This document shows, in pieces, positions 1 through 45,426 of a stretch of DNA of 45,426 bases (positions are counted from its first letter, which is position 1; the number at the start of each line of letters is the position of its first letter). Position numbers and translations under genes: made by a program. The DNA is from Gammaproteobacteria bacterium (GTDB taxonomy: Bacteria; Pseudomonadota; Gammaproteobacteria; Pseudomonadales; Pseudohongiellaceae): NCBI GenBank assembly GCA_016764875.1, contig JAESQX010000108.1:1-45426 (forward strand), written 5' to 3'. Below the pieces are notes generated by a model. The model made no database searches. It was not told where the DNA came from and saw nothing but the letters and a program-made list of their open reading frames with translations.

Positions 1-1130
1 TCGGCTACGCTGTTAATATTTTTTACCCGATGCTCACCCAGCCGCGCCTGTAGCTGCTCCATGAACTGATTAAGCTTGTTACTCTGCTGATACGTTGATG
101 GTGCTTTCCCCTTCACTGGTAGTTCATTGCTGTGGCCCATAAAGGCATCAAATTTTTTAACTTCAACTTTTATGGCGATAACCGGAGCTGGAATAGTGAG
201 ACTGCCAAGGTGGGTTTCCAGCAGCAGCATCAGGTGTTCCCGTGAGCGGCTGGGCTGGCGCAGGCCCAGTTTGATCTCGGTATCACTTTGTTGCTCGTGC
301 ACAAGCGATAGCAGCAGCTGGCTGGTACTGAGATCACGGTGCCGCAGAAAATCACCAAGCTGGGCGATGATTTCGTCCACTACCGGCAGTAATAGACCAA
401 GGTCTTCTACTTCGCAGGGCAGCTCATAACAGCTGTTGAAGGAAGGAGGGGGCTGATAATAGCGCAGCGGTTCGGGTGTTTTGCCAAGGGCCCTGTTCAA
501 GCGGTTGATAAAGTCACTGCCGAAACGTTTTCTCAGACCGTCGTCAGGCAGACGCCAGATGTCTCTTAAATAGCGAACGCCCATATTATGCAGGCGCCTG
601 TCTTGTTCCCGGTTCAGTTCCAGTACTTCCGTTGGCAAGGAGCCCAGGGCAGAACGCAGGTTGCTCTATTGATACACCAGCTTATTGTGACCACCGCGGG
701 CCAGTAGCAGACTGCCGGTAACTGTAGGGCTGGCCGCGTAAAGGAAGTTGCCGGGCAATTGCCAGGAGTGCAATTGTTCGGCAACCAGGGGTTTGAGCTT
801 ATTGTGTACGGCATCAATGCCACCGAAGTATCTCAGGCTGCTGCGTATCTCAAGCACCAGGGACAGGGAATGAAAACTGACGCTGGCACTGAAGTCGTAG
901 GCCAGGGCCGCCAGCTCTTTCAGGTACTTTTCCTGCTGTGCGTCAGATAATTTGCTCAGTTGAGGGAAATACAGGGCATACCAGAGGTGACGTTTCTGTG
1001 GTTTTCTGCGGCCACCGGTGGCAGCGGGTGGGGGATTACCTGCTTTCACCGGCAGGCTGATAACTTTACCCCGGGAGCTGGCAGTTACAGATGGCAGAGG
1101 GAGCTGGACTGTGTTTTTCGGCTCTTCCAT
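1..1130 (-). pseudogene. imuB: ImuB-like Y-family polymerase subunit, interrupted by TAG and cut by the window edge
   Basis: ImuB is the catalytically inactive Y-family homologue that bridges the beta clamp, ImuA and DnaE2 in SOS translesion synthesis. The frame starts at an ATG at 1130, 8 bases after the imuA stop, and the family opening is visible after a basic, proline-rich leader (RHLWYALYFPQL, about residues 47-58). It continues through SLRYFGG and LLARGGHNKLVYQ to a TAG at 666-668. The same frame then stays open to the left edge and still reads like ImuB (LRSALGSLPTEVL, RYLRDIWRLP, LRKRFGSDFINRLNRALG). Without the stop there would be about 375 codons here, against a family length near 470-500, so the C-terminus lies outside. 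CAA-TAG-AGC could have arisen from CAA-CAG-AGC by one transition. A downstream dnaE2 would also be outside. ImuB identity is fairly sure; loss of function is inferred. Confidence 0.75.
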
Positions 1131-1138
1131 GATTCGCC

Positions 1139-1822
1139 TTATCCTTGGGGTTGTAAGCTGTGTTGGTGCAGATTTAATCGGGTGGACAGTGGGCGAAAGT
1201 TACCCCGGGCCTTGATGACAGTTATCTCGCTGGCTATGGTGCCTGCACGGGCTGTGCAGTTTGTCTGATTATGGGGGGCTACAGGGGAACTTCCCTTTAT
1301 TTTCAGGGTTAAAGAGGAATGTGAGTGCTTACTAATATTGTGCTGAAAAAGTACTCCAAGGGTTTGCCCCGCCTTGGCAGCCAGTTGCAAACGGCGCATT
1401 ACCCTGGGGGGCAACCATCGCTGCCAGGCCAGTACCAGGCCTCAGCTTTCGGTTTGCAGGGCTTTTTCCATACTCCACAGCGCATCCCGACAAGCCGTAT
1501 CCAGCCTGACTACCAGTACCTGATCGGTGTTAATGCCCGCCTGAACCAGGGCAGGGGCATAAAGCAGGTAAGGGGGTGAGATCCACAAGATCCATTTACC
1601 CTCGGCCACCACCGTTCGCATCAGGGGAACCAGTAATTGCAATTCACCCATACCCCAGTGGGGACTGATGATCTCCACCATGGCATTTCGAGGCCAGCCA
1701 CGGCCGGGCAGGATGTCATCAAGGGCGGGGTAGCCTGTGGGCTGGCCATAATCGCCTTGGCCAGCCATGTCACATCCACGCCAGAGTGCGGGGTTACGGG
1801 ATAGCAGTTCATCAAGGCTCAT
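1139..1822 (-). pseudogene. imuA: ImuA-like SOS mutagenesis protein, interrupted by an in-frame TGA
   Basis: ImuA is a RecA/SulA-like partner of ImuB and DnaE2 in error-prone repair. The start MSLDELLSRNPALW (ATG at 1822; an ATG two codons upstream at 1828 is the alternative) and the block GYPALDDILPGRGWPRNAM followed by GMGELQLLVP are typical of the family. A TGA at 1442-1444 falls at about codon 127-129. The same frame, with no shift, continues LVLAWQRWLPPRVMRRLQLAA and KAGQTLGVLFQ, the conserved C-terminal half, to a TAA at 1139. Full length would be about 227-229 residues, normal for ImuA. The codon before is AGC and the one after GGC, so the stop sits where relatives commonly have Cys or another single-base neighbour of TGA. 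A LexA box lies 50 bases upstream. Either a nonsense mutation or, less likely, a sequencing error. Confidence 0.78.
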
Positions 1823-1872
1823 TGTCATCGGACTTGTTATGTTAGTTACACTCAGGGTGATTGCAGGAATAC

Positions 1873-1892
1873 TACTGTAATAATATACAGTA
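1873..1892 (-). promoter_or_regulatory. LexA (SOS) box upstream of imuA
   Basis: The core CTGTAATAATATACAG at 1875-1890 matches the gammaproteobacterial LexA consensus CTGT-N8-ACAG exactly. The flanks extend the palindrome (TACTG...CAGTA). It sits about 50 bases upstream of the imuA start, where a LexA operator for an imuA-imuB(-dnaE2) operon is expected. Its integrity contrasts with the stop codons in the genes it would control. Confidence 0.88.
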
Positions 1893-2106
1893 GTACAGTG
1901 GGAATTTTTTCAGGTAACAGGCAGGGGTAATTAATTTAAAGTTTACGAGGTGATACTACACAAGAGCTCTGTAATGTATTGATTTTTAGGCAATATTAAA
2001 GATTTGTTGCAAATAGCCGTTAAAATCAGAGTCACCAATGCCACAAGGATGACGGGGGAAGGGACGGCATGTTTGGAGCAAAAATAAATTGTCTGGAGAG
2101 ATGGAA

Positions 2107-2199
2107 ATGCGAAAAAGACCGGATATGATTATGGTGGTATTTACCTTGTTTATATTTGGCATTCTTGCCAGCAGCGTGGCACAAAGCGCCCTCTTCTAA
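2107..2199 (+). CDS. 30-residue single-pass membrane peptide, function unknown
   Basis: This short gene reads MRKRPDMIMVVF, then a hydrophobic stretch LFIFGILASSVAQSALF, ending in TAA. A good ribosome-binding site (GGAGAG) lies 8 bases before the ATG. The layout is a positively charged N-terminus (KR, 4 of the first 5 residues basic or proline) followed by one membrane helix, so the predicted topology is N-terminus in the cytoplasm. It ends 17 bases before the convergent stop of the 5-formyl-THF cyclo-ligase gene. I do not recognise a characterised family, although similarly short RKRPD-type peptides may exist in related bacteria. Whether it is a signal-less membrane peptide or a degenerate gene start cannot be decided from sequence alone. 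Confidence 0.5.
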   Translation: MRKRPDMIMVVFTLFIFGILASSVAQSALF

Positions 2200-2215
2200 A
2201 AAATCAAGCCAACAG

Positions 2216-2809
2216 TCAGTGGGGGTAATAAATCTCCCTGTCACTGACAATCCTGCTCATAGGTACATCCCATGTATTAATGGGGATGCTGTCGGCTTTC
2301 TGGCATTGATGAGCCAGGCCCACCAGTTTCGGCTTGTTATAGCCGGTTCGAGCCCCGTAGGCAAAGGTGCGGTCGTAAAAACCCTTACCCATTCCCAGTC
2401 GATTGCAGTGCTCATCAAAGCCCACCAGGGGTACGAATACGAGATTTATCGAGCGCGGCGAAACGAAATGTCGAGCCGGGGCGACGGGTTCCAGAATGCC
2501 CCATTGATTGGGCTGTAAGGAATCTCCTTCTACGAACGGCGCGAAACAGACACGACCCGGATGACGGGGACTCAGCACGGGCAGCAAACATTGCTTGCCC
2601 ATTTCGAGGGCCTTAAACAGTATCGGCAGGGGGTCAATTTCGCCATCGCTGGCAAAATAAAAACCGATACGCCTGGCCTTGATGAAAAAACGCTGGTTTA
2701 TGACTTGATGATACAGTCGCCTGGCCGCGTGGTGTTGTTCAGCACTGGATAAGGCGTGACGCTTGCTCCGCAGATCCTTGCGTAAACTGGCGCGGTCAGG
2801 TTTATTCAT
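2216..2809 (-). CDS. ygfA: 5-formyltetrahydrofolate cyclo-ligase
   Basis: This enzyme uses ATP to convert 5-formyl-THF to 5,10-methenyl-THF, recovering a dead-end folate in the cytoplasm. The 197-residue product has the family's usual length. It shows the N-terminal basic helix (LRKDLRSKRHALS), the substrate-pocket segment IGFYFASDGEIDP (about residues 48-60) and the hallmark C-terminal block VPLVGFDEHCNRLGMGKGFYDR (about residues 126-147), which carries the glycine-rich phosphate-binding loop. It starts at an ATG at 2809, immediately downstream of the 6S RNA on the same strand. This ssrS-ygfA order is conserved in gammaproteobacteria, where the two are often co-transcribed. Confident family call. 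Confidence 0.93.
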   Translation of the reverse strand: MNKPDRASLRKDLRSKRHALSSAEQHHAARRLYHQVINQRFFIKARRIGFYFASDGEIDPLPILFKALEMGKQCLLPVLSPRHPGRVCFAPFVEGDSLQPNQWGILEPVAPARHFVSPRSINLVFVPLVGFDEHCNRLGMGKGFYDRTFAYGARTGYNKPKLVGLAHQCQKADSIPINTWDVPMSRIVSDREIYYPH

Positions 2810-2847
2810 AAGCGTAAACAGGGAAGGATTTTCTCGGGATCAGGTAA

Positions 2848-3037
2848 GCAACAAGTTCCCCAAAACACCGCTACCAAAATTGCCCTGAACCGAAAGGTTC
2901 AGGTGGTGGCTCCCGCGATGAATAAGGCTTTCCGGCTAGCGGACATGCACAACAACATCTAACGAGTTGCCTCCGGGGTTACAGGTATCGGCTCAAGAAC
3001 ACGTTTGATTGGCAAATGTTCCAGGAAACTCTGTTGC
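2848..3037 (-). ncRNA. ssrS: 6S RNA
   Basis: 6S RNA binds the sigma-70 holoenzyme by mimicking an open promoter and represses transcription in stationary phase. Three things support it. First, the position between zapA and the cyclo-ligase gene is the conserved ssrS locus. Second, recognisable 6S segments occur in order on the minus strand: CTTGAGCCGATA, GCATGTCCG, GGAAAGCCTTA and the 3'-side hairpin CCTGAACC-TTTC-GGTTCAGG. Third, the ends pair: GCAACA/TGTTGC plus AGTTTCC/GGGAACT with one bulged G, giving a 13-bp closing stem that sets the approximate ends (about 190 nt; E. coli 6S is 184 nt). Exact processed ends are inferred. Confidence 0.9.
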
Positions 3038-3039
3038 CA

Positions 3040-3047
3040 AGTATATA
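3040..3047 (-). promoter_or_regulatory. Candidate -10 element of the 6S RNA promoter
   Basis: Just upstream of the predicted 6S 5' end the minus strand reads TTATATACTT. It contains TATACT, a good sigma-70 -10 hexamer, placed 3-8 bases before the first paired base of the closing stem. No convincing -35 hexamer is seen at the usual spacing, so the exact promoter remains tentative. Confidence 0.4.
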
Positions 3048-3152
3048 ACCCGGCAATGCCAGACACCAGTTTAAGCTGTAGTTCACAGCGGTTATAAAAT
3101 TAATGGGAGGGTTCCTGAAGTCAGGACTCGCAGGATGAGCGATATAGAGTAA

Positions 3153-3467
3153 CTAAATTTCCAGCTGCCGGCTTTTTTCCAGGGCCAGCTCTATCTTATC
3201 TTCCAGTTTCTTGACCTGCTGGGCAGTGACATGTCGGGATTCATTGATCAGGCGGTTTTTCTTCAGCATGTCGTGGGTAATGTTCAGGGCCGCTATTACG
3301 GCGATTTTTTCACCACCATGAATATGGCCTCGTTCCTTGATTTTACGCATGTTTTCATCCAGATAACGGGCTGATTTCATCAGTGCTTCCTGGTCGGAAG
3401 GCGGACAGTTGATCTGGTATTCCTTGTCGAGGATTTTGACTTGTACAGATGTGCTGGTTTCGGACAT
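3153..3467 (-). CDS. zapA: Cell division protein ZapA
   Basis: ZapA bundles FtsZ filaments and promotes Z-ring assembly at mid-cell. The 104-residue product is the normal length. The N-terminal globular part begins with beta-strand residues SVQVKILDKEYQINCP and the helix YLDENMRKIKE (about residues 35-45). The conserved segment EKIAVIAALNITHDML (about residues 53-68) precedes a C-terminal coiled coil (VKKLEDKIELALEKSRQLE). It lies between the TIGR02449 gene (68-base gap) and the 6S RNA, as in pseudomonads. The gap upstream on the minus strand holds a long A-run (complement of the T-rich stretch near 3510-3530), which could act as an UP-like promoter element. Confidence 0.92.
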   Translation of the reverse strand: MSETSTSVQVKILDKEYQINCPPSDQEALMKSARYLDENMRKIKERGHIHGGEKIAVIAALNITHDMLKKNRLINESRHVTAQQVKKLEDKIELALEKSRQLEI

Positions 3468-3535
3468 TAGGCCTGACTCTGGGTTAACACCTTATTGGAG
3501 GTATATTACCCTTTTTTTTAATTTTTTTATAAGAG

Positions 3536-3745
3536 TTACTGCAGTTCTTCCATTGCTTTCAGTTTGGCCAGAATGGACTCCAGGTGGGTCTTGGTAGTCT
3601 TATTCTTTTCCATTAATTGCCTGCGCTCGGCATGCCAGCTTTCCTGGCCTGCTTTAAGCAATTGATTTTCCTGCTTCATATCGCCGCAGAGTGAAATCAG
3701 GGTTTCTACTTTATCGTCCAGGGACTGAAATCTTTCTTCGCTCAT
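3536..3745 (-). CDS. TIGR02449-family coiled-coil protein
   Basis: The 69-residue product is nearly all helical and rich in Glu, Lys, Gln and Leu, with heptad-like spacing (FQSLDDKVETLISLC, LKAGQESW, TKTHLESILAKLKAMEEL). This matches the short ZapB-like coiled-coil family known as TIGR02449, which sits directly upstream of zapA in many gammaproteobacteria. The WHAERRQLMEKN segment (about residues 38-49) is characteristic. By position and shape a role linked to ZapA/FtsZ is plausible, but the function is not established. Transcription is probably divergent from pepP, across a 220-base spacer. Confidence 0.82.
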   Translation of the reverse strand: MSEERFQSLDDKVETLISLCGDMKQENQLLKAGQESWHAERRQLMEKNKTTKTHLESILAKLKAMEELQ

Positions 3746-3965
3746 AACTATTGTTCACACAATTTCGGGTTAGTATTTCCTAATACCAGCAGCATCCTAC
3801 CGGAATTAGTTTAGGAGTTACTTTAATTGCGTCATCACTATAGGGCGGCTGTGAGAACGGGTCAATGACCTAATTCGCAAAAATAAGACCTGATCACAGT
3901 AGACCTGCATTAATGTAATGAATATGCTTATCCGTTCAACCGCTTACTGAGGTTTTTAGCCTGCC

Positions 3966-5288
3966 ATGACTAGTGATTTTCGTGAAATGAAGCGTCGCCG
4001 CAAGGAGTTGATGGCCCATATGGAGCCCAATAGCATTGCCTTGCTGGCTTCGGCCTCTCCCAAAATGCGCAATAACGACGCCGAATATCAATATCGGCAA
4101 AACAGTGATTTTTACTATTTAACCGGATTTACCGAGAAACAGGCGGTGCTGGCGTTGATTCCTGGACGTAAACACGGCGAAGTGGTGCTATTTTGCCAGG
4201 AAAAAGACAAGCTGAAGGAATTGTGGACCGGCATCCTGATGGGACCCGAAGTGGCCCGGGAGGAGTTACTGATAGATGATGCTTTTCCTATAACGGATAT
4301 CAATGACATTATGCCGGGGCTTATCGAGGGCAGAGAACGGGTTTACTACGCCATGGGCAAGGATTCCCAATTTGACCAGCAGGTAATGGACTGGGTAAAA
4401 GTGGTAAGAAGCCACACCGGGAAGGGCGTACATCCCCCGGGAGAATTTCTGGTGCTGGATCATTTGCTCCACGAGCAACGCCTGATCAAAAGTAGTAAAG
4501 AAATAAAATTAATGCAAAAAGCGGCCGGGATATCGGCCGAGGCTCACAAGCGAGCTATGGCGATTTGCAAGCCCGGCATTATGGAGTATCAACTGGAAGC
4601 AGAGATGCTGCATGAATTTTACCGAAGCGGTAGCCGGGCACCGGCATATAACTCTATAGTGGCATCGGGAGATAATGCCTGCATTCTTCATTATGACGTC
4701 AATGATGCTGAAGTAGCCGATGGTGACCTGGTGTTGATAGATGCAGGTTGTGAGTTTGCTTACTATGCCTCGGATGTAACCCGCACCTTTCCAGCTAACG
4801 GAACGTTCAGTCCTGAACAGAAAGCCATCTACGAAATAGTATTAAAAGCAAACCTGGCGGCCATTGACGTAGTGCGTCCTGGGGTTGCCTGGGATGAACC
4901 TCATAATATTACGGTAAAGATCATTACTTCAGGTCTGATCAAATTGGGCATAATAAAAGGTTCGTTGGCTCAGGCCATCAAGAAAGAAACCTACAAGGAC
5001 TTTTATATGCACAAGGCAGGTCACTGGCTTGGGCTGGATGTCCATGACGTTGGTGATTACCGAATTGATGATAAGTGGCGTCTGCTGGAACCTGGCATGG
5101 TGACCACAATTGAACCGGGTATATATATAGCACCGGATAACCGGAAAGTTGCCAGTAAATGGCGTGGAATCGGGGTGCGGATTGAAGATGATGTACTGGT
5201 GACCAGAACTGATCCGAAAGTTTTGAGCAAGGGTGTACCAAAAGAAATAAAGGAAATCGAATCTCTCATGACGCAGACAACACACTGA
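3966..5288 (+). CDS. pepP: Xaa-Pro aminopeptidase (aminopeptidase P)
   Basis: This dimanganese peptidase removes N-terminal residues that precede proline. The 440-residue product is full length. The N-terminal domain carries NSDFYYLTGF (about residues 46-55). The C-terminal pita-bread domain shows all five metal ligands: Asp259 in LIDAGCEF, Asp270 in SDVTRTF, His353 in GHWLGLDVHDVG, Glu383 in TIEPGIYI and Glu407 in VRIEDDV. It starts at ATG 3966 and stops 13 bases before ubiH, so the two are very likely co-transcribed, as in E. coli and Pseudomonas. Unlike those genomes there is no ygfB (UPF0149) gene in front: the 220 bases upstream are non-coding. Confidence 0.95.
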   Translation: MTSDFREMKRRRKELMAHMEPNSIALLASASPKMRNNDAEYQYRQNSDFYYLTGFTEKQAVLALIPGRKHGEVVLFCQEKDKLKELWTGILMGPEVAREELLIDDAFPITDINDIMPGLIEGRERVYYAMGKDSQFDQQVMDWVKVVRSHTGKGVHPPGEFLVLDHLLHEQRLIKSSKEIKLMQKAAGISAEAHKRAMAICKPGIMEYQLEAEMLHEFYRSGSRAPAYNSIVASGDNACILHYDVNDAEVADGDLVLIDAGCEFAYYASDVTRTFPANGTFSPEQKAIYEIVLKANLAAIDVVRPGVAWDEPHNITVKIITSGLIKLGIIKGSLAQAIKKETYKDFYMHKAGHWLGLDVHDVGDYRIDDKWRLLEPGMVTTIEPGIYIAPDNRKVASKWRGIGVRIEDDVLVTRTDPKVLSKGVPKEIKEIESLMTQTTH

Positions 5289-5301
5289 ACGGGCGTTATT
5301 C

Positions 5302-6543
5302 ATGCTGATTCAACAACCCCGTGCGAACTATGACATCGTGGTGATTGGTGCCGGAATGGTAGGCGCCAGTTTTGCGTTAGCCTTACAGAAAAAGCTGGCT
5401 GAGACTCCGGTATCTCTGCTGATTGTTGAAGCCATGAAAGTTGGCGGTGCCGGCCAGAGTACTTCTCCAAGCTTCGATGATCGATCCACTGCCCTGTCCT
5501 ATGGCAGCAGCAAAATTTTACAGGAAGCAGGTATCTGGGAAAATCTGGCGGAGCAGGTCACAGCAATAAAGAATATCCACGTTTCTGATCGAGGGCATTT
5601 TGGATCAGCCAGACTCAACAATGAGAAACAGCAGGTAGATGCCCTGGGTTACGTGGTGGAAAACCGCTGTCTGGGTGAGGTGTTAAACGAATCTCTTCAG
5701 CAGATGGTGGAAATCGATTTTCTCTGCCCGGCCAGTATAGAGTTGATTAAACCGACCGCCGAAGGAATGCAATTAAAAATAGCGTCTGATAATGAGAAGG
5801 AATTTTCCATAGCTGCCGCTCTGGTTGTGTTGGCAGACGGGGGCAGGTCTCCCATTTGTGGGCAGCTTGGTATAGATATCGACACAGAGCAATATCAACA
5901 AAAAGCAATAATCAGCAATGTGGCATTCCAAAAACCACACCGGAACATAGCGTTTGAAAGATTTACTGAAACTGGCCCGTTGGCAATTTTACCTCTGCCT
6001 GAACTGGCAGGTGAAAACCGGGGCGCACTGGTGTGGACAGTTAATGAAGCCGATGCCGAAGCCCTGATGAATTTGTCGGAGCAGGAAATATTGCCGGTGC
6101 TACAGGAACGTTTCGGTTATCGGCTCGGTCGAATTACCCGAATTGGTAAGCGGATTTGTTATCCCCTGAGCCTGGCTGTTGCCCGTGAGCAGATTAGACC
6201 CGGTCTGGTTCTGCTGGGTAATGTAGCCCATACTTTGCACCCGGTTGCGGGGCAGGGGTTTAACCTTGCCCTGCGCGACGCTGAATCCCTGGCGGATGTA
6301 CTGGCCCACTCTCATGATAACGGACAGTCGCTTGGCTCCATGGAAGTGTTACAACATTTTTTGCAGCAACAAAGCGGCGATCAGGCCCGCACTATTGGTT
6401 TTTCCCATTACATGACACGCCTGTTTTCCAATGATCGCCGTGCGCTGGTCTGGGCGAGGAAATTTGGCCTGGCATCAATTGACATGTTGCCCGGGGTGAA
6501 AAGAAGCTTCGCCAGGGCTGCCATGGGTATTGCAGATAAATAA
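5302..6543 (+). CDS. ubiH: 2-octaprenyl-6-methoxyphenol hydroxylase (ubiquinone biosynthesis)
   Basis: UbiH is an FAD-dependent monooxygenase that hydroxylates C1 of the ubiquinone ring precursor in the membrane-associated Ubi complex. The product has 413 residues. The Rossmann motif GAGMVG is at residues 16-21, followed by FDDRSTALSYGSSKIL and IHVSDRGHFG, which are typical of UbiH. Near residue 302 the second FAD motif reads LLGNVAHTLHPVAGQGFN; the GN (rather than GD) variant separates UbiH from UbiI. It follows pepP by 13 bases in an apparent operon. The next ubiquinone hydroxylase gene, usually adjacent, is 1.1 kb downstream beyond two genes on the other strand. Confidence 0.93.
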   Translation: MLIQQPRANYDIVVIGAGMVGASFALALQKKLAETPVSLLIVEAMKVGGAGQSTSPSFDDRSTALSYGSSKILQEAGIWENLAEQVTAIKNIHVSDRGHFGSARLNNEKQQVDALGYVVENRCLGEVLNESLQQMVEIDFLCPASIELIKPTAEGMQLKIASDNEKEFSIAAALVVLADGGRSPICGQLGIDIDTEQYQQKAIISNVAFQKPHRNIAFERFTETGPLAILPLPELAGENRGALVWTVNEADAEALMNLSEQEILPVLQERFGYRLGRITRIGKRICYPLSLAVAREQIRPGLVLLGNVAHTLHPVAGQGFNLALRDAESLADVLAHSHDNGQSLGSMEVLQHFLQQQSGDQARTIGFSHYMTRLFSNDRRALVWARKFGLASIDMLPGVKRSFARAAMGIADK

Positions 6544-6578
6544 ACCGGGTGCGATCTACAGCTTGTAGTATGGCAATG

Positions 6579-6992
6579 CTACGGATTTATTGTGGCTCTG
6601 ATGGATTCAATTCGATCTCGATTCACGCCCATATCGCCATAGCCCACACGGGAAGCTGACCTTACATGGGTTACCCCTGTTGCAGGGTCGAACAGGAACT
6701 CCACGTCATCGACAAACCCCATTAGCGTGCTGGTAAATTCAGCGTACAGGTAGTTGGATTCAGCCCTCACAATATTGGCGCCGCTCATGCCCAGCAGGGT
6801 TCGCTGTATATCGGCCAGAGTGGCGTTGATAGGTTCGATGTGGTGACTTTCCCTGGTCTCGAAACTGCAAACACAATTGGGTGAATCGGGGCAGTTCGCC
6901 AGACGTCCGTCAAGAATACCGATACCCTGCGGAGGTTCACCCGCGCAGGCCGAAAATAAGGGAAGGCAGGCTAGGGCAAGTCGTTTCAACAT
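6579..6992 (-). CDS. DUF1499 family lipoprotein
   Basis: The 137-residue product begins with a signal peptide ending in LFSAC at residues 12-16, a plausible lipobox with Cys16 as the lipidated residue, so it is probably anchored in an envelope membrane. The mature part matches DUF1499: CPDSPNCVCS (about residues 34-43), a central LYAEFTSTLMGFVDDVEFLF and a C-terminal VRSASRVGYGDMGVNRDRIE. The family function is unknown. The gene ends 36 bases from the convergent ubiH stop and lies 13 bases downstream of the MaoC-type gene on the same strand, suggesting a two-gene unit inserted between ubiH and ubiI. Confidence 0.85.
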   Translation of the reverse strand: MLKRLALACLPLFSACAGEPPQGIGILDGRLANCPDSPNCVCSFETRESHHIEPINATLADIQRTLLGMSGANIVRAESNYLYAEFTSTLMGFVDDVEFLFDPATGVTHVRSASRVGYGDMGVNRDRIESIRATINP

Positions 6993-7005
6993 AGGAAGCT
7001 CCGGT

Positions 7006-7467
7006 TTAAATAACAGTCATGCCGAGCCATTCGGCAATCAGTGCAGGTTTGTCTTCGTCTTCGATTTCTACGGTAACATTGTGTTTAATCAGGTAGTGCC
7101 GAGGCTTTCTTTCTTTTGCCTCCACCGGGGTAAAACGAGCGCGTATTCTTGTACCCGCCCTCACCGGGGAAATAAAGCGAACCTTATCAAGACCATAATT
7201 AATGGCCATAACCGGGTCTTTCAATTTAATACCGCCGCCACTGCTACTGAGTGTACTTAGCAGGGATAGGGTGAGGAAGCCGTGGGCAATGGTACCACCG
7301 AAAGGGGTTTGGGCAGCCCTTTCCTCATCTATGTGAATGTATTGGAAATCGTTGGTTGCTTCGGCGAATTTGTTAATTCTTTCCTGGTCAATTTTAATCC
7401 AGTCGCTGACGCCCACTTCCTTACCAATATAACTATCAAGTTCCGCCGGACTGATTTCGTTGGACAT
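7006..7467 (-). CDS. MaoC-family (hotdog-fold) acyl-CoA dehydratase
   Basis: MaoC-like hydratases add water to, or remove it from, enoyl-/3-hydroxyacyl-CoA. The 153-residue product is a single hotdog domain of usual length. The catalytic pair spaced as D-x4-H is visible: Asp40 and His45 in NDFQYIHID, followed by TPFGGTIAHGFLTLSLL (about residues 54-70), the conserved hydratase signature. FRFISPVRAG-like text (VRFISPVRAGTRIRAR) supports the NodN/(R)-specific subgroup. It is upstream of the DUF1499 gene (13-base gap) and divergent from ubiI. The physiological substrate is unknown. Confidence 0.87.
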   Translation of the reverse strand: MSNEISPAELDSYIGKEVGVSDWIKIDQERINKFAEATNDFQYIHIDEERAAQTPFGGTIAHGFLTLSLLSTLSSSGGGIKLKDPVMAINYGLDKVRFISPVRAGTRIRARFTPVEAKERKPRHYLIKHNVTVEIEDEDKPALIAEWLGMTVI

Positions 7468-7678
7468 TATTATTTCTCTTGCCTGGTGGCCGGGTTTAAT
7501 TTGAAGCTGATTTTAAGGCACGTTAGAGATGGAGGACCAGTTTGCGTTAATTTTCTTTCACAGTCTAGGGACTCAATGAGTAACACGGTGATTAATCGGC
7601 GAGAGCACTTTCATGGTTTTCACCCATGGCGAAAGATATATAGCGCGAATCATTAATGGTTTTAACGGCACCACGGCC

Positions 7679-7684
7679 TATAAT
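7679..7684 (+). promoter_or_regulatory. Perfect -10 hexamer immediately upstream of ubiI
   Basis: TATAAT lies only 8 bases before the ubiI ATG. Transcription from it would begin within about two bases of the start codon, which would give a leaderless or nearly leaderless mRNA. There is no Shine-Dalgarno-like sequence in the 8-base gap (ACCCAGCC). The -35 region (around TGGTTT) is poor. Confidence 0.4.
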
Positions 7685-7692
7685 ACCCAGCC

Positions 7693-8931
7693 ATGACAAG
7701 TACAGACACAGATTTTGATATAACCATTGTTGGTGGGGGTATGGTGGGAGCCACTTTGGCTTGTGCCCTGGCGGATACCGGATTGCAGATTGCCTTGCTT
7801 GACGGCGTTAAATTTGATGCCGGCAAGATTCCATTCAGCAAAGCGGAGCTGACTTTTGATCCCCGTGTCAGTGCAATTTCTCCCGCCTCCCGGCAGTGGC
7901 TGGAGCAAACAGGGGCATGGCAGGAAATAGCCGCTTCCAGAGTTTCTCCCTATACCGGTATGCAAGTCTGGGATGCGGATGGAACCGGATCAATCCAATT
8001 TTCCGCGAAGGAAATCAATGAATCCCAGCTGGGATTTATTACCGAGAATTCGGTGATTCTTAAAAGTGTTTATAACCGACTTGATCAATTACCTCAGGTA
8101 AAGGTAATGGCGCCGTCTCGTGTCGAGAATATCGAAAGGTATATGGAATCAGGTCACAGCCGAATGAAAATTACCACCGAAGACGGTAATTCATATTCGA
8201 CCACGGTGCTCATTGGTGCTGATGGATCCAATTCCAAAATTCGTCAACTGGCCGATTTTGAAGTCAAGGAATGGGATTATCAACATCAGGCTATTGTCAC
8301 TACGGTACGTACTGAAATTCCTCACCGGGCTATTGCCCTGCAACGGTTTATGGACACTGGCCCGCTGGCTTTTTTGCCCCTGCTGGATAATTCGCCGGGC
8401 GACGATCAGCATTTTTGTTCCATAGTCTGGTCCCTGGTGCCGGAGCGGGCGGAGCAATTGATGGCGATGACAGACGAGGAATTTGCGGCGGCGCTGGGAG
8501 GCAGTATTGAACACAAATTAGGCCATATTGAATGGGTAGACAAACGTTTCGCCTTTCCTTTAAAACAACGCCATGCTGTTGAATACGTGCAGGAAAATAT
8601 CGCGCTGGTGGGGGATGCGGCTCATACCATTCATCCGCTGGCTGGGCAGGGTGTCAATCTTGGATTTCTGGATGCGAAAGCACTGTCAGCTGAAATTCAC
8701 AGCGCCTTGAAGCGAAAACGTCCCCTTGATGAGTTCGCGATTCTGCGTCGCTATCAGCGTCAACGTATTGGTCACAATCTGGGCATGATGTGGCTGATGG
8801 AAGGGTTCAAACATTTATTTGCAGAGCAGGCTCTGCCGGTGCGCTGGTTACGTAATGCTGGAATGAGTGGCGTTGATCGTACAGGGATTGTTAAGAACCA
8901 GTTGATGCGACAGGCTATGGGAGCACCCTAG
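7693..8931 (+). CDS. ubiI: UbiI-type FAD-dependent ubiquinone-ring hydroxylase
   Basis: UbiI hydroxylates C5 of the octaprenylphenol precursor of ubiquinone. The 412-residue product has the FAD motif GGGMVG at residues 14-19, the block FDPRVSAISPASRQWLEQ (about residues 55-72), YTGMQVWDADGTG and the second FAD motif VGDAAHTIHPLAGQGVNLGF (about residues 304-323). The GD form and the VWD block place it with UbiI/VisC rather than UbiH; UbiF-like specificity cannot be fully excluded. It is on the same strand as ubiH but separated from it by the opposite-strand MaoC/DUF1499 pair, and has its own candidate promoter. An AT-rich inverted repeat overlaps its stop codon. Confidence 0.87.
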   Translation: MTSTDTDFDITIVGGGMVGATLACALADTGLQIALLDGVKFDAGKIPFSKAELTFDPRVSAISPASRQWLEQTGAWQEIAASRVSPYTGMQVWDADGTGSIQFSAKEINESQLGFITENSVILKSVYNRLDQLPQVKVMAPSRVENIERYMESGHSRMKITTEDGNSYSTTVLIGADGSNSKIRQLADFEVKEWDYQHQAIVTTVRTEIPHRAIALQRFMDTGPLAFLPLLDNSPGDDQHFCSIVWSLVPERAEQLMAMTDEEFAAALGGSIEHKLGHIEWVDKRFAFPLKQRHAVEYVQENIALVGDAAHTIHPLAGQGVNLGFLDAKALSAEIHSALKRKRPLDEFAILRRYQRQRIGHNLGMMWLMEGFKHLFAEQALPVRWLRNAGMSGVDRTGIVKNQLMRQAMGAP

Positions 8932-8963
8932 TCTTATTTAAAATATTTTATTTTAATAAGACT
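8930..8963. terminator. AT-rich inverted repeat between convergent ubiI and tannase genes
   Basis: AGTCTTATTTAAAAT pairs with ATTTTAATAAGACT (one bulged base, 5-base loop), forming a 14-bp stem that overlaps the ubiI stop codon. The two genes converge here with a 63-base gap, so a bidirectional terminator is the natural reading. The stem is AT-rich and lacks a long T-run outside it, so it is not a classical intrinsic terminator. Confidence 0.5.
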
Positions 8964-8994
8964 AACTATCTGGATCGCCATAAAAATATTCTGC

Positions 8995-10551
8995 CTACGG
9001 TATTCTGCACTCAAAATTCTCAGCTTCGTCAATGCTACCGGTACCATCATAGGCCGCGACTTCAGGAAAAGGGCATAACGGACGACTGCGATCTACTTCG
9101 CCATCTGTTCGGTGGACTGCGATTATGCTGTCCGGGGCTATGCCCTGTTCCACCCAGGCTTCCAGCGCGGAAAGCGAATCAAAACTGTTTGGCCCGGGAC
9201 CGCGGGCACAATGAGCCATTCCCGGTGCCATGAACAGGCGATAGGAATCGTGAATGGCGCTCCGCCCACCCAGTTCATCTGTCACCCGTTGGTAATATTG
9301 CGTAGTGTTGGAAGGAGAGATTTGTGGATCAACCCAGCCGTGATATTGAATCAGCTTGCCCCCTCTATCAAAGAATGGCTGAAGATTGGGATTCAGGGCA
9401 TTAAGGCTGTCGTTGTCAGTTTGTTCCGCCTTGACGATGTCTCTTTCAAAATCAAATCGATCTACTTTCCAGTCAGGATCAGCATGTACTAGATATCTGA
9501 ACTGATCCAGAGCGCTGGCTCGTGCCGAGGCGGTCCAGCCCAAATCGGTCCAGCCAGGCTCGCTACCAGGTAAAAGTCCTGTTATGGCGCGCCCGGATGC
9601 AGGGTTCACCGGCGATGCATAGAGCATTCTGACGGTATTTACCTGCGCCTTACTTAGGCAGGATGCTGAACCATCACCACTGTCACATTGCAGTATGGCA
9701 GGATCAAAACGGCACTGCTCCGGTTGGCTGATAAGGCCATCCTTCAGGCCGTCAGCACTGTCACAGGCATTGATGGCGGCTTGATAAACCAGCTCTCTCT
9801 GGTCTGAGCTCAGCCGGGCGGACTCATCAGCCTCAAGATGCCTGGCTACCCGCAGCGCCCCTGCCGCCCGACCTGTCCAGTCAAGACCTGGAGCACCTGC
9901 AACAATGCCGTCGAAGTCATTGGGAAAACGTTGGGCCTCTTTCATACCCTGGCGACCACCAGCAGAACAACCGGTCCAATAAGAGTATTGTGGGCCTCTC
10001 TGGTAATAAGCGGCAACTATCTGTTTCGAGGTTTTCGCCATTTCATGCACGGCGCGCCAACCGAAGTCGCTCACTTTTTCTGGATGATCAATGCCGAAAC
10101 TGGCGGTATTACCACTGTGCCCGGTATCAGTTGAACTGGTGGCATAACCTCGGCCAAGCGGATAAATCATGGCGGAATGGCGAACGTTGCCGGTGAAAGC
10201 ACCATTGCCAACCGCCAGGTACTTTCCATTCCACCCAGCAACAGGCAGCCACAATTCCATGTTTATATCGGAGTCGTCACTGGGTGTCAGGCTGATTTTT
10301 AATCGGCAGAAGGCAGGCAGGCCTCGATAACGATCGCGACGACTGGCATTCGGTTTGGGCGATGGTGGATTAAACTTCCCGGCTTCCACTACTTCGGCTG
10401 CCCTGATAGTTACATTGGATAAATTCAGGGAGGTAAGATTCAGGCAGGCTTGTTGTGTTTTTTCTGCTGCCATTGCGACGGAACTGCCAGCTAGCAGAGA
10501 AATAATCAAGGGAATTTTTATAATAGAACGTAGGGTTGTATATTTTGTCAT
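8995..10551 (-). CDS. Secreted tannase/feruloyl-esterase family hydrolase
   Basis: Family members hydrolyse ester bonds of aromatic acids (gallate, ferulate, terephthalate-type monoesters). The 518-residue product has a signal peptide cleaved near AMAA (residue 29). The family's CS-D-HC architecture is complete: Cys195-Ser196 in GCSAGGRQG, Asp408 in YHGWVDPQISP and His447-Cys448 in GMAHC, where the two cysteines form the disulfide that ties the triad together. A calcium-loop-like segment CDSADGLKDGLI is at residues 263-274. It starts 14 bases after the stop of the upstream secreted-protein gene, so the two are probably co-transcribed. The actual substrate is unknown; a mono(aryl)esterase is as possible as a tannase. 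Confidence 0.9.
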   Translation of the reverse strand: MTKYTTLRSIIKIPLIISLLAGSSVAMAAEKTQQACLNLTSLNLSNVTIRAAEVVEAGKFNPPSPKPNASRRDRYRGLPAFCRLKISLTPSDDSDINMELWLPVAGWNGKYLAVGNGAFTGNVRHSAMIYPLGRGYATSSTDTGHSGNTASFGIDHPEKVSDFGWRAVHEMAKTSKQIVAAYYQRGPQYSYWTGCSAGGRQGMKEAQRFPNDFDGIVAGAPGLDWTGRAAGALRVARHLEADESARLSSDQRELVYQAAINACDSADGLKDGLISQPEQCRFDPAILQCDSGDGSASCLSKAQVNTVRMLYASPVNPASGRAITGLLPGSEPGWTDLGWTASARASALDQFRYLVHADPDWKVDRFDFERDIVKAEQTDNDSLNALNPNLQPFFDRGGKLIQYHGWVDPQISPSNTTQYYQRVTDELGGRSAIHDSYRLFMAPGMAHCARGPGPNSFDSLSALEAWVEQGIAPDSIIAVHRTDGEVDRSRPLCPFPEVAAYDGTGSIDEAENFECRIP

Positions 10552-10565
10552 AGCATTTTCACTTG

Positions 10566-11537
10566 CTAAGGCTGGGCTGCCTGTTTCTCCAGATTTCTGG
10601 CAATTCTCAGAATATTTGCCAACGCGTAATTGCCTTCATGGCAGGCGAATTCATAAAGCGGCTGATCGCCTCGAAACATGGGAAAAGCAACTGACCAGGG
10701 TTCCACCCAGGTAGAAGGGTCTTTTACGGTAAATTCATATTGTAAGGTATTGTCGGCAATTCGGGTAAACCGCTCTGTCAGATGTAGATTCTCGCTGGCT
10801 CCTCTGAAAGAGGCCTTGGCAGAAAAATTAGTTGATTCAACCACCAATGTATCGCCCTCCCAGTGTCCGCGAGGATCACCGTGCCATTGTCTGATAGTTG
10901 AAGGAATATGCGGACGACCGTCCATGGGTACAACACGCACATCGTGAATCATCTCATTGATAATAATTACCGTGGCTGGCGTTTGCAAAATCAGAATATT
11001 GTTGTTGTACGCCTGGGGCAACAATCCACCGGGGATACCCCAGGTTATACATCGCTCAGACAAGCCTCGATCCAACCAGCTATCGGCCCGGCCACGGATT
11101 TTGGCCCGCGTCGCTCTCTTTTCAGTGGCCGCCGGGGTGTAAGTCGGTATCCGGCCATCGGGTGGGTCTACGATCAGCGATGATTGACCGGTGGGTAATA
11201 CTTCCTTGCCATAATCCAGGTCGTCAGGGTCATGAACCGTAATCCCTACCCTGCCATAGTCAAGTGGTCTACCGTCCGGTCGTGCCGCACTGGCTTTCTC
11301 ATAAGCCAGTATTTCCTCCGCCGTGAGGATTGGCTTACCGACGAATTGAGCCGGTCGTTGCAAGGGAGTTATTGTCCGTCGATCCCAGACCCCCTGGAGA
11401 TTCGGATCTCCCCACGGAGTCAGCGTACTTTCAGATTGACTGCCGGCAGAACTTATTGACTGAGCAGTCCCGGTTATCGGCAATATGGCCAAGATCAAAA
11501 TCGCGGTAACAACTAATCGATTCAGTCGTTTTTGCAT
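10566..11537 (-). CDS. Secreted protein of unknown function, upstream of the tannase-family gene
   Basis: The 323-residue product has a clear signal peptide (hydrophobic residues 9-24, likely cleaved after TAQ). The mature protein opens with TPWGDPNLQGVWDRRTITPL followed by RPAQF, a pattern shared by a widespread group of uncharacterised exported proteins in marine bacteria and acidobacteria. Later conserved-looking stretches are LLPQAYNNNILILQTP, MIHDVRVVPMDGRPH, HGDPRGHWEGDTLVVESTNF and LTERFTRIADNTLQYEFTV. No catalytic motif is evident. Gene order and the 14-base gap tie it to the esterase gene, so it may act in the same periplasmic or extracellular process. Function not known. Confidence 0.8.
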   Translation of the reverse strand: MQKRLNRLVVTAILILAILPITGTAQSISSAGSQSESTLTPWGDPNLQGVWDRRTITPLQRPAQFVGKPILTAEEILAYEKASAARPDGRPLDYGRVGITVHDPDDLDYGKEVLPTGQSSLIVDPPDGRIPTYTPAATEKRATRAKIRGRADSWLDRGLSERCITWGIPGGLLPQAYNNNILILQTPATVIIINEMIHDVRVVPMDGRPHIPSTIRQWHGDPRGHWEGDTLVVESTNFSAKASFRGASENLHLTERFTRIADNTLQYEFTVKDPSTWVEPWSVAFPMFRGDQPLYEFACHEGNYALANILRIARNLEKQAAQP

Positions 11538-11817
11538 TTCCCTGTGTCCACTGTCAATTGATGTGATCTGAGTATAAATCAGAAAGTCACTAAAGGTATG
11601 TAAAATATGGATCTATAGAAATAATTCCCTGTTTCGGAAACACGAAATATCATATTCCAAGATACGGGACCCCTTCTTCTATTTTTTTTCAGACTGAATA
11701 GCATCAAGACAATCCATTCCAATTCAAGCAGCTGCGGAATAAGCGGCTAATTACAAATATAAGGGGTCAGAGTAAATATACAGTTGTTTACTCTATTCCC
11801 TTTTATTCGCCGGCGTT
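11538..11817. other. Intergenic stretch with short inverted repeats, no gene
   Basis: No convincing gene is seen in these 280 bases. Two features stand out. GACCCCTT near 11666 and AAGGGGTC at 11761-11768 are inverted copies about 90 bases apart. GAGTAAA at 11770-11776 pairs with TTTACTC at 11787-11793 around a 10-base loop, 25 bases downstream of the dioxygenase stop. The AAGGGGTC(A) motif recurs near 16535 and resembles fragments of REP-type intergenic elements, but this is not proven. Confidence 0.35.
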
Positions 11818-12621
11818 TCAGGCTGCCCAATAATACATGCTTGTTTTCTTATTCAAAATTCGTAACTCAAAACTTTCTGTACAACGGGTGCCCGCCAGGC
11901 CATAACAAACATGCAGGGGCATCAAATGCTCCTCGGTTGGATGGCAAAAGCGGGCGAACGGGGCCTTTTCCCACTGGATGAGTTTTTGCACCCGCTCTTC
12001 TTCGTCAATATCCGGGATGGAACAGCAGTTCAATAACCACTGTTCGAAAGATTCATTCATTGTTTTTAATTCACTGGTATCCGGCGCGAAAAAAGAGCCC
12101 ATGTTGTGGAAGGACAGCCCGGAACCGATGAGCAGGGTATTTTCATGATCCAGGTCGCGAAGAGTCTGACCTATTTTAATGTGTTCAGCAGGATCAAGAT
12201 GGTTCACAAGAGACAACTGTACACAGGGGATATCAGCATTGGGATACATTATTTTTAGCGGCACAAACATGCCGTGATCGAATCCTCGCTGATCATCAAG
12301 TTTGCTTGCAATATTGGCATTTTCCAATAGGTTGTGGATCTTGTCGGCTAGTAACGGTTCGCCCGGGCAGGGATAGCTGATATTGTAAGATTCTTCGGGA
12401 AATCCGTAATAATCGTAGATGAGAGCAGGGTTTGCTCCGGAAGTAATAGTGGGTAGATTTTCTTCCCAATGCGCACTCACTATAATGATGGAAGATGGTT
12501 TTTTTATCTTGGCCGTAATTTTCTGCAAACAGGCGATCATCTGCGTGTGTCCTTCATCGCCAAGCAGCGGTAAAGGGCCTCCACCATGAGACAAATAGAG
12601 GGCTTGTGGCTTAATTTTCAT
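11818..12621 (-). CDS. LigB/DODA-type extradiol aromatic ring-opening dioxygenase
   Basis: Proteins of this family (bacterial YgiD, plant DOPA dioxygenase) cleave catecholic rings using a single metal. The reading frame could begin at a TTG at 12651, but the ATG at 12621 places the N-terminus exactly as in relatives (MKIKPQALYLSHGGGPLPLL), so I prefer it (267 residues). Metal-ligand candidates are His12 in LSHGGGP and His51 in VSAHWE, with the DHGMFVPLKIMYP segment in the middle and CHPTEEHLMPLHV near residues 221-233. LLIGSGLSFHNM is another family block. It is a single gene on the minus strand facing away from the DUF5916 gene. It may process aromatic acids released by the nearby esterase, but no other ring-degradation genes are adjacent. 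Confidence 0.88.
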   Translation of the reverse strand: MKIKPQALYLSHGGGPLPLLGDEGHTQMIACLQKITAKIKKPSSIIIVSAHWEENLPTITSGANPALIYDYYGFPEESYNISYPCPGEPLLADKIHNLLENANIASKLDDQRGFDHGMFVPLKIMYPNADIPCVQLSLVNHLDPAEHIKIGQTLRDLDHENTLLIGSGLSFHNMGSFFAPDTSELKTMNESFEQWLLNCCSIPDIDEEERVQKLIQWEKAPFARFCHPTEEHLMPLHVCYGLAGTRCTESFELRILNKKTSMYYWAA

Positions 12622-12817
12622 CAGGATCAAGGTGCTCGCTATAATCGACAACGATTAACAAATTTACAGTATTGGCCTGTAGTAAGGAATAGGGGATGTA
12701 AATTCGGTTTCAGAGCCAGTACGTTTTATCCCATCACCGCTTTACCGGGTGAAGATGAATATCCAGCCAGTGGGTTCTAACCATAGAGCGCTTAACTCGG
12801 CCTCTGGAGGGATTGAT

Positions 12818-12835
12818 GTTGAACCGTGATTCAAC
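12818..12835. promoter_or_regulatory. Operator-like inverted repeat upstream of the DUF5916 gene
   Basis: GTTGAA-CCGTGA-TTCAAC is a perfect 6-bp inverted repeat. It is partly nested in a second pair, CCATAG at 12781-12786 and CTATGG at 12835-12840. It lies about 60-80 bases before the start codon at 12896, a place where a transcription factor could bind. No factor is known. Confidence 0.25.
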
Positions 12836-12895
12836 TATGGTACGTGGCTGATTTTATGGCAATTTCACGGACAAATCGAACAAGGGGGCAGGTTG

Positions 12896-15133
12896 ATGAG
12901 AAGGGCCGGCATATTTGGATGCACAATGAAGTGCTTATTAACCCTCAGCGGACTGGCCCTGTCCGGACCACTGCTGGTGGCACAGGAATCTGAATCCCGA
13001 ATTGTGTCACCAACCACCACAGCTAATCCCCTCAGTATCGCTCCCCAAATCGACGGCGAAGTTCTCGCAGACGATGCCTGGTCCCAAGTTAAACCCACCA
13101 GTGGATTCTGGCAGATAACTCCCGATGAAGGTCGCCGGGCCACCCAACGAACCGAAGTATTCATCGGGTTCACCGATACGGCACTTTATATTGGTGTGGT
13201 GGCCTATGACGATAACCCCTCTGGCATTATTGTGGCAGATAGCCGCCGTGATTCCTCGCTTAATGAAACCGACAGTTTCCAGGTAATTATCGATGGCCTT
13301 AACGACAGGCAGAATGGATTCGTCTTTGGCACCAACCCGGCCGGCATCGAATACGACGCCCAGGTGACTAACGAGGGCTCCGGTGGTTTTCGGGGTGGTA
13401 GCGGGGGATTCAATCTGAACTGGGATACCACCTGGGAAGTCAGCGCCAGGATCTCCGACATTGGTTGGAGCGCCGAGATGGAAATTCCATTCAGTGCACT
13501 GCGCTATGGCTCTGACGACATTCAAACCTGGGGAATTAATTTTCAACGCAATATCCGTCGCAACAACGAAGTAGCATTCTGGGCTCCCCTTGATCGGCAG
13601 TACAACATAAATCGTGTTTCGGAAGCCGGCTATGTTGAAGGGATACGCATTCCTGATCAGCGAAATCTGCAGATAACTCCCTATGCCTTGAACAGCGTAT
13701 CCCGAGGCGGCAGCTTACCCAGCGGTTCCCACTCGAACGAGGAATATGGTTTCGATCTTAAATATTCTGTCACTCCTTCGCTGATACTCGATGCTACCTA
13801 CAATACCGACTTTGCCCAGGTTGAAGTGGACGAGTTGCAGGTAAACCTGGATAGATTCAGCCTTTTCTTTCCTGAAAAGAGACCATTTTTTCTGGAGAAC
13901 GCCGGGCAGTTCGCTGTGGGTAATCCCCGTGAGGTTGAACTATTTTTCAGCCGGCGAATTGGCGTGGGGGCCGGTGGTACTCAGCTACCTATCGAAGGTG
14001 GTGCAAGGCTGACGGGTAAGATTGGCAAAAATACCAATATCGGTCTATTGCAAATGCGATCGGAAGCCGTTTCCGGTGTTGCTTCCCAGAATGATTTTTC
14101 CATTGTAAGGGTTAATCAGGAATTCGGTAATCGATCATCCGTCGGCGTTATGTATGTTGAACGCGATGGCGACGGCAGCGTGCTTAATAATTCCAGCGAC
14201 GACTACAATCGCACCTACGCGGTGGATGGACGTTGGGGAATTGGTGACACCACGCTCATATCAGGTTTCGCCGCCAGAACGGATACGCCGGGGGTTAACA
14301 GCAGGGATGGTTCACTGGCGGTAAACGCCGACTTCAACACGCCCGCATGGTCGATAGATGGTGGCTATGCCCAGGTAGGAGAGAACTTCAATCCCGAAGT
14401 GGGTTTTCTCTCCAGAAGTGGCTACCGCAAAATAGATTTCGGAGTCCGCTATCATTATCGGCCCGATGACCTGTGGGGCTTGCTTGAACTGCGGCCTCAT
14501 TTTAGTTATCGCGGTTTCTGGGATTTCGATGGCAATCAGGAAACCGGCTACCTGCACGTGGATAATCACTGGGAGTTTCGCAGCGGTTTTGAGTTTCACA
14601 CCGGGGTGAACTTTACCCAGGAAGGGGTAATGGAGCCCTTTGAGATTGTCAGTGGAGTTACCGTACCCGTTGGAGAATACAGGCACGAAGAAGGGCAGTT
14701 GGTGGTTATGACAAACCAGGGGGCGCCACTCAGTATAAATGTTCGAAGTCATTTCGGTGGCTTCTTCGGCGGCGATAGAGTTACTTTTGAACCAACGGTT
14801 CGTTATCGAATCGGTGAAAAATTCAGCACTGAATTAACCTGGATTCACAGCGACATCGATCTGCCGGTTCCCGGCGGCGATTTTGAAGTGGACGTAGCTC
14901 GCTTACGACTTTCCTACTCTTTTACCCCCAGCATCTCCTTGCAAACACTGGTGCAATACAATAAGCGCGAAGACGTAATTGCCACCAATATCCGATTTGC
15001 CTGGCTGCAATCTGCCAATGCCGGTTTATATCTTGTGTACAATGAAATTGATGAGAGCGGGGTTGGTGCGCCCCGTAGCAATGCCAGACAATTTATCCTC
15101 AAGTACAGTCGCATAATTAATATCTTCAATTAG
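12896..15133 (+). CDS. DUF5916 outer-membrane protein with N-terminal CBM9-like domain
   Basis: The product has about 745 residues. I chose the ATG at 12896 rather than the TTG one codon earlier because a GGGGG run sits 7 bases in front of it. After a signal peptide (hydrophobic stretch ending near LLVAQ) comes a CBM9-like sandwich: IDGEVLADDAWSQVKP, TEVFIGFTDTALYIGVVAYDD and WGINFQRNIRRNNEVAFWAP. The rest is DUF5916, a predicted beta-barrel with many alternating aromatic strands (FSLFFPEKRPFFLENAGQFAVG, EVELFFSRRIG) to the C-terminus. Such proteins are common in marine copiotrophs and are usually suggested to sit in the outer membrane; the ligand is unknown. It may take part with the receptor at 16674 in uptake. 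Confidence 0.85.
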   Translation: MRRAGIFGCTMKCLLTLSGLALSGPLLVAQESESRIVSPTTTANPLSIAPQIDGEVLADDAWSQVKPTSGFWQITPDEGRRATQRTEVFIGFTDTALYIGVVAYDDNPSGIIVADSRRDSSLNETDSFQVIIDGLNDRQNGFVFGTNPAGIEYDAQVTNEGSGGFRGGSGGFNLNWDTTWEVSARISDIGWSAEMEIPFSALRYGSDDIQTWGINFQRNIRRNNEVAFWAPLDRQYNINRVSEAGYVEGIRIPDQRNLQITPYALNSVSRGGSLPSGSHSNEEYGFDLKYSVTPSLILDATYNTDFAQVEVDELQVNLDRFSLFFPEKRPFFLENAGQFAVGNPREVELFFSRRIGVGAGGTQLPIEGGARLTGKIGKNTNIGLLQMRSEAVSGVASQNDFSIVRVNQEFGNRSSVGVMYVERDGDGSVLNNSSDDYNRTYAVDGRWGIGDTTLISGFAARTDTPGVNSRDGSLAVNADFNTPAWSIDGGYAQVGENFNPEVGFLSRSGYRKIDFGVRYHYRPDDLWGLLELRPHFSYRGFWDFDGNQETGYLHVDNHWEFRSGFEFHTGVNFTQEGVMEPFEIVSGVTVPVGEYRHEEGQLVVMTNQGAPLSINVRSHFGGFFGGDRVTFEPTVRYRIGEKFSTELTWIHSDIDLPVPGGDFEVDVARLRLSYSFTPSISLQTLVQYNKREDVIATNIRFAWLQSANAGLYLVYNEIDESGVGAPRSNARQFILKYSRIINIFN

Positions 15134-15261
15134 TAGATAATAGAAATGGGGCAAATCGGGGTAAGGTTCAGTTTCAATACCTTCTTAAATATAATTCCAA
15201 CAGGCCGGGCCAGAACCACAATTTAGCCCGAGAGGCTATTAATCTTGATTTGATTTATCCT

Positions 15262-15277
15262 GGTTAGACTACTAACC
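15262..15277. promoter_or_regulatory. Inverted repeat in the DUF3500 gene's upstream region
   Basis: GGTTAG-ACTA-CTAACC is a perfect 6-bp inverted repeat, 41-56 bases before the preferred start codon at 15318, and the flanks CCT/TAGG almost extend it. A TATAAT hexamer lies further upstream near 15190. It may be an operator; no regulator can be named. Confidence 0.28.
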
Positions 15278-15317
15278 TAGGTTCGACCACGTTAGCCCAT
15301 TTTATGTGGAGATTATT

Positions 15318-16367
15318 ATGTTGCCGACAACTCTCTGGCGTACCCCAATTCTGATTGGATTATTGATAGTTGGAATGCTCAGCACGAAATTGGCCGTGGC
15401 GGAGGAAACCATGGCATCGGCCGCGGCTGATTTTCTAGCAGCGTTGTCTGTCGATAGCCAGGGGCAGGCGACATTTTCATTTGACTCCGATGAGCGAGTG
15501 AACTGGCACTTTCTACCAAACGAGATGTTTCAACGTGGTGGGATTTCTCTCAAACAGTTGTCAGAGCCACAACGAGAGAAGGCACACACTTTGTTGAGCA
15601 CGGGCCTGAGTCAAAGTGGTTATATCGCCGCTACTGCTATTATTCAATTAGAACGGGTCCTGAATGAACTTGAGTCCGGAGGTCGATTTGCACGTGATCA
15701 TGAAGACTATTCAATTACCCTATTTGGTACTCCCGAAGTGGATGGAACCTGGGGCTGGCGTTTTGAAGGTCATCACCTTTCGCTTCACTTTACAGTAGTA
15801 GCCGGCCAGGTAACGGTGAGTACGCCGAGCTTCTTCGGTTCGAATCCGGCTGAAGTTCGAGAAGGCGCACAAACCCCTCAGCAACAAGGGCAACGGGTAC
15901 TCGCTCCGAGGGAGGATAAAGCCAGGGCCCTGGTTACATCATTAAGTGAATCCCAAAGAGTCAGGGCTATAACCAGCGATACAGTACCAAGAGACATCGT
16001 CACCGGTAACCAGTACCCGATTGATCCACTGGATCCCATAGGGATTAAAGCAGCGGATATGAGCACTGCGCAGCAATCCCTGCTACAAGAACTCATCACC
16101 GCCTACACGGCTTCGATGTCAGCCGATATCGCCGTCAGACGCTGGGAGAAAATTCAACAGGACGGCTTTGATAACATAAATTTTGCCTGGTCAGGATCAG
16201 TTGAGCTGGGTATGCCACACTATTATCGCGTGCAGGGATTGTCGTTTTTAATTGAATACGACAATGTGCAAAACGGCGCAAATCATATCCATTCGGTATG
16301 GCGAGATTTTGCCGGTGACTTTGGTCGTGATGTGCTGCGTGAGCATTACGATTCAGTGCCACACTAG
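15318..16367 (+). CDS. DUF3500 secreted protein
   Basis: The frame opens at a GTG (15306), but the ATG at 15318 has GGAG 7 bases before it and gives a standard signal peptide (MLPTTLWRTPILIGLLIVGM, cleaved near AVAEE), so it is preferred (349 residues). The mature part matches DUF3500: FSFDSDERVNWHFLP near residue 53, LSEPQREKAHTLLSTGLS, LFGTPEVDGTWGWRFEGHHLSLHFTV and, near the C-terminus, GLSFLIEYDNVQNGANHIHSVWRDFAGDFG. The tryptophan- and histidine-rich blocks are conserved, but the function of the family is not established. It lies between two outer-membrane protein genes on the same strand. Confidence 0.86.
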   Translation: MLPTTLWRTPILIGLLIVGMLSTKLAVAEETMASAAADFLAALSVDSQGQATFSFDSDERVNWHFLPNEMFQRGGISLKQLSEPQREKAHTLLSTGLSQSGYIAATAIIQLERVLNELESGGRFARDHEDYSITLFGTPEVDGTWGWRFEGHHLSLHFTVVAGQVTVSTPSFFGSNPAEVREGAQTPQQQGQRVLAPREDKARALVTSLSESQRVRAITSDTVPRDIVTGNQYPIDPLDPIGIKAADMSTAQQSLLQELITAYTASMSADIAVRRWEKIQQDGFDNINFAWSGSVELGMPHYYRVQGLSFLIEYDNVQNGANHIHSVWRDFAGDFGRDVLREHYDSVPH

Positions 16368-16673
16368 CCACAAAGTGGACGGCAAAGTCGATATGTAAAA
16401 CAGGGACATTCACCAAACAAAACTAGTGGCCACTGCCCAGGGCACATGACTTTGTTCACAAGGGCGTTCCCCCGATCTCAAGTAATTACCGCCGCTATCA
16501 GGCACCGGTAACCCTTACAATTAATAACAAATTGAAGGGGTCATCTACGCTACAATTAGCGTATATTAACGGGCATTTTTGAATGCGAACATTTTGAATG
16601 TTAGCTCAGTGCGGCTATTGATCATGTAAAGAATTTTGGTGAGCACTATCTATCAAAGACATAGGACAAAACA
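16368..16673. other. Non-coding stretch before the TonB-dependent receptor gene
   Basis: No gene is seen in these 306 bases. A perfect inverted repeat TACGCT-ACAATT-AGCGTA occupies 16546-16563, about 110 bases upstream of the receptor start, and could be an operator. A GAAGGGGTC motif, also present inverted near 11666, lies just before it. No clear promoter hexamers were identified. Confidence 0.35.
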
Positions 16674-18854
16674 ATGAGAAGGGTTCCACAACCGCTGAAA
16701 CTACCACTATTTTTGCTGTCGCTTACGATGTGCATTTCCCCCACCGCTTTTTCCCAGAACGCTTCCGAGGATGAGTCCACCATTGTGTACCCTGCGGCCT
16801 ACTTTGCCGAATATGCTCCGGTTACGGCTCAGGATATGTTGGACCGGATACCCGGCCTGGTTAGATCCAGTGGCGGCAGTGGTGTTACCGGTGGTGCTCG
16901 CGGAGGCACATCTCGTGGTGGAGGTGGAGCTGGTGGCAGGCGAGGCCTTGGTGACGGAGCCGGGATTAACCAGGTTCTGATTAATGGCAAACGTACAGCC
17001 GGCAAGACCAATCAGGCCAGCAGTCAGCTGGACCGAATTGCCGCAGAGTTGGTGGACTATGTGGAAATCATCCGTGGCACATCGGCCGATCTTGATGTTC
17101 GCGGTAGTGGCCAGGTGGTTAACGTGGTGCTGTTAGAAGAAATATCCACCAGCAGTCTTTCCTACCAGGCGGAAATGGCTCGATATTGGGATCATGATGC
17201 GCAACCAGGTGGGTCTCTTTCCTATAGCGGAGAGATAGGTAATCTGGATTTTTTATTCAGTGCCCAGGCAACACCCCGCCATGAATTCAGACTTAGAAAG
17301 GAAGAGAGTGTATTGGGAGATTTCTCTCCAAATGATGCGGTCAGGGAAGAGAAAACGCGCGATCAGACCGATTATGAATATTCCTTGAATCTGAACTATC
17401 TGGTCAATGAACAAAGCAGTGTTCGCTTTAATGCGCTTTACGGACTGAATGATTCCGAGACCGATGTGGGACGCTGGACTGTTGATCTGAAAACCTCGCC
17501 ACGCCGGGTTGTGCAGGAGCGGGAAGATAATGATAGTGACAGGGACAACTGGGAAATCGGAGGCGATTACGAGTACAACTTTGCCAATGGCAATCGATTC
17601 AAGATTCTTTTTATTAACAATGAAAGCAACGATGATAGCCTTCGAGAACGCTATGAAGTGTTTGATGGCGGAGATGAAAATAAGAACCTGTTCCTCCATA
17701 ACGTTACCAGAGATCAGGAACGCATAGTTCGCGGCTCATACACTATGGAGCCGCTCGAAAGGCAGAGTCTTGAAGTAGGTGTTGAGCGTGCGCAAACAAT
17801 TCTGAATTCAAAATTAAGTTTAGCTATCGAATCATCGACCGGTTCACCATCGCAGGATTTCGGTGGGCTGGTGCCGATTACAAATTCTAGTTCCAGAGTG
17901 GAAGAAATTCGCCTGGAGCCTTTCCTTGTTCATAATTGGCAATTCAACCCGCGCATGAGTCTGGAAAGCACTTTGAAATACGAAAGCTCGGAAATCGAAC
18001 AAAGCGGAGACGTTTTCAACAAGCGGGATTTTGATTTTCTTAAACCTAAATTGGATTATCGCTTCAATATCACTCCGGCACTTCAGCTTCGAGGCACCCT
18101 GGAAAAAACTGTATCCCAGTTAAGTTTCAGGGATTTTGTTGCAGCTTCCGACTTTAATGACAATGACTCCAATGTCCTCGCAGGCAATTCGCAGTTGCGA
18201 CAGGAAGAAGCCTGGCAGTTCGACTTGAATCTTGAATATAGATTACCCAATGATGTGGGTGTAGTTGATACCAGTATTTTTTATCATGACCTGGAAAATG
18301 TTATTGATCGAATCGATGTGTCGCCATCCCCTGACGAATTGGAGTCAGCTAACGGAAACATTGGTGATGGTGAACGCTATGGCTTCAGGGCGAATGCCAG
18401 TATTCGTATGGGGATGATTAACCTGCCCAACGTATTGTTCAATACCCGCTTTTTTGTACAGGATTCACAGGTTACTGATCCGTTTCTGGGTATAGACCGC
18501 CGAACCAGAGAATACGTGCGTGGCACCTTGTTTCTGGGATTTCGTCACGACGTAACACGCTATAACATGAATTACGGTCTGGGCTGGAATAACCGCTTCG
18601 AAAGTAATCGCAAGACCTATGATCTTGAAGACATCGAACTTACCGCCGGTGACCCACGCTGGAATGCTTTCGTGGAGGTTATCGCTTTTAATGATATTAC
18701 CTTCCGTCTTAGCGGCCTACTTATTCCCGCTATTGACTGCCGGGAACGACAGCGCTTTGTCGGGGCTATCAGCCGCGAGATACTGGAGGAAATCGAGGAT
18801 TCCTGTGATACCAATGGCAGAACTATTACGCTGCGGATAAACGGTACGTTTTAA
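16674..18854 (+). CDS. TonB-dependent receptor with a glycine-rich plug segment
   Basis: TonB-dependent receptors import scarce substrates across the outer membrane. The 726-residue product has a signal peptide (ending TAFSQ, residue 28), a TonB-box-like STIVYPA at residues 35-41 and a plug domain starting VTAQDMLDRIPGLVRSS. The plug then contains an unusual Gly/Arg/Ser stretch at residues 66-96 (VTGGARGGTSRGGGGAGGRR in its core) before the conserved NQVLINGKRTAGK. The remainder is barrel (repeated aromatic-alternating strands), and the protein ends in phenylalanine (TLRINGTF), the usual barrel-assembly signal. The length is on the short side for the family. The substrate is unknown; neighbours suggest an aromatic or plant/algal compound. 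A propeller gene follows 120 bases downstream. Confidence 0.88.
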   Translation: MRRVPQPLKLPLFLLSLTMCISPTAFSQNASEDESTIVYPAAYFAEYAPVTAQDMLDRIPGLVRSSGGSGVTGGARGGTSRGGGGAGGRRGLGDGAGINQVLINGKRTAGKTNQASSQLDRIAAELVDYVEIIRGTSADLDVRGSGQVVNVVLLEEISTSSLSYQAEMARYWDHDAQPGGSLSYSGEIGNLDFLFSAQATPRHEFRLRKEESVLGDFSPNDAVREEKTRDQTDYEYSLNLNYLVNEQSSVRFNALYGLNDSETDVGRWTVDLKTSPRRVVQEREDNDSDRDNWEIGGDYEYNFANGNRFKILFINNESNDDSLRERYEVFDGGDENKNLFLHNVTRDQERIVRGSYTMEPLERQSLEVGVERAQTILNSKLSLAIESSTGSPSQDFGGLVPITNSSSRVEEIRLEPFLVHNWQFNPRMSLESTLKYESSEIEQSGDVFNKRDFDFLKPKLDYRFNITPALQLRGTLEKTVSQLSFRDFVAASDFNDNDSNVLAGNSQLRQEEAWQFDLNLEYRLPNDVGVVDTSIFYHDLENVIDRIDVSPSPDELESANGNIGDGERYGFRANASIRMGMINLPNVLFNTRFFVQDSQVTDPFLGIDRRTREYVRGTLFLGFRHDVTRYNMNYGLGWNNRFESNRKTYDLEDIELTAGDPRWNAFVEVIAFNDITFRLSGLLIPAIDCRERQRFVGAISREILEEIEDSCDTNGRTITLRINGTF

Positions 18855-18974
18855 CAGGAATTTCGGGTTCTAAATGGTTTGGTTGGCCGCAACCCTTCAG
18901 TAAAGTCGCAATGGACGGCGAGGCCGATAACTCTTATTATTCCTCCACTTACCATAATGCTTAAGGATACCCCT

Positions 18975-19994
18975 ATGAGTCTGCGTATCATCAGTGCTTC
19001 TTTTATCGCCGTTTGTAGCTTGTTTGTATTTGCCGGGTCAGCAGTCGCTGCCTGCGAACCTGACGGCGAAGTTCAGTTTGTTTGTGGGCCGATCAGCCCC
19101 GAGGATCTTCTCGTGATTCCCGATACTCCCTGGGTGGTGACCTCGGGATACGAGGCAGAAGGCTACTTGTATCTGGTCGATACGCGGGATCATAGCTATA
19201 GAGAAGTGTTTCCTGTTGCCAGCGCAAAAGCAGAGCCTGATACCAGTACCTACGGCGCCTGCCGTGATTTGCCCAGTACCCAGTTCCAGGCCCATGGCCT
19301 CGGTTTGCGTCCGGGCGCCAATGGTAAACACACGCTGTATGTCGTGGCCCATGGCGGTCGGGAAGCGGTGGAAGTATTCAACCTTGATGCCAGTGGCTCA
19401 GTCCCTGAACTGACCTGGATTGGTTGCGTCGAGGCACCGGATGGCGTGAGTCTCAATTCGGTTGCCCCACTGCTGGAGACTGACAATGACTTCATTGCAA
19501 CCAACCTCAATATTTCCGCCGGTCAGTCCTGGGAGTGGAGTCCTGCAACTGGATGGGCACAAGTACCGGGAAGTGAAATGCCGGGACCAAATGGAATCGT
19601 GGTATCCCCCGATGGTCGCTGGCTTTATGTTGGTGGTTGGATGGATGGATCTTTGATGCGTCTGTCGAGAGGTCAGGATCCGGTTCGCAAGGACGTCATC
19701 AAGGTGGGGTTTCATGTAGATAACGTGCACTGGGCACCGGATGGTTCATTACTGGTGGCAGGACAATATTTTGAGGATATGGCTTCCGCTGGCAAATGTA
19801 TGGGCGGAGGTGAATGCGATGGAGTATCGTCTCGCGTGGTAAGGGTTGATCCTGATGAACTCACGATAGAACAAGTAATAGATTATCCTTCGAATGACTT
19901 TTTCATTTTTGGAACAGCGGCAATCGAGGTGGGCGAGGAGATATGGTTCGGCGGGATTGCCGGCGGCGATCGTATTGGTCGTTTCCCACTGTAA
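18975..19994 (+). CDS. Secreted SMP-30/gluconolactonase-type beta-propeller protein
   Basis: The open frame begins at 18879, but the ATG at 18975 has AAGGA 8 bases upstream and is followed at once by a signal peptide (MSLRIISASFIAVCSLFVFA, cleaved near AVAA), so the earlier start is rejected. The 339-residue product shows propeller-type repeats: GLGLRPGANGKHTLYVVAH, VEVFNLD, MPGPNGIVVSPDGRWLYVGGW and VDNVHWAPDGSLLVAGQY. These resemble the SMP-30/lactonase/strictosidine-synthase group, whose members hydrolyse lactones or are binding proteins. Several cysteines (CEPDG, VCGPI, CMGGGECDG) suggest disulfides in the periplasm. The enzyme activity is not predictable. It probably shares a transcript with the receptor gene. 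Confidence 0.78.
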   Translation: MSLRIISASFIAVCSLFVFAGSAVAACEPDGEVQFVCGPISPEDLLVIPDTPWVVTSGYEAEGYLYLVDTRDHSYREVFPVASAKAEPDTSTYGACRDLPSTQFQAHGLGLRPGANGKHTLYVVAHGGREAVEVFNLDASGSVPELTWIGCVEAPDGVSLNSVAPLLETDNDFIATNLNISAGQSWEWSPATGWAQVPGSEMPGPNGIVVSPDGRWLYVGGWMDGSLMRLSRGQDPVRKDVIKVGFHVDNVHWAPDGSLLVAGQYFEDMASAGKCMGGGECDGVSSRVVRVDPDELTIEQVIDYPSNDFFIFGTAAIEVGEEIWFGGIAGGDRIGRFPL

Positions 19995-20044
19995 TTTGTC
20001 GGAGGGCCTGGTAATTCCAGCAAAGGAACTAACCCGGGGTACCT

Positions 20045-20076
20045 GATCAACCGCTCATTGGAATGAGCGGTTGATC
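20045..20076. terminator. Perfect 15-bp inverted repeat, bidirectional terminator
   Basis: GATCAACCGCTCATT-GG-AATGAGCGGTTGATC is a perfect 15-bp inverted repeat centred between the convergent propeller and DUF1302 genes (51 bases after one stop, 33 bases before the other). The hairpin would be very stable on either strand. It lacks a long T-run, so it could work as a bidirectional terminator or as an mRNA 3'-end stabiliser. Confidence 0.6.
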
Positions 20077-20108
20077 TTCGAATATTAAGGGCTGTCTATT
20101 GTGCGGAA

Positions 20109-21497
20109 TTAGTTTTGAAAACTGTATCGCAAATTCAATTGCAGCATATCGTTGTTGCGGAAATCGTAAAACACGGAATCTTGTTCGGCGTTGTAATCCA
20201 CCCACAGAAAGCCAAAACTCAGATTGTCAGTCCAGTCGTAATCCAGTGATACCCGGGCGACATGGCCTTGACGGTCAGCAAGTTTGTTCCAGACAGATAA
20301 AAATTCCAGTCGTTCATTCCAGCCCGTCCAGTACACCCTGGTGCCCACACTAAGCTGATGCTTCTTAACCTGTAATCCATCATTGTGGTTTCGTGTCTGA
20401 ATCGAATCAGTCTCAAGGGCGATTATGGTATTACTGAAGCCGTTGTATTCGATGCCAACAACACCAAGTAGCTGATCCTTTTCATCCCAACCATCAATTC
20501 GGGAAAAGGACTCAGCGAGATCGGGCATTAGCGGGTTATTAAAATGCATGCCCACTTCGCCAAACAGCAGCCACGATCCACTGGCCCGGTTAGCAGCAAC
20601 CCCCAGCGCCTGAATTCGTTCCTGAGACAGCTGAAAGATTGGACTGGTTGATCCGGGTCGGCTAATTCCCTTCAGGCCAAGCTGGTTGTTATTGAAGTCG
20701 CCAGCTACTATTTGCAGGTCACCGTTTTCAAAATGGGTGGACGCGCGGAAAAAGAACTCCCAGGGATTGTCGGGAGTTTGTCTGTGGATTGCTCCGTTGC
20801 CCTGGCGCAAGCGGATAAACTGATCAAACTCGTCCCCGGCGGGGGCCATGTCGTGGAAACCTGCCCGGTAGGTGACCACCCCGTCCAGTACCCAGCCATC
20901 GAGGGATACACTCAACAGTGTGGCAGGCACCTGCAGGCGCAGGTCTTCAAGGTCTTGCTGGCCGAAGGTGTATTGGTCTTCGGTATTGATAATATCAGTA
21001 ACACGAAGGTATTCGGCAAAGCCCCAGGCCAGAATCTGATTACCTGCCTTCAGGTAAATACCGTTGTCGAATTGTTTCTCAATGTAAAAGTCTTTTACTT
21101 CAAAGCGATTGCGAAATTCACGGCGTTCGGCCCCGGTGAAAGGGGTGTCATTGTCAATGCGATAGATTTCATCATGGTAGGCCTTGCCACTGAAGCGCAA
21201 ATTTAAATCGGCTGTGGGTTGCCAGTCGAACTGGGTGAACAAACTGGTTTCCACCCTGCTCAGGCCACGATCATCACGACTGAATAAATTTCCCGGTTGT
21301 TCCAGAGAATAATCGACTTTTTCTGTGATCCAGCCAAGTACAGAAAGGGGTGATGATGAATTAGATGAGTTTTCTAGATCAACATTAATAGTGTTGAAAA
21401 AATTATTCTGACCATAGCCGGCATTACAAGGGATAAGGATCAGAAAAAAAATTCCGAGGACAGGATTAAATACATGGGAACTCACCGAGGTATTCAC
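20109..21497 (-). CDS. DUF1302-type outer-membrane beta-barrel protein
   Basis: I place the start at a GTG at 21497, 14 bases after the stop of the LolA-like gene and preceded by a GGAAG-type ribosome-binding site. A longer frame from 21560 would overlap that gene by 47 bases and bury the signal peptide. From the GTG the product has 462 residues, with signal peptide MNTSVSSHVFNPVLGIFFLI ending near GYGQ. The mature part is a predicted barrel: alternating aromatic strands such as RFEVKDFYIEKQFDNGIYLKAG, AWGFAEYLRVTDIINTEDQY and the C-terminal DMLQLNLRYSFQN. The NQILAWGFAEYLRVTD stretch is typical of DUF1302 proteins that accompany MMPL/RND transporters. Likely the outer-membrane component of the three-gene unit. 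Confidence 0.75.
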   Translation of the reverse strand: MNTSVSSHVFNPVLGIFFLILIPCNAGYGQNNFFNTINVDLENSSNSSSPLSVLGWITEKVDYSLEQPGNLFSRDDRGLSRVETSLFTQFDWQPTADLNLRFSGKAYHDEIYRIDNDTPFTGAERREFRNRFEVKDFYIEKQFDNGIYLKAGNQILAWGFAEYLRVTDIINTEDQYTFGQQDLEDLRLQVPATLLSVSLDGWVLDGVVTYRAGFHDMAPAGDEFDQFIRLRQGNGAIHRQTPDNPWEFFFRASTHFENGDLQIVAGDFNNNQLGLKGISRPGSTSPIFQLSQERIQALGVAANRASGSWLLFGEVGMHFNNPLMPDLAESFSRIDGWDEKDQLLGVVGIEYNGFSNTIIALETDSIQTRNHNDGLQVKKHQLSVGTRVYWTGWNERLEFLSVWNKLADRQGHVARVSLDYDWTDNLSFGFLWVDYNAEQDSVFYDFRNNDMLQLNLRYSFQN

Positions 21498-21513
21498 AAA
21501 TTTAGGCTTCCAG

Positions 21514-22365
21514 TTAATCCAGCCCCCGCTGCATATATTCTGTTGTGAATACGTCATCACTTAGCTGGGTGTTATAAACTACCGCTTCCACCTGTAGAAC
21601 ACTAGCATGCTCCTGACGGTCATTGCGGGTGGTGACAACCTGCAGCCGCTTGACGGTCCAGATGCCATCAATTTCTTCAATTTCGGAAGAATTGAAATAT
21701 TTTATTCTATTGCCCCTTAACACCCAGGCCTGGCCTCTAACCTGTAAAAAATTGTCTTTACGTATCCAGGTATGGGTTTTTGAATAACCGGTAGCCTCTT
21801 CGGCCTTTTTCTTGAATTCGGGTTTTGGGGAAATTTCAATTACCCAGCATTCAAAGCCATCAACCATTTCGCTCTCACTGATAAAGGTATAGTCGTACCA
21901 TTCGATTTCGAGGCCATTGATGTCAGCATAGGTGAAGTCACTGCCGAGGAAAGAATCCGACGTGTCACTTGAAGCTATGCGTTTGACTCTTTGCAATGAA
22001 GGCAAATAAAGCCAGGAATCGTCGTCCGCGTCGGCATCATCCCAATCAAAGTTTAAATAGCCGGTTCCGCGAATATCCGCAGGCGAATCAAACTGGGAAA
22101 GGGTCTTGCTATCCTTTCCGTAATCTTTTGAATACATACGCAGTTTGCGCGATCGCTGTCTGTCCCGGCGGTCAATCAACACCAGGGTGTAATCAACTAT
22201 GGCTGTATCGCCATCGTAACGTTCGTCAGCCTGCTTTATTACCTGTTCCGCGTTTAGCTCTTCAGCTTGAGTTGATGAGATGGAAAACGCCCACAGAAAA
22301 CAGACAAGTCCGTAGAAAGCGGTGAGTTGAAACTGCGGCCAGCGTTTTGAGTGATGGGTTTGCAA
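21514..22365 (-). CDS. LolA-like outer-membrane lipoprotein-sorting protein
   Basis: The 283-residue product starts at TTG 22365 (a stop lies two codons upstream, no ATG start fits) and has a signal peptide ending near STQAEE. The mature domain matches the LolA-like proteins that pair with MMPL transporters: VIKQADERYDGDTAIVDYTL, SRKLRMYSKDYGKDSKTL, GTGYLNFDWDDADADDDSWLYLP, LQRVKRIASSDTSDSFLGSDFTYADI and VIEISPKPEFKKKAEEATGY. LolA-fold proteins carry lipids or lipoproteins through the periplasm. It lies 126 bases after the MMPL gene and 14 bases before the DUF1302 gene, on the same strand. Role as periplasmic carrier is inferred. Confidence 0.86.
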   Translation of the reverse strand: MQTHHSKRWPQFQLTAFYGLVCFLWAFSISSTQAEELNAEQVIKQADERYDGDTAIVDYTLVLIDRRDRQRSRKLRMYSKDYGKDSKTLSQFDSPADIRGTGYLNFDWDDADADDDSWLYLPSLQRVKRIASSDTSDSFLGSDFTYADINGLEIEWYDYTFISESEMVDGFECWVIEISPKPEFKKKAEEATGYSKTHTWIRKDNFLQVRGQAWVLRGNRIKYFNSSEIEEIDGIWTVKRLQVVTTRNDRQEHASVLQVEAVVYNTQLSDDVFTTEYMQRGLD

Positions 22366-22491
22366 GGTTTATTCTCTACATTTCGGTTCACTAACCAGAT
22401 TTCCGAAGGCGCTTTAGCTGTAGCGGTCAAATAATTAATCGGAGGCTCTCTAGATATCTGCACCCGCTTGTAATTCTGAACCTGATCTCGT

Positions 22492-24798
22492 TCAGGCACC
22501 GTCTACCAGATAGAGTAAAGCAGGCAATAGTATCAGGTCGCATAATAATGCCAGAAACATGATGGCGGAGCCAAACAGACCAATATAGATAATAGTTGTA
22601 AAAGAGGCCAGGGAGAACACACTAAAGCCTAATACCAGTACCAGGGAGCTGAAAACAACGGCGCGGCCGGACTCATTCATGGCTTTACCGATAGCCTCTC
22701 TGGTAGCTATACCCTGCTTTTTTGCACTGAGGTAACGACTCATAACATGAATGGAATCATCTACCGCAATACCCATTGTCATGGCACCTATGAGAATAGT
22801 ACTCAAATCAAGATAAACCCCTGATACTCCGGCGATTGCCCCGGTTAATATAATAGGTAATACACTGGGAACTATTGAAAGAATCCCGTATTTCAACGAA
22901 CGGAACAGGGCGATGAATAAAATGCTGACGACCAACAGGGCAATACCGAATGAGCGTGACATGCCCTCGGCGGCATAGATATCCTGCGCTGTTTTCAGGA
23001 TTATGCCGCCGGTTAGCATGGCGTTTAATTCAGGGTAATTGTTTTGCAGATAGTCCTCTATGTATTGCAGTTCCACCTGGGTCTCTGATGCCTTCATATT
23101 GATAATGGGGGCAACCAGTCTTAGATAGCGATCGTCAAAATCCTTGATATCTGAAAGATCTTCATTGGTACCGGAACTGCTGTATAAAAGGAGAAACTGG
23201 GCGGTCATTTCACGACTGTCCGGTAAGCGATAATAGGCTGGATCATCCTGGTTCAATGCCTGGTTAATCTGTTTCAAATAATCCACCAGAGTATTAACCG
23301 GCCCTATTGCTTCCCGCGCCTCAATCCAGGCCTGAAAATCCTCCACCTGCTGCAAAAATGCGGGATTTTTGATGCCATCCACCTCGCCGGAATCAAGAAC
23401 CACATCCAGTGTCATTACTCCTTTAAAAACATCATCCAGATAGACAATATCCTGGCGCGTCACACTGTTCTTTTTAAAGAAAGTCACATAGTTGGTATCG
23501 ATCTGAATTTGCGGCAAGGCAAGTAGTGCAAATACGAGGCTCCCGCCACCGACGATAAGAATAATATTTCTGTATTTAAGGGTGAAATCCGGTAGATTGT
23601 TGGTCAGGCGGGTTACCATTCCCACGGACAAAACCTTTCTGGTTCGAGCCGGCACCTTGGTGACGAAACTCAACATTGCCGGCAACAAGGACAGCGCCAA
23701 CAAGAACAATATCAGTGGCCCTATGGCACCCAGAATTGCAAAATCCTTGATTGGGATGATCTTGGTGATAGACAAAGCGTAAAAACCGGCAGAGGTGGTG
23801 ATTGCTGTAAAAAAAGCTGGCTTCCACAGATGAATGATAGTTTGTCTGGCGGCAACTTTACTGTCATTGCATACACCTAAATAATGATAAAACTCGAGCA
23901 TAACGTGCACTGTAATTCCCACGCCAATAATGATTAAAGTGGGCAAAAGAGCTTGATCAACAGTGGAATGGGGTGAGCCGATATAGCTTTGAATTTCATT
24001 GACACCAAGTACTCCGATCGCGATAACCATACTCGGTAAAACTACGGCTAATACTGACCGAAAACTTATATACAGCATGAGCAGCATCAGCACACCCATT
24101 ACCGGTATCAACACTACCAGGTCTTCCTGAGCGAGGGTTTCGAATCGTTCGCTAAGTAATGGATAGCCGGAGTAGTGCAGTTTGTAATTTGCTGAACCCA
24201 GGTTTTCGTCGGCGATAAATTGATAGAATTCCTGCGCCAGGGCCACCTTGTGTGCGGCCGTATCACGGCGATATTCAACCCGGGCAGTAATTCTTGAATG
24301 TTTGAAATCCGGGCTTATCAGGGTGCCAAGGGCTAGTTCTTCTTCCGCTACTATGGCTTTGATTCTCCCCAGTTCTTGTGGATTGTTATCCAGAGAATCT
24401 ACATCTTCAAGCAGATATTCTGTACTAAGATCATCACCATCCGCACGGGTGTACTGGTAATTACTGAGGGAGCGAACCTGGGTGACAAAGCGGTGAGAAT
24501 CGAAAAAATTGCTTATAGCGTCAATGGCTTTCAGAGTCTCGGCTTGAAAAATATCATCAGAGTCGGACAGGGATTCTACCCCCACGATGAGGTAATCATA
24601 GTCGCCAAATAGATCTATCAAACGATCAAAGTCCACCCTCGTGGGGTCGCCTTCGACAAAATAACGCTCGGTTGTATTATCAAACGGGATTGTACTGCCA
24701 GTGAATATCATCACTGGTAATAAAAGAAGGGCGAGAATTATTACAATCAAACGCCGTGAGACTATGAAATTTGCCCAGGATTCTATAAGAGATGTCAT
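22492..24798 (-). CDS. MMPL/RND-superfamily transporter
   Basis: The 768-residue inner-membrane protein has the two-fold MMPL layout: one N-terminal helix (LIVIILALLLLPVMIFTG, about residues 17-34), a large periplasmic loop, a helix bundle (VVLIPVMGVLMLLMLYI, AVVLPSMVIAIGVLG, LPTLIIIGVGITVHVMLEF), a second helix-loop unit and a final bundle (GIALLVVSILFIALF, LSTILIGAMTMGIAVDDSIHVM). GIGITVH- and GIAVDDSIH-like segments in the two bundles are the MMPL signature (proton-relay region). ATG 24798 has AAGGGAAA just upstream. These transporters export lipids or hydrophobic compounds; with the two downstream genes it probably moves a lipid to the outer membrane. The substrate is unknown. Confidence 0.9.
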   Translation of the reverse strand: MTSLIESWANFIVSRRLIVIILALLLLPVMIFTGSTIPFDNTTERYFVEGDPTRVDFDRLIDLFGDYDYLIVGVESLSDSDDIFQAETLKAIDAISNFFDSHRFVTQVRSLSNYQYTRADGDDLSTEYLLEDVDSLDNNPQELGRIKAIVAEEELALGTLISPDFKHSRITARVEYRRDTAAHKVALAQEFYQFIADENLGSANYKLHYSGYPLLSERFETLAQEDLVVLIPVMGVLMLLMLYISFRSVLAVVLPSMVIAIGVLGVNEIQSYIGSPHSTVDQALLPTLIIIGVGITVHVMLEFYHYLGVCNDSKVAARQTIIHLWKPAFFTAITTSAGFYALSITKIIPIKDFAILGAIGPLILFLLALSLLPAMLSFVTKVPARTRKVLSVGMVTRLTNNLPDFTLKYRNIILIVGGGSLVFALLALPQIQIDTNYVTFFKKNSVTRQDIVYLDDVFKGVMTLDVVLDSGEVDGIKNPAFLQQVEDFQAWIEAREAIGPVNTLVDYLKQINQALNQDDPAYYRLPDSREMTAQFLLLYSSSGTNEDLSDIKDFDDRYLRLVAPIINMKASETQVELQYIEDYLQNNYPELNAMLTGGIILKTAQDIYAAEGMSRSFGIALLVVSILFIALFRSLKYGILSIVPSVLPIILTGAIAGVSGVYLDLSTILIGAMTMGIAVDDSIHVMSRYLSAKKQGIATREAIGKAMNESGRAVVFSSLVLVLGFSVFSLASFTTIIYIGLFGSAIMFLALLCDLILLPALLYLVDGA

Positions 24799-25034
24799 CC
24801 AGTTTCCCTTGGATACTTATACGTACTTAATACGAGCTTGCAGGCCTCTTGCGCTCCAGCGTAAGTGTAAACCTCTTGCTACAGCGGGTAAAGAATTTGT
24901 AACAGAGCCTACCAAAATGATTTATAAAAACATAGAAAAGCTATATATAATAAATTGTTATAGAGTTTTCTTAATGTCAGTCGATAGTATCCGTGGCAGC
25001 GATTAATTAGTTACCAGATCTTGGAAGTTAAGAT

Positions 25035-25223
25035 ATGACAAATGAGCAACCCTGGCCATTTGACGTGGACATAAGTTCCATGGATACGGGTAGCATCACC
25101 AATATTCTTAACGATATAGAGATTCACCTGCCGCTGATGGAATCAGAAGATGATGTCAGCGAGCTCCTTAAAGTTAAGGAGTTGTTTGAAAAAGAATTGA
25201 TGGTAGCCCATCGATTGCACTAA
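25035..25223 (+). CDS. Small acidic protein, function unknown
   Basis: The 62-residue product starts at an ATG with GGAAG 10 bases before it and ends at TAA, followed 27 bases later by a strong intrinsic terminator, so this is a real single-gene transcription unit. It is acidic (MTNEQPWPFDVDISSMDTG, later SEDDVSELLKVKELFEKEL) and mainly helical in its second half, without a signal peptide or membrane helix. The upstream 236 bases include an AT-rich stretch with TATAAT near 24946-24951 as a possible -10. I do not recognise a family. It could be a small regulator or binding protein, but nothing shows this. Confidence 0.62.
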   Translation: MTNEQPWPFDVDISSMDTGSITNILNDIEIHLPLMESEDDVSELLKVKELFEKELMVAHRLH

Positions 25224-25250
25224 TAATAAGATGACCTTAGTAAGCCTGAT

Positions 25251-25278
25251 GGCCGCGCAGCCCAGCGGCCTTTTTTTT
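25251..25278 (+). terminator. Intrinsic terminator after the 62-residue gene
   Basis: GGCCGC-GCAGCCCA-GCGGCC is followed directly by TTTTTTTT. This is a classical rho-independent terminator: 6-bp GC stem, 8-base loop, eight thymines. Confidence 0.88.
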
Positions 25279-25504
25279 AGCTACTATTGACCCGCACCCT
25301 TATTTCTCCCTGATGACCCAACCTCGGTCGCAATACCGTCAGAAAGGTACTTAAGCGACTCAAGATTCAGGGGTTCGAAACCAGCCAGTAATAAATGCGC
25401 ATTATGCGGTCCCTTTCTGTCGCTTGAAAAATGCTAAAATCCCGTAACGGCATTGGCGTTATAACTCCCGATTTCTCTTTATCAAATTAGTAAACAGGCT
25501 CACA

Positions 25505-27334
25505 TTGCAAGAACAGTCCTCTGAAAACCAGGTTTCCAAATATCTATCAGTATTCAAGTACAGCAAGATTGCACTTGAGATCGTCTGGAGTACCAGCGCG
25601 GCCCTGACAATTGTTCTGGGGTTGGCAACTCTGATTGCTGGTTTAATGCCCGCAGCCATCGCCTTTGTTGGTCAGTTCATTGTAGATGCTGTTGTTACCG
25701 CAGTTCAGCAATCCGGTGACGTACGCGATCAAGCCCGGGCTGAGGTATTATTTTACGTTCTACTGGAGGCCGCTCTGGTGGTGCTGATGACGGCGGCGCA
25801 AAAAGTGAATTCCGTATGTCAGTCCATCCTGCGGGTGCTTCTGGGAAACAAGGTTAACGTCATGATTCTGGAAAAAGCCCTGACCCTGGAACTGGCGCAT
25901 TTCGAAGATTCAGAATATTACGACAAACTGGTGAGGGCGCGGCGGGAGGCATCCAGTCGCCCATTGAGCCTGGTGATAAAGACCTTTGATGTGATGAAGG
26001 ACTTTATTTCCCTTATTGCTGTGGGTGCCCTGCTGTTTCAATTTTCACCCTATGCCGTATTACTGTTAGGGCTGGCCGGTGTACCCGCCTTCATAGCGGA
26101 GGCAAAATTTTCCGGTGAAGCATTCAGGATCTATCGTCGCCGCTCGGCGGAACGGCGTATGCAGATCTACCTGGAAATGGTGCTGACCCGGGAAGACGGG
26201 GTAAAAGAAGTCAAGTTGTTACAACTGGGCAATTTATTTCTCAAGCGCTATGTGGATATATTCAAGAACATATATGCTGAAGACAGAAACTTGGTGCTAC
26301 GGCGGGGTTTCTGGGGATTTGTGCTTGGCTTGTTTGCCAGTGCCGCCTTTTATTTCGCCTATGGCTGGGTGGCTTTCGCCGCCATTGCAGCCACTATTAC
26401 CATCGGGCAAATGACCATGTATGTTGCTCTATTCAGACAAGGGCAAAATTCCGTCACCAACAGCCTGACTTCCATCAATGGCATGTACGAAGATAATCTC
26501 TATTTGTCTAACCTGACTGAGTACCTCTCTCATAAAGTAAGCGAGCCCACTGGCAATAAAATATCAGGCCCGGACCCTGATGATGGGATCCGCTTTGAAC
26601 ATGTAAGTTTTTATTATCCCCGGAGCACAAGGCCGGCTTTGAGTGATATCAATCTCCATATAAAACCCGGAGAAAGTCTGGCTATTGTGGGAGAAAATGG
26701 CAGTGGCAAGACTACGTTAATAAAACTGTTAACCCGTCTGTACAGCCCAACCGAGGGCAGCATCTATTTTGAAGGTCTTGATCTTAAAGAGTGGGACCTG
26801 GATACTTTGCGACGGAAAACCGGGGTTATTTTTCAGGATTTTGCCCGTTACCAGTTTATGGTGAGTGAAAATATTGGAGTGGGCGATGTTGAAAATATAA
26901 ATGATGAAGCCAGAATATCAGAAGCGGCCGTCAAGGGGTTGGCCGCCGATTTTATTGATGACTTACCAGGAGGATTTGAAACCCAGCTTGGCACCTGGTT
27001 CAAGGATGGCAATGAACTGTCGGGAGGGCAATGGCAAAAAATTGCCCTGTCGCGAGCATTTATGCGCAGCGAGGCCGATGTGCTGATACTGGACGAACCA
27101 ACAGCTTCAATCGACGCGAAGGCGGAAGCGGAGATCTTCTCCCATTTCCGTGAACTGACAGAGAACCGCATATCCATCATCATCTCACATCGCTTTTCCA
27201 CCGTAAGAATGGCCGATCATATTATCGTATTGGAAAAAGCAAAAATTACCGAGGAAGGTAGTCACCAGAGCCTGTTAGCCGCCGACGGTCATTATGCAAC
27301 TCTTTTTAAATTGCAGGCAGCGGGTTACCAGTAA
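25505..27334 (+). CDS. ABC exporter (fused permease and ATPase)
   Basis: The 609-residue half-transporter starts at TTG 25505; the next in-frame methionine is well inside the membrane domain, and no ATG lies upstream. The N-terminal half is a six-helix type exporter domain with a long linker (helices around AALTIVLGLATLIAGLMPAA, VLFYVLLEAALVVLMTAA, GALLFQFSPYAVLLLGLAG, FWGFVLGLFASAAFYFAYG). The ATPase carries Walker A GENGSGKTT (396-404), Q-loop FQDF, signature LSGGQ (505-509), Walker B LILDEP (527-532) and SHR H-loop. All catalytic parts look intact. It probably works as a homodimer to export a lipid, peptide or small molecule. A LysE-type exporter gene follows 48 bases after an intervening hairpin. 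Confidence 0.93.
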   Translation: MQEQSSENQVSKYLSVFKYSKIALEIVWSTSAALTIVLGLATLIAGLMPAAIAFVGQFIVDAVVTAVQQSGDVRDQARAEVLFYVLLEAALVVLMTAAQKVNSVCQSILRVLLGNKVNVMILEKALTLELAHFEDSEYYDKLVRARREASSRPLSLVIKTFDVMKDFISLIAVGALLFQFSPYAVLLLGLAGVPAFIAEAKFSGEAFRIYRRRSAERRMQIYLEMVLTREDGVKEVKLLQLGNLFLKRYVDIFKNIYAEDRNLVLRRGFWGFVLGLFASAAFYFAYGWVAFAAIAATITIGQMTMYVALFRQGQNSVTNSLTSINGMYEDNLYLSNLTEYLSHKVSEPTGNKISGPDPDDGIRFEHVSFYYPRSTRPALSDINLHIKPGESLAIVGENGSGKTTLIKLLTRLYSPTEGSIYFEGLDLKEWDLDTLRRKTGVIFQDFARYQFMVSENIGVGDVENINDEARISEAAVKGLAADFIDDLPGGFETQLGTWFKDGNELSGGQWQKIALSRAFMRSEADVLILDEPTASIDAKAEAEIFSHFRELTENRISIIISHRFSTVRMADHIIVLEKAKITEEGSHQSLLAADGHYATLFKLQAAGYQ

Positions 27335-27354
27335 CTGTCCAGGTGACAGTTTTC
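27333..27354 (+). terminator. Hairpin with short T-run after the ABC exporter gene
   Basis: AACTGTC-CAGGT-GACAGTT followed by TTCC, overlapping the stop codon of the ABC exporter gene. The 7-bp stem and short T-run make a weak intrinsic terminator, or partial attenuator, before the LysE-family gene. Confidence 0.5.
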
Positions 27355-27382
27355 CTAAATTGCTTCGGTCTCATAAATTTCT

Positions 27383-28006
27383 ATGGACATGAGTTTTGTC
27401 ACTTATTTTATAGTTGGAACCGTGGTCTGCTTCGCCGGCACTTTACCGTTTGGTCCAATCAATCTCGCCGTAGTAAAAGTCACCGTAGACAAAAATCATT
27501 TGCGGGGTTTTGAAGTCGCCCTGGCAGCATCAGTAGTAGAGATTTTTCAAGCCCTTATTGCTGTCTGGTTTGGCATGGCGATCAGCCGATTCCTGGATGG
27601 CAATACGGTTTTTAAATTTCTGGTTGCTGGGGCCTTCCTGCTTCTTGCCGCCATTATATGGACACGCAAACCCAGCGAGTATAAAGCCGGTGCCGATGAT
27701 CTGGCTGGCTCGGGAATTAAGACCGGATTATTGGTTGCCATCCTGAACCCCCAGGTGATTCCGTTCTGGATTTTTGCCCTGGCAGCCATAAATCAGTACA
27801 CAACTTTACATTATGAAGGCGCCAACTTGGCGGGGTTTCTGGCCGGTGTATTTCTGGGCAAGCTGCTTGCCTTGTCGGGATTTGTAGCCGTCAGTCGATA
27901 CTTGAAGGCCCATTTACAACAAAGCAGCCAGATCGTAAATCGTCTGTTGGCTATAGTTTTGTGTTTTATCGGGGTTACTCAACTGGCGAGGATAGTGTTA
28001 GCCTGA
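27383..28006 (+). CDS. LysE-family transporter
   Basis: LysE/RhtB-type proteins export amino acids or other small metabolites. The 207-residue product has about six hydrophobic segments. The family's N-terminal signature is seen as LPFGPINLAVVKVTVDK (about residues 21-37), and the central conserved GLLVAILNPQVIPFWIFALA (about residues 114-133) matches the LysE family well. It begins at ATG 27383; a second ATG two codons later is also possible. It is 48 bases after the ABC exporter gene on the same strand. The exported substrate is unknown. Confidence 0.86.
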   Translation: MDMSFVTYFIVGTVVCFAGTLPFGPINLAVVKVTVDKNHLRGFEVALAASVVEIFQALIAVWFGMAISRFLDGNTVFKFLVAGAFLLLAAIIWTRKPSEYKAGADDLAGSGIKTGLLVAILNPQVIPFWIFALAAINQYTTLHYEGANLAGFLAGVFLGKLLALSGFVAVSRYLKAHLQQSSQIVNRLLAIVLCFIGVTQLARIVLA

Positions 28007-28061
28007 TTTTAAGGGCTGCCCAGAATAATCAACGTCACTGTTGCTCTCTGCTTCTTTTTAT

Positions 28062-28340
28062 CTAAAGCTTTTTGCCCGCCAGGGTGGGAACCTTGTCGGT
28101 GCGCGTCTCCAGTTTCAGAATGCTAATTAAACGAACACTGCCTTCGCTGTGAAGTACCTCGTGTATTTGCGAGACCGCCGAGAGAATGTCATTCAATTCA
28201 CCCTCGATGTTGGTCCCCGATGCATGTGATTCGATAATAAAGTCATATTCCCGCAGTAGGTCAACGATACGAACAATGTCCTTGCGGACAGAGACTCCGC
28301 TACCAATCGGGATGACTTGAAGTTCGGCAGTAGCTTTCAT
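28062..28340 (-). CDS. MTH1187-family thiamine-binding protein
   Basis: The 92-residue product is a small ferredoxin-like fold protein of the MTH1187/YqgV family, some of whose members bind thiamine. The start MKATAELQVIPIGSGVSV (ATG 28340, GGAG 7 bases upstream) and the core SHASGTNIEGELNDILSAVSQIHE (positions about 39-62) match the family, and the C-terminal VRLISILKLETRTD is the last strand. Members usually form tetramers. It converges with the LysE-family gene across 55 bases. There is no thiamine gene in the window. Confidence 0.86.
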   Translation of the reverse strand: MKATAELQVIPIGSGVSVRKDIVRIVDLLREYDFIIESHASGTNIEGELNDILSAVSQIHEVLHSEGSVRLISILKLETRTDKVPTLAGKKL

Positions 28341-28713
28341 TACTCAACTCCTAAGGTACTGAAACTGATTAGAATCAATTTATTGATTAAATCACAAATT
28401 ATGTTTGTTGCACATTTGTTGAGGTACCTCATGCTAGGCTATTTGTTGTCGTAAAAAGATGCAATTTTCTTCTGGACAGCCCGAAGCGAATAAGGCTCTT
28501 CAGGGGCATGGATTCATAAGGGAGTAAAATTAGACACCCACAATTTCGAGCCAATAAAAACGAAGAGTTAGCTGAATATTCCTGTGAGTGTCCCATTTAT
28601 CACCATTTATCGTTTCTCCCGCCCGAGGGTTTGATTTCTGCTCACTGAGTTTTTGCATATGGACCAAAAGCAGGCGTTAGCTATCGATTTTGCTGAAACA
28701 ACTCATCTACCCA
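28341..28713. other. AT-rich non-coding stretch with an imperfect inverted repeat
   Basis: No gene is supported in these 373 bases. GACACCCACA at 28533-28542 faces TGTGAGTGTC at 28583-28592, a 10-bp inverted repeat with one mismatch around 40 bases, in a style seen in REP/BIME-type intergenic elements. It lies at the left border of the AT-richer QueC-like/GNAT island. Confidence 0.35.
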
Positions 28714-29349
28714 TTACATCGACTTCAATATTTTATGAACCACGACAGCGGCATAGTGAAGACTCGCATCATCATGATAGTAATTGGGAATAACATGATT
28801 TTCATCTGGAACAAAAAAATTTAACCGGCGATAAAGCTCCATAAAAGGGTCAACGAAACGTTCGCCCCTTTTCAAAAATACATACTCTTTGGCATCTGTA
28901 TGACCATATTTATTGCAATACCTAGCATAACCAGGGATGACTGCTCCAGCGGTTACAAATGAATAATTCAAATCTGTAGTCACGTGAACAATGTTTTTAA
29001 TCAATAATTCAAAGATGCCTTTGCCTCGATGCATTTTGTCTATGCCTGCTGAAACGATATACAGCGAGTTATAATGATTGGGTTCTTGCATAGGTGGTAA
29101 GTATCCTTCACCGGTCACTTCGTTCCATGTGGAAAAGGAACCAGGTTGGTCCATCTTATATACCATTGGGCACGTGGTAAGGGTTCCAACGATAGTGTTG
29201 TCTGCTTCAGCAACAATAAATCCGGTTGAGAATTTTTCAAGTCGCGACTCCATTTTTTCTTGTGATGCGCGCTCCTCTTCAGGCCAGCTTTGTTCGACAC
29301 GCATGATCCCACTAATGTCTTTTTTGTTAGCTTTGCGTACCGTTATCAT
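28714..29349 (-). CDS. GNAT-family acetyltransferase coupled to a QueC-like gene
   Basis: The 211-residue product is a GNAT fold. The acetyl-CoA pyrophosphate-binding motif A is HRGKGI (residues 107-112) after strand NSLYIVSAGIDKM; the N-terminal part VRKANKKDISGIMRVEQSWP is also typical. Its ATG (29347-29349) shares one base with the TGA of the upstream gene (TGATG), which implies translational coupling. The acceptor is unknown. Later conserved-looking stretches are VTAGAVIPGYARYCNKYG and YHDDASLHYAAVVV. The C-terminal ~70 residues (RRLNFFVPDENH and onward) go beyond the minimal GNAT domain. Because of the coupling, it likely modifies the product of the PP-loop enzyme, or shares its substrate. 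Base composition is AT-richer than the flanks. Confidence 0.85.
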   Translation of the reverse strand: MITVRKANKKDISGIMRVEQSWPEEERASQEKMESRLEKFSTGFIVAEADNTIVGTLTTCPMVYKMDQPGSFSTWNEVTGEGYLPPMQEPNHYNSLYIVSAGIDKMHRGKGIFELLIKNIVHVTTDLNYSFVTAGAVIPGYARYCNKYGHTDAKEYVFLKRGERFVDPFMELYRRLNFFVPDENHVIPNYYHDDASLHYAAVVVHKILKSM

Positions 29350-30476
29350 CAGTCGTTTCCAAATTTATCTAATTTTAAATAGGTTGATTTTAACATTCCG
29401 TTAAAAAGTTTTTTATCGGTATGAACCAATCGACGGCGCCATTGCTCGCGACGTCTTAGCTGCTGTAGTACGTCGTAGATATCTGACTTTTTGTAATTGT
29501 CAGCCAATTTGACTAAGTCATCTATTAAATGGTCTTCAAGTTCGTGATAACTTCGAAGTCTTCTTATGGGGTCTAGAGAGTCCAGTCTTGGGAAAGATGG
29601 GGTTTGGAGATCCAAAATTTCTAGAATCAGCATGGTTTGAAGGCATTTATGACATTTGCCACAGTTGTATCCCCGATCTTGCCAACATACACGAAGGTTA
29701 TTCAGGGCGTTTGGCCACGTTGTAGCAATCTTTTTTATTTTCTCAAAGCGATGGATGCCGCCATCATAGATGAGCTCTGTACTTTCCGTTGACCACAAGG
29801 GGTCGGTTAAAGGATGGCTACCGTCTGGAACAAGCGAGTCAAACGGTTGTGATGCAGGAATGTAATGAATAGGGAAACCGAGATGAAGGGCCATGTAAGC
29901 GAGGCCGGAGCCACAATAATGCGCCATCCACTTCAACCCTTTCGGATGGCACCAATCGCGAATATTTGTTTGAATAGGAATCAGTGTTTTGCCGAGTTCT
30001 GCGGCCAGTTCTTCGTTTTTTTCTAAAGCTTGTTGATATAGAGGTTGGTTGTCTACCTGAATGTCCACTCCTTGGGCAAAAACAAGGTGAGTGATTTCTT
30101 TTTGATGGGAGAGCAAAGTGTAGGCGCCATCAACACCTCCAGAAAAAAAAGAAGCAACTCCGCTTCGATTGGCATCAGTGGTCGTCACCTCAGCATGAAT
30201 CTCGACCGGTTTTAAATGAGGAAACCAGCATTGATAAATTTGCTGCAATTGCGTAATTCCACGTAGAAGTTTAGGCGATACAGGATAACTGGAAGGAAGC
30301 TCGATAGGTTCCCCTGTCTGCATGGCGGGGAGAAGTAGTGCGGCAATGTAAGGATCTCCTCGTTGCTTCGGAACATATTCCGAGGGCACGCGAATCCACA
30401 ACTCGAAATTTTCAATGAAACAGGAAATCTGAATTTGATTTCCATGAGATTTTATTTCAATTTTGCTAATTTTCAT
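29349..30476 (-). CDS. QueC-like PP-loop ATP pyrophosphatase of unknown substrate
   Basis: PP-loop enzymes adenylate a substrate with ATP. The 375-residue product has a 100-residue N-terminal part of its own, then the PP-loop FFSGGVDGAY (motif SGGVDG, residues 112-117, where the usual final Ser is Gly). A downstream zinc site is Cys264-x7-Cys272-x2-Cys275-x2-Cys278 (NCGKCHKC), as in QueC, which makes preQ0. Between them lie PIQTNIRDW, IPASQPFDSLVPDGSHPLTD and PLWSTESTE. The substrate is unknown. Motif blocks such as WMAHYCGSGLAYMALHLG suggest a family I have seen annotated only as hypothetical. The genes queD/queE/queF and the Qat or CBASS partners are not nearby. Translation is coupled to the GNAT gene. 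ATG 30476 has a weak AAGA site. Confidence 0.82.
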   Translation of the reverse strand: MKISKIEIKSHGNQIQISCFIENFELWIRVPSEYVPKQRGDPYIAALLLPAMQTGEPIELPSSYPVSPKLLRGITQLQQIYQCWFPHLKPVEIHAEVTTTDANRSGVASFFSGGVDGAYTLLSHQKEITHLVFAQGVDIQVDNQPLYQQALEKNEELAAELGKTLIPIQTNIRDWCHPKGLKWMAHYCGSGLAYMALHLGFPIHYIPASQPFDSLVPDGSHPLTDPLWSTESTELIYDGGIHRFEKIKKIATTWPNALNNLRVCWQDRGYNCGKCHKCLQTMLILEILDLQTPSFPRLDSLDPIRRLRSYHELEDHLIDDLVKLADNYKKSDIYDVLQQLRRREQWRRRLVHTDKKLFNGMLKSTYLKLDKFGND

Positions 30477-30977
30477 TTCTTAAGAGAGCCGAAAAATTAT
30501 GTCTGGTGAATCCTCCCGCACAGACTGCCCATGATGGTGGAACCATAATGCGATAATTGCAACTCAATGAGTTTTTTACTCTGTGGAACAGTCTAGCATG
30601 GTACTCATTGTCTTTATAAGTACGCTAAAAAGATGGGGCTTTTAAAGGTGTTGAATAAATCTCACACAAAGTTTGTATGCCTGGGAAAAAGAAGCACAAG
30701 CCAGGCTTGGCCAATCATAATAAAGGATAGGAGACCCATAAGAATCAACCAATAATGGTTCTTTCTATAGCCTATTTATGATAATTATTCTTACTACAAA
30801 TATGTGATGGCAGCTATTGGATTGTTAACTGATCCAGCAATAAAGATACAAGCTCCTATCCGATCAACTTGAAGCAACAAAGACGCCTCTGTGCATGGAT
30901 ACATATACTTTCGGTATCAAGTTGGCTACTCTTGCCATGCAGTTTGCTTCCTGTCTCTGCGAGAGGTTTAACTTAGA
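30477..30977. other. AT-rich non-coding stretch upstream of the QueC-like gene
   Basis: I see no gene in these 501 bases. They must hold the promoter of the QueC-like/GNAT pair (minus) and of the zinc-ribbon gene (plus), but no hexamer pair is convincing. GGATAGGAG at 30725-30733 and CTCCTATCC at 30853-30861 are perfect 9-bp inverted copies 119 bases apart, without target-site duplications. The composition is AT-rich compared with flanking genes. Confidence 0.35.
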
Positions 30978-31343
30978 GTGTCAGCTGATAATAACAATAT
31001 CACCCCGCCGCAGAATCCTGATCTCCTTGATCCCCAAAAACAGCAGGCGTTACACAAGATAAACCGGGCGCGAAGCCGCTTGATGGTTTGTTTCTGGACC
31101 TTGCCGATTTACGTGGTTGCTCTGGTGTTGTTGCTCAATGAGGGGCGCAGCGGGACGGTCTTCATGCTTGTCTACATGGGGGTATACGCGCTGTTTGCTA
31201 TTGATATGGTGATTCGGGAATGCCCTGGTTGTCGTAACCAGTTTTTCGTAAAAGGCTTTTTTTTGAATTGCTTTACTCGAACCTGCATGCACTGTGGTTT
31301 GAGTTGCCGCGATTCCAATCCACCATCAAAACCAGATGCCTAG
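30978..31343 (+). CDS. Small membrane protein with a C-terminal zinc-ribbon-like motif
   Basis: The 121-residue product starts at a GTG (30978), preceded by GAGAGG at about 11 bases. Two hydrophobic segments (about residues 37-53 and 58-77) suggest a hairpin in the inner membrane. After them, ECPGC (Cys82, Cys85) and RTCMHCGLSC (Cys103, Cys106, Cys110) form two CxxC pairs 17 residues apart, arranged like a zinc ribbon. The N-terminus is proline- and asparagine-rich (NNNITPPQNPDLLDPQ). It converges with the ABC-2 permease gene, with a 48-base gap. I do not recognise a characterised family; a metal-binding or redox-sensing membrane protein is possible. Confidence 0.7.
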   Translation: MSADNNNITPPQNPDLLDPQKQQALHKINRARSRLMVCFWTLPIYVVALVLLLNEGRSGTVFMLVYMGVYALFAIDMVIRECPGCRNQFFVKGFFLNCFTRTCMHCGLSCRDSNPPSKPDA

Positions 31344-31391
31344 ACAGGCTTTCAGGGAGCTTCTGTCTATACAGATTTACCCTGATTCGGA

Positions 31392-32975
31392 TTATTCACC
31401 CCTGCGCATTAACTGGAAAAGCTCCAGTATTCTTGGTGGCTGGCCGGTGCGCAATACTCCCTGTCTGAACACACGTCCCGACAGCCACAGCACGAAGACA
31501 ATGCTCAATACAAGCACAATTGTAGTGCCTATAACATCAACCATTGGGGGGTTGGCTGCCGCGCGGTTCATCATCAAATAGGGTGTAAAAAGCGGGAACC
31601 AGGACATGATTCTGAATACGGTATTATTTGGATCCATCACCACGAAAGGCATTACCGTCAGGGGAATCAGCAACATTATTATCATCGGCATCATTAGTAT
31701 CTGAGCTTCTTTAATGGTATTGCACAGGCTTCCGATTGCCAGAAATACACCTGAATAGAGTGCGTAACCGGCCAGGGTATAAAATATAAACCAGGGAATT
31801 AGCTCGGAGTCAAAAATCACTTCCAGAATCCGGGTAATGGCTTGGGTTTCCGGTGTCTGATAAAAAAGCAGAAACATAACAAGAGTCGATATCCAGACAA
31901 TTATTGTCGTCAGACTGCTGAGTCCGATGCCCAGTAATTTACCCATCATCAGTTCGCCGGGGGTAACCGAGGCCAACAGCACTTCAATGATACGATTTGA
32001 TTTTTCTTCAATAGTATTGCTGAGTAAGTACTGCACACTTTGCATCAGCACAATGAACATAAAGTAGACAAAGCCGATGGGGGCAAATTGTTGATAGGCG
32101 TCAGCCAGGCTGAAACCTTCTTCTCCTTCACCGGCGGTTGGGTCCAGCCTGCTCAGGGGTAGGCGGGTGCGTTGGATGTTTCTCACTACAGTGGTATCGA
32201 ACCCATTTTTGACAAATTCATTACGGCGAATCTCGCGGTTGATACTGCGCTCAATGGCATTGGGCAACCGTGTGTCGGTAAGGTTTCGCCCCCAGTACTG
32301 AATGCCGATTCGGGGATTGCTGCTCTGCGTAGGCATGGTATTTGGTCTGGTTATATAGTTATCAACATCGGCAGGAATCAGGATCAAGGCGAATACCTCA
32401 CCTTTCCTTCCGTCCACCAGAATTTCGCGTTCGCCACTAAGATAGGGACGCAATTGCTCAACGATTTCATCGGGGCTGTCACTGTCATTGATACCCTCAG
32501 GGAGTGTTGCTGCAATGAACTGCTGAGGGGGATGCACGAACGGCGGCGCGTTTTCCCTGAGGTATGGAGCCGCCATGGTCAATGCGAAATCAAGGCCACC
32601 ATTGACAATCCACTCATTCAGGGCGCTTACCTCATCAGCCCCCACATCGTCGATCAATTGATCAGCCGCCGAGCTTGTATTGGCAGCGGTGAGTCGCAGA
32701 TCAGTTTCTTTTCGGTTGTCGAGCAGATAACTAATGAATTCCTGCAGGATCTTGCGCTGAAATTCCAGATCGATCGCGGCCTGAACAGCCTGCTCGTAAC
32801 GACCGGTTTGATCCACCAGCAGGTAATAGCGGGTAGGGGTCACCTGTGACAGTTTGCTTTGTACAAAGAAAATGCCAATAAAAATTATCGGCACCATGAG
32901 TATTCCTGCCCAGAAACTTTTGGTGCGCACGTTCTCCATGTATTCACGCCAGGCGATCAATCGCACAATTCTCAT
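31392..32975 (-). CDS. ABC-2 type permease (NatB-like)
   Basis: The product has about 527 residues and is the membrane partner of the ATPase encoded immediately upstream. It has one N-terminal helix (SFWAGILMVPIIFIGIFFV), a large extracytoplasmic domain of about 250 residues, then a bundle of five helices (FAPIGFVYFMFIVLMQSVQYL, IGLSSLTTIIVWISTLVMFLLF, AGYALYSGVFLAIGSL, MIIMLLIPLTVMPF, TIVLVLSIVFVLWL). This is the NatB/ABC-2 arrangement. I prefer the ATG at 32975, which overlaps the ATPase TGA by one base (TGATG), over a GTG one codon earlier. A sodium or drug/lipid export role is possible; the substrate is unknown. Confidence 0.87.
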   Translation of the reverse strand: MRIVRLIAWREYMENVRTKSFWAGILMVPIIFIGIFFVQSKLSQVTPTRYYLLVDQTGRYEQAVQAAIDLEFQRKILQEFISYLLDNRKETDLRLTAANTSSAADQLIDDVGADEVSALNEWIVNGGLDFALTMAAPYLRENAPPFVHPPQQFIAATLPEGINDSDSPDEIVEQLRPYLSGEREILVDGRKGEVFALILIPADVDNYITRPNTMPTQSSNPRIGIQYWGRNLTDTRLPNAIERSINREIRRNEFVKNGFDTTVVRNIQRTRLPLSRLDPTAGEGEEGFSLADAYQQFAPIGFVYFMFIVLMQSVQYLLSNTIEEKSNRIIEVLLASVTPGELMMGKLLGIGLSSLTTIIVWISTLVMFLLFYQTPETQAITRILEVIFDSELIPWFIFYTLAGYALYSGVFLAIGSLCNTIKEAQILMMPMIIMLLIPLTVMPFVVMDPNNTVFRIMSWFPLFTPYLMMNRAAANPPMVDVIGTTIVLVLSIVFVLWLSGRVFRQGVLRTGQPPRILELFQLMRRGE

Positions 32976-33922
32976 CACAACCTCTGCTCCCAGGCACTAT
33001 CCCCTACAAGGTGAACAAAAACATCGTGCAGGCTTGGCTCGGCGTATTCAAATCGGCTCAGTGCGATATTGTGATCAAAACAATGTTTTAGAATGTCCTG
33101 TGGATGGGTATCCTTCGGGATATGCACCAGGTAACTTGGATCGAGGCCCGGTTCAACCGGCACTTTGCTAACCTCGGTAATATTCTCCAGGGATTGAAGG
33201 CTATCTATGCTACCGCGGGTTTCCAGCAGGATTCGCCTTGGAATCAGGCTCTTTGCTTCGGCAACCGTACCATCGAAAATTTTCTGCCCCTTGGCTATCA
33301 GTAATATCCGGTCACATAATCTTTCTGCATGTTCCATTATGTGAGTAGAAAAAATAACGGTCTGGCCATTGTCTGCCATATCCCGAATCAAGGTTTCCAG
33401 GACCTGCTGGTTAATGGGATCAAGGCCGGAAAAGGGTTCGTCAAGAATTACCAGAGAAGGGTTGTGAGCTATGGTGGATAATACCTGGACTTTTTGTGCC
33501 ATCCCCTTGGACAGGGTCTCCACCAGGGCATCGGCGAAATCATTTAAATCATATTTTTCCAATAACTCATCAGTACGTGTTTGTGCCGCTTTTTTTGTCA
33601 TGCCCTTGAGCATGGCGAAATAAGTAATGACGGCATTGACCGCCATTTTTTTATAAAGGCCCTTTTCCTCGGGTAAGTAACCTATTTCGTGGCGTACATC
33701 CAGAGCGGAGGAACCCCCCATAATTGAAATAGTTCCGGCACTGGGCTTGATGATATCCAGGATCATTCTGATGGTGGTGGTTTTACCGGCACCATTGGGA
33801 CCGAGAAAGCCGTATATGGATCCTTTTGGAATTGTCAGACTGATATCTTTAACCGCCGTGAACTTTCCGTAGTTCTTGCGGACGTTCTTCAGCTCAAGTA
33901 CCTGTTCTTGGGTATGTGTCAT
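32975..33922 (-). CDS. ABC transporter ATP-binding protein (NatA-like)
   Basis: The 315-residue ATPase has Walker A GPNGAGKTTT (residues 41-50), Q-loop region IGYLPEEKGLYKKM (Gln replaced by Glu in LPEE, as in related ABC-2 ATPases), signature LSKGMAQK (137-144), Walker B VILDEP (158-163) and FSTH H-loop. The last ~80 residues form the extra domain (DUF4162-type) common in NatA-like ATPases. It is translationally coupled to the permease gene. Together they probably form an ABC-2 exporter. Confidence 0.92.
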   Translation of the reverse strand: MTHTQEQVLELKNVRKNYGKFTAVKDISLTIPKGSIYGFLGPNGAGKTTTIRMILDIIKPSAGTISIMGGSSALDVRHEIGYLPEEKGLYKKMAVNAVITYFAMLKGMTKKAAQTRTDELLEKYDLNDFADALVETLSKGMAQKVQVLSTIAHNPSLVILDEPFSGLDPINQQVLETLIRDMADNGQTVIFSTHIMEHAERLCDRILLIAKGQKIFDGTVAEAKSLIPRRILLETRGSIDSLQSLENITEVSKVPVEPGLDPSYLVHIPKDTHPQDILKHCFDHNIALSRFEYAEPSLHDVFVHLVGDSAWEQRL

Positions 33923-34134
33923 CGTAATATGTTAGCGTACTACAGGCTCTGGAACATGAGTAAAAAAGGCACCTGTTCACAAAAACAGCAACCATTTCAA
34001 GGGATCTCATATCCCCAGGGTGTGCAGGGGCTAGTGAAAAGCATCCTTAGACAATCCGCCTACGACCTTCTATTCTCCAAGGCGGCCTTCAGCGGGCAGC
34101 AGGTCGCTAATAAAAATGAAAACCGGGAGTAAAC

Positions 34135-35544
34135 ATGGCTACTGACGCAAACGCCTCATCGGAAACCGTGGATGCCCATACGCAGCAAAGTATGCGCAAG
34201 GTAGCCATGACAGCGCTGGCGGGAACCAGCATAGAGTGGTATGACTTTTTCCTCTACGGCACGGCGGCGGCCCTGGTGTTTCCGGGTGCATTTTTCCCGG
34301 AAGACATGCCGCCCATGGTTGCCTTGATTGCTTCATTCAGCACCTTTGCCGTGGGGTTCATCGCCAGACCCCTGGGGGGAATCATTTTTGGTCACTTCGG
34401 TGACCGGGTTGGCCGCAAGCGTACTCTGGTAGTTGCCCTTATGATGATGGGTGTGGGCACCACGGCGGTGGGTCTGCTGCCTACCTATTCCACTATCGGT
34501 GTATTGGCGCCATTGACCCTGGTGTTGTTGCGTTTTATTCAGGGGTTGGCAATCGGAGGTCAATGGGGTGGAGCAATGTTGCTGGTGACGGAAAGTGCAC
34601 CCGCCGATAAGCGCGGATACTACGGTGCCTTTGCCCAGGCAGGCGCACCGGCTGGCGTAATACTGGCCAACCTGGCATTTCTGTTAATCAGCGGCATTGT
34701 ATCCGAAGAGGCGTTTCTCAGTTGGGGCTGGCGTATTCCGTTTATTGCCAGCGTCGCGCTGATTGGTATCAGTATGTATGTTCAGATAAATCTGGAAGAT
34801 ACCCCGGCATTCAAGGAGTTGGAAAAGCGTAAGGCTCAACACCCGCCCAGTGGTGAGAGCATTATGCCTCCGGGAGAAGCATTTGAAGCGGTGGTGGCCG
34901 AAAAAGTACCAGCCGCCAGCCGTTCTCCGGTACTGGAAGCGCTGCGGCTTTACCCTGGTCGAATCGCCCTGGCGGCGGGGGCTTTCGTCTCCATCCAGGT
35001 AACCTTTTATATAATGATTGCCTTTGTAGTAGCTTATGGCAGCAATGAGGCAGGTCTGGGCCTACCACGAAATACCATGCTGTTGGCGGTGTTAATTGCA
35101 GCGGGAGTACAGATACCCTTTCAGTTCTGGGCTGCTTCCTACTCCGATCGGCATGGCCGTCGGGGCATTTATCTAGCCGGTGCGGTACTTTCAGGAATCT
35201 GGGCTTTCGCCACATTTCCCTTGATTGATACCGGGAATTTTCTGCTGATCGTGATTGGAATTTCCGGTGGTCTGGGATTCCTTGGTATGCAGTATGGACC
35301 GCAGGCGGCTTTTTTTACCGAACTGTTCAGTACCCATGTTCGTTATTCCGGTGCTTCGCTGGGATACCAGATAGGGGCGATTTTAGGTGGTGCTTTTGCC
35401 CCCACCATTGCGGTACTTTTGTGGACCCAATACGGAATAATTTACGTATCCTGGTACATTGCACTGGCGGCTGTTATTTCCATAATCTCAGTGCTGATGC
35501 TGACGGAAACCCACGGCACGGATATTCACGCGGTGGAGAATTAG
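34135..35544 (+). CDS. MFS transporter of the metabolite:H+ symporter (MHS) family
   Basis: The 469-residue, 12-helix transporter starts at ATG 34135 with a GGGAG site 5 bases upstream. The MFS loop motif GHFGDRVGRKRT sits between helices 2 and 3 (about residues 82-93) and a second copy-like motif SDRHGRRG lies in the other half. The opening TSIEWYDFFLYGTAAALVF and the GLAIGGQWGGAMLLVTE segment (helix 4) are typical of the MHS subfamily (ProP, ShiA, KgtP, citrate and dicarboxylate symporters). The central loop (KRKAQHPPSGESIMPPG) is unusually long. Substrate is not predictable, probably an organic acid or betaine. Confidence 0.9.
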   Translation: MATDANASSETVDAHTQQSMRKVAMTALAGTSIEWYDFFLYGTAAALVFPGAFFPEDMPPMVALIASFSTFAVGFIARPLGGIIFGHFGDRVGRKRTLVVALMMMGVGTTAVGLLPTYSTIGVLAPLTLVLLRFIQGLAIGGQWGGAMLLVTESAPADKRGYYGAFAQAGAPAGVILANLAFLLISGIVSEEAFLSWGWRIPFIASVALIGISMYVQINLEDTPAFKELEKRKAQHPPSGESIMPPGEAFEAVVAEKVPAASRSPVLEALRLYPGRIALAAGAFVSIQVTFYIMIAFVVAYGSNEAGLGLPRNTMLLAVLIAAGVQIPFQFWAASYSDRHGRRGIYLAGAVLSGIWAFATFPLIDTGNFLLIVIGISGGLGFLGMQYGPQAAFFTELFSTHVRYSGASLGYQIGAILGGAFAPTIAVLLWTQYGIIYVSWYIALAAVISIISVLMLTETHGTDIHAVEN

Positions 35545-35704
35545 CGCTTCTTTTTCAATGACACCTGCCATTCGCGGGCTTGATGTAAGCCGTCCCAGAC
35601 GTTGAGAATTCAGCGGAAGTAGTTATTCAGCTTTCTTTTTATTTGCGGCGAATTTACTATGACTGTTAACCGGTCGTTAAGGATATAGGTGTCAGTCTTT
35701 TTGA

Positions 35705-35716
35705 GTTCCCGGGAAC
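35705..35716. promoter_or_regulatory. Perfect palindrome upstream of the AsmA-family gene
   Basis: GTTCCCGGGAAC is a 12-base perfect palindrome located 20-30 bases before the AsmA-family start codon. It lies close to TTGAGT (35701-35706), a possible -35, and could be an operator that overlaps the promoter. This is tentative. Confidence 0.25.
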
Positions 35717-35736
35717 CTCTAATTTAATGCTGTGCT

Positions 35737-38700
35737 ATGAAGAAAACCGCTAAAGTCACTCTCGCCGTTGCAGGTTTATTTTTCACTGTTATCCTGGTGG
35801 CAGTAATTGCTGTTGTCACCCTTGATCCCAATGACCATAAGGAATGGATAGCCGAAAAGTTTCAACAACAAACGGGCAGGACACTTTCCTTTGCAGGGGA
35901 TATTGGCCTTACGCTATATCCCTGGTTCGGTTTGAGTCTTAACCAGGTTTCCATCGGCAACACCGCCGGTTTTGAACAGGAATTCATCTTCTCGGCTGAA
36001 AGCCTGGACCTGCGGGTTAAGCTTTTACCTGCGCTGCGCAATCATTTCGAAATTGACACAGTCCAGCTTTACGGTGCCGAGCTTAATCTGACGATTAATG
36101 AGGCCGGTGTAGCCAATTGGGTGGACCTGTCATCCGCTCCCGTGGCTCAGGAATCAGGTCCTGGTGATGACGATGCTGGTTTGCCCTTGAGCAATATCGT
36201 GTTGGGTGGCGTTGACATACAAAATGCCACTGTCCGGTTTAAGGATCTTAGCAAGGGAACGGCATACAACGTCAGCCATCTTACTTTCACCACGGACGAA
36301 CTTGTCTATGGTGTGCCCATCGATTTGACTCTCTCTGCTGCAGTAACTTCTACCCGGCCGGAAATCAGTGGGGATTTGGTTCTGGATGGAACGGTAAATT
36401 ACGACATTGACAATGGCCGTTATCAATTAGCACCATTAAATTTGCAGGTTGAGCTTGCTGGCGACAATATTCCCGGCGGTTCCGCTGAAATCAGTCTGAC
36501 TACCTCCGTTACTCTGGATTTGGAAAATGACACACTGCGGTTATCTGATCTGGAACTGAATGGTCTGAATACGCGCGTGCTTGCAACCGTTAATGGCCGG
36601 AACGTGACCAAAGGTTCTCCTGTTTATACGAGCGACTTTACGTTGTCGGGCCAGGACCTGTCGATTTTGTTTGCGGTGCTGGAAATAGAACCACTGGCCA
36701 GCCAGTTGGCAGCGCTCGATGATCGAACTTTTGAACTGGAGACTTCTGTGACCCTGGATGTAGCTCACAATAGTGTAGATGTTTCACGACTGGCAGCGAC
36801 TCTGTTAGGCGCCAACCTGGAGGGTGCGTTTCAAGCCAGTAACATTGGCAGCGAAAATGCCATTGTGCGAGGCGATTTGAATGCCTCTGGTCCAGACTTG
36901 CCCCTGGTGGTGGAGGTGCTGGGGCAGATTAGCGGCGGCAGGGAATCCCGGCTCAGTGAAGCGGGTCGAAGACTGCGCACTATTACAGACAAAGAGTTTT
37001 TCGTGAACACCCAATTCGATGCCGATTTGCAGGCTGGTAATGTCATTATTTCCACACTTGATGCGCGCCTGCTGGGGGCCAGCCTTCAGGGCAGGTTGAC
37101 GGCCAGCGATGTTCAGTCTGATTCCCCACTGGTTGAAGGAGCCCTTAATGCAGAGGGTCCCGACCTTCCGCTGCTGATTCAGACGGCTGGTTGGTTTCAA
37201 GGCGGCACTGAATCCACCGTGTTTCAGTACGGCGAGAGGTTTGACGCCATTAGCGACAAGTCGTTTGTTGCCACGGCGGAATTTGATGTGGACCTGCAGC
37301 AGGGCAATATTGAGATGCCTGTTTTAACGGGCAGTGCAATGGGGCTTCGGTTTGAAGGAAATATCAGTACCCAAAACATGACGGATCGTAACGGCACTGT
37401 TGATGGATCTTTCCACCTGGACGGGAGTAATCTGGCTGAGGTAATGGCCAGCATCTCGCAACAGGAATTGGGGGACGTATTGCAGTCACTGGCAATGGAG
37501 ATTCAGCTTTCCGGCAGTCGCAACAATCTTGTCATTGATCCCCTGCAGCTGGAACTGATAGTGGCCGCAGAGCGCATTCCCAATTCACCGGTGACGCTTC
37601 AGATGAAAGCGGCCACCCGGATCAATATGGACCAGGAAACCCTGACCGTTGATTCCTTTAGTTTGAAAGGTCTTGGTCTGGACGCCACTGGTCGAATCAA
37701 TGCCAGCGGAATATTCGACACGCCAGCCTTTGACGGTCGGCTTGAACTGGCAAGTTTTAATCCCAGGCAATTGCTACAGCAGCTGAACCAGAGCGTACCG
37801 GAGACGGCGGATAACGAGGTGCTGCAGCAATTGGCGCTGAGCACATCATTCGATGGCACCATGGACAGTATTAAGCTCAGTGAACTGGAATTGTTGCTTG
37901 ATGATTCGATGCTCAGAGGTGAAGTGGCTGTTATCGGGTTTGCTGAACCGGCCGTGGAATTTGATCTGGCGGTTGACCAGTTAAACGTGGACCGTTATCT
38001 GCAACCGGATACCACGGAGTCACAATCTGATCCTGCCAGCTCAACAGCTACCCGGATCCCTGTTGATCAGTTACAAAACTTGAATGTGCGGGGACAGCTT
38101 AAGATAGGTAGTTTGTCTGTTGCTGATATGGATTTAGCCGATCTGTCTCTGACTTTAAGTGCGGTAAATGGACAGTTAGACCTGGCACCTGTATCCAGCA
38201 ATCTTTACCAGGGATCCTTTGAAGGTAGTGTCAGGGTGTCAGTAAATGATGGTATCCCCCGTGCGCAGGTGGAAGCAGACCTGCGTCAGATTGACCTGGA
38301 ACCACTATTACAGGATTTGATGAACGCCACTTACGTCAGTGGCCATGGCAATCTGCAAATTGCCGTTACCGGTCAGGGGGCTGACACGGATGCCATGCTA
38401 CAAAGCCTCAATGGCACTGGACGTATTGATCTTGAAAACGGCGTGCTTACCGGTGTCGACGTGGCCAATGTGCTGGGGCAGTTGGAAACCATGTTGCGCA
38501 GCAGGCAACCCGGGGAGCTGCAGCGCGGTGAGCAAACCGCTTTCGATTCATTTTCCGGTACTCTGGCTATTTCCGACGGCGTGATCAGCACCCGTGATTT
38601 ACTGATAAAGTCACCCGGCTTTGCGGTTACCGGTCGCGGAACCTTGCTGGATCTGAGTAATGATGCCATTGATTTTTCCATGGTCACCTCGGTGGACAGT

Positions 38701-39006
38701 TCCACAGCAACACGTGATAGCCAGGAATATGATATCGGGGGTTACGATCTTCCCATTGCCTGTACCGGTACGGTCAGTGAGCCGCGATGTTTGCCAGATG
38801 GCAGAGAGATTCTTCGCGGCGTCGTGGTCCGGGAGGTTCAACGGCGTGTGGGAGATATTCTGGAACGAGCCATTGGAATTGAAAAGCCACCGGCCCCGGA
38901 TGTTGATAATAGTCAGGATCCACAGTCAGAACCGGAACCAGAACCGGAGCCAATAAATCCCAGGGATGAGTTGATTAATCGGGCACTGGACAGGTTGTTC
39001 AGGTAA
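35737..39006 (+). CDS. AsmA-family envelope protein
   Basis: The 1089-residue product has an N-terminal membrane anchor (residues 8-28) and a long periplasmic region. The N-terminal AsmA signature is clear: [20 protein letters not shown] and [22 protein letters not shown]. The middle has four similar modules starting near residues 274, 356, 445 and 535 (period about 82-90). The C-terminal AsmA_2-like part reads [24 protein letters not shown] and IDFSMVTSV (residues about 890-990). The end is acidic ([12 protein letters not shown]) and then helical. AsmA-like proteins are repeating beta-groove proteins thought to move phospholipids or regulate outer-membrane biogenesis. It stands alone between an MFS gene and convergent gltD. 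Confidence 0.9.
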
Positions 39007-39046
39007 ACCGAATCTGTGTCAGGCAACACCCTTTCTGCTTGCAAAA

Positions 39047-40483
39047 TCAGCGGCGTAGGAAGCTCTCTATTTGTTCCGCCACTTTACGGCCTTCATCAAT
39101 AGCCCTGACCACCAATGACTGGCCGCGGCGGCAGTCCCCCGCTGCAAATACTTTTTCGTGACTGGTAAGGAAGGTCCCATATTCAGCCTTGTAATTGGAC
39201 CTGGGATCCAGTTTTAGTACCAGAGGGTCACTGACATAGTGCTCCGGCCCCAGAAATCCCATGGAAAGGAGTATCAGATCGGCTTCCCAGAACTGGATGG
39301 TGCCGGGAACCTCTTTAAAGCTCTGATCTACCTCTACCGTGTTAATGCCCAGCAATTTGCCATTTTCGTCGGTGACGAATTCCTTTCCGGAAATGGAATA
39401 AACTCGCGGGTCAGTATCAAACTTACAGGCCGCTTCTTCATGGCCATAATCTACACGATAGATTGTTGGCCACAATGGCCAGGGATTATTTTCAGCCCGG
39501 GTCACTGGAGGTTTGGCCATGATTTCGAAATTCACCAGTGACTTGCAACCGTGACGCAGGGAAGTACCAATACAGTCGGTACCCGTGTCACCACCGCCAA
39601 TGACAATCACATTCTTGCCTTTGGCACTGATAAAATTGCCGTTTTCCAGATTGGAATCCAACAGGCTTTTGGTATTGGCACGGAGAAAATCCATGGCGAA
39701 ATGGATACCTTCCAATTCCCGGTTGGGGATCTTTAAATCTCGTGGTGTGGTGGCACCGGTCGCCAACAGCAGGGCATCGGTTTCGTCCAGTAGTTTATTG
39801 ACGTCAATTCCGTTGGGGCCGGCACTGCCCACATCAGCATTAACCACAAAATTGACTCCTTCCGCTTTCAATAGATTTACGCGTCGCTCTACAACATCTT
39901 TCCCCAGTTTCATATTGGGAATACCGTACATCAGCAGTCCGCCTATGCGGTCATCCCGTTCGTAAACAGTAACCTCGTGACCGGTCTGATTCAGTTGGGC
40001 GGCAGCGGCAAGGCCTGCTGGGCCGGAGCCAACAATAGCTATCTTTTTTCCGGAGCGAAAAGTGGGGGGGTTAGCTTTTACCCAACCCTCTTCAAAACCT
40101 TTATCGATAATCGCGTTCTCGATATTTTTAATGGTAACAGCAGGTTCATTAATACCGAGTACACAGGCACCTTCACAGGGTGCCGGGCACACTCTGCCAG
40201 TGAATTCGGGAAAATTATTGGTCTTGTGTAAACGGTCAAGCGCCTCCTTCCACTGACCCTTGTAAACCAGATCGTTCCACTCAGGAATCAGGTTATAAAC
40301 CGGGCAGCCGTTTACTGACTGGCAGAAAGGTACACCACAGTCCATGCAACGGGCACCCTGAGTGGTCAGATGACCTTCATGGTGATCGGTGTATATTTCA
40401 TTGTAATCCAGTAATCGCTCGGCGATATCGCGGTACGGTCCCACTTCACGATCGAATTCTTTAAAGCCGGTAGGTTTTCCCAT
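39047..40483 (-). CDS. gltD: Glutamate synthase (NADPH) small subunit
   Basis: GltD passes electrons from NADPH via FAD and iron-sulfur clusters to GltB for glutamate synthesis from glutamine and 2-oxoglutarate. The 478-residue product has the N-terminal cysteine sets for two [4Fe-4S] clusters (Cys46, 49, 54, 60 and Cys99, 103, 107), an FAD motif GSGPAGLAA (152-160) and an NADPH motif [10 protein letters not shown]. The C-terminal [19 protein letters not shown] closes the FAD site. It is 48 bases downstream of gltB on the same strand. Confidence 0.96.
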
Positions 40484-40531
40484 TAATACTTCTCTGCTTG
40501 CCTTTGATTCCAGTTCTTGTGGGCTAAAATA

Positions 40532-43500
40532 TCAAGCGGCGCTTGCCGCCGTAGCCAGTTCAGCCAGTACCCGTTTGTAATCGGTGGGCATTACTTTTAC
40601 GAATTGATGCAGGCTGTCTTCCCAGCAATCAAGTATCCGTTTGGCCACCGGCGATTCGGTATGGGTGTGATGGTTTTCAATCAGGGTTTTCAACTCGGTA
40701 ATGTCCGTCGCTGCAGTAAGTTTCTCCAGTTCAAAAGAATCCATGTTGCACATTTTGGGAAATTCTCCATCTGGATCCCATACATAAGCTACACCACCGC
40801 TCATACCCGCGCCAAAATTGCGTCCGGTTTTACCTAGAACTACAACTCTGCCACCTGTCATGTATTCGCAGCCATGGTCTCCGATGCCTTCAACTACGGC
40901 TTTCGCACCGCTGTTTCGAACCGCAAATCTCTCTGCAACGATTCCTCTGATATAGGCTTCACCACCGGTGGCGCCATATAGGATAACGTTACCGGCAATA
41001 ACATTTTCTTCGGCGACAAAGGTACTGCTTCTGGGCGGATAAAGTATTATCTTGCCGCCCGATAATCCTTTACCGACATAGTCATTGGCATCGCCTTCCA
41101 CAGTGATGCTAATTCCTTTTGCCAGCCAGGCGCCGAGACTTTGTCCGGCCGAGCCGCAAAGTTTTATATTGATTGTGTCTTCGGGTAGCATATCCGCCCC
41201 AAAACGTTTGGCTACTTCGTTGGAAAGCATGGTGCCTACTACGCGGTTTGTATTAATAACCTCGTGTTCAATAAAAACCTTTTCACCGTTTTCCAGAGCT
41301 TTTTCAGCCAGCTTTATAAGTTCATTATCTAGGGCTTTATCAAGCCCGTGGTCCTGCTTTATAGTTTGATATACTTCCGTGCCTTCAAAAATTATTTGAG
41401 CCGGTTGCAGTAAAGCAGTCAGATCAAGCCCCTTGGCTTTCCAGTGATCAATGGCAATATTGGTGTCCAGCAGGTCGACTCGACCAATCATTTCATTCAC
41501 CGTGCGAACGCCAATGCCTGCCATAACTTCACGCATTTCCTCCGCCACCATGAACAGGTAATTGACTACGTGCTCTGGTTTTCCTTTGAATTTTTTGCGT
41601 AATTGTGGATCCTGAGTTGCAATACCCACTGGGCAGGTGTTCAGGTGGCATTTGCGCATCATGATACAGCCGAGGGAGATGAGCGGGGCTGTTGCGAATC
41701 CGAATTCCTCTGCGCCGAGCAAGGCTGCTATGGCAATATCCCGTCCGGTCTTGAGCTGGCCGTCGGTTTGCAGCACTACTCGTGAGCGCAGGTTATTCAT
41801 CACCAGAGTCTGATGAGTTTCCGCCACACCCAGTTCCCAGGGCAACCCGGCATGCTTGATAGAAGTGATCGGCGATGCGCCGGTACCGCCATCATGCCCT
41901 GCTATCACCAGATGATCAGTTTTTGCCTTGGTTACTCCGGCGGCAATGGTGCCAACACCGATTTCTGAAACCAGCTTCACACTTATCCTTGCGTCGCGGT
42001 TGGCGTTTTTAAGGTCATGAATCAGCTGGGCAATATCCTCGATAGAATAAATATCGTGGTGGGGAGGAGGGCTAATCAAACCGACTCCCGGGGTGGAATG
42101 CCTGATTCGGGCAATGTTTTCGTCAACCTTACTGCCGGGAAGCTCACCGCCTTCGCCGGGTTTGGCACCCTGGGCAATCTTGATCTGAAGCTCATCGGCA
42201 TTGCTTAAATACCAGGCAGTGACACCGAACCTGCCGGAAGCTACCTGTTTTATGGCAGACCGCTTGGAGTCTCCGTTGGCTAAAGGAATAAATCTTGCGG
42301 GATCTTCTCCGCCTTCCCCGGTATTGGATTTGCCACCCATTCGATTCATGGCTATTGCCAGGGATTCATGACTCTCCGGGGATATGGATCCAAGACTCAT
42401 GGCACCGGTGGCAAAGCGTTTGACGATTTCGCTGGCCGGTTCCACTTCTTCAATGGCGACAGCATCGTTAACATCGGTTCTGAATTTCAGCAAGCCCCGG
42501 ATTGTACAATTCCTGGTTGCATGTTCGTTTGCCTGTTGGGCAAAGGTAGCGTAGGCGTCAGTGTTGTTATTGCGGGCGGCAACCTGCAAATTAAAAATAG
42601 CGCTCGGATTCCACATGTGGGTCTCGCCACCGCTGCGCCAGTGAATATCTCCGGGATTCGGCAGTATCGGTATTCGATTGGCCGCATTTTTTGGGAAACC
42701 AATTTGATGTCGCCGTTCTGTTTCCTCAACCAGAACGTCAAAGCCTATTCCCTGAATAGGGCTTGCGGTCCCCACGAAGCAGCGATCGATAATTTCCTGT
42801 GCCAGCCCGACCGCTTCAAATATTTGCGCACCTTTATAGGAATGCAGCGTTGAAATGCCCATCTTGGCCATTACTTTCAGAATTCCCTTGGCAACGCCCT
42901 TTTTGTAAGCATTCACCAGAGTATCTTCATCCGGGTAAGAGTCGCCTAACAAGCCATCCTGATTTGCCTTCCATAGTGCTTCAAATGCCAGGTAGGGATT
43001 GATTGCGTCGGCACCGTACCCGGCCAACAGGCAGTGATGATGTACTTCTCTTGCCTCACCAGTTTCCACCACGATACCGATGCGTGTTCTTAAATGGCGG
43101 CTTACCAGATGATGGTGAACCGCCCCGCAGGCAACCAGTGCGCTGATCCCGATCCGGGTGTCGGAGATGGCCCGGTCAGAGAGGATTATAAAAGCGTAGC
43201 CTGCAGCGATGGCGTCAGAGGCCTCTTGGCAGATACCAATCAGTGACTCGTTATAGTGGCTGAGCGCACTTGGGTCATAGGTAATATCAATTACCCTGGA
43301 GCGCATGCCCTGGTGGTCCATATATTTAATGTTGGACAGCTGCTTGTTGGAAAGAATCGGGTGCGACAGGCTCAGCCGGTGGGCGTGGGATTCTTTAGTG
43401 TCCAGCAGATTACCTTCCGGCCCGATAAAACACTCCAGTGACATAACGACTTCTTCCCTGATGGAGTCGATGGGCGGATTGGTTACCTGGGCAAAAAGTT

Positions 43501-45097
43501 GCTTGAAGTAGTCATAAATCATGCGTGGTTTGTCGGAAAGGCAGGCCAGAGCAGAATCATTGCCCATTGAACCCAGCGGATCCCTCGCCTCGGTGACCAG
43601 CGGTATCAACATGAATTGCATGGTTTCGGTGGTGTATCCGAAGGCCTGCATACGGGGCAGCAGGTTTTCGCAATTCAATGAGTTTGCGGCACTTTCATGC
43701 CCCAGGTCTTCGAGGGTTACTTTTTGCTTTGCCAGCCATTCACCGTAGGGTCTTTTATTGGCAATGCCCTGCTTAAGTTCTTCATCCGGGATCAGGCGCC
43801 CTTGCTCGAAGTCCAGCAGGAACATTTTACCGGGCTGTAAGCGGCCTTTGAGTTTGACGTTTTCCGGTTCTACATGGATAACCCCTACTTCGGAAGCCAT
43901 AATACATTTGTCATCATGGGTAATGTAGTAGCGGCTGGGCCTTAAACCATTTCGATCCAACACGGCGCCAATGTATTTACCGTCGGTAAATACGATTGAA
44001 GCGGGGCCGTCCCAGGGTTCCATTATGGACGAATGGAACTCATAGAAATCTTTCTTCGCCTGGTCCATGTTGCGATCCGATTGCCAGGCCTCTGGAATCA
44101 TCATCATTACGGCTTCCTGTAAGGATCGGCCACCGAGAAGTAAAAATTCAAGGACCGTATCAAAGCTACCGGAATCGGAACAGTCGGGTTCGGTAATAGG
44201 GAATAAATCCTTCAGCTTGTCCTTGAACAGGTCAGTCTTCAAGGTGCCTTCCCGCGCCACCATCTGATTCAGGTTGCCGCGCAGGGTATTGATTTCACCA
44301 TTGTGACTCATGAAGCGGTTTGGTTGGGCGCGGTCCCAGGAAGGGAAGGTGTTGGTGCTGAAACGCGAATGCACCATGGCCAGATGTGTTTCGCAACTTG
44401 GGTTAGTCAAATCCTTATAAAAGGGGAACAACTGACCCGGTGTAAGCATGCCTTTGTAAACTATTACTTTGGTGGAAAGGCTGCAGGCATACAATTGCTT
44501 GGCTTCGACGAGAGACTGGTCACCGCGTAATGCATGGGTAAAGCGTTTACGGATCACGTACAAAATCCGTTCAAATTCCTCTCGGCTAAGTCCCTCGGCA
44601 GCGGCTATAAATAATTGCTCAATTTTGGGTTGAGCCATCAAGGCGGCGGGCCCTACGTCAGCGCCATGAGGATCAATGGGTACTTCGCGCCAGCCCAGCA
44701 GAGTTTGCCCTTCTTCATCAATGAAGCGGTTGATTGTCTCACGGCACTTTTTACGCTCTTCATCTATCTGTGGCAAAAAGATATTGCCCACTGTATATAG
44801 ACCCGGCGCAGGAAGTTCCACACCAAGCTCATGCCGGGCCAGCTTCTGGAAAAAGCTATGGGGCAGGGCCATTAAAATTCCAGCGCCGTCACCGGTGTTA
44901 GCTTCAAAGCCACAACCGCCGCGGTGGTCCATGCGGGAATTCAGGTGATAGGCATCCAGCATAATCTGGTGAGAAGGATTCCCCTTGATGTTGGCGACAA
45001 ATCCGACACCGCAGGAATCTTTTTCATTAGCAGGATCGTATAAACCGTTTTTTTGAGGAAACCCGAATTTTGGTGGGATTATGCTATTGCTTTTCAT
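40532..45097 (-). CDS. gltB: Glutamate synthase (NADPH) large subunit
   Basis: GltB makes glutamate from glutamine and 2-oxoglutarate. The frame opens at a TTG (45118), but I prefer the ATG at 45097 (1521 residues). The N-terminal class-II amidotransferase domain has its catalytic cysteine in DSCGVGF (Cys29); in homologues a short propeptide is removed before it. The FMN-binding synthase domain shows GEGGEDPARF, KPGEGGELPGSKV and HDGGTGASPITSIKHAGLPW. The [3Fe-4S] cluster site CIMMRKCHLNTCPVGIATQ is near residue 1143. The C-terminal GXXGXXXG-rich beta-helix repeats are present (GGRVVVLGKTGRNFGAGMSGG). A full-length, intact gene; gltD follows. Confidence 0.96.
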   Translation of the reverse strand: MKSNSIIPPKFGFPQKNGLYDPANEKDSCGVGFVANIKGNPSHQIMLDAYHLNSRMDHRGGCGFEANTGDGAGILMALPHSFFQKLARHELGVELPAPGLYTVGNIFLPQIDEERKKCRETINRFIDEEGQTLLGWREVPIDPHGADVGPAALMAQPKIEQLFIAAAEGLSREEFERILYVIRKRFTHALRGDQSLVEAKQLYACSLSTKVIVYKGMLTPGQLFPFYKDLTNPSCETHLAMVHSRFSTNTFPSWDRAQPNRFMSHNGEINTLRGNLNQMVAREGTLKTDLFKDKLKDLFPITEPDCSDSGSFDTVLEFLLLGGRSLQEAVMMMIPEAWQSDRNMDQAKKDFYEFHSSIMEPWDGPASIVFTDGKYIGAVLDRNGLRPSRYYITHDDKCIMASEVGVIHVEPENVKLKGRLQPGKMFLLDFEQGRLIPDEELKQGIANKRPYGEWLAKQKVTLEDLGHESAANSLNCENLLPRMQAFGYTTETMQFMLIPLVTEARDPLGSMGNDSALACLSDKPRMIYDYFKQLFAQVTNPPIDSIREEVVMSLECFIGPEGNLLDTKESHAHRLSLSHPILSNKQLSNIKYMDHQGMRSRVIDITYDPSALSHYNESLIGICQEASDAIAAGYAFIILSDRAISDTRIGISALVACGAVHHHLVSRHLRTRIGIVVETGEAREVHHHCLLAGYGADAINPYLAFEALWKANQDGLLGDSYPDEDTLVNAYKKGVAKGILKVMAKMGISTLHSYKGAQIFEAVGLAQEIIDRCFVGTASPIQGIGFDVLVEETERRHQIGFPKNAANRIPILPNPGDIHWRSGGETHMWNPSAIFNLQVAARNNNTDAYATFAQQANEHATRNCTIRGLLKFRTDVNDAVAIEEVEPASEIVKRFATGAMSLGSISPESHESLAIAMNRMGGKSNTGEGGEDPARFIPLANGDSKRSAIKQVASGRFGVTAWYLSNADELQIKIAQGAKPGEGGELPGSKVDENIARIRHSTPGVGLISPPPHHDIYSIEDIAQLIHDLKNANRDARISVKLVSEIGVGTIAAGVTKAKTDHLVIAGHDGGTGASPITSIKHAGLPWELGVAETHQTLVMNNLRSRVVLQTDGQLKTGRDIAIAALLGAEEFGFATAPLISLGCIMMRKCHLNTCPVGIATQDPQLRKKFKGKPEHVVNYLFMVAEEMREVMAGIGVRTVNEMIGRVDLLDTNIAIDHWKAKGLDLTALLQPAQIIFEGTEVYQTIKQDHGLDKALDNELIKLAEKALENGEKVFIEHEVINTNRVVGTMLSNEVAKRFGADMLPEDTINIKLCGSAGQSLGAWLAKGISITVEGDANDYVGKGLSGGKIILYPPRSSTFVAEENVIAGNVILYGATGGEAYIRGIVAERFAVRNSGAKAVVEGIGDHGCEYMTGGRVVVLGKTGRNFGAGMSGGVAYVWDPDGEFPKMCNMDSFELEKLTAATDITELKTLIENHHTHTESPVAKRILDCWEDSLHQFVKVMPTDYKRVLAELATAASAA

Positions 45098-45181
45098 ATA
45101 TCCAGTTGTCTCATGCAAATTGCCGGAACGCTGGCGGGTTTCAACGAACGTTTAGCATACAGATAACTGCTCTTGCACTAC

Positions 45182-45310
45182 TTAGCAAAATCCGATCTGG
45201 CTTACTGCAACATTTGTATCGCCGCGAGTCCCCCATGCAACCAAGACTTTGTCTTGCTGCTCCGTGTTTTTTGAGCTGCTGGGGTATCCCGATGTGGCCC
45301 GGGGTTTCAT
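45182..45310 (-). CDS. Possible 42-codon leader ORF upstream of gltB
   Basis: In the region between the candidate promoter and gltB, the minus strand has an ATG (45310) with AAGGGA 6 bases in front of it, opening a 42-residue frame (MKPRATSGYPSSSKNTEQ, later VLVAWGTRGDTNVAVSQIGF) that ends in TAA 84 bases before gltB. A ribosome-binding site this good in a leader is suggestive of a leader peptide, but the composition is unremarkable and no run of regulatory codons is visible. Chance is a real alternative. Confidence 0.25.
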   Translation of the reverse strand: MKPRATSGYPSSSKNTEQQDKVLVAWGTRGDTNVAVSQIGFC

Positions 45311-45365
45311 TATGTATCCCTTCCCGGAATCAACCGCAATTGACGGTCACCGAAAAGGGCCGAAC

Positions 45366-45393
45366 ACAATACCATCGGGAAAATATATGTCAA
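45366..45393 (-). promoter_or_regulatory. Candidate sigma-70 promoter for gltBD
   Basis: On the minus strand, TTGACA (45388-45393) and TATTGT (45366-45371) are 16 bases apart: a perfect -35 and a fair -10. Transcription would begin near 45358, leaving a leader of about 260 bases before the gltB ATG. Another nearer promoter cannot be excluded. Confidence 0.45.
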
Positions 45394-45426
45394 GTTGAAG
45401 AACCAGGCGGGCATTCCCGGTATTAA

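Follow-up and report, generated by a model that had tools for sequence, protein, structure and literature searches.

The locus and its composition

The window, i.e., the whole stretch of 45,426 nucleotides analyzed here (a gammaproteobacterial contig of the family Pseudohongiellaceae, JAESQX010000108.1), carries on its minus strand a pair of genes: P0001 (29349-30476), the first of the two and full length, encodes a QueC-like PP-loop (HUP-fold) protein of 375 aa, and P0002 (28714-29349) a GNAT-family N-acetyltransferase of 211 aa. An earlier note on this DNA described them as coupled genes meeting at TGATG, and indeed both open reading frames were found where it had placed them, together with the overlap (29347-29351, minus strand), in which the stop codon of P0001 and the start codon of P0002 have one base in common. 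Along P0001, whose features all lie on the minus strand, an N-terminal domain of approximately residues 1-100 (30177-30476; delimited on model secondary structure and family alignment) precedes the PP-loop SGGVDG (residues 112-117; 30126-30143), with a Gly instead of the last Ser, the family signature GSHPLTD (residues 219-225; 29802-29822), the R243-x2-K246 motif (29739-29750), in which R is invariant and K nearly so across 60 family members, and the zinc-site motif C264-x7-C272-x2-C275-x2-C278 (CWQDRGYNCGKCHKC; 29643-29687), whose cysteines are invariant in the same 60 sequences. The PP-loop and the zinc site had both been read correctly in the note, and the downstream protein, taken there for a GNAT enzyme with HRGKGI (residues 107-112), matches PF00583 with 23.1 bits (curated cut-off 20.7). 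Its acetyl-CoA loop HRGKGIF (residues 107-113; 29011-29031, minus strand) keeps R108 and the first G of the Q/RxxGxG/A pattern, while F replaces G/A at the last position, and it aligns with the YRGMRLG-type loops of relatives.

The third-position GC content (GC3) of P0001 and P0002 (0.39 and 0.38) is the lowest among the 27 CDS of the window, where the next lowest value is 0.477, in agreement with the claim that the two genes are AT-richer than their neighbours; likewise, the flanks without obvious gene, given as about 370 and 500 bases, measured 373 and 501. Neighbours of the pair are LysE, thiamine-binding, 121-aa and ABC genes. The thiamine-binding gene (Thiamine_BP family, PF01910; 28062-28340), which adjoins the pair, is rare in relatives, being present in one other genome of 57. 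No glycan gene was found beside the pair, nor was any transporter or further biosynthetic gene at the locus clearly linked to it. A tRNA gene search of the window gave no hit, promoter-like sites were not above the expected count, and terminator-like sites numbered six, compared with 2.6 in shuffles.

The AT-rich stretch around the pair (28341-30977, no strand) has a different content in one relative of the same family (locus L150 of genome G028). There, the RND-type, ABC, LysE and 121-aa genes and the far-side ABC pair follow the order of the window, and a pabB/pabC-type fusion fills the place of the window pair between the LysE and 121-aa genes; the other five relatives examined did not have the LysE side adjoining the ABC genes. 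This comparison supports insertion of the pair at a variable place, timing and route not being given by it. The lowest GC3 of the window and the other content at the syntenic place in L150 together point to a lateral origin, and the P0001/P0002 pair was therefore probably laterally acquired.

P0001 and the QueC-related enzymes

Relatives of P0001 were gathered from plasmids, genomes and viral contigs, and 60 sequences were aligned, P0001 included. With the own genome counted, members were found in 4 of 96 sampled genomes of relatives, in 10 of 369 of the class and in 10 of 398 of the phylum, so that the family ranges over approximately 2-3% of the sampled proteobacterial genomes; it also occurs in cyanobacteria, Bacillota, archaea and viral contigs. 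A scan of genome contigs for P0001 relatives gave one locus only. The window's own genome holds a paralogue with 33-39% identity on a small AT-rich contig (L012; G000:C244, 342-1490), surrounded by FemAB-like, glutamine cyclotransferase, ATP-grasp and PGA_cap capsule-synthesis genes. Homologues of P0001 reach about 41% identity, nothing closer having been found, and its clade in the family tree comprises eight members (SH-aLRT 98). Tandem PP-loop pairs were seen at several loci, four of which (L018, L070, L072, and L074) combine a member of the window's clade with one of a neighbouring clade; at L072 an FRG-domain gene (11540-12262) comes just after the tandem pair. The Roseburia member (L003, 7944-9527), with SLGVDS as its PP-loop, has a C-terminus resembling cell-wall repeats of the choline-binding type, odd for an ATP-using enzyme.

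Searches of Pfam, NCBIfam, PADLOC and PDB sequences returned no usable family for P0001, and none of the 60 members matches any library family well. Weak matches to PF06508 (QueC) at E ≤ 0.01 were obtained for six of them (best E 2e-4) and to DUF6395 (PF19932) for nine (best E 4e-5), while a profile-profile comparison of the family with QueC aligned the cysteine motif alone. The AlphaFold2 model of P0001 (14 sequences; pLDDT 87.0, pTM 0.85) predicts with confidence a PP-loop, Rossmann-like core bearing the zinc site and an extra N-terminal domain, with three strands and two helices ahead of the core. Its best fold matches among viral proteins are mostly of QueC type (probability 1.00, E 4e-4 to 8e-4), and those in the PDB are PP-loop enzymes matched weakly (best E 0.0097). 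The absence of a fitting library family, the weak PF06508 and DUF6395 matches and the QueC-type fold matches thus concur in indicating a QueC-related but separate group: the P0001 family is a divergent, uncurated sister family of QueC, outside PF06508. Literature searches retrieved no paper on it.

Across the 60 aligned members nine residues are invariant (G114, D116, R243, C264, N271, C272, C275, K277, and C278), which argues against the sequence features of P0001 being due to chance, and no cysteine is invariant beyond the four of the zinc-site motif. In P0001 these residues are intact, the only departure being the variable last position of the PP-loop. This position is occupied by S in 39 members, A in 11, G in nine and T in one, and changes state at least eight times on the family tree; since Gly or Ala stands there in 20 of 60 members and arose repeatedly, its replacement is a habit of the family rather than decay. 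In GSHPLTD, G219 is invariant and S220, P222 and D225 are conserved at 90% or more in the 13 members compared, and the motif is perhaps, judging from conservation, a substrate loop.

QueC is the 7-cyano-7-deazaguanine synthase (PF06508). It has in common with P0001 the PP-loop HUP fold, SGGxD and a C-terminal zinc motif of nearly the same spacing, C(x)8CxxCxxC in QueC and C(x)7CxxCxxC in P0001, the first interval being 7-9 in 48 of the 60 members. On the other hand, SGGxDS of QueC becomes SGGVDG in P0001, which is about 150 residues longer and has an N-terminal domain that QueC does not have, and no queD or queE lies beside it. Of the motifs typical of QueC (YxQxHxxE, VPxRN, and YPDC; PMC13329287) none is present in P0001, nor did P0001 match PF06508 at E ≤ 1. 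A separate canonical queC (E 4.5e-78) lies elsewhere in the same genome and, with the QueC motifs absent, P0001 is not queC.

Two defence proteins built on a related scaffold were compared as well. QatC resembles P0001 in its QueC-like core, N-terminal extension, zinc site and length, and carries a conserved HP pair (PMC13329287). Its C(x)19CGxC pattern is absent from P0001, which also does not keep the strict SGGxDS, and P0001 gave no NCBIfam or PADLOC QatC match at E ≤ 1; with no QatA ATPase, QatB or QatD TatD-DNase among the genes adjacent to the pair, an identity with QatC was rejected. Cap9 of type IV CBASS is a QueC-related scaffold for ATP-dependent conjugation (PMC13329287), of approximately 185 aa and with CE(x)6CxxCxxC and YxDC, both missing from the 375-aa P0001. 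Neither a CD-NTase nor Cap10 was found among the genes adjacent to the pair, and P0001 was accordingly separated from Cap9 on length, motifs and neighbours. The note had seen no Qat or CBASS partner, which holds for the adjacent genes, and the structure prediction it suggested gave a confident PP-loop model; fold, PP-loop and zinc-site spacing support its reading of P0001 as QueC-like, the motifs of QueC, QatC and Cap9 that were tested being absent.

The PP-loop enzyme WbpG acts in O-antigen synthesis, is annotated as N-sugar amidotransferase and belongs to cluster 5 of the QueC superfamily (PMC13329287). WbpG and the N-acetyl sugar amidotransferases share with P0001 the PP-loop, a link to surface glycans and a length of 300-400 aa, but the cysteine pattern and motif order of the WbpG cluster differ. 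DUF6395 matches P0001 at E 0.07, over the cysteine motif. A 2026 survey of the QueC superfamily analyzed ten clusters, with tRNA, defence, LarE, WbpG and GMPS among those named (PMC13329287). The P0001 family matches none of the clusters that this survey describes in detail.

Glycan genes, phages and acyltransferases around the family

A glycan gene lies within five genes of the family member, or is fused to it, at 25 of 40 cellular loci as compared to none of six control regions, counting glycosyltransferases, flippases, PS_pyruv_trans, ATP-grasp and FemAB/Acetyltransf_6 genes and leaving out the window locus. The count was corrected by hand, since the L042 fusion had led the iterative PS_pyruv search into PP-loop genes and position-0 matches had to be discounted, and further evidence was used for loci where ORF calling had missed a neighbour. 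The remaining 15 loci, some of them on short contigs, have no glycan gene within five genes. Glycosyltransferases, PS_pyruv_trans and polysaccharide flippases are on top of the Pfam tally of 128 neighbours. Among plasmid members, those of Gloeothece (two), Azospirillum and Priestia adjoin a gene annotated as polysaccharide pyruvyl transferase, and that of Gemmobacter has one two genes away. Fusions of the PP-loop and PS_pyruv_trans domains were also detected, one clear (L042, 9163-11424; E 1e-12) and one weak (L138, 5308-7119; E 7e-4). The P0001 family is thus linked to surface-glycan synthesis. The protein at L007 (11344-13020) resembles these fusions by eye and in the tree, with no Pfam match, and L142 (5908-8454) encodes a single 848-aa protein in which the PP-loop domain is followed by an Asp_Arg_Hydrox (aspartyl/asparaginyl beta-hydroxylase) domain.

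Family members were also found in 13 distinct IMG/VR viruses. According to PHROGs, tail or tail-fibre genes are close to the member in L131, L132, L133, L143, and L038, and weakly so in L037; in these six and in L130 the member is a single cargo gene near tail-fibre or lysis genes. Accessory (moron) genes run against the tail genes, and the tail-fibre neighbourhood is their usual place; on several of the viral contigs the PP-loop gene is on the strand opposite to the tail genes. In L135 it adjoins a PS_pyruv_trans gene (E 5e-19), preceded by a gene weakly resembling sulfotransferases. GenBank phage records showed no match with P0001 or with four viral-contig members, and phage carriage is therefore documented by IMG/VR contigs, which are possibly prophages or fragments. 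We infer that phages carry the PP-loop gene to alter the surface of their host.

The nearest kin of P0002 show 24-30% identity to it over most of its length. They form the GNAT half of approximately 520-aa GNAT/CN_hydrolase proteins, or are GNAT proteins encoded beside a separate CN_hydrolase (nitrilase superfamily), whereas a PP-loop gene precedes P0002, which stands alone. Stand-alone GNAT genes akin to P0002 and paired with separate CN_hydrolase genes were observed at L112 and L109. No CN_hydrolase is present among the window genes, and one partial, distant homologue was found elsewhere in the genome. The other PP-loop loci fetched up to the time of that search contained no P0002-like GNAT, so that, to date, only the window's genome shows this exact pair, and a conserved system of a PP-loop gene with a P0002-type GNAT was rejected. 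The two-gene system put forward in the earlier note is consequently not supported as a conserved one, since homologues of P0001 with up to about 41% identity occur without such a neighbour, one of the outcomes that the note had named as refuting it.

When co-occurrence was looked at more broadly, GNAT-superfamily acyltransferases of another type (Acetyltransf_6/FemAB) were seen adjoining PP-loop genes at four loci (L012, L019, L070, and L073), with the matches of L012 and L019 falling below the Pfam cut-off. The window's clade of eight is represented at three of these four loci, and at L070 acyltransferase and PP-loop gene share four bases. P0002 differs in type from these neighbours. Clustering of the acyltransferase-neighbour label on the tree was not significant (62 of 500 shuffles as low), hence the recurrence of a weaker form of PP-loop/acyltransferase pairing is suggestive only. 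Of the two-enzyme pathway that the note had proposed, the coupling and the QueC-like enzyme stand, and its conservation as a system does not.

Proposed function and alternative explanations

ATP binding and substrate adenylation are expected of PP-loop chemistry. P0001 would bind ATP and adenylate a carboxylate, be it a sugar acid, an amino acid or another small acid. Transfer of the acyl group, with ammonia or an amine as acceptor, would then yield an amide on a glycan or on its precursor. The role proposed for the co-translated P0002 is acetylation, or acylation of another kind, of an amine in this product or in its precursor. Amide formation is proposed by analogy with QueC and Cap9, and it is solely the translational coupling that suggests P0002 as a partner in this pathway. 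The glycan context of the family makes a glycan, or the precursor of one, the probable substrate of P0001. Decoration of a surface sugar or small molecule is the probable role of the pair. In a more specific form, which we favour tentatively and at somewhat less than even chance, P0001 may be a tailoring enzyme that uses ATP to form amides on a surface glycan or small molecule and that, with its acyltransferase partner, constitutes a laterally acquired module. Against a role in glycan tailoring are the lack of glycan genes beside the window pair and within five genes at 15 of 40 loci, the Gly in the PP-loop, the weak PDB matches and the different type of P0002.

The glycan-free window locus would also suit a stand-alone small-molecule pathway unrelated to the cell surface, in which a small acid is converted by P0001 into an amide or nitrile that P0002 acetylates. 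The kin of P0002 do pair with CN_hydrolase enzymes acting on amides or nitriles, and NRPS genes occur near some family members; nevertheless most members reside in glycan loci and the window locus offers no clearly linked transporter or further biosynthetic gene, making this explanation rather unlikely.

A module of anti-phage defence or phage conflict similar to QatC or Cap9, with P0001 conjugating a nucleobase or another acid to a protein, is less probable still. The location of viral-contig members next to tail-fibre genes, the FRG-domain gene near the L072 members, the related scaffold and the NCBIfam QatC match of two of the 60 members (E 0.004) are consistent with it, but neither P0001 nor P0002 matched any defence family, the QatC and Cap9 motifs are absent, no QatA/B/D or CD-NTase neighbours were seen and the glycan context predominates.

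The presence of ThiI, TtuA and MnmA among the top PDB fold matches, and the N-sugar amidotransferase annotation of WbpG in O-antigen synthesis (PMC13329287), raise the question whether P0001 might transfer sulfur or an amidine to a sugar or nucleoside, rather than form a plain amide. However, the PDB matches are all weak, with E about 0.01 for the best. The only four cysteines invariant in the family follow the spacing of the QueC zinc site, and the WbpG cluster has a different cysteine pattern, so that we give this possibility a low probability. That the pair is decaying or inactive, as the off-consensus SGGVDG (without the last Ser) and the odd acetyl-CoA loop HRGKGIF could suggest, is the least credible explanation, as 20 of 60 members have Gly or Ala at this place while keeping the residues that are otherwise invariant, and both frames are intact and translationally coupled.

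A bolder version of the glycan-tailoring role can be advanced as a speculation with a slim chance of being correct: a glycan branch of QueC-type chemistry, in which an acid activated by adenylation, perhaps even a 7-deazaguanine acid, would be ligated to the amine of a surface sugar, in the manner of the Cap9 ligation to a protein. Temperate phages would spread the family and thereby alter the cell surface, and in the window's clade a GNAT-type acyltransferase would serve as partner. Overall, the P0001/P0002 pair is a weak lead, and the interesting part is the apparently undescribed QueC-related family with its glycan and phage context. As the family is repeatedly linked or fused to PS_pyruv_trans-type enzymes, a concrete and testable prediction follows, namely that the family would perform a new, phage-carried, ATP-dependent tailoring step of bacterial surface glycans.
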